DNA of 64,000 bases. Origin: Basidiobolus meristosporus CBS 931.73 (taxonomy: Eukaryota > Basidiobolomycota > Basidiobolomycetes > Basidiobolales > Basidiobolaceae). The stretch is taken from the NCBI GenBank assembly GCA_002104905.1, contig MCFE01000301.1, positions 35,545 through 99,544 of the forward strand, given 5' to 3'. The notes below the pieces were generated by a model. The model saw nothing but the letters and a program-made list of their open reading frames with translations. It had not been told where the DNA came from and did no database searches. Below, piece after piece: positions 1 through 64,000 of the stretch (positions are counted from its first letter, which is position 1; each line of letters opens with the position of its first letter). A program made the translations under genes and the position numbers.

Positions 1-1
1 G

Positions 2-580
2 CCAGCATTCTCCCTAGAGGGAGAGAACGAGAAGCAACTTATTGAGGATGTCAACAAGCTGCTCGATGCCTACATTGACGCGTTGGAGAACGTCAAGTTG
101 CGTAGTGGTCTTGAAATCGCCATGAAGATCTCACAACGTGGTAACCAGTATCTTCAAGAATCTAAGCTTGATAACACCCTCTACAACAACGAGCGTGCTC
201 AGTGCGATACCGTCGTCACCGTCGCCATCAATTTGATTTACTTGCTCTCGGCCGTTTTCTACCCTTACATGCCAACCACCTCCGAGTCCATCTGCAGACA
301 GCTCAATGCACCACTTCCTCGTATTCCTGAGACTTTCCAGATGAACATCCTCGAGGGACACGTCATTGGTAAGCCTGAATACCTCTTCAAGAGAATCGAT
401 GGAAAGATGGAGGAGGTCTATAAGCAGAAGTATGGTGGCGGTGCCAAGGAGGAGCCAGCCAAAAAGAAGAAGAGCAAGAAGAGCAAGAAGCCCGCTGAAC
501 CCAAGCCTCAAGCTGATGGCGAGAAGGCCGAGGAAGCCGCGCCACCAGCTGAGGATGCTAAGACTGGTGAGTCAGCCTAA
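2..580 (+). CDS. MES1: Methionyl-tRNA synthetase, cytosolic, C-terminal part
   Basis: Only the 3' end is in the window; the frame is open from base 2, so the gene starts upstream. It charges tRNA-Met with methionine in the cytosol. The visible 192 residues are the helical anticodon-binding domain, with the family stretches 'ISQRGNQYLQ' and 'AINLIYLLSAVFYPYMPTTS'. They are followed by 'LFKRIDGKMEEVYKQKYGG' and then a Lys/Ala/Glu-rich tail (KKKKSKKSKK, then acidic) of the low-complexity kind that ends many eukaryotic synthetases and aids tRNA or complex binding. No intron is seen in this part. An AAAATAAA stretch near 676-683 is a plausible polyadenylation signal. Family assignment is by recalled similarity of the anticodon-binding helices. 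Confidence 0.88.
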   Translation, partial: PAFSLEGENEKQLIEDVNKLLDAYIDALENVKLRSGLEIAMKISQRGNQYLQESKLDNTLYNNERAQCDTVVTVAINLIYLLSAVFYPYMPTTSESICRQLNAPLPRIPETFQMNILEGHVIGKPEYLFKRIDGKMEEVYKQKYGGGAKEEPAKKKKSKKSKKPAEPKPQADGEKAEEAAPPAEDAKTGESA

Positions 581-2143
<1,563 letters not shown>

Positions 2144-2824
2144 TGGCATTTTCACCTTTTCGAAACATCCAGTCTCCGATCTATATCCGCATTTATTGTA
2201 CGATCCATATCCGCATTTATTGTATTCTCCTTTAATACTTCTCCTCGCCACTTCACATCGAGAAGCTGGGTTACCTTGTTTATATAAAGTGCCATTTAAT
2301 TCAGATGCCATCACATATCCCATAGTCCGGTAGAATATTCTTTGTATCCTTTTCACCCAAAGCAGCTGAGTTTCCAGCCAATGGTGCCTAAATCCGATTG
2401 TTCTTTTCGATGGTTACTATTGTGGGAGTAATTAAAGTTCGCCATTTTTACATCTTTGGAGGCTTAGCACAGATCCATCTTTTAGCTGAATATTTTTGTT
2501 GCATGATTGTATAGATTGAGTTCCCTAATTCGTTCAGCCTACGTCAATCTGTACAGTGAGCGGGTTGATATAGGATTTTCTGTCAGAACATGAGTAGAAA
2601 TAGTGCCATTTCCACTCCGTTTTATTTGAACATTTAAATTATCTAGTAGTATTGCATTACCAAAAATTGCGATTCCCAGGATTACCCGGTCCCCCCTGGT
2701 CACTGTGATGCGGCGATTCCTTTTATCTTTGCCTTTACCGCTCCACTATTTACTCTCCAGCTCTGCCCCTCACTTCCTAACATTCTTACACTTTCTAAAC
2801 CCTCTTTAATATCTCCTGCTATTG
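2144..2824. other. Intergenic, with a 24-nt tandem duplication
   Basis: No gene is seen. The stretch ATATCCGCATTTATTGTA occurs twice at 24-nt spacing (about 2183-2200 and 2207-2224). The right half is the presumed V-ATPase subunit B promoter, with pyrimidine-rich sequence up to the ATG at 2825. Confidence 0.5.
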
Positions 2825-4600
2825 ATGGATCCCAGAATCAACGAAAGAGAGGCCGCTGCTTTACATGCTGCTGCCGTAACCAGAAACTACTCTCTACAGC
2901 CACGTTTGGGTATGTATCTTTCAGTGACTTGTTCCGACTATCTGGGGCTCGCCAGCTTATCTCTTTCTCCATATTAATAGACTACAGAACTGTTGCTGGT
3001 GTCAACGGTCCCTTGGTTATTCTTGACAACGTTAAGGTATTTTCGACATAACACTGGTTGTCTCGCCACGCCTCCTCCTCATGTCTCTTATTTTCTGTAG
3101 TTCCCAAAATTCGCTGAAATCGTTGAACTCACCCTGCCAGACGGCACTAAGCGCTCTGGACAGGTGCTTGAAGTTCAAGGAAAGAGAGCCGTTGTACAAG
3201 TAAGTGTACATGCTTCTTTTTCCTCAGTAAATATCTTTCTAACTCTTCGCTCAGGTCTTCGAAGGCACCGCTGGTGTTGATGCCCGTGCCACTCATGTTG
3301 AATTTACTGGTGATACCCTCAAGATGCCTGTCTCAGAGGACATGTTGGGTCGTATTTTCAACGGTTCCGGTAAAAGTATTGACAAGGGTCCTAAGGTCTT
3401 TGCTGAAGAGTTCTTGGACATCGAAGGTTAGCTTTACCACGTGCCAGCTTTACCTGGTTGCAGTTCTAATTCTCGAATCGTTCAATAGGATCCCCAATCA
3501 ATCCCTTCTCCCGTATCTACCCTGAAGAAATGATCCAGACTGGTATCTCTGCTATCGATACCATGAACTCCATTGCTCGTGGTCAAAAGATCCCCATTTT
3601 CTCCGCTGCTGGTCTGCCTCACAACGAAGTTGCTGCCCAGATTTGTAGACAGGCTGGCTTGGTCAAGAAGCCTACCAAGGATGTCCACGACGGTCACGAA
3701 GACAACTTCGCTATCGTGTTTGCTGCTATGGGTGTCAACATGGAAACTGCTCGTTTCTTCAAACAAGATTTCGAGGAAAACGGCTCCATCGAACGAGTCA
3801 CCTTGTTCCTCAATCTTGCCAATGACCCTACCATTGAGCGTATCATCACGCCTAGATTGGCATTGACTACTGCCGAGTATTACGCTTATCAGCTCGAGAA
3901 GCACGTGCTGGTCATCCTGACCGACATGTCTTCATACGCCGACGCTCTGCGTGAGGTTTCCGCCGCTAGAGAAGAAGTGCCAGGTCGTCGTGGTTACCCA
4001 GGTTATATGTACACAGATTTGTCCACCATTTATGAACGTGCCGGTCGTGTAGAGGGGCGTAATGGCTCCATCACGCAGATCCCCATTCTGACCATGCCAA
4101 ACGATGATATTACGCATCCTATTCCCGATTTGACTGGTTACATTACCGAGGGCCAGATCTACGTCGATCGTCAACTCCACAATCGTCAAATCTACCCACC
4201 CATCAACGTTTTACCCTCTCTTTCTCGTCTGATGAAATCGGCCATTGGCGAGGGCATGACCCGTAAGGATCATGGCGATGTGTCCAACCAGCTGTACGCC
4301 AAGTATGCCATCGGTCGTGATGCCGCCGCGATGAAGGCGGTCGTTGGTGAGGAGGCCCTTAACCAGGAAGATAAGCTCTCCCTGGAGTTCCTAGATAAAT
4401 TCGAGAAGACCTTCATTGCTCAAGGCCACTACGAGTCCAGAACCATTTTCGAATCGCTCGATCACGCCTGGTCGCTCCTTCGTATCTTCCCCAAGGAGTT
4501 GCTTAACCGTATCCCCCAAAAGACCTTGGCCGAGTTTTACCAGCGTGACCGCAAGAACAAGGGCAACAAGGGCACTGTGGATAACGAGGTGGAGGCGTAA
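2825..4600 (+). CDS. VMA2: V-type proton ATPase subunit B
   Basis: Regulatory, non-catalytic nucleotide-binding B subunit of the V1 head of the vacuolar proton pump. Five exons were rebuilt: 2825-2909, 2981-3036, 3101-3199, 3255-3426 and 3489-4600, all GT-AG with matching phases, giving 507 aa, the normal family length. Family landmarks include '[11 protein letters not shown]', 'LTLPDGT', 'GQVLEVQG', 'VFEGTAGVD', 'RIFNGSG', '[15 protein letters not shown]' and the P-loop-equivalent '[10 protein letters not shown]', then '[33 protein letters not shown]'-type core segments (not all quoted). Nothing is broken. It is among the safest assignments in the window. Confidence 0.97.
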
Positions 4601-5134
4601 TTTAGGTTGCGAATCGCTACTGCCACTGTGTTTGCATTGTGTATTTTTCCTGACCAGCAAATGATTTTCCCAACCTTTGCCAATAATATATCCATCTGTC
4701 CTCAATATTCACTCTAATATATATGGTTAATAAACTCATCAAGTATATGTATGCATGTGGACATTGATTGAAGGAGTTGACCTCGAATCATCCATCACAC
4801 CACTCGAGCGCTCCTTAGTTACCCAATATTTATTGCGTCCCAGTTTCTTCCTGGTAAGGAAATCTCATCTCCTCTTGGCCCATGATTGGCCCGCTCTGTT
4901 ATACTATGTATTCGTTATATTGTTCGAAGAGTCCATCGCAACAACCAAGTGTGCCTTTGAAACCAAACCAGGATTTGCCACAAGAATCGTACGATATTTA
5001 TTACCAACCAGCGGACTTTGATATCAACCTACATGTCTTTTTCCTTCTAGCCCTTGAAACACATCCACTCCTTGCAAGATACCAGGCTGCGAGGCTAGAG
5101 CTTGCCGGTTATTCTTTCAACTCCCTCATACAAT
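4601..5134. other. Intergenic, V-ATPase B 3' flank
   Basis: No convincing gene. Open frames here overlap in several frames and resemble no family. The first part is the VMA2 3' region; AT-rich TTAATAAAC near 4727 may serve 3' processing. Confidence 0.45.
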
Positions 5135-6289
5135 ATGTTCCTAAAAGTACCAACATGCAACCAGGTGGTTTGTGTGGGTTTAGTCATTACCTTAGTGTTG
5201 GGTCTACCCTCCTCCTCATTACTAGTTCGACGTGCGGGTAGGTGTGCCAGCTAGCAGCCCTCGGAATATCTTTTTAACCGGCTTACTGTAGACAACACTA
5301 CCTGCGGCCCGAATATCTATTGTTTACCTCGAGCCAACGACACTTGGACGATGTCGGGTGTAGGCGTGATACGGTGGAATTCTGTATACCCCACCTTTTT
5401 GGTGCAGGGATACGTCGACATACGGCTCTACGATGTCACTGACTTGCGAAACCCCGTCCTGGTGCAGTTGAACACGACCAACGGGGACGGTTACAGGTCC
5501 CTCTATCTGGACCCAGATCTGCAGCCGCCCATATTCGCGCCGATGATGAACCGCGCAGCCAACGCTACGGTCATCAAGATATTCCGGCTGCTGATCACCG
5601 TTGCTGGAGACGATATCACTAACAAAGAGTACGGGCCATTGTTTTTCATTCAAGGTATCGTTGTCTTGCCTTCCTTTCAAATGGGATCATTCTAGTGACC
5701 TTCTCCCAGAGCCACCCACCGCGGTCAAAGCAGTCACCGAGGCTTCCCCAGCCCCAAGCACTACCAGCATTACCCCGACCGTGACCCTCTCTTATCCAGT
5801 GATATCAACTCCCGTGCCTGCTCAAAATCCCATCCGCAACGGAAGTCAATCCCAAGGTATTTCGCCTGGTGCGATTGCCGGGATCTCCGTGGGATGTGTT
5901 GCCGTCCTGGTGGCGGCGGGAATATATCCTTTTTGCGCCGTAATTGTCCAGCATCTGTGAAATCTGACCCTTATCCTTAACTGCCCACTGCCTTGTTGTA
6001 TCGCCGTAAACATCACAGGAGGTCTCGGGTCAAAGGCGCCAGTGCAAAAGGTACATCGCGAGATGATTTTCTGGGCGGCACAGCACCGGCGGGAAAACCC
6101 CCTCGACGATTTAACTCGCTTCGTCTTACTGCCAACGATGCTCGCCTGATTGCTGAAACCTATCGAAGAATCCTACGTAAACCGAGCTGGGGAAACCCAG
6201 AGGATGAGGCAATCCAAATGAGGTCAGGTTACTCGCCCGCCTCCTCCCTTCACGAGGAGACACCTTCCAATAAGTCATGTGAACTGTAG
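5135..6289 (+). CDS. Single-pass type I membrane protein, extracellular domain plus basic tail
   Basis: Four exons give an open 326-aa frame: 5135-5237, 5292-5654, 5710-5923 and 5989-6289. Introns 1 and 2 are GT-AG. Intron 3 (5924-5988) is AT-AC with U12-type signals; only that splice restores the membrane helix. Layout: signal peptide (ATG 5135, 'VGLVITLVLGLPSSS'), an extracellular domain with Cys pairs and 'IRWNSVYPTFLVQGYVDIRL', which recalls fungal wall-associated Ser/Thr-rich proteins, then a Pro/Ser/Thr-rich stalk, a transmembrane segment ('AIAGISVGCVAVLVAAGIAL'), a stop-transfer cluster 'YRRKHHRRSRVK' and a cytoplasmic tail of about 90 residues. It could be a wall or surface sensor; no function can be assigned. 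Confidence 0.75.
5924..5988 (+). other. U12-type AT-AC intron
   Basis: The donor ATATCCTTTT (5924-5933) matches the minor-spliceosome consensus exactly. TCCTTAAC (5974-5981) matches the U12 branch site, and the intron ends in AC at 5988, about 8 nt from the branch A. Removing these 65 nt joins 'AAGI' to 'ALLYRRK' in phase and completes a transmembrane helix. I found no GT-AG alternative here that keeps the frame. Confidence 0.8.
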
Positions 6290-6491
6290 AAAAGACCCCA
6301 AGGCTAGTTGAGCGTTGTTAATACCACTCATGCCCGCTCAAGCAGCTTGAACCTAACGCAATATATACCAACGCATCCATAGTCGCCTTTTCTATTCTAT
6401 ATAATGATGCGCATTTTATTTACAATCAAAACTGTCTAGTGTATAATTAATGCAAACCCAAGAATCTATTCTAGAAATCAGTGATTTACTA

Positions 6492-8669
6492 CTAAAACGG
6501 CACGTAGTCTAGCGCTGGTCCAACGGATTCTTGTTTGATTAGATTCTGCTGGCGTTCCAATAGCTCGTTCTCAAGGTCCTGGATACGTCGATTAAGTGCT
6601 AGGAATAGGATTGACCTGGGCAGACTAGTTGCTGTTTGCGATAGATCGATGGCCACTAATGATGCGAACGGTTTAGCCACATGTCGTTCCAGCTTCGTCG
6701 AATATGATGATATCAGATTCATAGTTAAAGTTACTCACCAGAATTCTCGGTCATCCCACTCAGTCTTCTATTATTGAACCAACCGCGGAGTGCATGTAAC
6801 GTTAAATCCATACGGTTAGCGAGCTCGATGATCTGTTGGTGGTTGGGATACGGTGTGAGTTCATAAACTTTTTCCAGCTCCGCCACAACTTCCGGGCCGA
6901 ATAGTAAGAATCCATCTCTTCGGTTCTCCAATTCGGACTTGCGGTCACGACGACGAAGCTCCTTGAACCATCGCTCGATATTCTACGGGAAAGAATGTCA
7001 TTGGATGCATTAATAATAAGCACCTTCGTAGTCACCTCGACAGGACCGCATACCTTGAATGTCTCATTGTACTGGTCTGCGAGGCCTTGTATCATCTCTC
7101 GAGATGGGTATTTCACTTTTTTGTGCATTTCCTCTACAGCCATATGCAGAGGGTCATTGTACTCGCCCACTCTGGACTGCCGTTCACGAAACCAGGCATT
7201 AATCTTAAGATAATCGATCCCAAGCTGCTCAGCCAACTCTCTACGTTGAATAGAAGTGGGGTATCCATGGCACTCTTCGTAGAGCTTGCTCATTGCTTCC
7301 ACAACGTGATCTGGAAACCTGGCCAGCCTGGTAGCTTTCTTGTTTCTAGGCTTGGTACTCTTTTCCGTAAGTTGTCTCTTTTCTGGAACAATCTTCGGAT
7401 GCGGATTCGATGGGTGTTGATAAACATCAATCCCTCTATCTCGATCTTCAGCACGACGCTTATAAAACCAGTGCAATACTGACTAATACAGAGATTAGTC
7501 CAGTGCACTCTCGTATTCACGCACATGTATGTATTCTACCTTTTCACTTCGTTTCAAGTGCTCTGCAAGCTCCTTTAACTGCTCAGGGCTAGGAAACGGC
7601 GTTTGTTCGTAATAGTCGTGCAGCGTTTGTATTGCTTCCGGAGTATATTTGACTAATAAAGGCTTGATCTCGATGCCATTGCTTCTGTCACGATCGCGCC
7701 GCTTGGAAAACCAGCGCTTGATTCTCTGAATTCAGCAGCATAGTTAGAATCTTGAATCGTTCGCCAACTCAATGCAAACACCAACCCGTAAAGTAACGTT
7801 GTTTTCGCTAGCAATTTGCTCCATCACCGGAACTGGTGGGTAGACAGTCTCTGCATAGACTTTTTCACACGACTCCTCGAGTTTCTCCAAGTCGCATGCT
7901 GGAGCACTGCAAACTACTGGAGAAATGATTTCCGCACCTTTCTGACGTAACTGGTTTCGTCTATTCGTAAACCACAAGATGATTTTCTGAACACATTCGA
8001 GTAGGTTTAGACAGGTGTGTCGGTTTGTAAAACAGATGGGTTGAAGAAATCACATCCTACCTTTCTATCCACCCCCAGCTTGTGAGCAAGCCGTGTATAG
8101 TCTTGTGTTGAATGGTATTTACTCTGTTGGAAGATGGGTTCGAGGTAAAAGGCAAGAGAGGATTTTTTGCTGGTATCAATGGGTTCGTGATAGGAGGGAG
8201 TCAAGTAATCGACGCGTTGTTTGGTTTTTGAGTAATACAGTTTCCAAAAATCTCGCACTACTTTCGGGTCTATGTCTATCTCTTTGGCAACCGCCGTCAG
8301 TTGCTCGTCAGTGGGGGAAGCGGTGGCCAAAATGAAGGCTCGAATTTTTTCCACCGCACCAGAACTCAGGTATTTTTCATCGTTCCTAGCGGCCTTCCTT
8401 CGTCGGTTTCTGAACCAGCTTCTTGTGGGCTTAAGGAAAAGTCAGTAAGTGACGGTACTGTAAACGCAGTGTCGGCCGACTGGTGCATATACCTCCTGTT
8501 CTATGGAGCAATCCTCGCAGACCACACTGTATTCATATTGACTGGGGTATGGGTTGCAACTGTAGTACTCTTCTAGACGTTCCCGTAAATCTCGGTCCAA
8601 GTGACGCGTGATGGAGTTTTTGGCAGTTTTTTTTTGTGCTTCGGGGCTGACTTCTGCTTCAGAAGGCAT
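6492..8669 (-). CDS. Poly-homeodomain protein (eight tandem homeodomain-like repeats)
   Basis: Seven exons: 8669-8493, 8429-8061, 7986-7786, 7725-7540, 7482-7054, 6982-6739 and 6598-6492; all GT-AG, phases match, 570 aa. Nearly the whole protein is a string of about 60-residue homeodomain-like units with the spacing 'LA-x12-WF-x-[NK]RR'. Third-helix signatures in order: SWFRNRRRK (HD1, about residues 18-75), a degenerate DFWKLYYSK (HD2, 85-131), LWFTNRRNQ (HD3), RWFSKRRDR (HD4), HWFYKRRAE (HD5), AWFRERQSR (HD6), RWFKELRRR (HD7) and GWFNNRRLS (HD8). The C-terminus is a short predicted coiled coil ('IQDLENELLERQQNLIKQE'). This is presumably a nuclear DNA-binding protein. Five units are cut by a phase-0 intron exactly four residues before the Trp. 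Individual targets and function are unknown. Confidence 0.85.
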
Positions 8670-9331
8670 TCTATAATTTGGTTAAAAGAGATATACTCGA
8701 TCCATTTAATCTATTCCGATTCCTGGAGCACACGTTCCTTTTTTTTCTTTTTTCTACCGATTTTTCTGAACATATTTGATGACTGTGATTTGGAACGGGG
8801 CGGTCCTAAGCCTCAGGTGTGAATGTGTGCCATGGCAATTCTGTGGAATCGAACATAATGCCATCTTACAGGTTCACTTGAGATAAGCTGATGTAGTGGG
8901 TGGTTACATGTGTGGAAGATTTAAGTGATTGTTTAGCTGATGCGTTTGATTTCCTTTGTACTTCATATTACAACTGCTATGCGTTCCAACATTCTGTGGT
9001 GGCACGTGGTGATATAATCCAGTACTATTCTAATTATATGCTAGACCGAGCTGGGGAATCATGTCCCCCCTGCTCTCTCCTTTCATTCTCCCCCTTGTTT
9101 GATCCCGGCAAAGCAATCAATATGCCAATTCTACAGCTTCATTGCTGCGCTTTCTGGTTCCTTTCTATTGCTGGGTTATCCTCCTTCCACGTTCCTAAAA
9201 CATCCACCTCGTCACCGCATTTTTTGCTTTTGGTTTCCCGCTAAGCATTCTACCCTCGACTTGTTCAGACTCCACGAAAGCAACGCTTCAGTAATATTCA
9301 CTGCTTGGTCAGCTGTTCGACATTTATTATC
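8670..9331. other. Intergenic, divergent promoter region
   Basis: Lies between two divergent genes (homeodomain gene - and Rap1-like +). A T-rich run near 8738-8766 is visible. No gene or RNA is recognised. Confidence 0.5.
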
Positions 9332-10088
9332 ATGCGTGAATATAAATTGGTGGTTCTTGGCTCTGGTGGTGTTGGTAAATCCGCATTGGTAAGCGTCGGG
9401 ACCAACTTTTCCTCCGTTGAATACCATGCGGGCCCTGCTGAAGATGGTTTACTTACGGCTTATCGTTTGTCAAACACTTATCTAGACCGTCCAATTTGTA
9501 CAATCAATATTCGTTGAGAAATACGACCCGACTATCGAGGATTCTTACCGAAAGCAGGTAGAAGTGGACGGACAGCAATGCATGTTGGAGATTTTGGATA
9601 CTGCTGGTACAGAGCAGTTTACCGCCATGCGAGATCTTTACATGAAGAACGGGCAAGGCTTTGTGCTGGTTTATTCCATCACCTCTATGGCCACTTTCAA
9701 TGACTTGGCCGAGCTACGGGAGCAAATTGTTCGAGTAAAAGACACTGAGCAGGTAAGCCGAATGAGCTACTCTTATCCCAACCACCGTAGCTACCATATT
9801 TGGAAGCCACTCGCCACCTATAGTATATCCAATTAATGTAGCTTTTGTGGTTGGATCTAGGTTCCTACAGTGCTGGTTGGAAATAAATCCGACCTGGAGG
9901 ATGATAGATGTGTTTCTCGCGAGGTTGGCGCCGAGTTGACACAACACTGGCCAGGGGCCACTTTCTTCGAGACATCCGCCCGTAAAAGAATCAATGTTGA
10001 TGAGGCGATTTTTGACCTGGTGCGACAAATTAACCGCCAAAATCCTGGGCGCTCGGATAAGCGTAAAAAGAAGTGCATTATTCTTTAG
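9332..10088 (+). CDS. RSR1: Rap1/Rsr1-type small GTPase
   Basis: Three exons: 9332-9388, 9486-9752 and 9861-10088; GT-AG; 183 aa. A Ras-superfamily molecular switch, in yeast the bud-site/polarity GTPase Rsr1 and in animals Rap1. Visible motifs are the P-loop '[10 protein letters not shown]', switch I '[14 protein letters not shown]' (the Rap/Ras effector loop), switch II '[14 protein letters not shown]', 'VGNKSD', 'ETSA', and a polybasic tail ending in the CAAX box CIIL, whose final Leu predicts geranylgeranylation. '[15 protein letters not shown]' favours Rap1/Rsr1 over Ras. The gene is intact. Confidence 0.94.
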
Positions 10089-10506
10089 AGCTCCCCTGGT
10101 CCTTGCATCCCCACTTTACCTACCCTCACACCCAGTCATTGGCTTTAGTTTCCATCCAACTCTTGCCTCATTCCATTCAGTTATATATGCAAAAGAGATC
10201 GCACACGTGTCATCAGCCTGTGTGTGAGCCATTAGCCCATTTTGTTTCAGTAGTATCAATCTACACTCCACCTCCTATTACTAGCATTTAATGTTTCTTT
10301 ATATCCGTGTTTCCGGTCTTTAAGATGGGAGGTCGCACAACCATTAATATATGGGTGAACCATTCTAATAATTCCTTATTTTGCTGTATCATGAGGTTAT
10401 TTACAATATAACAGTGAGGCCACAAAGCAGCTTACAATATTCCGCGATGATTATCTAGGATGTATGTTATGAGTCCAAGTAGCGTACCTGACAAGATGGA
10501 CTCCTG
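10089..10506. other. Intergenic between convergent genes
   Basis: Separates the 3' ends of the Rap1-like (+) and BRCA1/BARD1-like (-) genes. No gene, RNA or repeat is recognised. Confidence 0.45.
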
Positions 10507-12683
10507 CTAATGATAGGCCAAGGTGTCGATCAATTTGTAGTTGCTGATACTGTCAAGAACCCAATTGGCGAAAACTACTTCGCAAGAGTACTGCTCTCTG
10601 TATTTGTTTTTTGTTCGCATCGATGTTTTGTTGTCACATATCACCCGGACCTGTTGGTTATTCGCAGGAGGCCACCTGTCCAGTACGGTGGCTCCACCCG
10701 CATTCAACAGCATTATCAGATCGTCCCGAGCCGGCTGTTTGAACTCACCAGCCAAGAAATATTGTTGCCCTTGAAACAAGCGAGGTTCCTGCAGCGAAAC
10801 AGAGCTGTCAATATCGGATCACAGAAGCTAGCCATCTCCATAAGTTACCTGCTTCTTGATGCTCTGACGAGCACGTCTAGGCCCATAGTTTGAAAAATGT
10901 TCATCCCCAATAATCTCGTAGGCATCCTCTTCAAGCCATTCGTTACGCTTGAGCGAATCCTCAACCCCTGCTCAAATTAACCTTCATTAGATGCTTATCA
11001 AAGAAACACAGACTCGCACGATCGTTACATTGGTAGCTTACAAGCCAGCGTCCATGCAATATGGCCAAGAAATATTTCATGGTACGCCTGGAGGTCCCTT
11101 TGACTAACAAAAAACTCAGTCCCGTCAAGCAAGGAACCCAAATGGATATAGAAATACCTGCTTCGGTGACCAAGTGGGTGACATCTTTCTTAAACTCCGC
11201 GACGACGGAGGCATGCAACTTCTTCGCGGTGGAGTTCAGCTTTTTCTTGAAAATTACACAATGTTAATCCACATCGGTGATGCTTGGCTGACGTTGAGAA
11301 TAGATTGACATACAGTTTGTGAGGCTTTAAGCATTGTTCCCAAGATGACGGGCATTTCTGGGGGATCTTGATTTTGGGAGGTTACTTCGGAAGAATCGAA
11401 TAGGTCTGGTGACGAGCATCTGGTGTCTGAAGGTGATCCTGCCATTGTATCCTGCGTGTCGTTCTGAAGTATGCTCTTTGGTGATGCTTCATCTATTATT
11501 GTTGACTTATCGGTGAGTAAACATATAGAGTAGAAGAAGTTGTCAGAACCTACTATTAAGCTCAGCTAGAACAACATCGACATCCGATACTAGCTGCTGC
11601 AACAACATAAGATTCTAAACAGATGGTGAATTCAGTAAAGTACAATGCCAATACTCAATAGCTGTGTATCTGCTCACCTGTGTGGAGGGCTCTACTTGCG
11701 ATGCATCGATGTCTACTGATAGGCTTGGCTCATATTGCATATGTGCTGCATGATTAAGATTCTTAGTAAAGCGTGCGATGAGCGCTAGCTACCAAACTTA
11801 CGAGAGTTGCTGTTTTTTTCTGCAAACAACGATTTATTGGTAAGACGAGGCTGAATTTCAGGTGTCAGATTGAAGGACATACCTGATGAGGACATCAAAG
11901 CCTTTCTTTTGGAGTTTTCAGCCTTGACCACAACTTTGCTCTTCTTACGTTCTCCCGATGTAGGCTGGTATATTGACAGTAAGTCAAGTTGAAAAGAAAC
12001 ATATATCTTGAGACACCATCGCTTTGGTACCTGCTCACTGTCTGTCGCATCCAATTTTGCTTTTCCTTTGTTTTTACCACGCCTCCTTTTTTTGACCGGG
12101 CTACATACGCCCCCGTTATCATTCGTATCCTCTTCCTCTTTTGACGGATACGGGTATGCTTGAGAAAGGTTGGGGATCGGATCACAATGCCACTCGCTGT
12201 GTTGCTTTTCTTGAGAGAGTGCTACATAACATGTTACCTTATTGAAAGCCTCATTGAAACGGTAAGGTTGACTGCTTACCAGCACCGGTCAGCTCTTCAT
12301 ACGAGTCCAATAATTCTTGGTAGGCTTCGGCCAGTTCCCCGGTATCCTCCATCTTATTTAAACCTCTCTTGGTGATCGGGGTCTTGCAAAGTGGACAAGT
12401 AGCGAGATTCATTTGAAGTGAATGGTGTATGCACTCTTCGCAAAATAAGTGATTGCATTGTGTCGAATAAGGATTACGTAGAATCCCCAAACTAACGCAA
12501 AATAAGTGGCCCTGAGTTAACATGCAGCACGTAAACACTATTTTCATTTGGTTCTTATGAACACTACCATATAGGACAATTAAGCTCTGCTGCCATTCGG
12601 CGCAATATGCCGCTTATTGTTTTTGGGATTTCTTCAGTAAAGATACCCGACTGTGAGGGCAGGACATCTTGGTCAAGAGACAT
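10507..12683 (-). CDS. BRCA1/BARD1-like RING and tandem-BRCT protein
   Basis: Twelve exons were rebuilt from splice sites: 12683-12568, 12491-12280, 12221-12031, 11964-11883, 11819-11802 (an 18-nt microexon), 11745-11678, 11614-11554, 11492-11314, 11245-11158, 11103-11029, 10967-10849 and 10788-10507. All phases agree; 496 aa. The N-terminal C3HC4 RING (about residues 36-74, from 'NCPICLGIL' to 'CPLCKTPITKRGL') is very like BRCA1. The middle is charged, with the basic, probably nuclear signal 'PVKKRRRGKNKGKAK'. The C-terminus is two BRCT repeats: 'RTMKYFLAILHGRWLVSYQW', the linker motif 'GPRRARQ', and a second BRCT starting 'LFQGQQYFLAGEFK' that resembles BARD1. By family, this is a DNA-damage E3 ubiquitin ligase subunit. 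The short middle exons are the least certain part. Confidence 0.82.
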
Positions 12684-13046
12684 TGCATTAACTCTCGAAT
12701 TGTTTTGGTCTTTCCAGCGTAAATACAAAAACACAATGAACCACGGTTCTTTGACAAGTGATTCCAACCAATGTAATTATATAACCAAATATTTGGTAAA
12801 ATCGGTAGCAACAGTCAATGCTCAATACTGTATTCCTGAACTGTGAAGTGCTGCGTATTTGAATCAGCCATGTCATGCTAGTAGTAATAAAATGAATGAA
12901 AATTCTAGGAAACATCCTCGAATCACGGTTTCATAAAAAAATCCTCTGATTTTTTGTAATCTCGCGATGCTAATATCACATCAAGTCATAGTAATAGCGT
13001 TCACGCTTAATATTTCCCTTGTCTATCAAGAGTATTTCTTGTTGAG
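12684..13046. other. Divergent intergenic region
   Basis: Shared upstream region of the BRCA1/BARD1-like (-) and SYF1 (+) genes. It is AT-rich; no further gene is seen. Confidence 0.45.
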
Positions 13047-15620
13047 ATGCCGGGGCAAAACCTCAGAAGTGCCGACGATAATGTAGAGGGATCCTCTCTG
13101 TTCATGATCGTATCCTTTTTTGTTTCGCGTGAACTAATTAGCGTATCGCAACTGCCTGTTTATATGTTTGTCCCTTAACCGTGTTTTACAGAGCGAGGAG
13201 GATATTGCCTATGAGGAAGATCTTCTACGGAACCCCTATACCCTTAAGGGCTGGCAAAGATATTTGGAGCATAAAAGTAATTCCTCTCTCCAGCATAAGA
13301 TTTTCATCTACGAAAGAGCGGTCAAAGAGCTTCCTGGCTCCTATAAGCTATGGAAGGCATATCTAGATCTGAGGCGCTCAATCCTCAAGGGTAAGAATCC
13401 AGTGAGCTTTGCTCCCGCGTATGAGAAGGTGAACAATTGTTTTGAGAGAGCTTTGGTCCTTTTGCACAAGGTACGTCATTATGATGAATCTGCCAACCGA
13501 TTCGAGTCCTAATGTTCGCTTTGATAACATAGATGCCCCGCATCTGGTTAGATTATTGCCATTTCTTGATCAACCAAGGCTATGTCACAAAAACGCGTAG
13601 AGTGTTCGATCGTGCCCTTCGTGCCCTCCCAATAACTCAACACGCAAGAGTATGGGAGCTGTACTTGAGATTTGCCCGTCTGGTTGGTGGTGAAACTGCT
13701 TTACGTGTTTACAAGCGCTATCTTCAACTGGAACCCGATCATATCGAAGAATACATCGACCTACTCATTTCCATGAAACGCTATGACGAGGCCACCTCTA
13801 GGCTTGCTGTGATAGCTAATGACGATAAATTCCAGTCATTGCAAGGAAAGTCGAAGTACCAACTGTGGATGGAGCTTTGCGACATCGCCTGTAAATACCC
13901 AACCGAAATCAAGACACTAAACATCGAGCCTATCATTCGGGACGGAATCAAACGCTTTACTGATCAGACAGGCAAGCTGTGGAATTCGTTGGCCAGATAC
14001 TGGATAATGCAGAACCAATTTGAGAAGGCCAGGGACGTTTATGAAGAGGGTATCAATGTGGTCATGACTGTCCGTGACTTCACTCAGATCTTTGACGCGT
14101 ACGCCGAGTTTGAGGAGTCGGTGATTACTTCGAAGATGGAGTTGGTTGCCGAGCGAGCGGAGGATGGTGAGCAGGATCCAGAGGAGGATTTGGATCTTGA
14201 TCTAAGACTGATGAGGTTTGAAAAATTGATGGACAGACGGCCATTCCTTGTGAATGACGTTCTCCTTCGACAAAACCCCAACAACGTCAACGAATGGGAA
14301 AAGCGGGTTGCTTTGTGGAAGGATAACGCTGAGAAGGTGGTTGAGACGTATACAACAGCGATCGCTACCATTAATCCAAAGAAGGCTGTCGGCAAGCTTA
14401 ATCAGCTGTGGGTCAACTTCGCCAAGTTTTACGAGAAGGGTGGCAACTTGGAAACTGCGCGAGCCGTGTTCGAGAAGGGTGTGCTGGTGAACTTCAAGTC
14501 TGTGAATGACCTGGCCGACCTCTGGTGTGAGTATGCCGAGATGGAGCTCCAGCATGAAAACTTCGACAGAGCAGTTGATATCATGGGCCGAGCCACTGCT
14601 CCACCAAAAAACACCAGAGTCAGTTTCCACGACGAGTCAATACCTGTCCAGTCGCGTGTTTTCAAGGCGCTGAAGCTTTGGTCATTCTATGTCGATCTTG
14701 AAGAGAGCATCGGCTCGATTGAATCCACTCGAGCCGTTTACGATCGTATTTTGGACTTGAAAATCGCAACGCCACAAATCATCATCAATTATGCCGCCTT
14801 CCTGGAAGAAAACAAATACTTTGAAGAGAGCTTCAAGGTGTATGAGCGCGGAGTCGAGTTGTTCAACTATCCGGTGGCATTTGAAATCTGGAACATCTAT
14901 CTTTCCAAGTTTCTTTCCCGCTTTGGCGGCTCTAAGCTCGAGCGCGCTAGAGATCTGTTCGAACAGGCTTTGGAGAAATGCCCGGCCAAATTTGCCAAGC
15001 CGCTTTATTTGATGTATGGCAAGCTTGAGGAGGAGCATGGCTTAGCCAAACATGCCATGAAGGTCTATGATCGTGCCACCAGAGCGGTCTCTGATGAAGA
15101 CAGATTCGAGATGTTCAACTTTTACATTGCCAAGGCTAGCGCATCCTTTGGAATCGCATCCACCAGAGAGATCTACGAACGCTCCATCGAGGTTTTACCA
15201 GACCATCACGCCAGAGATATGTGCATGAGATATGCCGAGCTGGAAGTCAAGCTTGGAGAAATCGACCGTGCCAGGGCCTTGTATGCGTATGGCTCCCAAT
15301 TCTGCGATCCTCGTGTAAGTGTTTGTGATTTGGGCTTTTTCCCGCGACGTACTGACGTTTTTGCACTATAGATCGTACCTACATTCTGGAAGACCTGGGA
15401 GACGTTCGAGGTTAATCATGGTAATGAGGATACCTATAAGGAGATGCTCCGCATCAAGAGAAGTGTCCAAGCACAATACAACACAGAGGTCAACTTTATC
15501 TCCGCTCAAATGATTGCCTCTCGCCAACAGCAAAAGCAAGAATCGGCGTCACAAACACCAGCAAACCCTGAAGAGGCAGCTGGGTCTGGTGAGATCGCCA
15601 TTGATGATATGGATCTTTAG
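13047..15620 (+). CDS. SYF1: Pre-mRNA splicing factor SYF1 (XAB2)
   Basis: Four exons: 13047-13109, 13192-13470, 13533-15314 and 15372-15620; 790 aa. A HAT-repeat scaffold of the Prp19/NTC complex in the activated spliceosome. Each HAT repeat shows the aromatic/Glu pattern ('[13 protein letters not shown]', '[12 protein letters not shown]', '[15 protein letters not shown]', '[15 protein letters not shown]'). Long blocks are as in XAB2/SYF1: '[16 protein letters not shown]', '[10 protein letters not shown]', '[18 protein letters not shown]', '[15 protein letters not shown]' and '[18 protein letters not shown]'. The first intron (13110-13191) has U12-type GT-AG signals. The C-terminal acidic 'DDMDL' end is shorter than in human XAB2. 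Confidence 0.95.
13110..13191 (+). other. U12-type GT-AG intron in SYF1
   Basis: The donor GTATCCTTTT is a perfect minor-spliceosome 5' site. TCCCTTAAC (13171-13179) is one mismatch from the U12 branch consensus, with the branch A about 13 nt before the AG at 13191. The 82-nt intron is phase 0 and joins 'SSLFMI' to '[10 protein letters not shown]'. Confidence 0.75.
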
Positions 15621-15813
15621 CATCGTCTCTCCCCATCTAGTTATGTTTGTTACATCTATTTAGTTTAAGTCCCCTCTAAATGCAAACGCAAATTCAATTA
15701 CATAAAATCCGCTGTAAAATAGAATATTCAAAACCTCCCCAACAAGGATAGCGCGACACCAGCGATATCTAATTCCAATGAACGGTCTATATTTTGGGTT
15801 GGAATGCTTTCCA

Positions 15814-17041
15814 TTAAAGGGTTGAGCTTTGCTCTTTGTGGAGGGTGATAAGCTGGGCAAGCCGTGTGACTGCTTTTGCACTGGGGATGTTCCATTCATT
15901 ACAAAATTGCTTCGCAACTTCAAGGGGAATGTCGTGCTCATGCAATGGAATGCTTTTCACTGCACCATCGTGAATCTCTATTTCTAATATCATGAGGATT
16001 TCCCCTTGGCATTGTGATTTGGCTGTGCCGTCAACTTCTATAGATTCAGAATTGCTGGCTTCAATTTGCTCAGGTTGTGAAGAAGGCCACGCTGCATCTG
16101 GCTCAATGAAGTTCATCTGCTCAGTGGACGACTCATTCACGTCTTCATGTTCCGCTGGCATGCTCCAAAATTCAATTCCCTTCACGTCCTCATCGTGGTT
16201 AAATAGCGTACATTCTCGCTCCGGCTCATCTAGCGTCAATTCTGAAAGTTCATCGATGATTGCTTCGGGGTCCCTACAGCTCTTTTGCTTTACTAAGACT
16301 TTATGGGAACTAGTCGTGATTTCAGTGGGCTCTGTGGCTTTGTCGAATTTGGAAGCTTGTTGATTCTTGGTTTCCCAAAGGCGTTTAGCATATTCCTGAG
16401 GACGAGGCTTGAAGTTTTTACCCTGTCTATGCCACTGACCAGACCCCATCTGGGAATCGTTCACTGTGTCTTCTGTCCCGAGTTGGTGCCAGTTAGAGAT
16501 TCCGGTTGTGGGAGACCCATCCACGGGTAATCGATTTTTCAGAGGTTTATTCTTGCTCTTGGATTGCGTTTTCTCTTCAATTTGTGGTTTATAGTTTCTT
16601 CCAACACGATGGAGCCCACCAGGCTCTACTCCATTTGGGGAATATCTCGATTGTCCAGAACCCAGATTATGCCAAGCTGAAATTTGGGTAGAGGTGGTTG
16701 TATTTTGGGCAATATGGTTGTCATTCACTGCTATCAAATGTGTTATTCAAAAAATCTGTACAAGAGTTCGTGGGATTTCGCTTACGTTGCTGGTACCCCT
16801 GTTGGTAATAATTTGAGATGTATCTTGACGAGTTGCTGCCTGGTAGAGTGTGCGTAAGAAATTTCTGCTGCTTAATGTTGTTCTTGCGCTGCTTCGGGGC
16901 AACCTCCTCAACTGGTTTGTAATTTTTTCCGATTCTATGTAGGCCACCTAACTCAACCGGTCGTCCTGAATTGTTTTCGTTTGAGTAGTGTAAATGCCAG
17001 GCTGATATCTTTTGGGTATTGGTTAGGTTTCCTTTCTGCAT
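15814..17041 (-). CDS. Unknown protein with three WH...GKNYKP repeats and a PFU-like tail
   Basis: Two exons, 17041-16786 and 16730-15814, with a 55-nt intron; 390 aa. It is not a family I can name. A motif of about 32 residues occurs three times: it starts 'ISAWH' or 'ISNWH', has a variable polar middle, and ends 'GLHRIGKNYKP', 'GLHRVGRNYKP' or 'QWHRQGKNFKP' (about residues 12-43, 102-134 and 160-192). The middle is acidic (DELSELTLDEPE). The last 55 residues read 'LEIEIHDGAVKSIPLHEHD' then 'AKQFCNEWNIPSAKAVTRL', which recalls the PFU ubiquitin-binding fold or similar 'E-HDG...A..F....LP' modules. A scaffold role is a guess. The repeats themselves are plain in the sequence. Confidence 0.7.
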
Positions 17042-17282
17042 TGTGTGTTGAGTGATAAAATAAGTATGTTAGAGAAACTCAACACGTACCCAGGGCCCAA
17101 TGGTACTCTAATGTGGATAATTGATTTTTGATGTTTCCCTTCGTTACACCACTTCTTGATGCTGAACAATCAATAGAAACCCTACTCTCTATTGTTTATT
17201 TACCCGTTGTATACGCTAATTTTACATAAATTAAGCAAGTTATCTACGCCAGTCTCAGGTATGCAAATCGAATACAAGCAGC

Positions 17283-17952
17283 CTAAACAGCATCAGTCAA
17301 CCCTTTTGCCTTTCGCTTAGTAACGGTATGTTCTGCTCCAACTGATTTTAAATTGGTAATCTGTTTGATGTCGGGGTTAAGAAAGCGACATATTTGGATA
17401 GAAGATCAAAATTCTTATTACCAGAGTGTAGTTACTCATCTCTCCCTCATAGCGGGCTTTATCCTGAGCTGCCATTTCAACATATGGCTGACCAACAACA
17501 TGAGATAATGCATTCAAAAGGAGCCAAACAAGAACTACCTTTTTTTCATTTTCGCCCATATTCTTCCATCTGGCTGCCAAAATCTTTACCAAATCAGAGG
17601 GAGTTGCATTAGGATTGTTTTCTTTCTCAGAAGCCCTAATTTTGCATCTTAGTTCATGTATAGGCCTGAAATCCCGGCGACTAAAAAATTACCTTTGTTC
17701 CGACGCGAATATTATATAGGAAGTTCTTGGTCGCTTTGGACGATCTTTTTGATTGTCTTCACCTTTGGTGTTCTTGGACTTTTTCCCTTTCTTGACACCT
17801 TTCTCGGTAGAGGCATTTTGCGCCTGTTGTCTCTTTGGCTTTGAGACTACGTTACATATCACTTTCTGCATTTTGAATGATTTTTGTGTGCCTGTATTGA
17901 TACCTCTGTTGGTTAATTCTTTGGGGATTTTCTCAACACTTGAACATTCCAT
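17283..17952 (-). CDS. HMG-box protein
   Basis: Proposed exons: 17952-17693, 17647-17539, 17487-17422 and 17360-17283; phases agree; about 170 aa. A Lys-rich N-terminal tail leads to one HMG box: 'RPKRPRTSYIIFASEQR', 'NPNATPSDLVKILAARWKNM', 'KPYVEMAAQDKARYEGEM'. It should bind or bend DNA in nuclear chromatin. The first intron is only 45 nt; using the nearer AG would leave 27 nt, too short, so I prefer 17648-17692. The 3' end has two options: reading through to a stop at 17377, or using the donor at 17421 and the acceptor at 17361 to end 'TKRKAKGLTDAV'. The second gives a basic tail and I favour it. Confidence 0.72.
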
Positions 17953-18250
17953 ACTTCCTTTTCCACTCGGCGAGGAATTGGGTCAACTTGAGAGCAGGTA
18001 TACATCTGTTGGCATTTTTATGTCCATCCTAGCCTATCATAGTGCCAAACATTGCGCCACTCAAGTAAATCACAGTCTTGGATATATGCTTTCGGGCTAG
18101 CTATGTGTCATTGAGATTGTAAGTAGTGTAGCATTCAATCAGATGATATTAATCATATGAGTAGAATTGACCTAATGCTCCCATAAATCGAGTCAAGTTT
18201 ATTGATTGATTTCCAATCAGCCTGCATTGCTTGAATGCAAAGCATTCAAA

Positions 18251-18979
18251 CTAGTGCTTTTGATTATAATTTTGCGTCGCGGGGGCTACACCAAATTCCT
18301 CTGGGACCTCTATCTTATGCTCAATACATATCACTTTGATAAGTGCGTGATGATGCACTAGGAAGAACTTTAGACAGAGGTTACGAAAAACATTGAGCAT
18401 ATCAACATACCGGCATGATGTATACAGAACCATAGCTCCCGGCCGTAGTTCGATGGAAACTCAGACCTACTATCATCCGTGCTGTTAACAATGGCTAACA
18501 AATGGACTGGTGTTTCCAACGATATGTCGCTGTTTAGGAGCTTCGATTGAAGTTTTTCAATTTCTTTGATGGCCACCTCCACGTCAGTCTCCATAGGCAC
18601 CTAGAAGGAGATACACAGTGTGAAGATATGGACTTTTGAGACTCAAGAGAACTGGTGTGAAGGGGTATTCATGCTTATCAACATAAATTCATACATTGCG
18701 ATCGCGAGCGTCATAATCAACTGTCCAGGCTGCGTGACCATTAGAGACACAGGAAGTACCTTCAGGTTTGTTTGCCAGTAATAGCCTAAAGTGATCAGCC
18801 AAGTGCCGTACGTGCTTTGCAACGTTACTTTTTGGAACGAAAGTGGACTCTTTTGTGAAACTGTCTTTAGGGAGTGAGTTCAGCAGAGCTTTGCTTTGTT
18901 CCAATATCTCAACTGCTATGGCGCGAAGCTCGTTTTGCCTCTCCATCTTCTCCGCCGCAAGGATTGTATTTTTTACCAT
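18251..18979 (-). CDS. DinB/YfiT-like four-helix protein
   Basis: Three exons: 18979-18695, 18600-18411 and 18357-18251; 193 aa, intact. The C-terminal block 'GRELWFCIHHA' then 'HHHALIKVICIEHKIEVPEEFGVAPAT' is typical of the DinB-like superfamily, which usually binds a metal through three His residues; the His cluster is present, with a His also in 'AKHVRHLADHFRLLL' near the N-terminus. Such proteins are best known from bacteria (thiol-dependent or unknown activities), but scattered eukaryotic members exist. Substrate and role cannot be read from the sequence. The three normal introns argue against recent transfer or contamination. Confidence 0.72.
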
Positions 18980-19688
18980 TTCAAAGTCACCACTTTATCA
19001 AGTTTGAGTCTAGTTGTTGGTGTGTATGTATAAAGGATTGGTATATATGTGACGTGCAACCCGCTACAAACATCTTAAAGTAAGGCTTTACACTGTGGTG
19101 ACACGCACGTGACGCACTTTAACTAATATCAGTGACAAATCAAATTCCCATACTTGAATGACCTCAACTTACGCAAGTCACATTCCTAAATTTGGTTGGA
19201 TCAGCCAAACACTATGATCTTGGGAGTGAAATTTCTTGCTACTAGAAAAGCAATGAGCTCATTGAGAATCACTTCACATGAGACCAGTTTTTCCAATACC
19301 CCAAGATATTTGCCATTTGGTGAAATAATAACGACATTGGCACCTCTTTGTTATTTCGAGGGCACCGGTATTGGGATTTAAGCAGATATAACCCTATATA
19401 CTTAATGATCAATATCAAGAGAATATTTAAACAATCTTAAAGAAAAGTAGATTAAAGCATATGGGAAGTTATGAACCAAATTAATCGAACAATTTTGGGG
19501 ATACATAAGGGAGTCCTACAATGAAAATCAGAATAGAATTCATCAGCTTACGTAGGCGTCATCATCAAGGAGAGCACCACGCAACACCTAATTTTTCTTG
19601 TTTTCCCTAGTCATTAAAATTCCGTATATTGACGAAGTAGAAGTAGCATTATTCAAGCAAAGCGTATCCTAAAGCATACATATACAAG
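18980..19688. other. Divergent intergenic region upstream of RPN10
   Basis: No gene is recognised. CACGCACGTGACGC near 19100 contains an E-box-like CACGTG. The only open frames are short and resemble nothing. Confidence 0.45.
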
Positions 19689-21062
19689 ATGGTCCTCGAA
19701 GCTACTATGCTCATGTAAAGTTCCCCTTCCCTAAATTATGTACTGATCGAGATCTAGACCGTATTGACCCGTATCTTATGGATGTAGTTTAGATAACTCC
19801 GAATGGATGAGAAACGGAGATTACACGCCTACCAGACTAGAAGCTCAAGGCGACGCTGTCAACCTGATTTTCAACTCCAAGTTTCAGTCCAATCCAGAGA
19901 ATACCGTTGGTTTAATGACCATGGCTAACAAAGGGTTGGTACTTTGAAAAACGACATCCAGACCTCATTTGATTTATCTTCTCATTTTTCCCTTCACAGA
20001 CCTGAAGTGTTGGTCACTTTGACTCGTGATGTTGGCAAAATCCTAAACGCCCTTCATAATATCAAATCGGAAGGAAACTCCAGTCTTACTACCGGAATCC
20101 AGATTGCACAGGTTAGCGAGGATTGTGATATGGACAACAAAACCCGCTTTCTTACCTCTGTGTACAGCTTGCCTTGAAACATAGACAGAACAAGAACCAG
20201 CAACAGCGTATCATCGTTTTCGTCGGCAGTCCAGTGACCACCGATGAAAAGTCTTTGGTGAAATTGGCCAAGAAAATGAAGAAAAATAATATTGCTATTG
20301 ATGTGATCAACTTTGGTGAAGAGGGTGAGAACACCAGCAAGCTCGAAGCATTCATAACCGCCGTAAACAGCAATGACAACAGGTATGCATTCAGCACTTA
20401 CAATTGCTACTCGTGCAACTTGCTAACCCGGTCTGTTGTCAAATAGTCATCTGGTCACTATTCCTCCAGGCCCTCACATTCTTAGCGATATCCTCATTTC
20501 CTCACCCATCTTCGCCGGTGAAGGTAGCTCCGTGCCAGGTTATAGTGGCTCTGGTGGCTCCTATGAGCTGGGTGTTGATCCCAACCTTGATCCAGAGCTC
20601 GCTCTTGCTCTTCGTATCTCTCTCGAAGAGGAAAAGGCACGACAGGAGCAAGAAGCAGCCAAGGCCAACCAAAACAAAGAAGGTAGTTCTGCAACTCCTC
20701 AAGCAGCGGCACCATCAGGGGAGGCTGGAAATACTGAAGAAGATATGCTAGCTCAAGCCTTAGCCATGTCAATGGACAATTCTGAGGGCAAAGATGTTCA
20801 AATGGAGGATGTACCAAGTGAAGCATTGACTGAGGAAGAGCAAATTGCTCGCGCCATTTCACTATCCATGCAATCGGATTCCAACGATAACAAAGCCGAA
20901 GGAGCCCCATCCTCAGACCCCGCTTTCATGAATTCAGTTTTAGAGTCTCTCCCAGGAGTTGATCCCAACGATCCACGCGTCAAGAACGCCTTGCAGGGAC
21001 TTTCGAGCAACACCGAGTCTGACAAGAATGAGAAGGAGAACGACGATGCCAAGAAAGAGTAA
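19689..21062 (+). CDS. RPN10: 26S proteasome ubiquitin receptor RPN10 (S5a)
   Basis: Five exons: 19689-19714, 19788-19934, 20000-20111, 20168-20382 and 20447-21062; 371 aa. A ubiquitin-chain receptor at the hinge of the 19S regulatory particle. The N-terminal VWA domain (about 5-190) shows '[20 protein letters not shown]', '[20 protein letters not shown]' and '[20 protein letters not shown]'. The C-terminal half carries three UIM-type helices: '[14 protein letters not shown]', '[10 protein letters not shown]' and '[12 protein letters not shown]'. Three UIMs is more than in yeast (one) and similar to some animals and plants. The usual 'MICVDNSE' reads 'MLILDNSE' at the first splice junction; the rest of the domain is canonical. 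Confidence 0.94.
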
Positions 21063-21632
21063 ATGATTCCTGTAATCTCGGAAATTAATTTGATTATTTA
21101 TACTTCTTGATATTTACCCTACATAAAATATGACTGAACTCGTTGTATCCTCAGCATCGAGTTTAATTGTGACATATAGTAAAGTGTGAAAGGAATCACT
21201 AAATTTCTCACCAACATTTAACAATGCTGTCCTGTATCTCGACTAAGATTGGTTTGAAATCAGTCCTACATGTAGATCGTATTTGTGCTGGCTATCTTTA
21301 GGTGAGCATATGGCAGTCGTGGTAGGTGCCACATGAAGATTACTGAGGACACTGGACGCCATTATGTATTACCGCCCGAAATTCTCCCCAGGTGCACAGC
21401 TGATGCTAGCATCGGTAACAGCGCACTAGAAGGGGCGTTTGACCTCACATTAGCACAGGCCTGTGGTATTTTGCCACCAACTATTATCATATGTTGAATG
21501 TCTAAAGGGTTTGTTTATTCTAAGAGATTAATACAATTATAAGGCTATGTTACAAGTACTTCGAAAAGCGCGACCCGTTTTTCAAAAACAGCTCCAGATT
21601 ATAGTAATATTACGAAAGAGTAGAGTGCTCCT
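21063..21632. other. Intergenic between convergent genes
   Basis: The 3' flanks of RPN10 (+) and the mitochondrial kinase (-) meet here. No gene, RNA or repeat is recognised. Confidence 0.45.
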
Positions 21633-22862
21633 CTAGGCGGAGCCAAGTGCGGCAACCTGCATTGGCTCTTCGGGCTCGAACAGGATCTCGGTATCTTCAT
21701 ATTCTGGTACGTTCTCCAGACATGATTGCTGACGGAAGATATGCAAGTAAGCATCGGTTCCGTAGCCATCCATGGAGACCACATTAAGGTCCCCGCCAAA
21801 GTATCTGGAGATAAGTCTGGCTACCGACAAACCTGGCCCAAATCCAGCCAACGGGATGTCCATACCATAGTTGGTGTTCTTGCCTGCCAAAAAGGAGCCA
21901 TTCTCAGATGGCTCCGAATAGGTGTATCCCCACAAATTGTCAATCTTGGACATGGGGATGCCTCCACCGACATCGGATACTTTGATAGTGACATCCTCAC
22001 CACCAGCGACGATGACTATCTTGACCGGGGGCAAGCGGGTGGAATTTCTGTGGGTTTCGGCAGTTGCCTTGAAGGAGTTCTTCAAGATCTCGAACAAACT
22101 GCGGTGAAGGTATTCCTCGATGTAAAGAGGAGATACGCTGGTGTTCTTTGAGATGATCTCGACCTCGGGCGCTTTGAGGCCATAGTGGGTGGCGCAAACT
22201 CTACGTGCGTCGAAAGCGGCCTTCTTAGCAACATCGAGGGGAGAAACCTTTTCAACAGTGCTGCGTTCATGCTCATGGAGAGACAGATGCTCGCTCAAGA
22301 TGGTTCTGGTTCCCAGAGCCATGGTGTAGTATTTGTCAAAGAACAGCTTCAAGCGTTTATCATTGAGATCGATGCTCTTCTTGGAGATGTCTAACAACTC
22401 CTGAAGCCCGTGGCCGATGGACTGGTTGTTGATCTCTTGTCGATGCTGCAACTCCTGGAGTTGCTCGGTGAATGAGACCTCCTGTACCTGGCACATGGGC
22501 CTTGGTGTTCTGGAGAGCCTAGCGATATCATCCAGCAGGTTCTCGGAAATTCTTCTAAATGTGGGGAGATTGGACATGCCAAAGGGAACGTCACTAGCAT
22601 TGACGATCTTTAGTGTTTGGGTGAGTCTGACTGGCAATTCTTGATGAAGGAATTGTGCGGTCAACAGGGGTTGTGGGTTTTTGCGACATGGTTGCCAAAG
22701 GAGAACAGATGTTGCAGCTACAGCAAAGGAGATGGTAAATATCAATGGAATCCGGGTAGAGAATTGGGCTCAAAAGCTTACCGAGACCCGGGTGATCTTT
22801 GCATTGGCCAGTCTAACAATATGACCTCTGGGGAGAGCCTGAAGTGCAGATGTAGGAATCAT
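21633..22862 (-). CDS. Mitochondrial PDK/BCKDK-type protein kinase
   Basis: The main exon is 22717-21633 (361 codons), preceded by an AG acceptor. By family, it phosphorylates and inactivates the E1 alpha subunit of pyruvate or branched-chain 2-oxoacid dehydrogenase in the mitochondrial matrix. Visible are 'AQFLHQELPVRL', the GHKL ATPase N-box 'LFEILKNSFKATAETH', the G1 box 'SDVGGGIP' (most members have DRGGG), the G2 box 'GFGPGLSVARL' and 'GYGTDAYLHI'. A likely first exon begins at ATG 22862 ('MIPTSALQALPRGHIVRLAN', suited to mitochondrial import). Its strong donor GTAAGC at 22781 is out of phase with the 22717 acceptor, while a weak GTCATA donor would be in phase. The N-terminal junction is unresolved. 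Confidence 0.85.
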
Positions 22863-23720
22863 AGAATTATTAACTACCAGATAGCAGGTGGGAGTATCAA
22901 GTTGTGTGAAAATGATTGCTATGACCGTGCCGTCACTGACTGGAATTTATAACAAATCGAGTATGGCAACCGAATTACCGGGTGAATGTTCAACTTGTTG
23001 GGGAATCGCAATTGCTCACGTTTCATTGATTCTATAGGAAAACTCGAACGTGGTTCGGGACAAATCAAGTGAGTCAAGATTAGAAACGTATGATCGCGAC
23101 CATCCTGATCGATGGATGGATAGTAGGCTGGATGACGTTGGGGTAGAGTGCCGTGTGGGTCCTCATACGACCGTATTGGGTTGAGAGGTGTGATCTTATC
23201 GTTCTAATGATCTACGCTCATTTGGGTAAATTTTCATCACTCAGCTGTTCCCCAGAATCTAGTCTACTTTACACAACAAACTAATCCAATTAACGAGAGT
23301 GAGCAGCATGGATTTTGGAATTAGTTGCCTTTTCTAGGCCTGCCAATACCTGGAGAATATCGATATCACCACATCTGATTAATGCAAAAATAGAGTTGAA
23401 AGGATTGTCATGGAGTATTCTTCAATAGACTCATCTGGATTGTCTTATCAATGACGCGAGGAATGCTCTAGATTCGACTAGTTCTGGCCTTACACGATCT
23501 GGCTCGTCAGCAAAAGATGTCTATTCTTAGGCGTAATTAATCGACCACGGGTATCTATTTGATTGTTTCCGTGGATTGTTTACACAAGTTGTTTACAAAT
23601 CGCCATTATGGATTTTGTGATTAGACCAGTAACTATGTAACACTCCGACTTGAGTTTGAGTGACCAGCTTGGCTCTCACCGCTAGATCTTCGAAAGTGAC
23701 CACAGTCTCCCAGCAGTAGA
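22863..23720. other. Divergent intergenic region upstream of the RdRP
   Basis: About 860 bp between the kinase (-) and the RNA-dependent RNA polymerase (+). No open frame of family character, RNA gene or clear repeat is seen. Confidence 0.45.
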
Positions 23721-26700
23721 ATGAGTGGTTCCATCAAGGTAAGCATGGATTTAACGAGTAGTAAGTTTTATGAGACTGTTGCGAATCCTCTGACAAAACA
23801 ATAGTTTGAACTTAATTGGAGTGCCTTAGAGCTGGGGGTTCCAACGAAACCCTACCGTGGCCCACTCACTTTCAGTTGTATAAGTACGTATGGCCTTCAC
23901 GAGATCGGGATTGTTGCTCGGGGTCTACCCGCTTCCATGGAGCTCGCCGATATAAAGAAATACTTCTCTGCCTGGGGTGACGTTGGAACATGCAGCGTGC
24001 TGAAAAGCAATGGTGCGAGTAAAACCGGGTTTATCAATTTCCGACCACCACCGCTTACTCTAGAATTTATGGACCACGACCAGCAACCCGTTCACCAGGG
24101 TGTGAGAGGTAGAACCCTCGAGATAGACTTCACTTCTCAAACCGCCAAAGACCTGCAGCTGCGAGAAAAAGGGGAGCTGAAGAAGAGAGTCATTTACACC
24201 TCGGCAAATTGCTTCGACATGGGGGCGTTTTTGCGTAGCGGTAGGTTTCTACGGCAATGGAGGGCTACTAACCAATGTCTAGTTGAGATCAACCTGAACA
24301 GGCGGATCATATTTCTGAGGTTTCATCACGAAAATGATGATTACCAAATCGGGATTAGGTTTGGTGATGTCCACCGGCAGATTGTGTTAGATAGCAGCGA
24401 AGAAGACGTGTATGTAATGTACATTCAGACCACACATCCCCCTTTTATGTGGCGCCGACAAGAAGAGCCGGCAAGAAGTACCCCGCGTTCAGACAATTGG
24501 TGCGAGGAGAATTCTTGGGTCCGTGTCCCGTATATTGTTGATCAACGTGATGATAACGATGCAAGAATCAGCATTGGGGATTTTGGTGCGTATCGTGTCT
24601 GTGTTCCTTCCATCAACTCTTATGGCGAGCTGTTCAAGGATTGCATCAACGATCTAATGCGCTTTAATCTTACTTCAAACAAGACCAATGCCTCGATTCC
24701 CTCGGTGGTGGATACGTCGACGCTGCCCGTTATAGATATCCATTCGTCGTTCCCGTTCGAGTTGGCCTACTTGACCGAATGTTTGATCAGAGCGCAAAAG
24801 CTTAGCTTATACAACATATCTGAGGAGTGGGTGGCATTCATAAATGGTCTGGATATAGCGGTTGCTAAGAATGTCCTGATGCGTATGACGGAGGCTCGGG
24901 ATGTAATTGAGGATCCTATGGTGTATTCTCAAAGAGTGTTGCCAGAGCTTTCAAGTATCATGGTCAACCTGAAGGATATCTCTGCGCACAACATATGGGT
25001 CCGTAGAGCTGTTGTCACTCCAAGCAAGATCCATCTTCTGCCACCCACTCTGGAACTATCGAACCGTGTATTGAGGCACTTTCACCAATATCAAGAATCC
25101 TTCATCCGGGTGACCTTTTCTGACGAGCATTTCGAGAAGCTAGGGAGTAGCCGGGAGTTGTATCAAACCCTATTGGATCGTTTCGAGGAGGTTTTGACTG
25201 AAGGTTTTGATGTCGCCAATCGTCATTACCGGTTCCTAGCCTTCTCCTCCTCACAACTCCGCGAGCACAGCTGTTGGTTTTTTGCTGATACGCCGGATGG
25301 CATGGACGTCAACGTTATTCGTGGGTGGATGGGGGATTTCAGCGAAATCAAGAACGTGGCTAAACAGGCTGCGCGCATGGGGCAGTGTTTCTCTAGCACC
25401 CGCGCGGTGAAGATTCTAACCAAAAAGCAGATCAAGGAGATACCGGATATAACTCGCAACCGCTACATCTTCTCCGATGGCATAGGCAAGATCGCCATGT
25501 CGTTGGCTACTGAGATTGCTAGCATATACAATCGTGACATCATCCCCGGCGCGTTTCAGATTCGCCTTGGTGGCTATAAGGGGGTTCTCGCAGTTGCACC
25601 CGACGACGAAATGGACGGCTACTTAGTCCACCTGCGTCCAAGCCAATTGAAATTCAAATCTGACCATACTGCACTGGAAATCATCAGGACTGCTGAATAT
25701 ATACCAGCTTATCTCAACCGACAAATCATTGTGCTGTTGACCACCCTGGGGGTCCCTGACCAGGTGTTCGTGGACATGCATGAGAAGTTCCTGCAAGAAG
25801 TGGATGGGATCCTCAGCAACGAGGGATTGTCCTTGAAATTGCTGGCTCTTCACTACAGTTCAAGCTGGGTGAGTGACGTTTTAAGGAAGATGGTGCTTTC
25901 CGGATTTCTGAGGCTAGGAGACACCTTTACCAAGAATTTATTGAGCTTACTTAAGGTCCAGGTTCTGAAAGACATCAAGGAGCGCGCTAGGATACCGATC
26001 GAGCAGGGTGCTCATCTGACAGGTGTTCTAGATGAGACAAACACCTTACGAGAAAATCAAGTGGCTGTTCGTTTCACCGACCCTCACGATCCCAGTACTA
26101 TTAGAAGCTATGTGGGGCCAGTGTTGGTGCTCCGAAGTCCATGTTTGCATCCAGGAGATGTACATATGGCCGAAGCCGTAGATTGCCCCCAGTTGCATTC
26201 TCTTGTCAATTGTATTGCTTTTTCTACGCAAGGCAGAAGGGATCTTCCTAGTCAATGCAGTGGAGGTGATCTTGACGGTGACACGTACATGGCTATATGG
26301 GACGAACGTCTGTTTCCACTACAAGAGAAGCACCCGTCGAGTAACGCTAGTCAGGAGGAGATATCCGATCAAGAGATAACAATCAGAGATACCGTGGATT
26401 TCTTCCTCAATTACATTATCACCGACAACCTGGGTGAGATTGCCAATTCCCACCTAGCCTGGGCCGACCAGACACCGGAATCTGCATTATCGGTTCAGTG
26501 CGTTCTACTGTCACAACTGCATGACCAAGCAGTGGATTTCATCAAAACCGGAGTTCCTGCGGAGATGGTCTCCTCACTACGCCCGAGTGTCTGGCCGGAT
26601 TTCATGAACAAGCTGCCTAGAAAATCATACGAGTCCACGAAAGCTCTGGGCGTAATGTACAGAAGTGGTGCCAAGAGGCTAAGCCGCAATTTCAAGCACA

Positions 26701-27221
26701 CCGGCGACCTAGCGGTTTGTTTCGACGAGAAGCTGGTTGTGCCTGGGTACGAAGCGTACATAGTGGAGGCCAGACGGTTGAAGCATGAATACGATATAAT
26801 CCTCAGAGATCTGATGAACCAGTATGAAATCAAGACCGAGGGTGAGGTGATCTCGGGGTATATCCAGACCTTCCCATCGATGGCGAGCCGTAAAAAAGAT
26901 AAGTTCGTCCTTAGAGAAACCCTCGGGAACGTGGTCAACGCTATATGGAAAGCCTTTCGGGAGAAATTCGACGACTTTTCAGCCGCTGCTGCCGATGACC
27001 AATGGCGCAGGAGAAAAGCCAGTGCCTGGTACTATGTGACATGTCATCCAGACGAAATCGAGCTACAGAAGAATAGGGAATATTGGGGAGTTGATGATAC
27101 AGACACCCCGGTGGCCTGTGCGACAATCATGCACAGGCAGGACGAAAAGCCGACATTCCTCTCGTTTCCCTGGATTGTTCACGATATATTGCGGCTGATC
27201 TTGGAGTCAGAGAATCTTTAA
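23721..27221 (+). CDS. RNA-dependent RNA polymerase with N-terminal RRM
   Basis: Exon 1 (23721-23738, 'MSGSIK') splices over a 66-nt intron to one long exon, 23805-27221; 1144 aa. A cellular RdRP of the RNA-silencing type (QDE-1/RDR), making dsRNA from single-stranded templates. The N-terminus carries an RRM-like fold ('HEIGIVARGLPAS', 'VGTCSVLKSNGASKTGFINF'). The core shows 'FSDGIGKIAMSLA', 'AFQIRLGGYKGVLAVAP' and 'RSPCLHPGDV'. The catalytic loop is 'CSGGDLDGDTYMAIWD' with the three Asp at about 828, 830 and 832. The frame continues upstream of the internal ATG at 23937, which is why exon 1 is placed at 23721. It is intact, and sits upstream of a cluster rich in inverted repeats. Confidence 0.93.
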
Positions 27222-27297
27222 TCATCCATTAAACAAGGTGTATGATATATGTACAGAGATATAAATCGTGAATACAAGGAGTCTATCAATGCGTGTG

Positions 27298-28738
27298 TTA
27301 TGCGCCCTCTTCTGATGGCCCAATATGGAGCAAAGAATGGAATGCTATAGGAAGATGGGTGTCAACGTGGGTGAATGAAATGGGCATCGGGGTAGTACTT
27401 ACGTTGTCGACAAATTGGGCATTTGCTGCTCTGACATCTCAAAACCTCCGCGCATTCCTTGCACAAGCACATGTGTCGACATGGCAGGACCGTAGTGTCG
27501 CGGGGGTCCGACATACAGATGACACATTCGCGGGCGGAGTTGCTTTCGTTTGTATCCGAAGTGTCTGGATGCGGTGAAGATTCTGAATACCCGTATATTT
27601 CTTGTAGGATAAAGGAGGCACCGTTCATCTAGTGCATTCAAGGGTAGTTAGTTTCAAGAAGAAAAGGGTTCAGTTTATGGAGTACCTTGATCTTCTGTTT
27701 GAGTGGCTGGGTATCGTATACTCCACTGCTATTTACTGTCAACGTTGCAAATGTCGACAGTACATCAGGGACTGTGTCTGGATAAGGTGGGTTGGTTGGA
27801 TTGTTTGATACCACAGCGTTGGCTAGAGATACGTACCATCGGAAGTAACCGCTTCTAAAACAATTATCAGGGGATAGTACTCGCTACTCTGGCTGGCGGA
27901 ACTAGCCCCGTCTTCAATGACGATGCTATCCAGGACTGGCTCTTTGATTTCCACTTCGACGTCGCTCTCACTGCCTTGGTGGCTCTCTGGTTTCGGTGAA
28001 TCCATATTTTTTGGTGTATTCATAACCAGATCATCCGGTTGAAACTTGGTAACATTCAGCAATTGATCACTAGGCAAAGAGAAGTTTTGATTCAATCCTT
28101 TGGGGAACTCGTATGTCTGAAGGGTTTGTGACGGGTATTTGAGATGATAGCTATGGTGCAAGATGTGAGTGAACAGTCGACCTCCTGAACTTCCAAGAGT
28201 GACTATTTACCGAACACTGGCTTCCCCGTCCTCCCAAATTTCTTTAGCGCACCAATAGAGCTTAATTCTGCAAGGATACAAAGAATCAAACTTGAATTGA
28301 AGACTATATCTAATTCCAGTTACTCCATTCTCGTCTTGGAGATCTGTTTGAATAAGCTTCATGCTAGAGAGAAGGAGATTCACGCTTGCGTGAAATACTG
28401 TGCAGGAGGTCTTGATATGGTGAGTTTAGTACGAGTAATTCAGTATAGCACCTATGAAAAAGTACTACCTCTCGACCCAACGAATCATTTTGTTCAGCGA
28501 CGGTGCTTGTACCCTCCCCGTTTGCCTGGGTTCCTGGGTCTCTTTGTTGAGTGCTATCGTCGGGCAGGGCAAAATGAGGCCCAAAATATAACGCCTGAGA
28601 CAAGGAAAGATCCGCGATTTCTGGCATTCTGAAATTTTCCCCTTCCCCGTCATTATTGTTACTAGGCTGTTCCCTAGGAGGATGATAAAAAAGAGAACGG
28701 ATTCGCGCCGACAAATTGTCTAAAGTAGTATTGGGCAT
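27298..28738 (-). CDS. MGRN1/LUL-type RING E3 ubiquitin ligase
   Basis: Six exons: 28738-28469, 28410-28211, 28150-27837, 27771-27686, 27628-27403 and 27344-27298; phases agree; 380 aa. Related to mahogunin (MGRN1) and plant LOG2/LUL ligases, which act on endosomal or membrane targets. The conserved order is: the 'SVNLLLSSMKLI' segment, the beta-rich 'GIRYSLQFKFDS' region, 'YYPLIIVLEAVTSDG', 'QPLKQKIK', 'ASFILQEIYGY', then a C-terminal RING 'ECVICMSDPRDTTVLPCRHMC' ... 'CPICRQ'. The last intron (27345-27402) must be removed to reach 'PFHSLLHIGPSEEGA', matching the family's 'CPICR.PF..LL.I'. The tail is much shorter than in animal MGRN1. It lacks an obvious N-terminal Met-Gly myristoylation start. 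Confidence 0.86.
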
Positions 28739-29126
28739 TTTACTTGTGGAAGGGACTATGCAGCAGGTTGAGGGCAAGTGAGAAACCTATTCTTGGTATA
28801 TATCTCGTCTATTCTGAATGTGACGCCCACATTGTCCACGATTTACAATTAATCATGTAGAACTCATACCCCCTAAGTGAGTATCAATTCGAGAAATCCC
28901 ATTATAATTTGACGTAAAAACGGTGACCATCCTGACTATAGGCGGAATATTATACCAAAGCTGAATTCAAGGTTTTAGTTCTCTGAAGTTAAAGAAATTT
29001 AGAAATGAGATTTGTTCCGATTATGGATATTCCCCTTCAGCCATACATGATATATGAAAATCATTCGTTCACACTCAATGTTGATAGATCGTTTTATTTA
29101 CATGCAAATATGGTCGATATTTGCTT
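28739..29126. other. Intergenic, start of the CsbD array
   Basis: No gene is seen. TTTATTTACATG near 29093-29104 is the reverse complement of the conserved TGTAAATAAA 3' element that follows the stop of most CsbD copies, here serving the first (minus) copy. Confidence 0.5.
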
Positions 29127-29418
29127 TTAATTCGAGTTAATGTTCATTCTTGCATCACCTTTGGTGGCTCCAGCTTTCCCCTCGGCTTGCATCTGCTCAT
29201 TGCCAATGGCTGAGCCTACGGTGTCCTTGACATTGACCCTTCAACTTCTCACCAGCTCCTTGGGCGTATCCTTGGGCTTGGGCTGCCTTGTACTCGGCAT
29301 CAGCTTGAGCTTGCTTGGCTGCTCCTTCGGCCTTCATTTGCTCGTTTCCAATAACGTTTCCGGCGGTTTCTTGGACGTAACCAGTGGCGTATTTGATGTT
29401 AGCGTTAACTTTATCCAT
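29127..29418 (-). pseudogene. CsbD-like copy 1, frameshifted
   Basis: Begins like the intact copies (MDKVNANIKYATGYVQ, then NVIGNEQMKAEG) but has one extra base at about 29236. This shifts the frame in 'GEKLKG' and leads to an early stop. Downstream DNA still matches the second half of the family in the original frame up to TAA at 29127-29129, so the break is recent. Confidence 0.85.
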
Positions 29419-29846
29419 GTTCAAATGTTATCAATTAGATGATTTTGCTTCTGCAGTTCTTCGGCTCTTTCATTTTATAAGGCCTTCCCCGAAGATCTAT
29501 GACGAAATCGTCTGGGTATTTCATGATGTCAATGTATGAAATTTTCATTAAAAATGATGGAAGAGTTTGTAAGTTTTGATACTGGTTTCACATAAATTTA
29601 AGCCTCCATTCGATCAAAGCGATGCTTTTGGTATGGTGTATATGTTGATGCTTCCAAGTAAGTAGAACCACTTTGATGGTCATCATGGATTGTGATTTGT
29701 GCTTACGCGGTATAGACGCATCGGCTCATATAATCGAAATGATTTAATGTTGTTCCTTTGAAGTATACATAATCTCATTTAACCTCCACCACAACGCATT
29801 ATATTTCACAATTCTTATTTATTTACATGAACTTCGTGTCAAGATT

Positions 29847-30137
29847 TTAGTTGGCATTGAGATTCATTCTGGCATCCCCTTTAGTAGCACCGGCCTTTCC
29901 TTCAGCCTGCATCTGCTCATTACCAATGGCTGAGCCTACAGTGTCCTTTACATTACCCTTCAGCTTCTCACCAGCTCCTTGGGCGTATCCTTGGGCCTGG
30001 GCTGCCTTGTACTCGGCATCAGCTTGAGATTGTTTGGCTGCTCCTTCGGCCTTCATTTGCTCGTTTCCAATGATACTACCAGCGGTTTCCTGAACATAAC
30101 CAGCGGCGTATTTAGCATTAGCGTTGACTTTATCCAT
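29847..30137 (-). CDS. CsbD-like protein, copy 2
   Basis: Intact 96-aa, intronless member and a useful reference for the family. Each protein is two copies of a CsbD-like module: 'GYVQETAGS.IGNEQMKAEG' and 'GNVKDTVGSAIGNEQMQAEG', separated by an Ala/Gln-rich helix (QADAEYKAAQAQGYAQGAGEKLK). It is hydrophilic, has no signal peptide, and is small and Ala/Gly/Lys/Gln-rich. CsbD proteins in bacteria are sigma-B stress-induced proteins of unknown biochemistry, and fungi have related small proteins. Copy 2 differs from the consensus by 'NAKYAAGY', 'AAKQSQAD' and the end 'ARMNLNAN'. Its promoter is unlike those of the later pairs. Confidence 0.9.
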   Translation of the reverse strand: MDKVNANAKYAAGYVQETAGSIIGNEQMKAEGAAKQSQADAEYKAAQAQGYAQGAGEKLKGNVKDTVGSAIGNEQMQAEGKAGATKGDARMNLNAN

Positions 30138-30534
30138 GTTGCTTTATAGAGGGGATATGGTTTGTTTCTAACCTTTCTACTCACAGCAGAACATAATTTA
30201 TATCTTTAGCAACCGAGTTAAGAGTAACTTGATATTGATACACCAATGATTCATTTTTTCATATTTATCTCTATTAAGGATATACTAGTGATGTCAGACA
30301 TACGATTGTCTGTTTCATCTAGCACCTCGATACCATATTAACATAGATAAGTTGCGTCAAGACGATTTGACGTCAGCAATACACGCGCTAAGGTAATCTA
30401 GACTAAGTGATGTGTGAGTGAAAAATGTATCAATAGATCATTGCCTATAGGCTGGATCTATATAAGACTGGCAAGATGAGAGGGGAACACATATAACATA
30501 ATCCTCCCCGCACTCATTGCAAAAACAGCTCGCT

Positions 30535-30825
30535 ATGGATAAGGTCAACGCTAACATCAAGTACGCTACCGGTTACGCCCAAGAAACTGCTGGAAACGTT
30601 CTCGGAAACGAGCAAATGAAGGCCGAAGGAGCAGCCAAGCAGGCCCAAGCTGATGCCGAGTACAAGGCAGCCCAGGCCCAAGGATACGCCCAAGGAGCTG
30701 GTGAGAAGCTGAAGGGCAATGTCAAGGACACCGTAGGCTCAGCCATTGGCAACGAACAGATGCAAGCTGAAGGCAAGGCAGGAGCTACCAAGGGAGATGC
30801 TAGAATGAACATTAATTCTAATTGA
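30535..30825 (+). CDS. CsbD-like protein, copy 3
   Basis: Intact 96 aa with variants 'GYAQETAGNVLG' and the end 'GDARMNINSN'. A full TGACGTCA lies at 30368-30375, 160 nt upstream of the ATG, and TGTAAATAAA follows the stop near 30851. With copy 4 it forms a convergent pair that reappears as copies 22 and 23. Confidence 0.9.
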   Translation: MDKVNANIKYATGYAQETAGNVLGNEQMKAEGAAKQAQADAEYKAAQAQGYAQGAGEKLKGNVKDTVGSAIGNEQMQAEGKAGATKGDARMNINSN

Positions 30826-31216
30826 AACCAGCAATATATACCAAATTCAATGTAAATAAAAGTGTGAATCTACTTAACTTCATAAATCTTGACGACAAGT
30901 ATATCATGGCTATTAAAATGAATATATCACACTGATAATACTCATGCATGTCAACTTCTGTGACATATGAGTTCTTTCAGTAGATATACAAGAGATCATG
31001 TATAACTCGAATTTAACTATTCCCTTTATATGTGGTAATATACGTGATCATAAAATTTCAAGTGGAAGACGTAGAAAATCCAATCATCGCATGCCAAAAA
31101 ATCTCAGAGTAATGGAAGACAAAGGCCCATTTATTTTCAATTATAGATCATTACTCAGATGTAGCTAATAAAAATTTAACTATATATACACACATTACTC
31201 CGGTTACGAGAGTAAC

Positions 31217-31507
31217 CTAATCTGAGTTGAGATTCATTCTAGCATCTCCCTTGGTAGCTCCTGCCTTGCCTTCAGCTTGCATCTGTTCGTTGCCAATGGC
31301 TGAGCCAACAGTGTCCTTAACATTGCCCTTCAGCTTCTCACCAGCTCCTTGAGCGTATCCTTGGGCCTGAGCTGCCTTGTACTCGGCATCAGCTTGAGCC
31401 TGCTTGGCTGCTCCTTCAGCCTGCATCTGTTCGTTTCCGAGAACACTTCCGGCGGTCTCTTGGACGTAACCAGTGGCGTACTTGATGTTGGCGTTGACCT
31501 TATCCAT
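31217..31507 (-). CDS. CsbD-like protein, copy 4
   Basis: Intact 96 aa, 'SVLGNEQMQAEG' and end 'GDARMNLNSD'. About 230 bp upstream of its start is almost the same as upstream of copy 23 (13.6 kb away), including a TATATAGG-like box (minus strand, near 31573). Confidence 0.9.
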   Translation of the reverse strand: MDKVNANIKYATGYVQETAGSVLGNEQMQAEGAAKQAQADAEYKAAQAQGYAQGAGEKLKGNVKDTVGSAIGNEQMQAEGKAGATKGDARMNLNSD

Positions 31508-32002
31508 GTTGACTTGTTTGCTTTGAAGAGTATGTAAATTATTATCAAACCTCGCTGGAATATTGCCAACCTTATATAGGTCTACATACACGCTAAGCTG
31601 CTTACTGTAATTAGCAACTCGCGTAAATTAATGACGCTATGTTCCTGGGTATCGTATGATTGACATCAACTATACCTCTTATGGAAATGATCTCGATGCT
31701 GTCCAAGTTACAAATGGTGATTGCTCACTCTATACAGAGATGCTAAGTTTCAGGTCGGAGAGCTGGGGCTCTAGAAAATGCGAAGCCTCTATGTTTCCAA
31801 CACACCATCGTACACCATACAAGGGCTGGTAGGGTTTTTTATATAATCCACATAATTACGGTCCTGACAGTATAGTTGGATATAGTGACACAGACGGTCC
31901 ATTAGCCATATACCAGTTAGAAATTCGAGTTTATATAACGAATGAATGCTAGTTAAGTTGGATCAACAGGTGTATTTACACAGAAACTATTTTGAACATA
32001 AT

Positions 32003-32293
32003 CTAGTCGGAGTTGAGATTCATTCTGGCCTCTCCCTTGGTGGCTCCGGCCTTTCCTTCAGCTTGCATCTGCTCGTTGCCGATGGCTGAGCCTACGGTGT
32101 CCTTGACATTGCCCTTCAGCTTCTCACCAGCTCCTTGAGCGTATCCTTGGGCCTGGGCTGCCTTGTATTCGGCATCAGCTTGGGCCTGCTTGGCTGCTCC
32201 TTCGGCTTGCATTTGCTCATTTCCGATGACATTTCCAGCGGTCTCCTGAACGTAGCCAGTGGCGTACTTGATGTTAGCATTGACTTTATCCAT
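32003..32293 (-). CDS. CsbD-like protein, copy 5
   Basis: Intact 96 aa, 'NVIGNEQMQAEG', end 'GEARMNLNSD'. It is divergent to pseudogene copy 6, with TGACGTCA at 32464-32471 between them. Confidence 0.9.
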   Translation of the reverse strand: MDKVNANIKYATGYVQETAGNVIGNEQMQAEGAAKQAQADAEYKAAQAQGYAQGAGEKLKGNVKDTVGSAIGNEQMQAEGKAGATKGEARMNLNSD

Positions 32294-32557
32294 GGCGAAT
32301 TTTTTGGTACGGGACTAGAGGTGCAGAGAACTTTGCGTATGCAACTTCAAGAATCTTGATAGTCTTATATAGAGCTGGGTTAGTAGCAATGATTCACCCA
32401 TTTACTACGCATTCACATGCCTACCAACCTAGATTCATTGAGATTGATTGTAATAAAGCAATTTGACGTCAACAATTGCTGATGTCATCCATCTCATTAT
32501 CAGATTTGAACTTTCATCACCAACACTATCATAAGAAATCACAAAAAAGAACTCCTC

Positions 32558-32695
32558 ATGGATAGTCCACGCTAACATCAAGTACAATGATACTTGATCT
32601 ACAAGACCGCCGAAAATGTCTTCAGAAAAGACCGAACACAAGCCGAGGGTGCATTTAGGCATGCCCACGCTACAGTGCGTGCCAAGGAGTCGGTG
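32558..32695 (+). pseudogene. CsbD-like copy 6, decayed fragment
   Basis: ATG GAT is followed by a 2-nt loss and an immediate in-frame stop. Nucleotide similarity to the family ('GCTAACATCAAGTAC', 'GACCGCCGAAAATGTC', 'GCCAAGGAG') continues with many changes to about 32695 and then stops. It still faces a TGACGTCA-bearing promoter. Confidence 0.7.
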
Positions 32696-32927
32696 AGTGA
32701 CATGAATATGGTTCACAATCGATTTTATTTTCATAAATTTCCTCTGTATTGGATAAATAAACAACCGGCATGCTGTCATATGATGCGATGGTTTATACTA
32801 CACCACCAACTCCACTATACTCGATTGACACTTGGATAAACTAATGTGTTGGTGGACACCTCAATACTACTGGTAACCATGACTTTTTATTTACAATGGT
32901 AACATTTGGCAGGAAATAACTCGAGGT

Positions 32928-33218
32928 TTAATCAGAGTTGAGGTTCATTCTAGCCTCTCCCTTGGTGGCACCGGCTTTGCCTTCAGCTTGCATCTGCTCG
33001 TTACCAATGACTGATCCTACAGTATCCTTGACATTGCCCTTTAGTTTCTCACCAGCTCCTTGGGCATATCCCTGGGCCTGAGCTGCCTTGTACTCAGCAT
33101 CGGCTTGGGCTTGCTTGGCTGCTCCTTCGGCTTGCATCTGCTCGTTTCCGAGAACACTTCCGGCAGTCTCCTGAACGTAACCAGTGGCGTACTTGATGTT
33201 GGCGTTAACTTTGTCCAT
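32928..33218 (-). CDS. CsbD-like protein, copy 7
   Basis: Intact 96 aa. The second module reads 'DTVGSVIGNEQMQ' instead of 'SAIGN'. Its promoter has no full TGACGTCA in the first 250 bp, so it may be regulated differently from the paired copies. Confidence 0.88.
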   Translation of the reverse strand: MDKVNANIKYATGYVQETAGSVLGNEQMQAEGAAKQAQADAEYKAAQAQGYAQGAGEKLKGNVKDTVGSVIGNEQMQAEGKAGATKGEARMNLNSD

Positions 33219-33778
33219 GATAATTCGGCGTGAAGTGTTTGTTGAATGACATTTGCTCGTCCAAAGCTCCTTATTTATAAGATGGTTCCATACGATGTGA
33301 TTCGATATATAGAACATATCCGGTAGTTGACACGTAAGTTATTGCACTCATTTTCATATGATATACCGGAGTTCGAAGCCATCCTCAAACGAATGATTAA
33401 AATCACAGTACCGTGGTACAGGAGTGTGACGTAGCAGTGCGATCTAGAGACAGTTGAAATGGTCTCCAAGTACAATGAGCTTCGGCTTCTAGTTTAATGA
33501 AGGGAGTCCGTTCGCCACTGCATTAAAGAAATAGGAAACCATTACGTGTCATTCGAATTCCTGAAATCGATTGGCAACGGCGAATCGAGTCATCGTCATC
33601 TCATAGCAATAATAGAAACGAATGATCTCACACCTGCAACGTCATACATGAATGTTAAGAATCGATTGACCCTCAGCTCTGGCATGAATACATGCATTTA
33701 CCAAAGGTACAAGGTTATATAAGAAAATGAATCTACTGCTCGCTCTGACATTGTAAGCTGTTAGCAGTCCGGAATAAC

Positions 33779-34090
33779 ATGGATAAGATCAACGCAAACA
33801 TCAAGTACGCCACTGGTTACGTTCAGGAGACTGCCGGAAGTGTTATTGGCAACGAACAGATGCAAGCCGAAGGAGCAGCCAAGCAGGCTCAAGCTGATGC
33901 CGAGTACAAGGCAGCCCAGGCCCAAGGATATGCCCAAGGGGCTGGTGAGAAGCTGAAGGGCAATGTCAAAGACACCGTAGGCTCAGCCATTGGCAACGAG
34001 CAGATGCAGGCAGAAGGAAAAGCCGGAGCTACCAAGGGAGAGGCTAGAGATATCATCAGAGATCATAGGATGAATCTGAACTCCGACTGA
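33779..34090 (+). CDS. CsbD-like protein, copy 8, with 7-residue insertion
   Basis: 103 aa. Begins 'MDKINANIKYATGY'. A 21-nt in-frame insertion adds 'DIIRDHR' inside the C-terminal 'EAR|MNLNSD'. The frame is otherwise intact. Confidence 0.88.
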   Translation: MDKINANIKYATGYVQETAGSVIGNEQMQAEGAAKQAQADAEYKAAQAQGYAQGAGEKLKGNVKDTVGSAIGNEQMQAEGKAGATKGEARDIIRDHRMNLNSD

Positions 34091-34469
34091 TTGTGTTCCA
34101 AATAGTTTCAGTGTGTAAATAAACCAAGCCAAATAAATCTATCAATTACCGTCTCAATTTTCCTAATTATCCCGTTTACATCTGACCCTTAGTGAGTACC
34201 AATTCAGGGAATAAGTGATAACTATGTTTGTTAGGCAAATGATACTTCATTTGTTTGGACGTATTTCTCAAAGGTCCACCGCGTTGCACAATATCCATGC
34301 TGACTTATCTACAGCGGATGGAATTGTGTTTCCTGTTCGTCGAATCTTACACAAAGAAGATACTTGGCTAAGAAGATTGTAGTTTTTTTAAATCATGTCT
34401 CACTGAAGAATTGCCAGTGGAAGTATAGGTGTTTATTTACATCGCAGTATTTGGTGTGATCGTATGATT

Positions 34470-34760
34470 TTAGTCGGAGTTAAGATTCATCCTAGCCTCT
34501 CCCTTGGTAGCTCCGGCTTTTCCTTCTGCCTGCATCTGCTCGTTGCCAATGGCTGAGCCTACGGTGTCCTTGACATTGCCCTTCAGCTTCTCACCAGCTC
34601 CTTGGGCGTATCCTTGGGCCTGGGCTGCCTTGTACTCGGCGTCAGCTTGGGCCTGCTTGGCTGCTCCTTCGGCTTGCATCTGTTCGTTTCCGAGAACACT
34701 GCCGGCGGTCTCTTGGACGTAACCAGTGGCGTACTTGATGTTGGCGTTGACTTTATCCAT
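34470..34760 (-). CDS. CsbD-like protein, copy 9
   Basis: Intact 96-aa consensus member (SVLGNEQMQ, GEARMNLNSD). It is the left gene of the first canonical divergent pair, with its TATA at 34813-34820 and ATG 55 nt further on. Confidence 0.92.
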   Translation of the reverse strand: MDKVNANIKYATGYVQETAGSVLGNEQMQAEGAAKQAQADAEYKAAQAQGYAQGAGEKLKGNVKDTVGSAIGNEQMQAEGKAGATKGEARMNLNSD

Positions 34761-35167
34761 GTTGATTTGTGATTTGATTTGATTCTTGCATTCTCTGCCT
34801 GATAATGCTCATTATTTATACATCCGCAACATCCCACCGGATTCCAAGCAAAAAATTCATGAATGTCTACATATAGAAACCTGCCCATCCGTTTTGCCTA
34901 ACCGCTTTGATGTCAGCCCCATTTGACGTCACCAACACCCTGGCCGTAAACGGCACATGTATGATGTCAGTCATACTAATCTCAGATTCATGTCGCAATC
35001 CAACCTCGTCACCATGGGTACTTGCATCATTAATCTAAGCTATTCTACGTTGGGTAGTGTGCATGGAAGATGTTGAATGAACAAGTATATAAGGATCGGT
35101 GTGTTTAGCGAAGCACACACAAACGTACATACACACATACACACACTCACCAGACATAACAATCGAG
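34761..35167. promoter_or_regulatory. Bidirectional CsbD promoter 1 with CRE-type palindrome
   Basis: 407 bp between divergent starts. The leftward TATA is TATTTATA (34813-34820, read as TATAAATA on the minus strand), the rightward TATA is TATATAAG (35086-35093), and the central palindrome TGACGTCA is at 34924-34931, flanked by TGATGTCAG variants. The same layout recurs at four other pairs. TGACGTCA is the known ATF/CREB bZIP site; its use here is inference. Confidence 0.75.
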
Positions 35168-35458
35168 ATGGACAAAGTCAACGCCAACATCAAGTACGCC
35201 ACTGGTTACGTCCAAGAGACCGCCGGCAGTGTTCTCGGAAACGAACAGATGCAAGCCGAAGGAGCAGCCAAGCAAGCTCAAGCTGACGCCGAATATAAGG
35301 CAGCCCAGGCCCAAGGATATGCCCAAGGTGCTGGTGAGAAGCTGAAGGGTAATGTGAAGGACACTGTAGGCTCAGCCATCGGTAATGAGCAGATGCAAGC
35401 TGAAGGAAAAGCCGGAGCAACCAAGGGAGAGGCTAGAATGAATCTTAACTCAAACTAA
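35168..35458 (+). CDS. CsbD-like protein, copy 10
   Basis: Intact 96 aa, end 'MNLNSN'. Right gene of promoter 1. The ATG is 75 nt after the TATA and is preceded by a CA-rich leader (CACACACTCACC). TGTAAATAAA lies after the stop. Confidence 0.92.
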   Translation: MDKVNANIKYATGYVQETAGSVLGNEQMQAEGAAKQAQADAEYKAAQAQGYAQGAGEKLKGNVKDTVGSAIGNEQMQAEGKAGATKGEARMNLNSN

Positions 35459-35841
35459 ATTTTTGGTATTATACCAATACTATTATGTAAATAAACACTC
35501 TTATTTCCCACAAAATATATTTTGGTTAATGGTTATCTTATAGAACTAAAATCTTTTCAACCATGTTTCTACTTTCTAAAGATATTTGATGAGTGTAAAG
35601 AAATATACCAACATGTAGTCTAGGGATTTTATTCGGAGTATGGTGTAATGGAATGGTCGCTTTAAATACTTGATCAACAAACCAAAGTACTACCTGTTTG
35701 TAAGTTTTTGTAGGCTTTTCTTCCCTGAATAGATCTGCATTTAGGGTCAGGTGGAAACGGAATATTAAGAAAAAATTCAAACTGTGATCGACAGATTCCT
35801 TTGACTTGGTTTATTTACACTGACACTATTTGGAACAGAAT

Positions 35842-36132
35842 CTATTCGGAGTTGAGATTCATCCTAGCCTCTCCCTTAGTAGCTCCGGCTTTTCCTTCAG
35901 CCTGCATCTGCTCATTGCCAATGGCTGAGCCTACGGTGTCCTTAACATTGCCCTTCAGCTTCTCACCAGCTCCTTGGGCATATCCTTGGGCCTGGGCTGC
36001 CTTGTACTCGGCGTCAGCTTGGGCCTGCTTGGCTGCTCCTTCGGCTTGCATCTGCTCGTTTCCGAGAACACTGCCGGCGGTCTCTTGGACGTAACCAGTG
36101 GCGTACTTGATGTTGGCGTTGACTTTATCCAT
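35842..36132 (-). CDS. CsbD-like protein, copy 11
   Basis: Intact 96 aa, end 'MNLNSE'. Convergent with copy 10 (383 bp between stops) and divergent with copy 12. Confidence 0.92.
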   Translation of the reverse strand: MDKVNANIKYATGYVQETAGSVLGNEQMQAEGAAKQAQADAEYKAAQAQGYAQGAGEKLKGNVKDTVGSAIGNEQMQAEGKAGATKGEARMNLNSE

Positions 36133-36531
36133 GTTGGTTTGTGATTTGATATGATTCTTGCATTCTCTGCCTGATAATACTCATTATTTATACATCCGCA
36201 ACATCCCACCGGATTCCAAGCAAAATTCACGAATGTCCACATTTGGAAACCTGCCCATCCGTTTTACCTAACCGCTTTGATGTCAGCCCCATTTGACGTC
36301 ACTAACACCCTGGCCGTAAACGGCACATGTATGATGTCAGTCATACATTTCTCAGATTCATGTCGCAATTCAACCTCGTCACCATGGGTACTTGCATCAT
36401 TAATCTAAGCTATTCTACGTTAGGTAGTGTGCATGGAAGATGTTGAATGAACAAGTATATAAGGATCGGTATGTTTAACCAAGCACACACAAACGTACAT
36501 ATACACACACTCACCAGACATAATAATCGAG
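36133..36531. promoter_or_regulatory. Bidirectional CsbD promoter 2
   Basis: 399 bp, nearly the same sequence as promoter 1 and in the same orientation. Leftward TATA 36185-36192, TGACGTCA 36294-36301, rightward TATATAAG 36456-36463. Confidence 0.75.
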
Positions 36532-36822
36532 ATGGATAAAGTCAACGCCAACATCAAGTACGCCACTGGTTATGTCCAAGAGACCGCCGGAAGTGTCCTC
36601 GGAAACGAACAGATGCAAGCCGAAGGAGCAGCCAAGCAAGCTCAAGCTGACGCCGAATATAAGGCAGCCCAGGCCCAAGGATATGCCCAAGGAGCTGGTG
36701 AGAAGCTGAAGGGCAATGTTAAGGACACCGTAGGCTCAGCCATCGGTAACGAGCAGATGCAAGCTGAAGGAAAGGCCGGAGCAACCAAGGGAGAGGCTAG
36801 AATGAACCTCAACTCGGACTAA
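36532..36822 (+). CDS. CsbD-like protein, copy 12
   Basis: Intact 96-aa consensus sequence, end 'MNLNSD'. Downstream TGTATAAATAAAG near 36849 is a variant of the shared 3' element. Confidence 0.92.
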   Translation: MDKVNANIKYATGYVQETAGSVLGNEQMQAEGAAKQAQADAEYKAAQAQGYAQGAGEKLKGNVKDTVGSAIGNEQMQAEGKAGATKGEARMNLNSD

Positions 36823-37081
36823 AATTTCTTGATAATCAGTAAAAATTGTATAAATAAAGCTACATCTCCGTCAAAGACACGTCAGTTATCTATTTGGGGT
36901 TACTTAAGGATATGAAAAATGACATTGATTTTGAATATGAATACCTTTCAAGTCGAAAGTACGTGTCGTAGAGAATATGCATTGGAGACTAATAAGTTAC
37001 GGCCGTATTAAATAAGTTCGCTATATAAATGGTGAACTAAGTTGTTGACATAAAACCTGTAGTATATACAATTGGCTTTTA

Positions 37082-37792
37082 TTAATATTTGCTAGGCAGC
37101 TTTGGTTTAGGATTTACATTCAATGTATCATCTTTGGTCGCTTCTGTCTTTCCTTTAGTACTAATCTGCTCTGTGTCCTTATCTGCATTATCCTTGGCAT
37201 TACCGTTCAGTTTCTCATCAGCTGCATGAGGATGCATTTTGGCTGCCGTGTACTCGGCATCGGCTTGAGCCTGCTTGGCTGCTCCTTCAGCTTGTAATCG
37301 CTCGTTCCCGAGAATATTTCCAGCGGTTTCTTGGACATAGCCAGTAACATACTTAACGTTTGCATTGAGTTTTTCATTACTGGTGACCGAACCAATAGTA
37401 TCTTTGGCATATGCCTTGAGTTTTTCCCCTGTGCCCTCCGATTCTCCCTGTACTCGAGCAGCATCGTTTTCGGAATTGGCGCAGGCTTGGTTTGCTACCC
37501 CTTCAGCCTTTATTTGATCATTTCCGATAGTGTTGCCAGCAGCCTCTTGGGCATAACCAGTAGCATATTTGACGTTGGCGTTATCAACCACAGTATCAGA
37601 AGCATTGGTTATGCTGTCTTTCAGTTGTTTGCCTGAATTTCGGAGATTTTTTTGCTCGTGAGTAATCTGATTTTCGACTTCGGCTTGCTTTGCTGCTCCT
37701 TCTGCTTTCATTTTTTCATTGCCAAGGACGTTACCAGCGGTCTCCTGAATGTACCCTGCAGCGTACTTGATGTTAGCGTTGACTTTGTTCAT
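37082..37792 (-). CDS. Expanded CsbD-like protein with three divergent modules, copy 13
   Basis: One 236-aa uninterrupted frame. It contains three CsbD starts: 'MNKVNANIKYAAGYIQETAG', 'NANVKYATGYAQEAAGNTIG' (about residue 70) and 'NANVKYVTGYVQETAGNILG' (about 143). The usual second module is degraded or missing after each, and the C-terminus is Lys/Asp-rich (KPKLPSKY). It is far more diverged than the 96-aa copies yet open throughout, which suggests selection. TGACGTCA at 37917-37924 lies 125 nt upstream of the start. Confidence 0.85.
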   Translation of the reverse strand: MNKVNANIKYAAGYIQETAGNVLGNEKMKAEGAAKQAEVENQITHEQKNLRNSGKQLKDSITNASDTVVDNANVKYATGYAQEAAGNTIGNDQIKAEGVANQACANSENDAARVQGESEGTGEKLKAYAKDTIGSVTSNEKLNANVKYVTGYVQETAGNILGNERLQAEGAAKQAQADAEYTAAKMHPHAADEKLNGNAKDNADKDTEQISTKGKTEATKDDTLNVNPKPKLPSKY

Positions 37793-38247
37793 GATCCTTT
37801 TTTTGCATACTTGGAATCCATACGGCCTATTTATATATCGATTCTAGCAGATGAAATCAGGCAAACCTAGTACGTGTTAGTGGTGACTGGTTCTGTTGGT
37901 TGTGCTTGACGTCAGTATTAAAACTTCAGTAATGAGCGTACTAATGATATCAGCCATGTAATACTCAGATCTGATTATCACTAGACCAGATTGTGTGTGT
38001 TGATAACCGTAACTCAAACTAAATGGATTGAAAACAGTTAACAATGATTAAACGAGTTCTGGCCTTCATAATCTATAACCATCATAGAGGTCCGTACACT
38101 AGGAACAATCTCTAGTCTCCACAATGAGTGGTAGACATGTACACATTCAACTTTGATTAAGGTAGTAATTAGTTTTATTTAAAGGAATTGTGAATTTACA
38201 TAAAAGTTGCTTCTCTAAATAGTCCTGAACATTGGATGCTATTGCAT

Positions 38248-38538
38248 TTAGTCGGAGTTGAGATTCATCCGAGCCTCTCCCTTGGTAGCTCCAGCTTTTC
38301 CTTCAGCCTGCATCTGCTCGTTGCCAATGGCTGAGCCTACAGTGTCCTTGACATTGCCCTTCAGCTTCTCACCAGCTCCTTGGGCGTATCCTTGGGCTTG
38401 GGCTGCCTTGTACTCGGCATCAGCTTGAGCCTGCTTGGCTGCTCCTTCGGCTTGCATCTGTTCGTTTCCGAGAACACTTCCGGCGGTCTCTTGGACATAA
38501 CCAGTGGCGTACTTGATGTTGGCGTTGACTTTATCCAT
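38248..38538 (-). CDS. CsbD-like protein, copy 14
   Basis: Intact 96-aa consensus. Left gene of promoter 3. Together with copy 15 it matches, in inverted order, copies 18 and 19. Confidence 0.92.
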   Translation of the reverse strand: MDKVNANIKYATGYVQETAGSVLGNEQMQAEGAAKQAQADAEYKAAQAQGYAQGAGEKLKGNVKDTVGSAIGNEQMQAEGKAGATKGEARMNLNSD

Positions 38539-38938
38539 GTTGGTTTGTGATTTGATTCTTGCATTCTGGGCCTGATAATGCTCATTATTTATACATCCTC
38601 AACGTCCCACCGGATTCCAAGCAAAATTCACGAATGTCCACATTTGGAAACCTGCCCATCCGTTTTGCCTAACCGCTTTGATGTCAGCCCCATTTGACGT
38701 CACCAACACCCTGGCCAGAAACGGCACATATATGATATCAGTCATACATTTTTCAGATTCATGTGGCATTCTAACCTCGTCACCACGGGTACTCGCATCA
38801 TTGATCTAAGCTATTCTACGTTGGGTAGTGTGCATGGGAGATGTTGAATGAGCAAGTATATAAGGATCGGTGTGTTTAGTGAAGCACACACAAACGTACA
38901 TACACACATACACACACTCACCATACATACCAATCGAG
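38539..38938. promoter_or_regulatory. Bidirectional CsbD promoter 3
   Basis: 400 bp, same orientation as promoters 1 and 2: TATA 38586-38593 (leftward), TGACGTCA 38695-38702, TATATAAG 38867-38874 (rightward). Confidence 0.75.
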
Positions 38939-39229
38939 ATGGACAAAGTCAACGCCAACATCAAGTACGCCACTGGTTATGTCCAAGAGACCGCCGGCAG
39001 TGTTCTCGGAAACGAACAGATGCAAGCCGAAGGAGCAGCCAAGCAAGCTCAAGCTGATGCCGAGTACAAGGCAGCCCAGGCCCAAGGATATGCCCAAGGA
39101 GCTGGCGAGAAGCTAAAGGGCAATGTCAAGGACACCGTAGGCTCAGCTATTGGCAACGAGCAGATGCAGGCTGAAGGAAAGGCTGGTGCCACCAAGGGAG
39201 AGGCTAGAATGAACCTCAACTCCGACTGA
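38939..39229 (+). CDS. CsbD-like protein, copy 15
   Basis: Intact 96-aa consensus. The gene and about 250 bp of its 3' flank are repeated, inverted, at copy 18. TGTAAATAAACAC after the stop (39257-39269) lies inside that repeat. Confidence 0.92.
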   Translation: MDKVNANIKYATGYVQETAGSVLGNEQMQAEGAAKQAQADAEYKAAQAQGYAQGAGEKLKGNVKDTVGSAIGNEQMQAEGKAGATKGEARMNLNSD

Positions 39230-39483
39230 AATTGTTGCATTCTACAGAACACTATGATGTAAATAAACACAAACACTTGTGATAATATTTCTTTAGTAAG
39301 AAGCATTTTAGAACCAGTTATCACTTGTCTGGTTATTTACCTACTTTGGTATTTATGAGGACTGATCGAATGAGCGGAAGGAAGCATCAACACTGGGCAT
39401 CACAATCTGATCGCATGTGCGGTGGATCGCGATGTACGCTTTGCACAAAATTGATTTGAACAAACATGAGCAGTAACTACTTT

Positions 39484-39800
39484 TAAGCACCCTACGAAAC
39501 ATCTCAAAGTTGGAATTCATTAGATTTTTAGCTGGTATTCTGGTGGTATCTTGCTGGTATTCAGCCGGTGTTTATGGTTCAAATTTTATGCTGCGATTTT
39601 TGGTGAAAGTAATGAGTAGCTGATTACCAAATTTGGTATGAATGCTAGTTGGCCTAGTCTCCTCCTGGAAAGGCTGTCTGCTTGTCTGCTGTAAAGCTAG
39701 TGCCTGAGATTTTGAGAGTTGTGACTTTTGGGAAGGTTGGAATTCAGCTGATATTATCATGGTATTCCACTAGCCTTTTCTTGATTTTTTTTCTTAGGGG
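39484..39800. repeat. About 315-bp insertion unique to one duplicate
   Basis: Comparing this spacer with its inverted (41,080-41,100) and direct (about 42,450) counterparts shows the flanks match and about 315 bp are extra only here. It holds no ORF. The direct repeat GTTGGAATTCA occurs near both ends. Exact ends are uncertain by a few bases. It could be a small non-autonomous element. Confidence 0.5.
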
Positions 39801-39948
39801 AATCTGTACTTGCGTATTCACTGACTTGGTATTGGTTATACCTGCTTTTATGCTCGAGTTTCAAGGGTGTATTCAAGAATATCGCAACTGTAGCTAATGG
39901 ATTTCTTTAACTTGGTTTATTTACACAGAAACTATTTAGAGCAAGAAT

Positions 39949-40239
39949 TTAGTCAGAGTTGAGATTCATTCTGGCCTCTCCCTTGGTGGCTCCGGCCTTT
40001 CCTTCAGCCTGCATCTGCTCATTGCCAATGGCTGAGCCTACGGTGTCCTTGACATTGCCCTTCAGCTTCTCACCAGCTCCTTGAGCGTATCCTTGGGCCT
40101 GAGCTGCCTTGTACTCGGCATCAGCTTGTGCTTGCTTGGCTGCTCCTTCGGCTTGCATCTGTTCGTTTCCGAGAACACTGCCGGCGGTCTCTTGGACATA
40201 ACCAGTGGCGTACTTGATGTTGGCGTTGACTTTGTCCAT
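39949..40239 (-). CDS. CsbD-like protein, copy 16
   Basis: Intact 96 aa. Left gene of promoter 4, where the CA-rich leader and TATATAAG side now serve the minus gene, the reverse of promoters 1-3. Confidence 0.92.
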   Translation of the reverse strand: MDKVNANIKYATGYVQETAGSVLGNEQMQAEGAAKQAQADAEYKAAQAQGYAQGAGEKLKGNVKDTVGSAIGNEQMQAEGKAGATKGEARMNLNSD

Positions 40240-40644
40240 CTCGATTATTATATCTGGTGAGTGTGTGTATGTGTGTATGTACGTTTGTGCGTGCTTCGCT
40301 AAACACACCGATCCTTATATACTTGCTCATTCAACATCTCTCATACACATTACCTAACGTAGAATAGCTTAGATCAATGATGCGAGTACCCATGGTGACG
40401 AGGTTGGATTGCGACATGAATCTGAGAAATGTATGACTGACATCATACATGTGCCGTTTACGGCCAGGGTGTTGGTGACGTCAAATGGGGCTGACATCAA
40501 AGCGGTTAGGTAAAACGGATGGGCAGGTTTCCAAATGTGGACATTCGTGAATTTTGCTTGGAATCCGGTGAGATGTTGAGGATGTATAAATAATGAGCAT
40601 TATCAGGCAGAGAATGCAAGAATCAAATCAAATCACAAATCAAC
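40240..40644. promoter_or_regulatory. Bidirectional CsbD promoter 4, flipped
   Basis: 405 bp, homologous to promoters 1-3 but inverted: CTTATATA 40314-40321 serves the minus gene, TATAAATA 40585-40592 the plus gene, TGACGTCA 40476-40483. Confidence 0.75.
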
Positions 40645-40935
40645 ATGGATAAAGTCAACGCCAACATCAAGTACGCCACTGGTTACGTCCAAGAGACCGC
40701 CGGCAGTGTTCTCGGAAACGAACAGATGCAAGCCGAAGGAGCAGCCAAGCAAGCACAAGCTGATGCCGAGTACAAGGCAGCCCAGGCCCAAGGATACGCC
40801 CAAGGAGCTGGTGAGAAGCTGAAGGGCAATGTCAAGGACACCGTAGGCTCAGCCATCGGCAATGAGCAGATGCAGGCTGAAGGAAAGGCCGGTGCTACTA
40901 AAGGGGATGCCAGAATGAATCTCAACTCCGACTAA
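40645..40935 (+). CDS. CsbD-like protein, copy 17
   Basis: Intact 96 aa, end 'GDARMNLNSD'. It starts a unit repeated directly 1,375 bp further on (copy 19). Confidence 0.92.
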   Translation: MDKVNANIKYATGYVQETAGSVLGNEQMQAEGAAKQAQADAEYKAAQAQGYAQGAGEKLKGNVKDTVGSAIGNEQMQAEGKAGATKGDARMNLNSD

Positions 40936-41339
40936 ATTCTGTTTCAAATAGTTTCTGTGTAAATAAACCAAGTGAAAGAATCCACTAGTTACAGTTGCGA
41001 TATTCTTGAATACACCTTTGAAACTTGAGCCTAAAAGCAGATATAACCAACGCCGAGTCAGGGAATAAGGAAATATAGATGCCCAAGAGTAGTTACTGCC
41101 CAGGTTTGTTCAAATCAATTTTGTGCAAAGCGTACATCGCGATCCACCGCACTTGCGATCAGATTGTGATGCCCAGTGTTGATGCTTCCTTCCGCTCATT
41201 CGATCAGTCCTCATAAATACCAAAGTAGGTAAATAACCAGACAAGTGATAACTGGTTCTAAAATGCTTCTTACTAAAGAAATATTATCACAAGTGTTTGT
41301 GTTTATTTACATCATAGTGTTCTGTAGAATGCAACAATT

Positions 41340-41630
41340 TCAGTCGGAGTTGAGGTTCATTCTAGCCTCTCCCTTGGTGGCACCAGCCTTTCCTTCAGCC
41401 TGCATCTGCTCGTTGCCAATAGCTGAGCCTACGGTGTCCTTGACATTGCCCTTTAGCTTCTCGCCAGCTCCTTGGGCATATCCTTGGGCCTGGGCTGCCT
41501 TGTACTCGGCATCAGCTTGAGCTTGCTTGGCTGCTCCTTCGGCTTGCATCTGTTCGTTTCCGAGAACACTGCCGGCGGTCTCTTGGACATAACCAGTGGT
41601 GTACTTGATGTTAGCGTTGACTTTATCCAT
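41340..41630 (-). CDS. CsbD-like protein, copy 18
   Basis: Intact 96 aa, 'IKYTTGY' variant. Inverted duplicate of copy 15 with its 3' flank. Left gene of promoter 5. Confidence 0.92.
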   Translation of the reverse strand: MDKVNANIKYTTGYVQETAGSVLGNEQMQAEGAAKQAQADAEYKAAQAQGYAQGAGEKLKGNVKDTVGSAIGNEQMQAEGKAGATKGEARMNLNSD

Positions 41631-42019
41631 GTCCGTTAGAATGTATGGTGAGTGTGTGTATGTGTGTGCTTCGCTAAACACACCGATCCTTATATACTTG
41701 CTCATTTAACATCTCTCATGCACACTACCCAACGTAGAATAGCTTAGATTAATGATGGGAGTACCCGTGGTGACGAGGTTGGATTGCCACATGAATCTGA
41801 GAAATGTATGTCTGACATCATACATGAGCCGTTTCTGGCCAGGGCGTTGGTGACGTCAAATACGGCTGACATCTAAGCGGTTAGGCAAAACGGATGGGCA
41901 GGTTTCCAAATGTGGGCATTCGTGAATTTTGCTTAGAATCTGGTGGGATGTTGCGGATGTATAAATAATGAGCATTATCAGGCAGAGAATGCAAGAATCA
42001 AATCAAATCACAAACCAAC
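41631..42019. promoter_or_regulatory. Bidirectional CsbD promoter 5, flipped
   Basis: 389 bp in the same flipped orientation as promoter 4. CTTATATA 41689-41696, TGACGTCA 41851-41858, TATAAATA 41960-41967. Part of the CA-rich leader is deleted compared with promoter 4. Confidence 0.75.
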
Positions 42020-42310
42020 ATGGATAAAGTTAACGCCAACATCAAGTACGCCACTGGCTACGTTCAGGAGACCACTGGGAGTGTTCTCGGAAACGAACAG
42101 ATGCAAGCCGAAGGAGCAGCCAAGCAAGCTCAAGCTGATGCCGAGTACAAGGCAGCCCAGGCCCAAGGATATGCCCAAGGAGCTGGCGAGAAGCTGAAGG
42201 GCAATGTCAAGGACACTGTAGGCTCAGCCATTGGCAACGAGCAGATGCAGGCTGAAGGAAAGGCCGGTGCTACTAAAGGGGATGCCAGAATGAATCTCAA
42301 CTCCGACTAA
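42020..42310 (+). CDS. CsbD-like protein, copy 19
   Basis: Intact 96 aa with 'QETTGSVLG' and end 'GDARMNLNSD'. Direct duplicate of copy 17; the 3' flanks also match. Confidence 0.92.
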   Translation: MDKVNANIKYATGYVQETTGSVLGNEQMQAEGAAKQAQADAEYKAAQAQGYAQGAGEKLKGNVKDTVGSAIGNEQMQAEGKAGATKGDARMNLNSD

Positions 42311-42714
42311 ATTCTGTTTCAAATAGTTTCTGTGTAAATAAACCAAGTGAAAGAATCCACTAGTTACAGTTGCGATATTCTTGAATATACCCTTGAAACT
42401 TGAGCCTAAAAGCAGGTATAACCAATACCAAGTCGGTGAATATGCAAGTACCGATGCTTCAGAGTAGTTACCGGTCAGGCTTGTTCAAATTAATTTTGTG
42501 CATAACGTACATCGCGATCCACCGCACTTGCGATCAGATTTTGATGCCCAGTGTTGATGCTTCCTTCCGCTCATTCGATCAGTCCTTACAAATACCAAAG
42601 TAGGTAAATATTCAGAATAGTGATAACTGGTTCTAAAACGTTTCTCACTAAAGAAATATTGTCGCCAGTGTTGCTGTTTATTTGCATCATAGTGTTATGT
42701 ATAATACTACTATT

Positions 42715-43005
42715 TCAGTCGGAGTTGAAGTTCAATCTGGCCTCTCCCCTGGTGGCACTTGCCTTTCCTTCAGCCTGCATATGCTCATTGCCGATGGCTG
42801 AGCCTACAGTGTCCTTGACATTGCCCTTCAGCTTCTCGCCAGCTCCTTGGGCATATCCTTGAGCCTGTGCTGCCTCGTACTCAGCATCAGCTTGGGGCTG
42901 CTTGGTTGCGCCTTCGGCTTGCATCTGTTCATTTCCGAGAACACTGCCAACGGTCTCTTGGACATAACCAATGGCGTACTTGATGTTGGCGTTGACTTTA
43001 TACAT
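42715..43005 (-). CDS. CsbD-like protein, copy 20, divergent
   Basis: Open for 96 codons but with many replacements: 'MYKVNAN', 'AIGYVQETVG', 'TKQPQ', 'EYEAAQ', 'NEHMQ' and end 'SATRGEARLNFNSD'. It may be drifting toward loss. The bidirectional promoter to its right is also degraded. Confidence 0.85.
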   Translation of the reverse strand: MYKVNANIKYAIGYVQETVGSVLGNEQMQAEGATKQPQADAEYEAAQAQGYAQGAGEKLKGNVKDTVGSAIGNEHMQAEGKASATRGEARLNFNSD

Positions 43006-43306
43006 GCTATTTAGGTGATTAGGAGGTAGTTGAGTTACTTTCCAAAATTTGCTTTTGCATTATCTACTAGTTGCTCAAGAATACCTGATCTCATATAGGA
43101 AACCACCTATGTTGAGCACTTCCAATCTTAAAATTCGAAAAATCTTAACACTGACATCATCTGTTGACATAAAATTGCTCGACTACCATCAACCAATCAA
43201 TGTTTGATGACATGTGAGCAGATCGCTGCTACAATGCTGGCTCTAAATTGGGCTGTCAAAGTGTGCTAGGCTACGTATACTGCAATATGCTTATGTACCT
43301 CTCAAG

Positions 43307-43597
43307 ACGGATAAAGTCAATGCCGACATTAACTACGCCAATGGTTGCGTCCGAGATACCGCCGAAAATGTCCTCTGAAATGAGCAAATGCAAGCCGAAG
43401 GAGCAGCCAAGTAAGCTCAAGCTGACGCCGAGTATAAGGCAGCCCAAGCTCAAGGATATGCCCAAGGAGCTGTCCAGAAGCTGAAGGGCAATGTTAAGGA
43501 CACTGTAGGCTCAGCCATTGGCAATGAGCAGATGCAGGATGAAGGAAAGGTAGGGGCCAACAAAAGAGAGACCAGAACGATCCTTAATTCCAATTTA
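43307..43597 (+). pseudogene. CsbD-like copy 21, start lost and nonsense mutations
   Basis: Full-length similarity to the family, but the start ATG is ACG, GGA of 'LGNE' is TGA, a Gln codon in 'AAKQ' is TAA, and the terminal TAA is TTA. The typical TGTAAATAAA still follows at about 43622. A dead copy. Confidence 0.85.
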
Positions 43598-44151
43598 ATG
43601 CCAACTTGCTCCACAGATCAATGTAAATAAATATCGTAAGCACACATACTCTGTAGAATTCTAATTCATATCTCGCTTATAATACACTTGTTATTTCTGG
43701 TTAAAATGATATTATTTATTCGCCTCGAGGTATCCTTTCACATGAGCTCTTGACATCATAAATAAATGGAAATACACACACCTGCTCTTTTACAGCTCCT
43801 ATAGTGCGTCGGGTCTCGGACCCTGGAATCGTGCATCTCCCAGAATCCTAACTTGCACTTCAAGTACTGCAAATCGAAAGCTACGTAGTGTAGCAAAAAA
43901 TATCCAATATCGTCAAACTATTTTTGTACTATTCTAATGACATCATCTATAGTATTTCTATCAAAGGAATTATTGATGTCAATTATACGTTACTCACGAA
44001 CAAAGCGTCCTCCATTCTACATATATTATTATTTACATTTTTCAGTTGAGTAAATGTGTAGACCTAATCTCAAACATCAGTATATAAGTCTGACCATATT
44101 TAAGTGAGGTCAGACAATAATCAACATACTCTCCAAAGTAAACAAGCTGGT

Positions 44152-44442
44152 ATGGATAAAATCAACGCCGACATCAAGTACACTACTGGTTACGTCCAAG
44201 AAACCGCCGGAAATCTCATCGGAAACGAGCAAATGAAGGCAGAAGGAGCAGCCAAGCAGGCTCAAGCTGATGCCGAGTACAAGGCAGCCCAAGCCCAAGG
44301 ATATGCCCAAGGAGCTGGTGAGAAGCTGAAGGGTAATGTCAAGGACGCTGTTGGTTCAGCCATCGGCAACGAACAGATGCAAGCTGAAGGCAAGGCAGGA
44401 TCTACCAAAGGAGATGCTAGAATGAATATCAATTCTAATTGA
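44152..44442 (+). CDS. CsbD-like protein, copy 22
   Basis: Intact 96 aa, 'MDKINADIKYTTGY', 'NLIGNEQMKAEG', 'GSTKGDARMNINSN'. Direct duplicate of copy 3 (offset about 13.6 kb), diverged by several residues. Confidence 0.9.
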   Translation: MDKINADIKYTTGYVQETAGNLIGNEQMKAEGAAKQAQADAEYKAAQAQGYAQGAGEKLKGNVKDAVGSAIGNEQMQAEGKAGSTKGDARMNINSN

Positions 44443-44827
44443 AACCAGGAATATGTACCGAACTCAATGTAAATAAAAATGCGAACCTATTTGCCTTCTC
44501 AATTATTAATTGAGAGTATACCATGGTTATTAAAATGAAGATATCGCACTGATAGTACTCGTGCAAGTCAGTCTCGTTGCCGTACGAATTCTTTCGGTAA
44601 ATACAAGAGTGATGATATGTAGTCGATATTTCTGCCTTCCCTTAACTAATCCCCTTCTCTGCCATAATCACAATTGCATACGTGATTATTAAATCCACGG
44701 ATGTAGATATCTTGTCTCAAAATGATAGATAGTATCACAGTCGTGGAAAGCAAAGGGCCATTTATTTCGAATTATAATGAAAATCCAGCTATATATACAC
44801 ATTTATGACCGCAGTTATATGGGAAGT

Positions 44828-45118
44828 CTAATCTGAATTGATATTCATTCTAGCTTCTCCCTTGGTAGCTCCTGCCTTTCCTTCAGCTTGCATCTGTTCG
44901 TTGCCGATGGCTGAGCCTACGGTGTCCTTGACATTGCCCTTCAGCTTCTCACCAGCTCCTTGAGCGTATCCTTGGGCCTGAGCTGCCTTGTACTCGGCAT
45001 CAGCTTGAGCTTGCTTGGCTGCTCCTTCGGCTTGCATTTGTTCGTTGCCAATAACACTTCCAGCGGTCTCCTGGACGTAACCAGTGGCGTACTTGATGTT
45101 GGCGTTGACCTTATCCAT
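44828..45118 (-). CDS. CsbD-like protein, copy 23
   Basis: Intact 96 aa, 'SVIGNEQMQ', end 'GEARMNINSD'. The 5' flank to about 45,330 is almost the same as that of copy 4. Confidence 0.9.
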   Translation of the reverse strand: MDKVNANIKYATGYVQETAGSVIGNEQMQAEGAAKQAQADAEYKAAQAQGYAQGAGEKLKGNVKDTVGSAIGNEQMQAEGKAGATKGEARMNINSD

Positions 45119-45989
45119 GTTGACTTGTTTGCTTTGAAGAGTATGTAAATTATTATCTAACCTCGCTGGAATATTGCCAACCTTATATAGGTCTACATAC
45201 ACGCTAAGCTGCTTACTGTAATTAGCAACTCGCGTAAATTAATGACGCTATGTTCCTGGGTAGCGTATGATTGACATCAACTATACCTCTTATGGAAATG
45301 ATCTCGATGCTGTCAAAGCTCCAAATGGTGATTGTTTTACTATATACAGAGATGCTATGATGATATGGGATATGCTATGCTTCAAGCGAGAGCGCTGCAG
45401 CTATGGAAAATACGAAGTTATCATGCTTTCTATGCTCCATTATCAACCGTGTAGGATACATTCCATTGATTGGGATCTTGACATTTGGATACTCCAACTT
45501 TGTATTTTACCTATGGACTATTAGTCATAATCAATCCATAGATACCCAAGTAAATATTATGATGGATAGATGATCAAGTTGGATTAAAAAGACGATGTGT
45601 TTAATCAGTTATTTCACTACATAAACATTTTGCTAATGGTTTAAACGAATTAAAACAAAAAAAAATACCAAAGTGAGCCAGTCACGTACAATATTGGATT
45701 ATCCCCAATAGTCCAAATGAGAGGTATACATTTTACCGAATTTCACCTATATTTTGATACTAATTTATTAAACCAGAATCGGGCATCAATGTAGCCTTCA
45801 AGTATGCTTACCCCATCTTTGACTTTGGCTTGGGCCACTCATCATTTTTACGTCCGTATTCCACGAAGGTGCATGTAAAAGTGAACATACAGTTTATTTA
45901 CGCCCATTGCTGAATCAGAAATACCACTTTGTTATAATGAGCCGGGGCGTTAAAGCTCTCTACTACAGGTATTATGGAGGGGTGGCGTC

Positions 45990-46280
45990 TCAGTCCGAGT
46001 TGGCGTTCATTCGTGCCTCTCCCTTGGCTGCTCCGGCCTTTCCCTCAACTTGCATTTGCTGATTTCCGATGGCTGACCCAATGGTGTCCTTGACGTTGCC
46101 CTTCAGCTTCTCACCAGCTCCTTGAGCGTAACCCTGGGCCTGGGCTGCCTTGTACTCGGCATCAGCTTGAGCCTGCTTGGCTGCTCCTTCGGCTTGCATT
46201 TGCTCGTTACCGAGAACGCTCCCTGCAGTCTCTTGGACGTAGCCAGCGGCGTACTTGACATTGGAGTTGATTTTGTCCAT
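45990..46280 (-). CDS. CsbD-like protein, copy 24 (subfamily B)
   Basis: Intact 96 aa. First of the B subfamily, marked by 'MDKINSNVKYAAGY', 'DTIGSAIGNQQMQVEG' and end 'AAKGEARMNANSD'. Divergent with copy 25 across a 648-bp promoter. Confidence 0.92.
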   Translation of the reverse strand: MDKINSNVKYAAGYVQETAGSVLGNEQMQAEGAAKQAQADAEYKAAQAQGYAQGAGEKLKGNVKDTIGSAIGNQQMQVEGKAGAAKGEARMNANSD

Positions 46281-46928
46281 GTTGAATCGGATGCAGTGAT
46301 AACGAAATTGGATATCCAAGTGAATTATTTATAGTTTCTTTATCACATGCTGAAGACAAATCGCAAACCTACAACTGGATTGCATACTTGTTCAGCTCAC
46401 ATATGTTGGACGTCATCGCTCATCTTTCATGCGACCCCACACAACACTCCTATTTTACCGGATCAAGACCCGCAGAGCAATGGCTTTGTTAAGGGAGGTT
46501 ACTAACAATGCCCACACTAACGGGGATAGGCTAGAACCTACGATTGAGGACTGTCAGTTGCACAGAACCTGCATCAACATTAGGGGTCAAATAAAGACAA
46601 ATCTTTGCGTGGGTAACTTGCTTCTGAAGGGACTCAATGGAACATAAGAAAATTGGGAATAATTTCGCGGGCTTTTTCTCTGTGCTGTGGGGAGCATACA
46701 GGAAGGTGAACTCTAGATATCATAAATCTGCCTTATAACTGGTGATCGTCGTGGCGTCACGCGATTCCGTAACAACTTCTAGCATTTGAGTAGCAGAAAT
46801 TGTCTGACCATAAGTGGCAACTGGTTGCAGGAGTAAACCGGACCTCCGACAGTCCAAGCGACATATAAGATGGTCCAAGACTGCCGCAAGACATCAGGTG
46901 CAATTGTCAGCTTGCCACATCAACAGCT

Positions 46929-47219
46929 ATGGATAAAATCAACTCCAACGTCAAGTACGCCGCTGGCTACGTCCAAGAGACTGCAGGGAGCGTTCTCGGT
47001 AACGAGCAAATGCAAGCCGAAGGAGCAGCCAAGCAGGCTCAAGCTGATGCCGAGTACAAGGCAGCCCAGGCCCAGGGTTACGCTCAAGGAGCTGGTGAGA
47101 AGCTGAAGGGCAATGTCAAGGACACCATTGGGTCAGCCATCGGAAATCAGCAAATGCAAGTTGAGGGAAAGGCCGGAGCAGCCAAGGGAGAGGCACGAAT
47201 GAACGCCAACTCGGACTGA
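46929..47219 (+). CDS. CsbD-like protein, copy 25 (subfamily B)
   Basis: Intact 96 aa, same protein as copies 24, 26, 27 and 28. Its 3' flank (to about 47,310) is repeated inverted at copy 26. Confidence 0.92.
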   Translation: MDKINSNVKYAAGYVQETAGSVLGNEQMQAEGAAKQAQADAEYKAAQAQGYAQGAGEKLKGNVKDTIGSAIGNQQMQVEGKAGAAKGEARMNANSD

Positions 47220-47745
47220 GACGCCACCCCTCCATAATACCTGTAGTAGAGAGCTATAACACCCCGGCTCATTATAACAAAGTAGTATTTCTGATTCAGC
47301 AACCGGCTTAAATAAATCTAGTGATCAGCTTAACGTTTGTTGTTTGTGCGCACATACTACAGCTTGGATAACAAATCCCCGTAATAACGATTGTTGCTGC
47401 TGATATCAACGAGAAAATAGCGGCAAAGGAAGTCCTGCGTCTTCTTTTCTGTATCCACAAACCCATGGAAACGTCACTTTACATGTGTCAGTAGGCGAAG
47501 ATCTAGCATCCCCATCATAGATCATGTGAGTGTTCATTGCTCACTCATTTTATAATTATATATGCATTTGTGGGCGTATATGTGTGTAGACATTTCGTGA
47601 TTTTGAAGCACCCACACGGAAACGGTAAGTGTAAAGATGATCATTGGATTTATTTAAGCCGGTTGCTGAATCAGAAATACTACTTTGTTATAATGAGCCG
47701 GGGTGTTATAGCTCTCTACTACAGGTATTATGGAGGGGTGGCGTC

Positions 47746-48036
47746 TCAGTCCGAGTTGGCGTTCATTCGTGCTTCTCCCTTGGCTGCTCCGGCCTTTCCC
47801 TCAACTTGCATTTGCTGATTTCCGATGGCTGACCCAATGGTGTCCTTGACATTGCCCTTCAGCTTCTCACCAGCTCCTTGAGCGTAACCCTGGGCCTGGG
47901 CTGCCTTGTACTCGGCATCAGCTTGAGCCTGCTTGGCCGCTCCTTCGGCTTGCATTTGCTCGTTACCGAGAACGCTCCCTGCAGTCTCTTGAACGTAGCC
48001 AGCGGCGTACTTGACGTTGGAGTTGATTTTATCCAT
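47746..48036 (-). CDS. CsbD-like protein, copy 26 (subfamily B)
   Basis: Intact 96 aa. Inverted partner of copy 25. The copy 26/27 pair is also repeated directly 2,344 bp downstream as copies 28/29. Confidence 0.92.
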   Translation of the reverse strand: MDKINSNVKYAAGYVQETAGSVLGNEQMQAEGAAKQAQADAEYKAAQAQGYAQGAGEKLKGNVKDTIGSAIGNQQMQVEGKAGAAKGEARMNANSD

Positions 48037-48683
48037 AGCTGTTGATGTGGCAAGCTGACAATTGCACCTGATGTCTTGCGGCAGTCTTGGACCATCTTAT
48101 ATGTCGCTTGGACTGTCGGAGGTCCGCTTTACTCCTGCAACCAGTTGCCACTTATGGCCATACAAATCCAGCTACTTAAATGCTAGAAGTTACTACGTAA
48201 TTGCTTGACACCATGTTGATCACCAGTTATAAGGCAGATGCACGATATCTAGCGCTCATCTTCGTGTATGTTCGCAATATAAATAGAACAAATCTGGGAA
48301 ATTATTCCCGATTTCCTTATGCACCATTGAGTCCCTTCAGAAGCAAGTTACCCACGCAAAGATTTGTCTTTATTTGACCCCTAATGTTGATGCAGGTTCT
48401 GTGCAACTGACAGTCCTCAATCGTAGGTTCTAGCCTATCCCCGTTAGTGTGGGCATTGTTAGTAACCTCCCTTAACAAAGCCATTGCTCTGCGGGTCTTG
48501 ATCCGGTAAAATAGGAGTGTTGTGTGGGGTCGCATGAAAGATGAGCGATGACGTCCAACATATGTGAGCTGAACAAGTATGCAATCCAGTTGTAGGTTTG
48601 CGATTTGTCTTCAGCATGTGATAAAGAAACTATAAATAATTCACTTGGATATCCAATTTCGTTATCACTGCATCTGATTCAAC

Positions 48684-48974
48684 ATGGACAAAATCAACTC
48701 CAATGTCAAGTACGCCGCTGGCTACGTCCAAGAGACTGCAGGGAGTGTTCTTGGTAACGAGCAAATGCAAGCCGAAGGAGCAGCCAAGCAGGCTCAAGCT
48801 GATGCCGAGTACAAGGCAGCCCAGGCTCAGGGTTACGCTCAAGGAGCTGGTGAGAAGCTGAAGGGCAACGTCAAGGACACCATTGGGTCAGCCATCGGAA
48901 ACCAGCAGATGCAAGTTGAGGGAAAGGCCGGAGCAGCCAAGGGAGAGGCACGAATGAACGCCAACTCGGACTGA
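48684..48974 (+). CDS. CsbD-like protein, copy 27 (subfamily B)
   Basis: Intact 96 aa; inverted partner of copy 24. TATAAATAATTC about 50 nt upstream of the ATG (near 48,631-48,642) is the likely TATA. A half CRE (TGACGTCC) lies near 48,549. Confidence 0.92.
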   Translation: MDKINSNVKYAAGYVQETAGSVLGNEQMQAEGAAKQAQADAEYKAAQAQGYAQGAGEKLKGNVKDTIGSAIGNQQMQVEGKAGAAKGEARMNANSD

Positions 48975-49235
48975 GACGCCACCCCTCTATAATACCTGTA
49001 GTAGAGAGCTATAACACCCCGGCTCATTATAACAAAGTAGTATTTCTGATTCAGCAATGGGCTTAAATAAACTGTATGTTCACTTTTACATGCACCTTCG
49101 TGGCATACGGACGTAGAAACGACGACTGGCGCAAACCAAAGTCAAAGATGGGGTAAGCATACTTGAAGGCTACATTGATGCCCGATTCTGATTCGATAAA
49201 GCAGTATCAAAATAGAGGTGAAATTCGGTGAATAT

Positions 49236-50089
49236 GTAGTTATTGGTTTGAGTTCTATATTGTATTTGTCTGATATGGGGAGTATTCACAGTATAATATC
49301 TAGTGTTTCACTTCCTCCACCTTACAACTGATTTATTATGAAAAATATGTGAAGCGTGCCACCGGATATGATCTCGAACTTTTAAATGTACATTTGAACG
49401 TAGAGAACTCTGGCATGTTGCTTGGCTATTGGCAATCGAATGGCTCTTTAACACTTCATTGTTCTATTAGCCATTAAATATCAAGGATCAAACACAAATA
49501 CATAATTGCATTTCTCCACTTTTTAATTCTCATTAACACATGCCAGCACCTTTTACTCAGCCTGCAATTTTTGCAACCAATCTTCGGTATTTAAAATAAA
49601 TCAAACAGCGACGATTACTAATGAAGTGACTTTTCATATGCCAATAGGCCGCAACGGTGTGAAACTTCAGATATTCAGCCGCTAGAAACAGTCTGAACGT
49701 GCTGTTATATAGGAATAGCTTGAATGTAGAATTTGTACTTTTCGAAACCACAAAGCCCCCATGCTAAGAATGAAGTACTTTCACCAGATTTCATCGATAT
49801 ATATATATATATAATAATAGTTTTATGCAAATTGGCTACTTTTGAAACCAGGATTGTCATTTTGGAGATGTACCACTTATCAGACCCAACATCTTTATAT
49901 CTCCGCCTTTAGGTGATTTACACTCCAATGATCATTTCCACAGCCAGATACCGAGGTATGATATCCATGTTGTTGCATGTAGACATAATTGAAGAATGTG
50001 GAACTGAACACTAAGCTTTATTTGGGCAATATCGTTATTACTCGTAAATGTAAGGCTTTCTACTATATCTTTTATAGAGAGATGGCGCC
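49236..50089. other. Spacer within the CsbD array
   Basis: Unique AT-rich DNA with no gene. A short (AT)n microsatellite lies near 49,794-49,813. Confidence 0.5.
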
Positions 50090-50380
50090 TCAATCCGAGT
50101 TAGCGTTCATTCGTGCCTCTCCCTTGGCTGCTCCTGCCTTTCCCTCTACTTGCATTTGCTGGTTTCCGATGGCTGACCCAATGGTGTCCTTGACGTTGCC
50201 CTTCAGCTTCTCACCAGCTCCTTGAGCGTAACCCTGGGCCTGGGCTGCCTTGTACTCGGCATCAGCTTGAGCCTGCTTGGCTGCTCCTTCGGCTTGCATT
50301 TGCTCGTTACCGAGAACGCTCCCTGCAGTCTCTTGGACGTAGCCAGCGGCGTACTTGACGTTGGAGTTGATTTTATCCAT
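50090..50380 (-). CDS. CsbD-like protein, copy 28 (subfamily B)
   Basis: Intact 96 aa. Direct duplicate of copy 26 (offset 2,344 bp); promoter-proximal 250 bp also match. Confidence 0.92.
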   Translation of the reverse strand: MDKINSNVKYAAGYVQETAGSVLGNEQMQAEGAAKQAQADAEYKAAQAQGYAQGAGEKLKGNVKDTIGSAIGNQQMQVEGKAGAAKGEARMNANSD

Positions 50381-51027
50381 AGCTGTTGATGTGGCAAGCT
50401 GGCAATTGCACTTGATATCTTGCGGTAATCTTGAGCCATCTTATATGCCGCTTGGACTGTCGGAGGTCCGCTTTACTCCTGCAACCAGTTGCCACTTATG
50501 GTCAGATAAACCCCGCTACTCAAATACTAGAAGTTGCTACGTAATTGCTTGACACCATGTTGATCACCAGTTATAAGGCAGATGCACGATATCTAGCGCT
50601 CATCTTCGTGTATGTTCGCAATATAAATAGAACAAATCTGGGAAATAATCCCCGATTTCTTTATATCCCATAGAGTCCCTAAAGAAATAAGCTACCCATG
50701 CGAGTTTCGGCTTTTTTACGGCTCCTGATATTGATGCAAATGTTGTCCAGCTACCATTCGCCCATTCGAAATCACTATACTCTCCCCTTCAGCATAGGCG
50801 TTTTTAGTTACTGCTTTCTCCAACGTCATCACTCAGTTTAACTTTATCCGGTAAATAGGGGCAGGGTGTAGAGTCGCATGAAAGACGTGCAGTGACGTCT
50901 AACATGCGCTAACTAATTTTCATATAAGTTATACACTTGGGTTTTACCTTCCACAAATATGAGACCCAGAGGATTATAAATAGGGCAATTAGGTATCTGA
51001 TATCTCGACTTCCACATCAGATTCATC

Positions 51028-51318
51028 ATGGATAAAATCAATTCTAACGTCAAGTATGCTGCTGGCTACGTCCAAGAGACTGCAGGGAGCGTTCTTGGTA
51101 ATGAGCAAATGCAAGCCGAAGGAGCAGCCAAGCAGGCTCAAGCTGATGCCGAGTACAAGGCAGCCCAGGCCCAGGGTTACGCTCAAGGAGCTGGTGAGAA
51201 GCTGAAGGGCAATGTCAAGGACACTGTAGGCTCAGCCATCGGCAACCAGCAAATGCAAGCAGAGGGAAAGGCCGGAGCAGCCATGGGCGAAGCTCGCATG
51301 AATGCCAATTCTAATTAG
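51028..51318 (+). CDS. CsbD-like protein, copy 29 (subfamily B, hybrid)
   Basis: Intact 96 aa. N-terminal half is subfamily B ('INSNVKYAAGY'), but 'KDTVGSAIGNQQMQAEG' in the second module has subfamily A residues, with end 'AAMGEARMNANSN'. It may be a recombinant or conversion product. Confidence 0.9.
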   Translation: MDKINSNVKYAAGYVQETAGSVLGNEQMQAEGAAKQAQADAEYKAAQAQGYAQGAGEKLKGNVKDTVGSAIGNQQMQAEGKAGAAMGEARMNANSN

Positions 51319-51873
51319 ATTCCTGATAGTGTTCGTGCTTTGATTCTGCACTAAAAGTTTGAACCCGGTTAAGCAATAAAGTTAAATAAGAAATCAATCT
51401 GAAACTTGGTCTGACTCTTTTAATTGGCTTTCCTGAAGTATCCTATGCGCAAGACGTGGGGCGCTATCCCTTTATAGTCAGATGATAATGGTGTCTCAGT
51501 CCAAGCGGGTTTCAAATGGAAAATCGAGGCTTGAGGCGAGCACCATCGATAATGATGGCTGCGATAAACAGAATCTTTTGGTATTCGTGGTAATTCATAG
51601 CTTAGCTCACCTCTGCATCCTATTACCAAACTCATTAAAATAGGTGAGTTGGGCCTCTCGGTAGCATCCAATCACTCTTATCTTTTTCTTCCAAGCGCCT
51701 TCTCCAATCCATTTCTTGCGATATTGCCCTCAGACCGTTCACAAATAGTCTATTGTCCGGAAGCAGCGGTCCAATAGACACGCCCTTGGTTGGTATCGCA
51801 TGAAGTGACGTTAACCTCACCCAAAGTATAAATGGTACCCCCTATGCGGAACGGATGATGGCATTTGCTCAGT

Positions 51874-52113
51874 ATGGAAAAATTCAATGCTAACCTAAAA
51901 TATGCCGCTGGCTACGTTCAGGAAATCACGGGAAGTTTATTACGACATCCACAAATGCAGGCGGAAGGAGTAGCTAAGCAGGCACAGGCCGATAGCGAGT
52001 ATCACGCAGCCGTAAATCACCAAAAACACTCCACGTTTGTGGACGAAAATGACAAAGACCAAGACGAACTGGGATACGACAGCAACATGCGAATGAATCG
52101 CAGTATAGATTAA
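51874..52113 (+). CDS. CsbD-like protein, copy 30, truncated divergent member
   Basis: 79 aa from the ATG at 51874. The first module is kept ('FNANLKYAAGYVQEITGSLL', 'MQAEGVAKQAQAD'). The second is replaced by unrelated acidic sequence (DENDKDQDELG) before a family-like end 'MRMNRSID'. It could be a decaying copy or a one-module variant; the frame is open. TGACGTTA lies near 51,805. Confidence 0.7.
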   Translation: MEKFNANLKYAAGYVQEITGSLLRHPQMQAEGVAKQAQADSEYHAAVNHQKHSTFVDENDKDQDELGYDSNMRMNRSID

Positions 52114-52185
52114 GGATTGTGAAATAAACGTTGACAAAAGGGGATTTATTATTAATTATGGCGGAATATGAATATTATGTTAGTA

Positions 52186-53697
52186 TTACACGTTGCTGGG
52201 ACACTTGACCTGGCGGTTTCCGGCATCCTTGGGCATCCACCCTTGTTCCAGTCCGATTTGGTAGTCCCAATGAGGGTTGACGTGGTTCTCAGTCTTCCAT
52301 GTCCAGAAGAACCAGCCAAAACTGGTTTCGAAGGATTCCATCTGAAATTGGCTGTATTTGCTCAAGAAATCCTTGTATTCTGGCGTGAATGTCTTCCAAT
52401 CATCGACGCCCTCGCAGCTGCATTTGGGTTTGGTAGGGCACAGTGGGTTACCGAGATTATCTGGGAAAGTGCCGTCCCAACGGGAACCCATTCTAATCCC
52501 GTTCAACCACTTGGCACAATCATTGCTGGCAACCGAGAATTCTCCAACCATCGTCCATCCGAAGTTCTTATTACTGGTGGTGATATCCTGCTTCCAGGTG
52601 CTGCATACAAAGTCTAGCTTCTGCTGTTGCGACATGGCCACTAAATAAAGGTCAAAGATCAGATAGTTGTGTACGTCCATGCAGACGTTCTTGTATTGTG
52701 GCGCCTTGAACTTGCCAGTCCACTGGTTCAACCCGACAAATCCCTCATGGTAGACCAGTACCGGGGATTCAGGCGCTGTGGCATTACGAAGCTTGTCATA
52801 CGCTTGGTAATACCACTGTTCAGCTAGGCCCTTATCCATTTTGCTGAAGGTGGGCTCGTTCAATATTCCCAGTAGAGGGGCGACGTTCTTCCATTCGGGT
52901 TTGGAGAAAAAGTCGGCTATCTTGACCAGGACGTTCATGGTACGGTCGGCGTTCTGTTGTCCAGCGGGGCCATTCAAGAATCCGACCGCGCCTGACCTAC
53001 CACTGTGATTCCAACCGTTTTGAGAGCCAGGGGCACCATGCAACTCCACCATAACCCGAAGACCATACTTCCTCGCCCAGTTGATTCCTTTCAGTAAATA
53101 GTCCCAGGAACCGTCGATGAAGGGCTCACCGTCCTGAATGTCAAGCGCCCAATATCCAATAGGAATGCGCACATGGTCAAGACCTGCCTCAGCCATTTGT
53201 TTGAAATCTGCCTCGGTGATGAAGGTCTCGTAATGCTTGGTAATCCGTTTTTTGCATTCGATTTTGCCAAGTTTCTGGCATAAAGTCCATTCATCGATCA
53301 CTCCGTCCTCTGGTTGAAACCCTTCGAACAAAGAGGGAGCGATGAATGGCTCCAACACGAGCCACCCACCAGCGTTGACCCCTCTAACTGGCAGTTGACC
53401 GTATGGGAACGGCTCGTTCAGTGGAGGCACTCGTGAGTTGGGTCTTGCAGTATCGTCGAATGTATTGACATCAGGCTTCGAATTGTTGCCGGCATTCGAG
53501 TTGCTGTCAGGGTGGGGGGTGTCGAGATTAGTGTCCGCGCCGAAGTTGGTATGGTTCGAGGACTTACTCCTCGGTATCAACACCGCCATCAAAACCACGG
53601 CGACGATAACTACGACAGTTAGCAGTATTAGCTTCCATCTATGACGACGGAGAAAAGACGGGCGTGATTTTTCGATATCAGCCCCCTTTGAAGACAT
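52186..53697 (-). CDS. Glucan 1,3-beta-glucosidase, GH5, type II membrane anchor (ExgD-like)
   Basis: Single exon, 503 aa from the ATG at 53697; the frame continues upstream to 53796 but without another ATG. It should cleave beta-1,3-glucan from the non-reducing end at the cell surface, a wall-remodelling enzyme. A short basic cytoplasmic tail precedes a membrane anchor (about residues 22-41, 'LILLTVVVIVAVVLMAVLIP') and a polar Asn/Ser/Pro stalk (to about 100). The GH5 barrel follows: 'VRGVNAGGWLVLEPF', 'VRIPIGYWA' and 'VELHGAPGSQNGWNHSG', the acid/base Glu281 in 'LNEP', the nucleophile Glu386 in 'GEFS', and a C-terminal 'FFWTWKTE'. The layout matches Aspergillus ExgD. All catalytic residues are present. 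Confidence 0.93.
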   Translation of the reverse strand: MSSKGADIEKSRPSFLRRHRWKLILLTVVVIVAVVLMAVLIPRSKSSNHTNFGADTNLDTPHPDSNSNAGNNSKPDVNTFDDTARPNSRVPPLNEPFPYGQLPVRGVNAGGWLVLEPFIAPSLFEGFQPEDGVIDEWTLCQKLGKIECKKRITKHYETFITEADFKQMAEAGLDHVRIPIGYWALDIQDGEPFIDGSWDYLLKGINWARKYGLRVMVELHGAPGSQNGWNHSGRSGAVGFLNGPAGQQNADRTMNVLVKIADFFSKPEWKNVAPLLGILNEPTFSKMDKGLAEQWYYQAYDKLRNATAPESPVLVYHEGFVGLNQWTGKFKAPQYKNVCMDVHNYLIFDLYLVAMSQQQKLDFVCSTWKQDITTSNKNFGWTMVGEFSVASNDCAKWLNGIRMGSRWDGTFPDNLGNPLCPTKPKCSCEGVDDWKTFTPEYKDFLSKYSQFQMESFETSFGWFFWTWKTENHVNPHWDYQIGLEQGWMPKDAGNRQVKCPSNV

Positions 53698-54700
53698 GTT
53701 GTTGGGGATTAGGGAAGGTGAAGAGGGAATCGAGGCTGGTGAGCTTTTATTGAAGTTGGTTGGGCCGAATTCTTCTCGGGTATAATGGGGGACCAATTCT
53801 AGAAATACTTAAATATTCGAGGAACCAAATGTAACCTGAAATGACGCCAACAATAGACTCTAGGGAATTGCTCACTAATGGTACAAACGTAGATTGGAGA
53901 TGCGCCTTGATTGGGCTACTTCTCCCAAAATGGAATCAATGGGTGACGGATTTAATTCACCTCGCTACACCCTCCAAGAAAGAAGTGGCACTCTTGTTGA
54001 TTTGGTTTGTGACCTCATGATTGCATCTTGGCCTATCACTTTGTATAGCCTGTTTAACCTCATGGTGCCATCGGGTTTGTGTTGTTGAGCGCCACTGTCA
54101 AAATTAGTCTAAATATACTGCACTTGAGGATTAAGCTTATTTGTGCTTGTCTGTTTACACACCCGATGCAAAATGCGTGATCAATTTCGTTGCCATATTT
54201 ATTGCGTGTGGCTTGCCATACAAATTTGTTCCGAAGTTTACATGTTGGCGTCATGAAGCACTATTCGAGCCACGTTATGTATGCTTTGATCCGTCCAATA
54301 TTGGTAGTTCCGTTTAGTGCTTGGTCTGTGGAGATATTCATATAAAACATGGGAATGGATTATGCATCTCATTGAACTCCTATTTCTCGGTCACTTGTCC
54401 TGAATCCGCACCAGGTAGAACTTGGGGACCTGGATGAGATTTATTGACTTCTGAGATCAGATTTGGAAGTTTTCTGTTGCCAATAAGATTAGTGCAGGTA
54501 AGTGTTTAGGTGCTATATTCTGTATAGGCAGAGTGTGGATGATGGCTGATATACCTGATATAGACTATGCACTGGCATTTTCAGAACTTGGCAGCTTCCT
54601 AATCTGTGATAAATTGTATTTTCTCCCCATATTCATTTAGTAGTTACAGCCTCCACTCTGGTGTAATACAAAAAGGAGTAAGAATCTGATTGTTTTGTCA
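53698..54700. other. Intergenic
   Basis: About 1 kb upstream of the glucanase. No gene or clear repeat is recognised; from here base composition and style shift to that of the transposon-rich right end. Confidence 0.4.
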
Positions 54701-54769
54701 AAATAGACAACATGCAATGTGATTGTTACCTTTACCATTGTTGCTATTAGTATTCAAGCTCCATTCCAA

Positions 54770-55000
54770 GTAGTAACTCAGACTAGTATTTACAAGCCCC
54801 AGTTCATTGTTGGGAATTACTTTTAGTGCCTCACTAGAATAACAGGTACCCAGGACATGAAAAGTTGACAAGCTGATGAAACAGCCCTAAACTTTGCATT
54901 CATGCTTTTGGAACCTTCCTAATCATATACCATATTTTCTTTTTTCCAAGTCCATGTAAATGTATATTTACTACTTGTACATTCAGTATATCATCCCTAT
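54770..55000 (+). mobile_element. Diverged LTR remnant related to the copia LTR
   Basis: Aligns by eye with the copia LTR at 58,930-59,120: 'GTTGGGAATTACTT', 'ACAGGTACCCAGGACATGAAAA', 'AAACAGCCCTAAACTTTGCA', 'GGAACCTTCCTAA' and 'CCATGTAAATGTATATTTACTACTT' segments occur in the same order with substitutions. No internal coding region follows, so it is a solo or relic LTR of a related family. Confidence 0.6.
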
Positions 55001-55314
55001 GAAAAATAATTTGGTCCCGCAGGTGGATCCAATCCAGATCAGCCATCAGGATCCTGTTTGGGGGCCATCATAATACCAGCAGCTTGGAATTAGTGACCCT
55101 CTTAATGATCCTATGACAGGATCACAATGGCATTTAGCTAATTTTACTGCCAAATAAAGTTATAGAACTTGACAGGGTTTGATTAGTGCTGTGGCAATAA
55201 TTGCATGGCATTGCTGCGGTCTTGATGCACTCTACAACTATTTTAAATGGGTCTTACCAGACAGAACATCCAATTGCCTAATATGGCAAATAACTTGGCA
55301 GTGTTTTGATGGCC

Positions 55315-56235
55315 TCATTGCAAGCCTCTGATGGCATTATTATGGCAGTAGGGTGGCCTACAGCTAGTTCTGTATGATGCTACCATATCAATTACCAAAT
55401 GGTATTTCCTATTTCTACCTCCCCTTGTGCAATTTATATATTCCACTGTAGAATCACCCCTCTTTATTTTCTTACTCACAACTACCTTGGGTATTCCACA
55501 TATTGTCCAAATAAAAAAAACTATGGCCTCCTGCTTACTAACCTCTTCAGATGCACACACCTGCCACAATTGACATACATCTATCACCTCAACTTCAGGG
55601 CTTTTTAGTGTGATACTTGCAAAGTTGCATATACCTTGTTCTGCTGGTAACAAATACATCTTGCAAACATATGCTTGGTTGCTGCCACTTCTGCCATGAA
55701 TACCTCCTGAATATCTGCAAAGAGCTTTTTGGTATTTACCCAATATATTCCTTCACCCTGCTAGATTATAGTACCCCTTATAGGTGAACTCTTGCTCTTG
55801 TTTGTGTGAATTCTGTATTGAATGGTGCAGAAGTTGGCTTGTGACCAAGAGAAACCTGGCACCCTTTGGTAGAGCTTTCCTAATGAAAATTAGTTGCTTG
55901 TTGCTCCCAACCCAACTTTACATTTCTTAACTATTACCCATGCATTGGGGCTGCTTAGCTTCTTAATTCCATAGGCATAGGTGTCTCCATATGCACATCT
56001 GTCCTCAGTACTTTACAGCTCTTCCTGGCTGTCCTCCATGTACCAACTCATCACATCCATGACAGACTTGAAGGTAATATGCTTGATGAGACTGGGATAT
56101 GGTAGTACCTGCAATTTGACTTGTCTTCCTATCCCCCCACACATCAGCTCCATGGGAAGCTCCCAAAAGGTGAAGCAAGGCCCAATATTCTTCACACACA
56201 AAGCAAGATGGAGTAGAGAATGGATACAGTAGCTG
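55315..56235 (-). pseudogene. Decayed transposase-like fragment
   Basis: Minus-strand coding-like segments broken by stops and frame changes. The clearest (about 56201-56013) reads 'KNIGPCFTFWELPMELMCGG', then 'PYPSLIKHITFKSVMDVM', similar in style to the 'IGP.Y.FW.FPMER' segment of Tnp2/CACTA-like transposases of plants and fungi. Further degraded pieces continue down to about 55315. Family assignment is tentative. Confidence 0.4.
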
Positions 56236-56279
56236 CAGAGATCTACATATTCAGCTTTATGTCCTACAAAAAATTATTG

Positions 56280-57000
56280 AGATGATCCTGTCAAAAGGTG
56301 GTCACAAAGTTAAAGTCCCATGACTAGGGGTACTGATCTTGTTGGGACACCATCCAGAGACCATTGAAAAATAATTGCCCCCAGATTTCACAAAAAACTT
56401 GGTCAAAATTTCTCATCACAACAATGTATAAGTGGCTTTTGATTGGTTCCCTGGCAATTTGCTCACTTTCTGATCCCAGACACTCTATTGCCACCTACAT
56501 TTGCGTGAATTGATTGGCTATTGCCTCTTTTTCACACTCCTTGCTTCCTGACTCAACCATTTCACTTACTTTTCATGCATACAGATTGATTTATTTCCAT
56601 TGGAGCTTCAGTTGTACCTCAATTGCCAATTGTATTGACCTATACAAGTCTCTATACCCTACACTAACATTAAGCCCAACCCCACACTCAACAAGTAACT
56701 CCATTAAAATCCACCACTCAATAAGTATTTCTGCTGTAAAGCTCTGGTTTCACAACTTTGGTGGGAACCCAACAGCTTTATGCAACTGTTCATTCACTGG
56801 TTCCCACACATCCTGGTCTTCAGCTGGCACTGCAAGGTCTAGCTCCTCATCTGCCAGTCTTTGCAATATTCCAGTGCATTTTCTTGAGCACTGCTCTTGA
56901 AGAACTGCTGCAACCTCTTGGTGTGCCTTTTAATGTTCCAAAACTCTACTGAAGGCACTGTGATAGTCTTTCAAGCTCTGGACATTGTAACCTTGTGTGT
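56280..57000 (-). pseudogene. Continuation of decayed minus-strand element
   Basis: On the minus strand one frame shows a coding-like run ('RLADEELDLAVPAEDQDVWE', 'LLVECGVGLNVSVGYRDL') interrupted by stops. It probably belongs to the same dead element as the transposase-like fragment next to it. No family is recognised. Confidence 0.3.
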
Positions 57001-58445
57001 CAGTGGGATCTCCACTCTGTCAACAATGGAGGCTGTGGAGGCTGTGATAGACAAATTGCCTTTTCAGCAAACTCATCTACCTTGCTGGAGTGTAGCACCA
57101 CTGGCTGTGCTTCCAACTCTTGTGAAAACAGCTGTTTTCTTGTTGGTAATTCTTCTTGGCTATGATGGGATTCAGTCTGTTCCTGGCTTTTGGCATTAAT
57201 TGGCAAGAACTGCAGTTTTTTTTGCATGCCTCCCTGTCTCAGCCTTGTGTAGACATTTTTCCCTTTACCTTTTCCTTCATCACTGCTAGGTCTTTCACTG
57301 CTACTTTGTCTGTGTACTTCTTGTAAAGAACTACGTTTTCTCCTGGATAAATTCTGCTCTGACAAATCTGTTTTGGTCTGCTTGTCCCTTGCTGGCACTC
57401 TTCTGGCAACCTGACATTTCTTTTCTGCTTGTTTTGAGCTCTCACCATAGTTGTGACAGGCTCCTGTAAAAGCAGCTGGTTTTTATTACTGCCAGGTCCT
57501 TCACTGTTACTTTGACTAGGTGCTTCTTGAGTGGTACTATGCTTTTCCTTGATAAATGTTGTGCTGATGCATCTGTGTCTGCCTGCTTGTTCCTAATTGG
57601 CACTCTTCCAGCTACCTGACATCACTTTGATGCTTGTCTGGAGCTTTTGGCCCTGCTTGTAATGGGCTCTTGAGGAAGCTGTTGGTTTTTAGCCATGGCA
57701 CTCTTGTTCTTCTGCCTTTGATAGTTTCTGCTATTTTTAAGATACTTTCTTAGCATACCAATGCTGGCCCAAAATCCATTTGCCTGTTTGAATCCAGGAT
57801 AATGCTTATGGAGCAAGTCAAGTGCATTCTGCTTGGCTTTGAATTCCTGATGATCCTATGGTATGCTGGCCTTAAGGTGATGGCATGCTAGACTTCTGAC
57901 AGCCACTTGTATATTAGCCCACTCTTCATTATTGCACTCAATGGCTTCTTGGATCTTCAGTGTCTTATGATTTTTAGGCTTTGGTATAAACACCACATTG
58001 TCTCCCTCCCATGCTGGATAGGTTTTTCTGTGGACATTATATTTGGGCACTGTTGTTGTGCATCAAAGACTGTACGGTGTTCCTCTGCTGTTACATTGGG
58101 CAATGGCTCAATTCTTGGCTGTGACATTGAGCTACTTGAGTTCCTTCTTTGCAGCGGAGATACTGCTTTCTCTACCTGGGATATTGATTGCTCTACACAT
58201 ATTATCTGCTCATCCTGTTTCTGGACTATCTCATGATTTCTCTGGGCCATTGCATCTATGCTATCAGCCACTGCACCTAATTGCTTCATTAATGCTTTGG
58301 TATGAGCTGACAATATACTTACTAATATAGATGGTGGTGATGTTATCATGGCCACTTGCTGATCTTCAACTGAGGGTACTGTGTTTGCTACATTCTCATC
58401 TTCCTGAGCATAACAGTCAGCTTGTGGCTCTGCAAAGGTTCTCAA
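57000..58445 (-). pseudogene. Decayed multi-segment ORF region of unknown element
   Basis: Several minus-strand frames lie end to end. 58445-57957 has a coiled-coil-like part 'SIDAMAQRNHEIVQKQDEQI'. 58050-57856 has 'YPAWEGDNVVFIPKPKNHKT'. 57816-57622 has 'HKHYPGFKQANGFWASIGML'. 57398-57000 is Lys/Arg/Ser-rich. They look like one transposon-associated protein broken by frameshifts. I cannot name it. Confidence 0.35.
57245..57700. repeat. Tandem repeat, about 206-bp period
   Basis: 'AGGTCTTTCACTGCTACTTTG' at about 57289 recurs as 'AGGTCCTTCACTGTTACTTTG' at about 57495, and 'CCTGACATTTCTTTTCTGCTTG' at 57410 recurs near 57615. Offsets are 205-206 bp, giving two diverged units and part of a third. 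On the minus strand the units encode related peptides ('PARDKQTKTDLSEQNLS' and 'PIRNKQADTDASAQHLS'). Confidence 0.65.
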
Positions 58446-58832
58446 TTGCCTACTTTATTGAGAGCCTGAGGAGTCTGCATTATTCCCTTCAATGGGCACA
58501 CTGTCCACAGGGCCTTTTTTGGATGTAGCCCTGCTTGTTGCCCCAAATGTCAAAGCAAGCTGTTGTCCAACCATTCTTCTGTTGTCATCAGTGGTGGGGT
58601 TTGGTTAAGAACCAGACAACTTTGCTTACTGGGCGCAATATTGTAGCTACCAGTAGGCAGGATTGCTCTTCAACAATTTTGCACCATGTGGGACAATCTT
58701 GCACACTATGGCACAATCTGACATAATGAGGCTGGCACAAATGATTGCACCCACTTGTAATGTTTGCATCATGTGCACAATTGGATACCGCTATTATGAT
58801 AGGTAAAATCCGGTATTTGGATATGTTTCTTT

Positions 58833-59180
58833 TGTTATAAGATTTGTAATTCCACCTAAATATTCACCTAACTTAGTCACTTAGATCACTACCCTCAAAT
58901 CCTAGAGAATACTGACCAAAATCCTTGTTGGGATTTACTTAGAATATTTTCACCAAAATACCAGGTACCCAGAACATGAAAATTCACAAAGTTGTCCAAA
59001 CAGCCCAAAGCTTTGCACACATGTTCTTGGGACCTTTCTTAACCTATTCAATGTGTTTGTAATGCCAAGACCATGTAAAAGTATAAATACTACTTTTACA
59101 TTCAATAAATTATTAGGTGAAAACCACATAATCTACTTGTTCTCCCAATCACTTCCAATATCTCCAAGACTCTTACAACA
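58833..59180 (+). repeat. Copia 5' LTR
   Basis: 348 bp, starts TGTTATAAGATTTG, ends CTCTTACAACA. A TATA-like TATAAATAC lies near 59081. It differs from the 3' LTR by scattered substitutions and small indels, so the insertion is not recent. Confidence 0.9.
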
Positions 59181-59196
59181 GGTTATGAGCCCCAAG
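59181..59196 (+). promoter_or_regulatory. Primer binding site, initiator tRNA-Met half-molecule type
   Basis: Directly after the 5' LTR, GGTTATGAGCCCCAAG is complementary to the anticodon arm of initiator tRNA-Met (…GGGCTCATAACC…) rather than to a tRNA 3' end. Drosophila copia is known to use such a cleaved half-tRNA primer; the same mode is inferred here. Confidence 0.65.
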
Positions 59197-60012
59197 CTGT
59201 CACTCTCTGCAATGTCTACTACTGCTATTACTGGAATTTTACCTTCTGCTGAAAAGATGGATGGATATAACTACCAAGTGTGGAAGGTGAAGATGAAGAT
59301 GCTGCTACAAGAAAGAGGCCTATGGGATATTGTCATGGGAGAAGAATGCCCTCCTAAAAACATGGGAGAGGAAGCCTTAAAGTACCAGAAGAAAGAACAA
59401 AGTGCCTTTAACTGCATTTGCCTTAATGTCAAGGACAAATTGCTAATTCAATGCTCAAGAGCAAAAATGGCAAAGAATGCCTGGAAAGCATTAGAAGACA
59501 CCTACCAGTCATGTTCAGCTGCCAAGAAAATTTATCTGAGACACAAATTCTTTACTACAAAGATGCTACCAGGAGAAAATATGAAAAATCTAATTAACCA
59601 AATTACCCTGCTGGTAGATGAGATGGAATCTGTGGGCATACCAACTACTGATGAGGATGTGATAGTTACCATCCTGAATAGCCTGACAGACAAGTTTCAG
59701 GGCCTTGTATCAGCCCTAGAGTCCAGAGCTGAAGATTTGACCTTAAATTACGTATATGGAAGGCTCCTGGATGAAGAATTAAGAAAATCAAGCGCCAATA
59801 AGAAGGAAGAAGAAAATGCTTTAATAAGCAATGATAACCAACAAAGGAGGTACCCAAGACCCTACAAAGGCAACAGCACCTGCTTTGTAACTACTGCAAA
59901 AGGAAAGGACACACATCAGACCGGTGTCTCAAAAAGAAAGATAATCAGCAAAAGAAGCCTGAACATGGAAATGCTGCAAGAACTGAAGATAGACTACTCA
60001 TATCTGCACTAA
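59185..60012 (+). pseudogene. Copia gag remnant
   Basis: From the ATG at 59185 the frame gives a copia-type gag ('YNYQVWKVKMKMLLQERGLW', 'AKNAWKALEDTY', 'LRHKFFTTKM', 'NLINQITLLVDEM'). Near 59870 the frame slips: the zinc knuckle ('CNYCKRKGHTSDRC') lies in the +1 frame. Confidence 0.85.
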
Positions 60013-60044
60013 ATATGACCACAAACAAGGATTCTCAGATGTGA

Positions 60045-61215
60045 TATATTGACTCTGGAGCATCTCAACACTTTACACACCAAAAAGAACTTTTTACCCA
60101 ATATCAAGAAATTCCAATTAAGAAGGCTTTCATGGGTGACAATAGAACACTTGATGCAGTGGGAGAAGGAACTATCCAAGTAAACCTTAGAAGCAGTGAA
60201 GGAAGCCATACACTGACCTTCAAAGAAGTACTCTATGTACCAGAAATAGCCAAGAACCTACTCTCTGTAAGCAAGGCCAGAGCAGAAGGACTCAGTTTCA
60301 GTTTTGACAATTCTGGATGCAGGATCACTGATCAAAATGGTGCTCATATTGCTTTGGGCATCAGAGATCAGAGTCTATACAAGTTGACTTATAATCCATC
60401 ATATCTGGAAGCCAATATAAGTAACTTAAATGAAGAAATACTAATGCTTTGGCATAGGAGATTTGGACACATCAATTTTGATTATTTGCGTAAAATTATC
60501 AAAGATCAGCTAATTTCTGGAGTGAAAGTTGATCCCCCAGCTAATTTGGAGCACTGTAAAGCCAGCATATATGGGAAACAAGCCAGACAACTGTTCAAGA
60601 GCTCTGGGTTAATCAAAACTAAGAAAAATTAGATCTAGTTCACTCAGATCTGTGTGGACCTATGCAAAATTTATCCTTAGGTGGGATGAAGTATTTAATC
60701 ACTTTTATTGATGATTATACAAGATACACATGGGCCTACTTCATGGAGAGAAAGGAAGAAGCTCTGTCTAAGCTCAGGGAGCTTAAAGCCATGGTGGAGA
60801 GAGAAACTGGTGAAAAAATCAAGAAAATATGCTCTGACAAAGGTGGAGAATATACCTCAAAACTCTTCATTCACTTCTGCAAAATTCATGGGATAAAGCA
60901 AGAGACTACTGTACCATACTCTCCACAGCAAAGTGGAGAAGCAGAATGAGCTAACAGATCAATAATTGATATGGCAAGATCTATGATCCATGATCAAAAA
61001 TTATCCTATGATTTTTGGGCGGAATCAGTTGCCACTGCTGTATACCTTAAAAATAGGAGTTATAACAGAATACTTTGTGATTCTACTTCATTTGAGGCAT
61101 GGCATGGATACAGATCAAGTGCAGAACATCCAAGAATATTTGGGTGTACCGCATATACCAAAAAACTGGCCTGAAATCAGTCAAAATTTGAGCCAAAAAG
61201 TGTAAAATGCATATT
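60045..61215 (+). pseudogene. Copia protease and integrase remnant
   Basis: Protease active site 'YIDSGAS' follows a TGA where Trp is usual. Then gag-pre-integrase 'LWHRRFGHINFDYLRK' and the integrase core 'HSDLCGPM', 'TFIDDYTRYTWAYF', 'CSDKGGEYTS', 'PYSPQQSGEAE' with a TGA in place of the expected Arg codon just after it. Frameshifts near 60632 and 61170 also break it. Confidence 0.85.
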
Positions 61216-61216
61216 T

Positions 61217-62361
61217 TTGTGCTACTGCAATGAGAGTAAGGCATACAGACTCTACAATACCAAAGCAAAGAAGCTGATCAAGTCCAGGGATGTGTTTTTT
61301 GATGAAAATTCAAAATTCTCACAAAAAATGACATCAGATGATGACAAAAATTTGATCACAAGTCCACCAATTGTCAGGATTGCATCAGAGCAAAACAATG
61401 AAGATTTTTTCACTCCAGAGGACTCTACAACTGTGGTTCAGCCAGAATCAGTGCCCAGGAATATCCCAGAAGTGATCATTCTAGTATCAAATGCCCGGAG
61501 ATCCAATTGGACAAGAAATAGCCCAAATTACTATATCAATGAGGGTACAAACTTAGTCTATGCCTATTCCGTCCATGTTGATGAAACCCAGACTGTACAA
61601 GAGGCCCTAAATAGCCCTCAGACAAAGTTTTGGAGATCTGCAATGACTGATGAATATCAGGCCCTGATGGAAAATCAAACTTGGGACTTAGTCAAATTAC
61701 CAATCAACCAAAAATCAATTGGATGCAGATGGGTCTTCAAGACAAAATACAAGGCTGATGGTACAATTGAAAGATACAAAGCAAGACTTGTAGCCAAAGG
61801 ATACTCTCAAACAAAAGGACTTAACTATACTGAGACCTTTGCACTGGTAGCCAAGTTTAATTCCATCAGATTAATTTTGGCTATTGCAGCCAAATATAAG
61901 ATTTTTATTCATCAATGGATGAAAAAACTGCATTTTTGAATGGATAACTTGATGAGGACATGTATATGAACCAGCCTGATGGGTTTGTTGACCAAGATAA
62001 CCCCCGTTTGGTCTGCAAGCTTAAAAAGTCACTATATGGTCTCAAACAATCACCAAGAGCCTGGAATTGCAAGATAGATTCTTATTTGGAATCTTTGAGT
62101 TTCAAAAGGAGTAATGCTGACTATAGTATATACTATAGGCCAGAAAGAGCAAATCCAGTTCTATTAGCTCTATATGTGGATGATCTTATTATAGCCACCA
62201 ATAACTTAGAAACAATGGAAGAGACTAAATCCAGCCTATCTAAGGAGTTCAAGATGTCCAATCTAGGAGAACTTAGTTACTACTTAGGGATTAAGTTCTC
62301 TATAGACAGAAGTACCCAGACTATTGCCCCAAGCAATCCAAGTATATTCAAGATATACTAA
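61217..62361 (+). pseudogene. Copia reverse transcriptase remnant
   Basis: RVT_2 landmarks are 'RWVFKTKYKADGTIERYKAR', 'LVAKGYSQTKGLNYTETF', 'LVCKLKKSLYGLKQSPRAWN' and the catalytic 'LYVDDLIIA'. A one-base deletion near 61915 and a TAA shortly after it split the domain at the first catalytic Asp region ('MDEKTAFLNG'). Confidence 0.88.
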
Positions 62362-62372
62362 AGAAGTACAAA

Positions 62373-63110
62373 ATGGAAGACTGTAAACCGGCAGCTACCC
62401 CAATGGAGACAAACCTTAACTTGGTCAAAACTCAACCAAATCAAGAGAGCTTGGTGCCATCTGAAAGCCCTGACTTTCCTTATCAATCTATAGTTGGCAG
62501 TCTGATGTACATCATGCTTGGAACATGTCCAGATATCTCATATTCAGTGGGAGTTGTCAGCCAACATAATCAGAACTATGGATCTGATCACATTGCAGCA
62601 GTTAAGTGGATTTTTAGATACCTAAAAGGAACTGCTGATATCTGCTTAAGATACACTCATAAGGATTCAGAACAGGATCTTGTGGGATACTCTGATGCTG
62701 ATTGGGGACAAAATTTGGAAGACAGAAGATCCACCACAGGATACACCTTTCTTTACTGTAAAGGAGCAATTTCATGGAATTTAAGAAAGCAACCAACCGT
62801 AGCACTTTCTACCACAGAGGCAGAGTACGTGGCAGCCTGTGAAGCTACAAAAGAAGCAATGTGGCTAAGAAAGCTTTTTACAGATTCAGGCCTATGTCAA
62901 AAAATGCCTATTACTTTATTTCAAGATAGTCAAGGATGTATACAATTAGGTAGAAATCCAGCTTTTCATGCTAGAACGCAAGCACATAGATATTAGACAT
63001 CATTTCATACGTGAAGCTATACAGAATAACTTAGTTAGCTTAGCTTCACTGTCCTACAGATGAAATGATTGCAGACATATTTACCAAACCATTAGCTAGA
63101 GAACAAGTTT
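62373..63110 (+). pseudogene. Copia RNase H remnant
   Basis: Shows 'PYQSIVGSLMYI', 'DISYSVGVVSQ', 'GYSDADWGQNLEDRRSTTGY' (catalytic Asp), 'ALSTTEAEYVAACEATKEA' (catalytic Glu) and then a frameshift before 'HIDIRHHFIREA'. Confidence 0.88.
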
Positions 63111-63154
63111 GAATATCTTAGGTCAAAATTAGGACTAGTCAGTATGAACATTTA

Positions 63155-63166
63155 GCTGAGTGGGAG
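63155..63166 (+). promoter_or_regulatory. Polypurine tract
   Basis: Purine-rich GCTGAGTGGGAG immediately precedes the 3' LTR, in the position of the plus-strand primer. Confidence 0.6.
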
Positions 63167-63517
63167 TGTTGTAAAAATTTGTAATTCCACCTAAATATTC
63201 ACCTAACTTAGTCACTTAGATCATTACCCTCAAAATCCTAGAGAATACTGACCAAATTCCTTGTCAGGATTTACTTAGAATATTTTCACCAAAATACCAG
63301 GTACCCAGAACATGAAATTCTCAAAGTTGTCCAAACAGCCCCAAACTTTGCACACATGTTCTTTGGACCTTCCTTAACCTATTCTACGTGTTTGTAATGC
63401 CAAGACCATGTAAAAGTATAAATACTACTTATTACATTTGATAAATCATTAAGTGAAAACCACATAATCTACTTGTCCTCCCCAATCACTTCCAATTTCT
63501 CCAAGACTCTTACAACA
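63167..63517 (+). repeat. Copia 3' LTR
   Basis: 351 bp, starts TGTTGTAAAAATTTG, ends CTCTTACAACA; same order of blocks as the 5' LTR with scattered differences (for example TTACATTTGATAAATC versus TTACATTCAATAAATT). Confidence 0.9.
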
Positions 63518-63804
63518 ATAAGAAGCCAAGAAATGATGTGCCTAGCAGAAAGCAGAAGCTCTACAATGAGATATTTAATCATTTCAGAGTGAGGGTAGAG
63601 CATACATTTGGATATCTGAAGAGATTCAGCATATTAGCAGGTAAATACAGAGGAAAGTCATATATAGGAGAAAATAGCAGAATAAGTAACATAGTTAAGA
63701 TACTTATCAATGCACAGTATACTTCATACAAGAAGACATTCACTGAGAGAAATATGTCTGGAGCATTACAAAGATTAAATAAAGCAAGGAAAGCACTACT
63801 CTGA
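63518..63804 (+). pseudogene. PIF/Harbinger-like transposase, C-terminal fragment
   Basis: Directly after the copia 3' LTR an open frame reads 'KKPRNDVPSRKQKLYNEIFN', then 'RVRVEHTFGYLKRFSILAGK', ending 'LNKARKALL' and a stop. 'RVRVEHTFG.LK' is the hallmark of the DDE_Tnp_4 (Harbinger/DDE superfamily endonuclease) C-terminus with its catalytic Glu. The rest of the gene is not found left of the 5' LTR, so it is a fragment interrupted or joined by the copia insertion. Confidence 0.75.
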
Positions 63805-64000
63805 GCAACATAAGTAAAATTGAGTAAAATTACCAGTAACTATAACCTACCACTGGCATGATGGTAGAATTATAGTCCAGATAGTGCCAGATCAATCAGC
63901 ACCATAAACAGGCTGGCACTATGTGGCACTATCCAACAGAACAAGTCTATTGTGGCAAGCCTTTCAGCCACAAAGCACATAGACAGTATAGGAAGTATTA
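63805..64000. other. Terminal DNA with repeated TGGCACTA words
   Basis: Contains several copies of the word TGGCAC/GTGCCA (e.g. GGCTGGCACTATGTGGCACTATCC near 63,911). A similar cluster (CTATGGCACAATC, GGCTGGCACAAATG) lies left of the copia element near 58,708-58,745. These may be subterminal repeats of the Harbinger-like element. Confidence 0.35.

Follow-up and report, generated by a model that had tools for sequence, protein, structure and literature searches.

A gene of Basidiobolus encoding an array of eight divergent homeodomain units

Multi-homeodomain proteins in other organisms

The usual view of fungal homeodomain proteins is that of regulators with a single domain. Fungi and single-cell organisms are described as having usually fewer than a dozen homeobox genes (PMC4901127). 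The first-pass annotation of the locus reported here held that multi-homeodomain proteins are mostly known from animals, which agrees with the accounts in PMC4448998 and PMC2211742 but needs one non-animal exception, the double homeobox genes of Dictyostelium (PMC4901127). In C. elegans, CEH-100 is a protein of twelve packed homeodomains, CEH-99 carries four and CEH-83 five and, with the exception of ceh-79, the multi-homeodomain genes of the nematode are described as having no obvious orthologues in other Caenorhabditis species (PMC4448998). The same account presents the HOCHOB motif, in which the first homeodomain has a changed helix 3 and may have lost DNA binding, and in which the linker of about 17 residues bears conserved cysteines (PMC4448998). 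Dux, Zfhx and Zhx/Homez are named as the human families carrying multiple homeoboxes, and DUXA is described as having an intron within each homeobox (PMC2211742). In the open-licence literature, subscription journals being outside the scope, we found no description of a fungal many-homeodomain protein, as the first-pass annotation had supposed for an eight-domain array; the phrase "two homeodomains" occurs there in a Pholiota nameko paper and the word "homeobox" in a Conidiobolus paper.

We describe here a gene of Basidiobolus meristosporus that codes for a large fungal homeodomain array, a variant of the multi-homeodomain proteins already known. Its nearest parallels, by analogy, are found among animal arrays, CEH-100 of C. 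elegans for example. Like CEH-100, CEH-99 and CEH-83, the array combines several divergent homeodomains per protein with a narrow taxonomic range, and it shares tight packing with CEH-100; unlike the CEH genes, whose likeness is judged from their published descriptions, it is matched unit by unit by an orthologue from another species. The DUX and DUX4 proteins contain two homeodomains each as against eight in Basidiobolus and the kinship is found only at the homeodomain level: DUX4 chains match a profile of the seven units other than unit 2 twice per chain, and in a search with the whole protein DUX4 6e8c matches units 3-4 weakly (E 5.6e-4, with no single stretch passing). As regards ZHX/HOMEZ, unit 5 weakly matches PF11569 (Homez) with 14.4 bits, below the cut-off of 21, and no zinc finger family was detected in the array protein by Pfam at E up to 1, which places it outside ZHX. 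The Dictyostelium double homeobox genes and Caenorhabditis HOCHOB, as described, share with the array a lineage-specific multiplication of homeodomains, with two homeodomains per motif instead of eight units.

One gene with eight homeodomain units

The window analysed, a 64-kb stretch of DNA, belongs to a contig (C538) of the 89-Mb, 1311-contig genome assembly of B. meristosporus, a species placed in Basidiobolomycota, an early-diverging fungal lineage. The whole gene occupies 6492..8669 on the minus strand, with its ATG at 8669 and its stop ending at 6492, and its seven exons encode 589 aa in a splice model supported by the deposited protein and by the B. ranarum orthologue. All six introns are short (57-83 bases each) and have GT...AG borders. 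The coordinates, the strand and the six introns of the first-pass annotation were thereby borne out, and its protein length of 570 aa was revised to 589 aa (594 as deposited). The protein search identified the deposited counterpart as K493DRAFT_303721 (P0001; 594 aa, Basidiobolus meristosporus CBS 931.73), which differs from our model by five extra residues (VEYIH) at intron 4, resulting from an alternative donor. We preferred the 589-aa model because the aligned B. ranarum protein displays a gap exactly where the deposited one has VEYIH and because its total PF00046 score is higher (198.1 bits versus 187.5 for the deposited protein). That the locus encodes one protein, as first proposed, is supported by the deposited models of B. 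meristosporus and B. ranarum, a single protein in either species, on which ground several separate genes were rejected. A recent tandem repeat or an assembly artefact was likewise rejected, the units being only 8-27% identical in register and Tandem Repeats Finder listing nothing within the gene. No Rfam family matched anywhere in the 64-kb window at gathering scores, and no NCBIfam family matched the B. meristosporus or the B. ranarum protein.

The protein consists almost entirely of homeodomain units, all encoded on the minus strand. Residue 51 is Asn in homeodomains 1 (aa 17-76, 8379..8621, 33.4 bits against PF00046), 3 (aa 140-199, 7936..8189, 39.7 bits) and 8 (aa 475-534, 6743..6922, 45.1 bits, the top score of the eight), Lys in homeodomains 4 (aa 207-266, 7675..7914, 30.4 bits) and 5 (aa 269-328, 7432..7668, 43.0 bits), and Glu in homeodomains 6 (aa 361-420, 7156..7335, 33.1 bits, with a basic linker ahead) and 7 (aa 412-471 in the W48 register, 6932..7182, 24.5 bits). 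The homeodomain-like unit 2 (aa 73-132 in the W48 register, 8211..8390) has Leu51, and FW in place of WF. In the W48 register, the first positions of unit 2 overlap unit 1 and those of homeodomain 7 overlap the end of unit 6; the position-48 anchors are 51-92 residues apart, six of the seven spacings being 67 or less. Introns 1 (8430..8492), 2 (7987..8060), 3 (7726..7785), 4 (7483..7539, with the donor favoured by the orthologue) and 5 (6983..7053), all on the minus strand and in phase 0, follow position 43 of homeodomains 1, 3, 4, 5 and 7, respectively. Homeodomains 6 and 8 have no intron, and intron 6 (6656..6738, minus strand, phase 1) is outside every homeodomain.

PF00046 finds seven stretches in each of the 589-aa model, the deposited 594-aa protein and the B. 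ranarum protein, and not one or two, and a profile comparison backs unit 2, in agreement with the eight homeodomain units seen by the first-pass annotation. Tested alone, seven of the eight units exceed the curated PF00046 cut-off (24.5-45.1 bits versus 22.9), and unit 2 gives no Pfam homeodomain match. With a leave-one-out profile, units 1 and 3-8 score 25.6-43.9 bits, each above 1000/1000 shuffles, and unit 2 scores 7.1 bits, a value matched or beaten by 1/1000 shuffles. In a profile-profile comparison, unit 2 from the two species matched the other homeodomains with 89% probability over 45 columns (register 6-50 to 6-50), and none of 200 column shuffles reached its score. Because this match is in the same register and was equalled by no shuffle, unit 2 is best read as a strongly diverged eighth homeodomain that has decayed. 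Its early description as degenerate also holds, FW occurring in both B. meristosporus and B. ranarum, and the Trp48-Phe49 core of helix 3 is present in the seven other units. The spacing LA-x12-WF, initially claimed for seven of eight units, is literally found in only five (3, 5, 6, 7 and 8), and the relaxed form x[A/C]-x12-[WF or FW] fits all eight.

Compared with solved structures, the profile of the seven units other than unit 2 matches known homeodomains, goosecoid among them (3.7e-13). The whole protein also passes PF05920 (Homeobox_KN) by a summed score of 92.8 versus a cut-off of 24, single units all remaining below 24 (highest 23.1), and PF23739 (HTH_72; 35.7 versus 27), which no single unit passes. 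The summed PF05920 score speaks for membership of the TALE class, which was nevertheless rejected: the units align in one register and do not have the three-residue insertion that separates helix 1 from helix 2 in that class, unit 6 being the only one with one extra loop residue. A phage minor spike protein also listed in the PDB search with the whole protein (E 3.7e-4) was taken as a chance match.

Outside the units, the basic linker before unit 6 could be a nuclear localisation signal, and an amphipathic, coiled-coil-like stretch conserved in B. ranarum was identified by a crude heptad count near the C-terminus (6528..6614, minus strand). It ends near an I/V-K-Q-E motif, kept in B. ranarum, which we take to be of the sumoylation type. 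The same crude count is higher at the unit 6/7 junction (0.75) than in the C-terminal stretch (0.625), through which the protein might dimerise.

Orthologue, origin and genomic setting

The B. ranarum orthologue, K7432_000157 (P0002), has 588 aa and is 73% identical over 100% of the query; the two proteins, one sequence per species being compared, are co-linear over their full length. In a tree of homeodomains all units (8/8) join the unit at the same position of the B. ranarum protein, each pair having starred support, and the array therefore predates the split between B. meristosporus and B. ranarum. From this one pairwise comparison at the protein level, which leaves out the N-terminal (14/25 identical) and C-terminal (37/53) parts, homeodomain cores are better conserved than linkers (310/392 versus 70/116 identical residues, p 8.6e-5), the more so when unit 2 is omitted (284/343 versus 70/116, p 1.7e-6). 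Unit 2 itself, the lowest of all units, is no better kept than the linkers (26/49 versus 70/116, p 0.39). The cores of units 4-7 (169/196) are kept no less well than those of units 1, 3 and 8 (115/147), the difference not being significant (p 0.06). Helix 3 identity between the species amounts to 13, 9, 17, 16, 12, 16, 17 and 16 of 17 residues for units 1-8.

The introns located inside homeodomains (units 1, 3, 4, 5 and 7) all lie after position 43 in phase 0 (5/5), a coincidence expected with a chance of about 1e-9 for five random placements in a 180-base box. Since these five introns share one codon boundary and phase, the simplest reading is that the units have a common origin through repeated internal duplication of an intron-bearing homeobox; parallel intron gain at a favoured site could also account for the shared position. 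Such duplications would be old, because the units are only 8-27% identical. The tree (56 columns, 46 rows, long branches) neither supports nor rejects a single origin, the array forming one group in 21% of bootstrap trees with a p-AU of 0.438; the free tree requires two changes, unit 2 falling outside and four TALE-like rows inside. This tree used 30 of the 38 other homeodomain matches of the genome, four split, one short and three identical ones having been dropped.

These 38 PF00046 matches outside the array gene, 34 of them with helix 3 in the same match and four interrupted, amount to a large homeobox complement for a fungus. Identical or near-identical homeodomains recur among them (for example on contigs C735/C924, C749/C729 and C407/C1206), which suggests duplicated genes or separately assembled haplotypes. 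In three of the four interrupted homeodomains (C592, C1135 and C386, the fourth being on C596) the intron lies between positions 46 and 47, and not after 43. With a profile trained on the array units too, no second separate homeodomain was detected on the same strand at any of 37 other loci, about 2 kb being scanned on each side, a result which fits the one-domain view of fungal homeodomain proteins, also expressed in the first-pass annotation. One lead (L016) seemed to span several units and turned out to be a one-homeodomain gene. The second same-strand row of L042 (2.7 bits, E 21) was taken as noise, those of L053, L054 and L057 (10.1-10.6 bits) are the second exon of the same split homeodomain, and L036 consists of two genes on opposite strands.

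No other close copy of the array was found in its own genome, the remaining matches having E 0.0026 or weaker; since the PF00046 genome scan at E 0.001 caught only 2/8 array units, its counts are lower bounds and an equally diverged array could escape it. Word-based protein searches, which depend on common 5-residue words and comparable length and could therefore overlook distant arrays, retrieved only the two Basidiobolus proteins and no relatives outside the genus. They were conducted with the whole protein (7999 candidates sharing most words scored), with region 365-594 of P0001 (1077 candidates) and with region 1-350 of P0002 (2438 candidates).

The window also contains, on the minus strand, an HMG-box gene of several exons (17377-17982, with the genome-scan match at 17539-17637), and a 253-aa open frame with CsbD-like domains (37082-37843; PF05532, 77.9 bits, two stretches), a family of bacterial stress proteins. 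On the plus strand, a long open frame (23805-27221; PF05183, 614.5 bits) codes for an RNA-dependent RNA polymerase, a family involved in RNA silencing, and there are pieces of a copia-type LTR retrotransposon (58906-62996) with gag and reverse transcriptase matches in interrupted frames. Elsewhere in the genome, contigs C883, C351 and C125 each display three HMG-box matches within about 900 bases on one strand, and multi-HMG-box proteins may thus also exist in B. meristosporus.

Residue 51 and possible functions of the array

Asn51 is a near-universal base contact of homeodomains. In the W48 register, residue 51 of units 1-8 reads N, L, N, K, K, E, E, N, identically in B. ranarum, and Asn51 is thus found in 3/8 units only, a feature passed over in the first-pass annotation. 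The other homeobox genes of B. meristosporus belong to the same domain family, yet showed no second separate same-strand homeodomain at the 37 loci scanned and have Asn51 in all 34 scored cases (four split ones were not scorable); the difference between 3/8 and 34/34 has a p value of 6.6e-5, the 34 including close paralogues and not being independent. The lack of Asn51 makes it less likely that the other five units are canonical DNA-binding homeodomains, their membership of the profile being unaffected. Units 1, 3 and 8 keep Trp48, Phe49, Asn51 and Arg53, in B. ranarum too. Because units 4-7 are still well conserved without Asn51, its loss there is, as judged from this comparison of two species, not simple decay. 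Set beside the first-pass annotation, the case has gained through the conserved orthologue and the shared intron site, and has lost in that the eight units are not all ordinary readers of DNA.

Our preferred reading, which we regard as evenly poised between right and wrong, is that the array is a dimeric nuclear regulator gripping DNA with units 1, 3 and 8 and using units 4-7 for other contacts. It would be a single-copy regulator, observed to date in Basidiobolus alone, which would have arisen when an intron-bearing homeobox was duplicated internally again and again and the copies then diverged deeply. Units 1, 3 and 8, with their four retained residues, would most likely be the ones to contact DNA in a base-specific way; units 4-7 would most likely serve partner proteins, spacing or non-standard backbone binding, and unit 2 would be a spacer that has decayed. 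Two copies of the protein would pair through the C-terminal amphipathic stretch, and the dimer would read several spaced sites. We infer the nuclear location, the DNA binding, the division of labour among units and the dimerisation from sequence features; helix 3 of unit 5, only 12/17 identical between species, was counted against this reading. A bolder proposal, plausible to us although we lean against it, would see the eight units as a conserved scaffold: a few of them would hold DNA, and those with Lys51 or Glu51 would make up a separate, selected class of non-DNA or altered-specificity homeodomains that assemble partners. The array would then be a fungal invention, independent of the arrays of animals.

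Alternatively, every homeodomain but unit 2 might contact DNA, the protein reading one long composite site of about seven modules with Lys51 and Glu51 as altered specificities. The PF00046 scores of units 1 and 3-8, each over the cut-off, are consistent with this possibility, as are the WF-x-K-R-R retained in helix 3 of units 4 and 5 and the net charge of helix 3 (positions 42-58) in units 4 (+7) and 7 (+5); this charge is no more than +1 in unit 5 and +2 in unit 6, however, and five of the eight units are without Asn51, two of them with Glu51, as against its presence in all 34 other scored homeodomains of the genome. The long composite DNA sites imagined in the first-pass annotation, which presume the usual DNA contact, are thereby weakened, and we consider this reading doubtful, with a modest chance of being correct. 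A small chance is left for an array acting mainly as a protein-binding (or RNA-binding) scaffold that has kept marginal DNA binding at most and employs the homeodomain fold anew as a repeat. The conservation of units 4-7 in a protein where most units have no Asn51 would suit such a scaffold, as would the tight packing with anchors 51-92 residues apart and the precedent of the first HOCHOB homeodomain, described as possibly having lost DNA binding (PMC4448998); W48, F49, N51 and R53, kept in units 1, 3 and 8 of both species, argue against it.

A fast-drifting, lightly constrained gene with extra homeodomains devoid of function has a very slight chance: unit 2 shows no more conservation than the linkers (p 0.39) and no relative was found outside Basidiobolus in the word-based protein searches, but the cores of the other seven units are better kept than the linkers (p 1.7e-6) and the orthologue is intact and co-linear. 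The last reading, that of a mating-type or other sex-determining homeodomain regulator, was also among the first guesses made for this gene. HMG-box and homeodomain genes are the usual mating regulators of fungi, an HD1/HD2 mating locus being a pair of one-homeodomain genes, and the sole weak hint in its favour is the HMG-box gene that shares the contig at a distance of about 9 kb. This HMG match is partial and, with 26.1 bits, the weakest of 44 listed; it may correspond to an ordinary HMGB-type protein. With at least 44 HMG-box matches in 89 Mb, the chance that one lies no more than 10 kb from any given gene is about 1%. In an exon-wise scan of the contig, whose counts are lower bounds, no partner homeobox gene was detected, both PF00046 matches (E 0.001) lying inside the array gene, and there is thus no HD1/HD2 pair among the genes detected. 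Given in addition that the neighbours comprise a V-ATPase-type subunit, Syf1, a kinase of the mitochondrial dehydrogenase kinase type, the RNA-dependent RNA polymerase and a Ras-like gene (the last recognized by eye), and that the proteins of the two species, one sequence each, are co-linear over their full length, a mating role for the array is unlikely, and we give this reading the slightest chance of all.

Whichever part units 4-7 would play beside the putative DNA-gripping units 1, 3 and 8 of our preferred reading, the same unit order in two species, the shared intron site and the split at residue 51 together constitute a natural experiment on the multiplication and reassignment of a DNA-binding fold. 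The Basidiobolus array offers for this purpose a case apart from the nematode and vertebrate arrays, in which each unit can be tested alone.
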